From Holophaga sp. (lineage in GTDB: Bacteria > Acidobacteriota > Holophagae > Holophagales > Holophagaceae): a DNA stretch of 8,207 nt. This document shows, one piece after another, positions 1 to 8,207 of the stretch (position 1 is the first letter of the stretch; each line of letters begins with the position of its first letter). A model generated the notes under the pieces. The model did not search any database, had not been told where the DNA came from, and was given only the letters and a program-made list of their open reading frames with translations. The stretch spans positions 1 through 8,207 of the forward strand of contig JAUYES010000123.1 of NCBI GenBank assembly GCA_030691225.1, written 5' to 3'. The position numbers and the translations under genes were made by a program.

Positions 1-651
1 AGCGGTTCTCTGGAAGTATTCGTCCATGCTGATGCCTTCGGCTTTGGATTTCAGTTCGCCGAGATGCAATTGGCGATCCGTCATGATGTGGCCTGGAAGC
101 AGTGCATTTACCGTGACACCATCCCGAGCCGTTTCCTGGGCAAGGGTCTTGGTCAGACCGGAAATGCCAGCCCGCAAGGTCGAACTGATGGTGAGGATCG
201 GGGTGGGCTGCTTGGCCACTAGGCTGGTGATATGAACGATCCGGCCCCAATGGCGGGCGCGCATTCCGGGTAGGGTCAGACGGCAAAGGCGCACAACATT
301 CATCAGGGTGGATTCGATGCCCGAGGCCCAGTCTGTTTCCGAGAGATCCTGGAAAGTGGCTGCCTTGGGGCCACCGGTATTGGTGACCAGGATATCGACC
401 TGGCCAAATCGCTCCTGGGTTTGGCGGAACCAAGCTTCCAGGTCATTGCACTGGCTCACATCGCAGGCCACGGCTAGAACGTCGACGCCGAGGTCTTCCA
501 ACTCTTTTTGGGTGGCCTGCAGGCTTTCTAAACTCCGGCTACAGATCGAAACCTTGCAGCCTTCCTTTGCCAGGGAAAGGGCGGCGGCCTTGCCTAACCC
601 CTTGCTGGCCGCTGCCACCATTGCCACGCGGTTCTGGATGCGGAAGTTCAT
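1..651 (-). CDS. Atypical short-chain dehydrogenase/reductase (SDR), 3' end outside window
   Basis: The N-terminal 217 residues of a Rossmann-fold oxidoreductase are present; the C-terminus lies beyond the window edge. The ATG at 651 has a GGAG 8 nt upstream; another ATG 13 nt further up is out of frame. The glycine-rich cofactor loop reads AAASKGLG (residues 13-20) instead of TGxxxGxG. The NNAG equivalent is NTGG (91-94), and a serine sits at the usual catalytic position (S143 in ITS). The YxxxK slot reads SSTLR (156-160), so both the catalytic Tyr and Lys are replaced. This combination matches the known subgroup of beta-ketoacyl-ACP-reductase-like SDRs that lack a perfect NAD motif and tetrad (BKR_like_SDR_like); that match is from memory, not a search. 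The substrate is unknown and catalysis may be lost or unconventional. It lies downstream of the MFS gene on the same strand, with a terminator between them. Confidence 0.88.
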   Translation of the reverse strand, partial: MNFRIQNRVAMVAAASKGLGKAAALSLAKEGCKVSICSRSLESLQATQKELEDLGVDVLAVACDVSQCNDLEAWFRQTQERFGQVDILVTNTGGPKAATFQDLSETDWASGIESTLMNVVRLCRLTLPGMRARHWGRIVHITSLVAKQPTPILTISSTLRAGISGLTKTLAQETARDGVTVNALLPGHIMTDRQLHLGELKSKAEGISMDEYFQRTA

Positions 652-682
652 GAGGTGTCTCCATGAAGTCATCCTACTCTCG

Positions 683-711
683 AAAAAACAAGCGCCCACG
701 AAGGGGCGCTT
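683..711 (-). terminator. Rho-independent terminator of the MFS gene
   Basis: A perfect 8-bp inverted repeat (AAGCGCCC at 690-697, GGGCGCTT at 704-711) with a 6-nt loop is flanked on its left by six A's (683-688). Read on the minus strand this is a GC-rich hairpin followed almost at once by six T's, about 30 nt after the MFS stop codon at 742. The SDR start codon is only about 30 nt beyond, so the SDR promoter must overlap this element or the SDR depends on readthrough. Confidence 0.85.
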
Positions 712-741
712 GGAGGTGGATGAGATTTGAAGCAGTAGGTG

Positions 742-2148
742 TTACTTGTTGGCCTTTTCCAGGCCATACCCCTTCGCCTTGTCCTCGCGAACCAACAGCC
801 AGCCAAGGAACATGGCGCAGATGCCCAACCCGGCAAAGATCATCATGGGGATCGTGTAGTTATAGATGGCCGTGGCATCGCCAGCAGCTAGGCGTTCTGC
901 CACGCCTGGGTTGGTCTTGTCTCGAACAAGGCCAATGATCATCGGAACTGCCATGAGCCCAAGGTTTTGAATTAGGAACACGAGTGCGTAGGCAGAACCG
1001 AGGTAGCGTTCCTCGACAATCTTGGGAACAGAAGGCCACATCGAAGCGGGCACGAGACTGAAAGCGATGCCCAGGATCACGATGGCTACGATTGCCAGGG
1101 CCATATTCAAGGGTGCGAACGCAAAAATAAGGTGAGCGATGGTCATCAACCCAGCGCCGAAGATCATGATTGTTGCGCCCTTGCCTTTGGTATCAAGGAA
1201 GTAGCCGACAATGGGCGTCAAGATGATCGTGCCCACAGGGAGCAGGGCCGCGATATTTCCACCCGCTTGAGCACTGATTCCAAGCTTGTTCTGCATCATG
1301 TTTACGGCGTATTTGAGGAAAGGAAAGACGCCCGAGTAGAAGAGTACGCAGAGGAGGCTGATGAGCCAGAATCCCTTGTTGGTGGCGATTTTAAGCAGAT
1401 CGCTGAAATGGAAACCCTCTTCAGGTTCGCCCGTGCCTGCTTCACCTTCCTGCTTGTCAAGTTTGGCATCCACAAAGGTGTAGACCAGGAAGGTCAGGAA
1501 GCCGATGGAAAGCAGCGCAAGGCCAAAATAAATTGGCGTCATGAGGTTGCCTACGCCTACAGCGCCTTCCTTCATGCCCGCCATCTTGGCGGAGAAAAAG
1601 AACGCGACGGCAGCGCCCATGCGGGCGGTGGCCATTTCCATGCCCATGGCCAAGGCCAACTCTTTGCCCTTGAACCACTTGACGATGGCGCGGCTAACGG
1701 TAATGCCACACATTTCCACACCGATGCCGAAGATGGCGTATCCGATAGATGCCATCTTCACGCTGGGCGGGATAGATTGAAAAAAGCTTCCCAAAAAGCT
1801 ATAGCCGAAGCCCCCATCGTTGAAGGTAGCACTCAGGCCGTAGAGTTTGATGAGGCCGCCGAGCACCATGATGCCGGTGGACACCAAGCCCGTGAAGCGG
1901 ATGCCCATCTTGTCCAAAATGATTCCGGACACCAGCAAGAAGCCACAGACGTTCAGGACATATTCAGATCCAGAGAAAAACCCGTACTGGCTGCCCGTCC
2001 ACTTCAATTGATGTTCGACCAAAGATTGGAGGGGAGCCATAACGTCGACGAAGAAATACGCCGACAGCATCGTAAGGGAAACCAGGACGAGCGCGAACCA
2101 GCGCGTGGCCTTGGAGTCGCGAAGGGAGGTGCGAATCATTTCAACCAT
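742..2148 (-). CDS. Major facilitator superfamily transporter, MFSD1-like
   Basis: A 468-residue inner-membrane secondary transporter with roughly 12 hydrophobic helices in two halves. The half-junction is an acidic loop (DAKLDKQEGEAGTGEPEEG) followed by an amphipathic stretch before helix 7. The MFS signature after helix 2 reads GIILDKMGIR and its second-half counterpart is GYFLDTKGKG. Several segments recall eukaryotic MFSD1: KWFKGKEL, a TARMG stretch, YSGVFPFLKYA, MWPSVPKIVEE followed by LGSAYA, and IQNLGL. MFSD1 is a lysosomal dipeptide exporter in animals. Extending that substrate to this protein is inference only, and a carboxylate or other small solute is equally possible. The frame stays open up to 2298, but the extra 50 residues are polar and Pro-rich, so I start at ATG 2148 (ATG 2139 is an alternative). 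The Shine-Dalgarno is weak (GGA). Its own terminator follows at 683-711. Confidence 0.87.
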   Translation of the reverse strand: MVEMIRTSLRDSKATRWFALVLVSLTMLSAYFFVDVMAPLQSLVEHQLKWTGSQYGFFSGSEYVLNVCGFLLVSGIILDKMGIRFTGLVSTGIMVLGGLIKLYGLSATFNDGGFGYSFLGSFFQSIPPSVKMASIGYAIFGIGVEMCGITVSRAIVKWFKGKELALAMGMEMATARMGAAVAFFFSAKMAGMKEGAVGVGNLMTPIYFGLALLSIGFLTFLVYTFVDAKLDKQEGEAGTGEPEEGFHFSDLLKIATNKGFWLISLLCVLFYSGVFPFLKYAVNMMQNKLGISAQAGGNIAALLPVGTIILTPIVGYFLDTKGKGATIMIFGAGLMTIAHLIFAFAPLNMALAIVAIVILGIAFSLVPASMWPSVPKIVEERYLGSAYALVFLIQNLGLMAVPMIIGLVRDKTNPGVAERLAAGDATAIYNYTIPMMIFAGLGICAMFLGWLLVREDKAKGYGLEKANK

Positions 2149-2279
2149 AGGAATCCAATAAAGAAGAGGCCACTCCCGAGGCGGGGTGACAAATTGAGAA
2201 GGCCCAGAACGGGGAACGCGCTCCAGACAGATTAGCTGAGACTGGGGTGGTTGGTGAAAGTGCTTGGCAGGCTTCTCTT

Positions 2280-2297
2280 TGGCCCAAGAAGGGGCCA
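2280..2297. repeat. Inverted repeat in the divergent promoter region
   Basis: TGGCCC (2280-2285) and GGGCCA (2292-2297) form a perfect 6-bp stem around an AAGAAG loop. It lies in the 159-bp region between the divergent MFS and hypothetical genes. The purine stretch AAGAAGGGG, the best Shine-Dalgarno candidate for the ATG at 2308, sits in this loop and right arm, so a folded transcript could mask it. It might equally be an operator or chance. No convincing -35/-10 pair was found for either direction. Confidence 0.35.
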
Positions 2298-2307
2298 TCC
2301 TTTGGGC

Positions 2308-3123
2308 ATGATCCCGCTAATGATTCCCCCGGCCCAGGTTCAGGAAATTCCCGCGCCTCCACCGGGTGTGGAATTGCCTTCTACGTTGCGACCCAAGCCA
2401 GGAAGCCTGGAGCTTTGGGCCTTCGATCAAGAAACCTTCGAGGTTCGGGCGGCGCCGGGAAAAGAAACCTTGCGAGTAAATGTGGATGGACGCACCTGGC
2501 GTTTTGTTTTGGTGGCGGCAGAAGGACGAGTCGGTGTCTTGACGTTGACCGAATGGCTTAAAACGGCCTTGGAGGCCAAGGGGTGGATCTGGCAGTTTGA
2601 AAATCGCGGAGTAGCCCGGCGCGAAGTGAATGGTCAGGAACTATGGATTCGCTTCTCCCCTGGAGCGAGCGGCGAGCTGAAAGTCGTTGTCGTGGAGCGA
2701 CGCGAGGCTGTGCCGATGACGCTCCCTCGACCCGGGAAAATACCGGAATTACCCAAACCTCAGGAGGATTTTCCTTATCTGCCGCCCTGGCCGGGTTCCA
2801 AGATCGTTAGTTGTGCCGACAGCCTTAACCCTGTGGGGGTTGAGCTGGAGCCTGGCAAGCAGGCCATCGTCACGATCAACTTTATTGAAAAGGAATATGA
2901 ACTGCCTGGGGTGGTGTCCTCCCACGAATTTCTGACGGTCTACACCAGGGCGCTCATGAATGCCGGGTGGGAAATCGAAGGGCGCTTCCGCGGCACCTTG
3001 ATTCAGATTCAGGCTGTTTTTTCTCGGGATGGGCGTGATATCCGTGCCACCCTGCGGCTGCTGGAGAATTCCATGGCCATTTCGGTAGGCGATGTGGGAG
3101 CTCAGCGACCGGTACCAAAATGA
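2308..3123 (+). CDS. Hypothetical two-repeat protein, possibly exported
   Basis: A 271-residue protein I cannot name. It has a Pro-rich start (QEIPAPPPG at 12-20), then two similar halves joined by a Pro-rich linker (about 138-163). Both halves contain a helix ending in Gly-Trp followed by beta strands: WLKTALEAKGWIWQ at 83-96 leading to LWIRFSPG, and VYTRALMNAGWEIE at 211-224 leading to IQAVFSRDGRD. The second half opens with PYLPPWPGSKIVSC (157-170), recalling the N-terminal DUF4892-type region of some OmpA-family envelope proteins; this is a weak resemblance. There is no OmpA peptidoglycan-binding domain. The frame is open upstream, so GTG 2254 or TTG 2251 could be starts (18 or 19 more residues). 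I prefer ATG 2308, although its purine-rich site is about 12 nt away. No clear signal peptide is visible with any start. It is divergent from the MFS gene. Confidence 0.7.
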   Translation: MIPLMIPPAQVQEIPAPPPGVELPSTLRPKPGSLELWAFDQETFEVRAAPGKETLRVNVDGRTWRFVLVAAEGRVGVLTLTEWLKTALEAKGWIWQFENRGVARREVNGQELWIRFSPGASGELKVVVVERREAVPMTLPRPGKIPELPKPQEDFPYLPPWPGSKIVSCADSLNPVGVELEPGKQAIVTINFIEKEYELPGVVSSHEFLTVYTRALMNAGWEIEGRFRGTLIQIQAVFSRDGRDIRATLRLLENSMAISVGDVGAQRPVPK

Positions 3124-3397
3124 GGAACCTTTGGTTCAAATAACCGACGAGATCGGTATGGTATTTGAAGATTTTTGGGAACTTTTTTAATTCCGGACTT
3201 GAGTATCTGAAAAGAGATTACTACTCTGATCGGGCTCATTGAGGACGGTCGTGTCCTTATTTCTTTGCCATCGACAAACTTATAACGATGAAATTTCAGG
3301 CATCCCTAAAAATGCCCGATACCTTCATTACCAAAACCCGCTGCTATAGATTCTCTAGGCAAGCGGAAACATTGCGGATTGTGAGAAGAGGCGAATC
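3124..3397 (+). promoter_or_regulatory. Intergenic region and presumed promoter/leader of the cytochrome operon
   Basis: A 274-bp non-coding gap, more AT-rich than the flanking genes, precedes the barrel-cytochrome operon and should hold its promoter. A TATAGA at 3345-3350 could be a -10, but the hexamer 17 bp upstream (CCTTCA) is a poor -35. Small inverted repeats occur: GAACC/GGTTC (3125-3137), ACCGA/TCGGT (3143-3157), AGGAC/GTCCT (3242-3257) and GGCAT/ATGCC (3299-3316). None is long enough to name. No sigma-54 element and no GEMM-type c-di-GMP riboswitch core was recognised. Confidence 0.45.
3241..3267 (+). terminator. Possible weak terminator or attenuator hairpin
   Basis: AGGAC (3242-3246) pairs with GTCCT (3253-3257), extended by one G-T pair, around a 6-nt loop. 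A pyrimidine stretch TATTTCTTT follows. It lies about 120 nt after the hypothetical gene's stop and about 130 nt before the barrel gene. It could end the upstream transcript or sit in the operon leader. The stem is short and the T-tract is interrupted. Confidence 0.28.
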
Positions 3398-4777
3398 ATG
3401 ACGCAACGCACCAACGTGGTTCTTCTTGCTGCCCTGATTACCGCATCTGCGGGAGCCCAGGATGTGAGCGTGTATGGCACCACCATGGCCCAGATGTGGA
3501 AGCAGGATGTTCCTGGCTTTGATAAAGCCAGCTATGCACCGGCCACTCAGTTCCTAGGCATTGATGCAACCAAGCTTGGTAGTGAAGCGCTATCCCTGCA
3601 TCTCTTTGGGTGGGGCAGGGCCGATTTGGGCGATGCCACTTCGATGGGCAAGAAGTCCGATGGCAACTTGACCTACGGCTACCTGCATTATCGATTTGCC
3701 GAGGCCAATGCTGAAATCAAGGCTGGACGGTTCGGCATCAATCAGGGCGCCGGAATGGAACAGGTCGACGGCATCAGCGCACGGACCGATCTGAAACACG
3801 GCTTCGTGGTGTCTTTCTTCGCGGGCAAACCCGTTCTCTACAAGAGCCAAGATCCTTTAAGCCAGAAGGATTACGAATTCCAGCACGATGTCATCTTTGG
3901 CGGTCGGGTTGGTTGGCGGCTTTCAAAAATGGGCGAGATTGGAATCTCCTACCTTCAGGACGGATCCACGGCAGCCAAGGATCTTCCTATTCCCTCCGCA
4001 GTGGATTACTCCCGCCGGCAAGTCGGCGCCGATATTCGCTTTGTCCCAGTCGCTGCCATTGATTTCATGGGGCGCACCCTCTGGGATGTGGCCAATCATC
4101 CCGAGCCCATCAGTGGATCTGCGCCTTCCCGCATTGCCGAGCACGATTACACGATGTCGGTGAAGATCGCGCCCCTCTTTTTAATGACAGGCAATTTTAC
4201 CGAACGAAACTTCCATGCCTATTTTGCAGGCACGAACATGCCCTCCTTGTTCCGCCAGGAAGAGCGCGGCAAGCATCGCGGCTACGGTGGCAAGGTCCTG
4301 CTAGGTTCGACGTCGTCCCTGTTAGTGACGGCTGATTTTCGAAGCACGAACCGGGATTCCTTCGGCGAGACCAATCGCTTTGGTGGAGATATTCGCTGGA
4401 CGGGCATGGACTCCAAGTTCCAGGCCGGTTTCGGAGCCCATCGCGTAATCGCCCAGAATGTATTGCAGATCGATGGTCGGGTGCCTAGCTACAGCCTTTC
4501 CCATCGTGAAATCCGCGCCTGGGTGATGTATGAAACGGGTCGCTATTCCGCGAGTTTGGATGGCATTCATCAGAGCTTCGACGACCAACACAATCCGAAC
4601 CTGAATGAGAAAAAATCCCAGTCGGAATTTGTCGCGTCTCTTGGGGCGCGCCTCACGCCCAGCGTGAAAGTCTCTGGGGATCTCACCTACGGGGACAATC
4701 CGTTCTTCAAAAAAGATGTGCGTGCGCTTCTGCGCGCGGAATACCGATTTTCCATGGCTCGCAAAGGAGGCAAGTAA
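3398..4777 (+). CDS. Outer-membrane beta-barrel (porin-like) of a porin-cytochrome conduit
   Basis: A 459-residue protein with a short Sec signal peptide (residues 1-20, cleavage likely after ASAGA before QD). The rest is alternating amphipathic strands rich in Gly, Tyr, Phe and Trp, for example YGYLHYRF, VGWRLSKMGEIGISYL and SEFVASLGARL. A terminal beta-signal RALLRAEYRF is followed by an eight-residue tail. It contains no cysteine and no heme motif. The start is supported by AGAAGAGG (3384-3391), 6 nt before the ATG. Heading an operon of three multiheme cytochrome lipoproteins, it plausibly plays the part of MtrB in Shewanella or the Omb/Ext porins in Geobacter: an outer-membrane sheath through which cytochromes pass electrons. 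It is much shorter than MtrB and lacks the N-terminal CXXC of that protein. The barrel call is strong; the conduit role comes from context. Confidence 0.85.
   Translation: MTQRTNVVLLAALITASAGAQDVSVYGTTMAQMWKQDVPGFDKASYAPATQFLGIDATKLGSEALSLHLFGWGRADLGDATSMGKKSDGNLTYGYLHYRFAEANAEIKAGRFGINQGAGMEQVDGISARTDLKHGFVVSFFAGKPVLYKSQDPLSQKDYEFQHDVIFGGRVGWRLSKMGEIGISYLQDGSTAAKDLPIPSAVDYSRRQVGADIRFVPVAAIDFMGRTLWDVANHPEPISGSAPSRIAEHDYTMSVKIAPLFLMTGNFTERNFHAYFAGTNMPSLFRQEERGKHRGYGGKVLLGSTSSLLVTADFRSTNRDSFGETNRFGGDIRWTGMDSKFQAGFGAHRVIAQNVLQIDGRVPSYSLSHREIRAWVMYETGRYSASLDGIHQSFDDQHNPNLNEKKSQSEFVASLGARLTPSVKVSGDLTYGDNPFFKKDVRALLRAEYRFSMARKGGK
4763..4770 (+). promoter_or_regulatory. Shine-Dalgarno of the pentaheme gene inside the barrel gene
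   Basis: A near-perfect AAAGGAGG lies within the last codons of the barrel gene, 7 nt before the ATG at 4778, which directly abuts the barrel's TAA (4775-4777). This points to translational coupling. It also explains the barrel's unusual tail after the beta-signal, since these bases encode part of RKGGK. Confidence 0.9.
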
Positions 4778-5248
4778 ATGAATCGGAGAATCGCTCTCCT
4801 CTCGTTTGCGATCACGCTCGGTCTGGGTGTTCTGACGGCATGCGGAATGGTGTCAACGGAAAAAAGTTTCGCTGCGGTTCACCCCCAGGAACTTGGAACG
4901 GGGCGGCCTTCTTGCTCGGTATGCCATGAGGACGAACTGAAGGGCTCCGGCAAGACCTACGCCGCCTTCAATCACAGTTCGACCTTCGTCAAGGATCACA
5001 AGGTTCAGGCTGGGCAGGATGCTAACGTTTGCGCCACCTGCCATTCCCAGTCCTTCTGCGCCGATTGCCACGCAGGGAAAACGGTCATGAAGCCTTCGAC
5101 CAAGCTAGGTGGCCGCCCCGACCGCGTGACGCCTCATCCTGGCAACTACCTAACGATGCACCGCATCGAGGGCAAGATCGATCCATCCAGCTGCTTCAAG
5201 TGTCATGGCCGAGCCAACAACGACAAGTGCACCTCCTGCCATCGGTAG
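4778..5248 (+). CDS. Pentaheme c-type cytochrome lipoprotein
   Basis: A 156-residue electron carrier. A type II signal peptide ends in the lipobox LTAC (19-22). The residue after Cys22 is Gly, not Asp, so outer-membrane sorting is expected. There are five CXXCH heme sites: CSVCH (46-50), CATCH (85-89), CADCH (94-98), CFKCH (139-143) and CTSCH (151-155). Hemes 2 and 3 are separated by only four residues and hemes 4 and 5 by seven, giving close packing. Exactly five other histidines exist (35, 66, 74, 120, 128), enough for bis-His ligation of all five hemes. It starts immediately after the barrel stop codon and is probably co-translated with it, which makes it the best candidate for the cytochrome tied to the pore. 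Which membrane face it occupies cannot be told. The C-terminal block, HRIEGKIDPSSCFKCHGR and following, is of a kind familiar from small metal-reducer cytochromes. Confidence 0.92.
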   Translation: MNRRIALLSFAITLGLGVLTACGMVSTEKSFAAVHPQELGTGRPSCSVCHEDELKGSGKTYAAFNHSSTFVKDHKVQAGQDANVCATCHSQSFCADCHAGKTVMKPSTKLGGRPDRVTPHPGNYLTMHRIEGKIDPSSCFKCHGRANNDKCTSCHR

Positions 5249-5278
5249 GGATCTGTTAAGCACCGAAGGGGAACACCA

Positions 5279-5902
5279 ATGAACAGAACCAAGTGGATGG
5301 CCGGGACATTTTTCGCGATGGCTTTTGCCCTGCTTGCTTTGGGCTGCACCAGTACCGCGGCCGATAACGCAGCCAAAGTCAGCCCTGCAGGGAATCACCC
5401 CAGTGGATGGATGGATACACATTGGGTCGAATACTCCAAAAAGCCTGCGCAGTGCACCACCTGCCACGGGTCCACCACGGATCCCGCCGCAGCGGGTGGC
5501 ATTTCCAAAGTCAGTTGCTTCACCTGCCATCACGATGGGCCGGGACATCCCGTGGGTTGGGCCGATCCCAGCCAGCACGGAAGGCTCGGGGCCATGGCCG
5601 CGCCGGGCGACCGCAGTGGGTTTGCGTATTGCGCCAAGTGCCACGGCGCCACCTACAAGGATGGGTATACCGCCACTTCCTGCATGGCTTGCCACACCAA
5701 GGCGCCGCACCCAAATAAACCCTGGGAAACCACCAACCCCTCGAACCCCATTCATAGCCGGGCCGATCAAGGGAACGCCGCCGAATGCTACAAGTGCCAT
5801 AAGGATGGTGCCAATTCCACCCGCAAGCCTGTCCCGGGAGCGCCGGTCGGTGCAGCGCCTGGTTGCTTTAACAACTCCATGTGCCACGACTACGGTCGAT
5901 AA
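5279..5902 (+). CDS. Multiheme c-type cytochrome lipoprotein, three diheme repeats (5 CXXCH + 1 CX5CH)
   Basis: A 207-residue predicted lipoprotein with the signal peptide ending ALGC at Cys23, followed by Thr. The five standard heme sites are CTTCH (59), CFTCH (80), CAKCH (118), CMACH (135) and CYKCH (170). A sixth, CFNNSMCH (196-203), has five residues between the cysteines. The protein reads as three repeats, each with a pair of non-motif histidines around an HP(x)W segment followed by two heme sites: HPSGWMDTH (H40, H48), HPVGWADPSQH (H90, H100), and H144 to H159. CX5CH falls at the second heme position of repeat 3. Six sites and six paired histidines suggest six bis-His hemes. The Shine-Dalgarno GAAGGGGA (5265-5272) is 6 nt from the ATG, and the gap to the pentaheme gene is 30 bp. 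The role is electron transfer within the conduit; I recognise no named orthologue. Confidence 0.9.
   Translation: MNRTKWMAGTFFAMAFALLALGCTSTAADNAAKVSPAGNHPSGWMDTHWVEYSKKPAQCTTCHGSTTDPAAAGGISKVSCFTCHHDGPGHPVGWADPSQHGRLGAMAAPGDRSGFAYCAKCHGATYKDGYTATSCMACHTKAPHPNKPWETTNPSNPIHSRADQGNAAECYKCHKDGANSTRKPVPGAPVGAAPGCFNNSMCHDYGR
5864..5887 (+). other. Non-canonical CX5CH heme-binding site
   Basis: These codons give CFNNSMCH, residues 196-203 of the second lipoprotein cytochrome, four residues before its C-terminus. The spacing of five between cysteines differs from CX2CH and from the known CX3CH and CX4CH variants. Its place in the repeat pattern equals that of CFTCH and CMACH in the first two repeats, which argues that it binds heme. 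Confidence 0.65.
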
Positions 5903-6018
5903 CACGCCGTTCGGTTTTAACTTCCCTCAACCAAAAAGGAGGTGCCGAATTCCAACGTTGCCTCAAGTTCGTTTTTCTTCAAAATTCACCTATTTCACCC
6001 CTGAAGGGAGAGTGCAGC
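5903..6018 (+). promoter_or_regulatory. Spacer with an orphan Shine-Dalgarno before the large cytochrome gene
   Basis: This 116-bp spacer contains AAAGGAGG (5935-5942), as strong as any ribosome site in the window, with no ATG at usable distance. A GTG at 5942-5944 overlaps it and would give only 20 codons to a TGA at 6001-6003; TTG 5958 is 15 nt away. An imperfect inverted repeat (about 5947-5970) precedes GTTTTTCTT (5971-5979) and might act as a partial terminator that lowers expression of the distal gene. The real ribosome site of the next gene is AGGGAG at 6005-6010, 8 nt before ATG 6019. Confidence 0.35.
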
Positions 6019-8207
6019 ATGAAACATAACCACTTGAGAGGCATGATCGGAGTCATCGCGACTTCCGCCATGGCCCTCATGCTCATCGGTTGCCGCGGCG
6101 AAGCCGGGCAGAACGGCGCCGCTGGCGCTGCTGGCACCAATGGCACGAACGGCACGAACGGTACCAACGGCACCAATGGCACCAGTATCCTTCCTGTCAT
6201 CGATGCGAACCTTTTCACTGCCGAGCAGTGGGCCGGTTTGAAACCCAACGTGACCGTCACCGGTGTGACGATCGTTGGCGGAAAGCCCGAAGTAACCTTC
6301 ACGGTCAAAGATCCTGCTGGCAACGTCATCAAGGGTCTGGATGGCTGGACTTCCAAGAATTCCACCGCCACCCTCTTTAGCTATCCCAACCTGTCCTTTG
6401 CGGTTGCGAAGCTGGTTCCGGAAAATGCTACGACCAAAGCGCCCAGCAAGTGGGTGAGCTACATCGTGAGCACCGTTCCCACCACCACTGCTGCTGCGGC
6501 TCCCACGCGTCCCTCCACGGACAACACGGGAACCCTGACCTACGATCCTCTCACCTACACCTACAAGTACGCGTTCTACCGCGACATCGTCGGGATGCAG
6601 GCTTGGCTTGATGCTCGGACCTACACCGGCAACAACCTCAAGGCCGATCTTGGTGATGTGTCCTTCGATAGCACCCTGGTGCATCGCCTCAGTGTGCAGT
6701 TCTCGGGCAATCTTCGCGGAACCGGTAGCAACACCGCCAACGGCACCACCGTTGCCACCTCTGTGGCAATGGAGAACCCCGTCAACATCATTTATGACTT
6801 CATCCCTGGGCCCACGAATGCCTGCGCACCGGTGCCTGCCGGTACCGATATCCGCGATATCGTTGCCATCGGCAAGTGCAACGAGTGCCACGACAAGCTC
6901 GCCTTCCATGGTGGCGGTCGCGTAGAGGCTCGCTATTGCGTGGTTTGCCATACCGACCAGCGCAAGTATGGCTACGCCGAAGCATCCACAACGGCCACTG
7001 GGTATAACCCGACTGAATCCCTTGGTGGAACTTCCACCGGGCAGCGCAAGATCAACGGTGGCGCTGTGGGCGATATGACCGCGATGGTCCATCGCATTCA
7101 TATGGGCACTGAGCTAGCCAAGGATGGCTACCAGTATGCTGGCGTGTATTTTGAAAAGCTCGGCTACTCCAAGCTTGAGGGCGGCCAGAAGCAGTGCACA
7201 ACGGGCCACGCCAACGTGCCCCAGGCCAACAACTGGAATAACAAGGCTAGCCGTCTCGCCTTCGGCACCTGCCACGAAGGTACGGACCTGAGCGTGGGCG
7301 CTTCTCACCACAGCACCACCCTGATCGCCGGTGATGCCAGCTGCCAGCTGTGCCATGCTCCTGGAGCAGGCGGGTCGGACATTTCCATTGCACACATGGG
7401 TCAGGACGTTACGCCTAACAACCCGACCGTCGCTGCGGGGCTCAAGACCCCTGTCTACGAAGTCAAGACCGCCACCGTGAGCGGTACCACCGCCACGGTC
7501 GTCTTTAAGATCACCATGGACGGCACGGCGATCACCTTGGCGGCCCCGGCTGCCACCGGCGTAGCCGCCCCCCTGGCCGGCTTCACGGGCAGCCCCAGCT
7601 TCCTGTTCGCCTACGCCCTGCCGCAGGATGGCGTCACCGCCCCCATTGACTACAACAACCTGGGCCGTGCCAATGGCCAGCCCCTGTCTGTCTCAATCGG
7701 GAAAACTAACACCAGTACGGGTCTTTTGGATTCAACACCGGGCACCGCAGGTAGCATCGCTGGGCCTGACGGCAGTGGCTACTACACGGCCACCGTTAAC
7801 AACGCCTTCCCGGCTGGTGCGACTCTGCGCTCCGTATCCCTCCAGGGCTACTTCACGCAGATTGCAGGCACCTGGGATTCCAACAAGGATGGCGTGGTTA
7901 GTGCTTTGGACCTGCTGACCTCTCCTCGCCACGCGGTTTCCGTGGTCAAGACTGTCACGGGCGACACCGCCCGCCGTAAGGTGATCGACTCTGAACGTTG
8001 TCAGGATTGCCACGAGTGGTTCATGGGGCATGGCGGCAACCGGGTGAAGGAAGTCCAGGTCTGCGTGACCTGCCACAACCCGAGCATCGTGACCTCCGGC
8101 CGCGGTATGCCCGATGCTGCGCTTGAAACTTTCCGCGCCGCCGGTAAGTTCACGGCCAAGGATATCTCCAACCTAGCCGCATGGGGTATCACTGTCCCCA
8201 ATCCCGT
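6019..8207 (+). CDS. OmcA/MtrC-family decaheme c-type cytochrome lipoprotein, 3' end outside window
   Basis: The first 729 residues are present. A lipobox LIGC (22-25) is followed by a collagen-like Gly-X-Y linker (27-56). Domain I is beta-rich (about 57-280). Heme domain II (287-446) has CNECH (287), CVVCH (307), CTTGH (393), FGTCH (415) and CQLCH (442), with family landmarks AFHGGGR and VHRIHMG. Domain III is beta-rich (about 455-655) and includes an EF-hand-like loop at 620-631. Heme domain IV begins with CQDCH (661) and CVTCH (682); three further hemes would be expected past the edge. In this family two five-heme domains separated by beta domains form a surface wire reducing metal oxides, electrodes or shuttles. 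CTTGH and FGTCH have each lost one cysteine, so only five of the seven visible sites are canonical. It probably lies at the outer face, next to the barrel encoded upstream. Confidence 0.93.
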   Translation, partial: MKHNHLRGMIGVIATSAMALMLIGCRGEAGQNGAAGAAGTNGTNGTNGTNGTNGTSILPVIDANLFTAEQWAGLKPNVTVTGVTIVGGKPEVTFTVKDPAGNVIKGLDGWTSKNSTATLFSYPNLSFAVAKLVPENATTKAPSKWVSYIVSTVPTTTAAAAPTRPSTDNTGTLTYDPLTYTYKYAFYRDIVGMQAWLDARTYTGNNLKADLGDVSFDSTLVHRLSVQFSGNLRGTGSNTANGTTVATSVAMENPVNIIYDFIPGPTNACAPVPAGTDIRDIVAIGKCNECHDKLAFHGGGRVEARYCVVCHTDQRKYGYAEASTTATGYNPTESLGGTSTGQRKINGGAVGDMTAMVHRIHMGTELAKDGYQYAGVYFEKLGYSKLEGGQKQCTTGHANVPQANNWNNKASRLAFGTCHEGTDLSVGASHHSTTLIAGDASCQLCHAPGAGGSDISIAHMGQDVTPNNPTVAAGLKTPVYEVKTATVSGTTATVVFKITMDGTAITLAAPAATGVAAPLAGFTGSPSFLFAYALPQDGVTAPIDYNNLGRANGQPLSVSIGKTNTSTGLLDSTPGTAGSIAGPDGSGYYTATVNNAFPAGATLRSVSLQGYFTQIAGTWDSNKDGVVSALDLLTSPRHAVSVVKTVTGDTARRKVIDSERCQDCHEWFMGHGGNRVKEVQVCVTCHNPSIVTSGRGMPDAALETFRAAGKFTAKDISNLAAWGITVPNP
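6097..6186 (+). repeat. Collagen-like Gly-X-Y repeat with a 9-bp tandem DNA repeat
   Basis: Ten consecutive Gly-X-Y triplets follow the lipidated cysteine: GEA, GQN, GAA, GAA, five copies of GTN, then GTS. The last six triplets (6133-6186) are a 9-bp tandem DNA repeat of the form GGNACNANN with third-base variation. It probably acts as a flexible or rod-like spacer lifting the heme domains off the membrane, and its copy number could vary by slippage in steps that keep the frame. Confidence 0.9.
7195..7209 (+). other. Degenerate heme site CTTGH (heme 3 of the OmcA/MtrC family)
   Basis: Residues 393-397 read C-T-T-G-H where the family normally has CXXCH. The fourth codon is GGC (7204-7206), one base from the cysteine codon TGC. 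The first cysteine and the proximal histidine are kept. Confidence 0.8.
7261..7275 (+). other. Degenerate heme site FGTCH (heme 4 of the OmcA/MtrC family)
   Basis: Residues 415-419 read F-G-T-C-H in the slot where relatives have a CGSCH-type site after an NW...SR stretch. The first codon is TTC (7261-7263), one base from TGC. The second cysteine and the histidine are kept. FXXCH/AXXCH single-cysteine heme attachment is known in euglenozoan mitochondrial cytochromes c. Confidence 0.8.
7876..7911 (+). other. EF-hand/dockerin-like calcium loop in the OmcA/MtrC protein
   Basis: Residues 620-631 read DSNKDGVVSALD, fitting the DxNxDGxxSxxD calcium-loop pattern with liganding residues at positions 1, 3, 5, 9 and 12. 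It sits in the connector just before heme domain IV. Calcium ions occur in solved OmcA/MtrC-type structures, but a loop of this kind here is not a feature I associate with the family. Confidence 0.6.

Follow-up and report, generated by a model that had tools for sequence, protein, structure and literature searches.

Two adjacent heme sites of an OmcA/MtrC-family cytochrome gene, the third and the fourth, are each reduced to a single cysteine in the consensus of a draft assembly, and neither lesion is repeated in any of the relatives listed. The gene lies at the end of the window (the whole stretch of 8,207 nucleotides that was analysed), which is one contig, C518, of a draft bin that totals 3.32 Mb in 837 contigs (76% complete, 4% contamination). 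We give about an even chance to the reading that it is a recently damaged allele, in which sites 3 and 4 would each lack one anchoring cysteine and neither heme would be covalently attached.

Results

The gene and its cluster

The features of the window on which the argument depends are as follows.

3398..4777, + strand: likely outer-membrane porin, from its place and order in the cluster
4778..5248, + strand: neighbouring cytochrome, five CXXCH in the sequence, all intact; cysteines as in the nearest relative throughout
5279..5902, + strand: neighbouring cytochrome, five CXXCH and one CX5CH in the sequence, all intact; cysteines as in the nearest relative throughout
6019..8207, + strand: OmcA/MtrC-family cytochrome gene (predicted decaheme), 5' part, 729 codons, running off the contig
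6877..6891, + strand: heme site 1, CNECH, residue 287, standard by sequence; column standard in relatives
6937..6951, + strand: heme site 2, CVVCH, residue 307, standard by sequence; column standard in relatives
7090..7101, + strand: H358 and H361, conserved histidines kept, predicted as candidate distal heme ligands; H in 153/153 other aligned sequences
7195..7209, + strand: heme site 3, CTTGH (TGC ACA ACG GGC CAC), residues 393-397, second cysteine lost
7261..7275, + strand: heme site 4, FGTCH (TTC GGC ACC TGC CAC), residues 415-419, first cysteine lost
7276..7278, + strand: D420E, near-invariant residue after site 4; D in 149/152 and E in 1 of the relatives listed
7342..7356, + strand: heme site 5, CQLCH, residue 442, standard by sequence; column standard in relatives
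7999..8013, + strand: heme site 6, CQDCH, residue 661, standard by sequence; column standard in relatives
8062..8076, + strand: heme site 7, CVTCH, residue 682, standard by sequence; column standard in relatives

The first-pass annotation had placed the gene at 6019..8207 in the OmcA/MtrC family, and the TIGR03507 profile bears this out with a score of 290.1 bits against a cut-off of 209.3, over profile positions 3-530 of 672; PF22113 matches as well. The predicted fold, whose mean pLDDT is 77 and drops in the heme domain, has MtrC and OmcA as its best matches. As the annotation had also stated, the reading frame runs on through canonical sites: it is open from the ATG at 6019 to the contig end without a single stop, and five of the seven sites that fall in the window are standard CXXCH, sites 8-10 of the family's ten lying beyond the contig end. 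Judged from its sequence, the protein is a member of the OmcA/MtrC family by descent with two damaged sites, and a decaheme cytochrome by family prediction only.

Named relatives of the gene include, among the matches listed, Geothrix and Holophagaceae records. The nearest relative listed, L033, is 91-92% identical, and the window aligns with its contig except for the gene of an MFS transporter; because the two contigs are otherwise collinear, the decaheme genes are taken to be orthologues. The exceptional MFS gene (742-2148, - strand) shares 50% identity with the corresponding gene of the relative, compared to ~92% for the flanking genes, and was likely replaced in place in one lineage. The gene at 3398..4777 matched none of the Pfam and NCBIfam profiles. 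We infer that the window genes constitute a porin-cytochrome cluster moving electrons across the outer membrane, in which the OmcA/MtrC-family protein, by family and gene order, is predicted to sit on the outer surface and to transfer electrons to extracellular acceptors.

Two heme sites with one cysteine each

The strings CTTGH and FGTCH are present at 7195-7209 and 7261-7275, in frame with the ATG at 6019, as first reported. In site 3 the codon at 7204-7206 is GGC (C396G), and in site 4 the codon at 7261-7263 is TTC (C415F); each differs by one base from the nearest relative, in agreement with the single-base changes proposed earlier. A weak pairwise match to Shewanella MtrF puts the lesions on its third and fourth CXXCH, so that their description as the third and fourth heme positions also stands. 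Both sites keep the proximal histidine and one cysteine apiece, and the near-invariant histidines are kept.

In the family alignment both positions are heme columns, with cysteine at residue 396 in 152/152 and at residue 415 in 152/152 of the other family members listed. The suggestion that sites 3 and 4 are not heme positions in relatives was rejected on these counts. The nearest relative, which was kept apart from the 152 sequences, has both sites standard and ten CXXCH in all. Within the limits of a draft-assembly consensus, from which alone the lesions are known, they are private to the window contig among the relatives examined.

Heme sites were scored in two sets of sequences. The first, with scoring proteins taken as the best 120 of 840 and with L001-L004, L026, L035, L036 and L041-L046 left out (own contig, duplicates, short or chance matches), comprises the 152 sequences, which are not independent because near-duplicates remain; over the ten heme positions 1493/1494 of their aligned sites are standard, and the lone exception belongs to L030, a short and badly aligned frame. 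The second set, gathered with a gammaproteobacterial member and consisting of the best 120 of 1979, has 1196/1198 aligned heme sites standard, both exceptions falling on adjacent sites 4 and 5 of one protein, P0207. Combined, the sets give 2689/2692 standard sites, with at least one protein shared (they overlap in at least L039 and P0122). A single-cysteine site at position 3 or 4 occurs in 0/152 and 0/120 relatives in these two sets of matches listed. A protein search with residues 372-432 alone returned 2 candidates, neither of which scored, and other carriers of the lesions may exist. By these alignments such lesions appear to be rare, and in both proteins in which they were seen they form neighbouring pairs. 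Our literature search for lost heme motifs or pseudogenes in metagenomes gave no match, and the accessible part of a paper on mutation rates of Geobacter cytochromes (PMC12977616) had no matching mention of pseudogenes, loss, cysteine or CXXCH. A literature search on multiheme cytochromes with single thioethers matched two papers, one of them PMC9028165, and led no further; PMC11727520 and PMC6299221 contributed nothing decisive.

Condition of the rest of the gene

That the gene as a whole is noisy or long dead was considered and rejected, given the lack of stops, the similar number of changes on the two branches and the small number of unseen residues. With eight outgroup genes, 45 base changes were assigned to the window branch and 52 to that of the relative, with a further 100 unclear. 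The first two codon positions account for 14 vs 21 of the assigned changes, and second-position transversions for 6 vs 2. The window protein has 63 amino-acid differences from the relative, of which four (Q200R, C396G, C415F and A717S) are unseen in other sequences, while the relative itself has seven such residues, the count being limited to columns with more than 100 residues. Between and near the lesions, N399, N407 and N408 are residues common in the family. Since the rest of the gene looks conserved, any damage would be young.

The breaks in conserved positions are nevertheless close together. The relative keeps 44 near-invariant columns, and the window breaks three of them, C396, C415 and D420, all by transversions and all within 25 codons; a spacing as tight as this occurs in 115 of 13,244 random triples of these columns. 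This closeness is not decisive because it fits a local error and a local biological event alike. For comparison, 25-codon windows were drawn from seven bin contigs, the contig under study included, with antisense frames kept but contig C250 (L062) and any match shorter than 600 bases excluded. As many transversions at an equally high share are found in 3.3% of them, and as many amino-acid changes in 22% of 7199, i.e., the local density of amino-acid change is ordinary.

Other standard heme motifs examined in the bin look intact. The two neighbouring cytochromes have all their cysteines in common with the relative, and in 20 further bin contigs, picked from a list of heme motifs, six frames hold 27 standard sites; the four near-motif strings in those contigs each begin with CH, like the tail of a standard site.

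A mixed bin

Contig C27 of the bin carries the 3' end of the same kind of gene, together with a fused ResB-CcsA gene. Its overlap with the window end, at homologous positions, has 45/65 bases alike, and on this count C27 was rejected as the missing end of the same molecule. The overlap implies that two or more related genomes contributed DNA to the bin; the window gene itself is represented by its 5' part. Searched with the DNA of the window tail, the bin gave the window itself and otherwise short, weak matches only, and among OmcA/MtrC N-terminal parts the window's was the only one found in this 76% complete bin. Two further contigs, C216 (L060) and C25 (L049), abut on one contig of the relative and are 93% and 84% identical to it, a gap that gives a further hint of mixed genomes.

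Heme attachment machinery

The fused gene on C27 (genome G000, locus L051) encodes a CcsBA-type synthase (ResB and Cytochrom_C_asm in a 785-aa frame) and adjoins the decaheme gene end; the relative has homologous DNA at that place (genome G002, contig C174, L086). CcmF was sought with the CcmF_C profile, which had no match in the 76% complete bin. These results suggest System II maturation in the bin, with the reservation that the bin is incomplete and that the window and C27 belong to different genomes. When a CcsBA was tested in vitro, the only cysteine variant of a 20-residue CXXCH peptide to which it joined heme was one with homocysteine in first position; serine-substituted CXXCH peptides received none, according to the part of the report consulted (PMC8112865). 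We infer that sites 3 and 4 would carry no covalent heme, because that CcsBA required both cysteines. CXXCK and CX15CH are examples of rare bacterial motifs that depend on dedicated synthases, as described in the sections of two papers that we consulted (PMC10663686, PMC3601427). The CcsBA found here is probably not devoted to the odd sites, since the relative with homologous DNA in the CcsBA region has ten standard sites.

A separate observation concerns the upstream 207-aa cytochrome, which ends in CX5CH (CFNNSMCH, window 5864-5887), a spacing outside CXXCH. The same ending (e.g., CFNNTLCH) is found in 23 locus rows, representing ~19 distinct places, beside OmcA/MtrC genes, in a scan that asked for the pattern itself and thus left homologues without it uncounted. 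Going by this recurrence, the ending is a conserved motif. The literature searched for CX5CH with heme gave no match. The CcsBA encoded beside the decaheme gene end could serve an unusual motif such as CX5CH.

Discussion

The first-pass annotation offered three readings of the two sites: attachment of each heme by one thioether, loss of two neighbouring hemes, and hemes held non-covalently. Loss of the two neighbouring covalent hemes fits best, because the lesions are private (0/152 relatives) and the bin encodes a System II synthase, a type reported to require both cysteines (PMC8112865); what speaks for single thioethers is the look of one motif. In the damaged allele, two single-base, in-frame changes would each remove one anchoring cysteine, the System II synthase of the organism would not join heme to sites 3 and 4, and both hemes would be absent or bound by histidines only, with the electron path through domain II weakened. 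Heme might still sit unattached at both sites because the near-invariant histidines remain, and non-covalent binding there is possible.

In MtrC, hemes 3 and 4 are placed on the long chain, so that one arm of the wire would be weakened or broken by the loss of both. The hemes of that protein are arranged in two crossing chains, one of eight and one of four (PMC4699859, consulted in part). For Shewanella OmcA, the part of a mutant study that we used (PMC9861303) reports that a heme 3 distal-ligand mutant was produced at <0.1 mg/L, with a disturbed spectrum and roughly half of the current, whereas yields of the heme 4 mutant were high. The protein is called functionally resilient there, in that of ten distal-ligand mutants only that of heme 10 abolished function, and by analogy this resilience may count against the damaged allele. 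More decay elsewhere might also be expected if hemes 3 and 4 were lost. The loss would be costly, since no other OmcA/MtrC N-terminal part was found in the bin (76% complete), and the clustering of three breaks, all transversions, is what a local error would give as well.

Such an error, with wrong bases near 7204, 7262 and 7278 in a short low-coverage stretch and a standard gene behind it, is possible at rather less than an even chance, and it is a strong rival because this draft bin is both fragmented (837 contigs, 76% complete, 4% contamination) and mixed. It would explain why the changes are carried by the window contig alone among the relatives listed, why three near-invariant columns are broken within 25 codons (115/13,244 random triples as close) and why all three breaks are transversions, which 3.3% of the 25-codon windows match. 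However, the window branch is no noisier than that of the relative (45 vs 52 changes), the frame is unbroken and local amino-acid change is ordinary (22% of 25-codon windows, in a set that includes antisense frames). Standard sites look intact in the two neighbouring cytochromes and elsewhere in the bin (27), and strain mixing alone would yield natural residues rather than new ones.

It is also conceivable, but unlikely, that the protein is a working variant, each heme being held by one thioether or by histidines alone with usefully shifted potentials. The proximal histidine and one cysteine persist at each site, together with the near-invariant histidines, and the gene is free of signs of decay. 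The FXXCH pattern occurs in nature as FAPCH of euglenozoan cytochrome c1 (PMC8262978, in the portion consulted), c552 became a b-type cytochrome when both its cysteines were replaced (PMC4451467, likewise in part), and P0207 contains another single-cysteine site, WVTCH at site 5, beside the histidine-less site 4. Against this, a single-cysteine site 3 or 4 occurs in 0/152 and 0/120 of the relatives listed, CcsBA rejected serine-substituted peptides (PMC8112865, as far as consulted), and the relative with homologous CcsBA-region DNA beside its decaheme gene has ten standard sites. The euglenozoan parallel depends on an enzyme of its own: the available part of PMC8262978 describes cytochromes c and c1 with AAQCH and FAPCH, made by KCCS, which was not detected outside kinetoplastids. 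The A/FXXCH pattern, moreover, keeps the second cysteine; the letters of site 4 match it, whereas site 3 keeps the first cysteine instead. A living extracellular wire with two adjacent single-thioether hemes, one on the first and one on the second cysteine, and with a System II synthase that is expected to require both as its maker, would be the most surprising outcome and is very improbable.

Returning to the damaged allele, if it is real it would be a natural experiment on two questions: how much of a decaheme wire is dispensable, and whether one cysteine is ever enough for a System II synthase. If the bases are in error, they show that hemes counted in draft bins should be backed by reads.

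Comparison with known systems

The euglenozoan single-thioether cytochromes c and c1 resemble the window in that FAPCH looks like FGTCH. They differ in being unrelated proteins with a different maturation enzyme, and site 3 of the window has lost the opposite cysteine. A closer likeness is the metagenomic OmcA/MtrC-family protein P0207, which within residues 288-327 has two adjacent damaged domain II sites, as the window does. These are different sites, site 4 reading CGSCP with the histidine lost and site 5 WVTCH, they are known from protein letters alone, and one further near-invariant residue is changed. Shewanella MtrC, MtrF and OmcA share the fold of the window protein at an identity of just 15-18%, and MtrF has standard CXXCH where the window protein has its damaged sites 3 and 4. 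Gene order is similar in a Geothrix contig (L034), with a porin-like gene, two cytochromes and omcA. The Geothrix-like OmcA/MtrC cytochromes (TIGR03507) have in common with the window the sequence family, the domain order, and the porin-like gene and two small cytochromes; they have both cysteines at sites 3 and 4, whereas the window gene has lost one at each.
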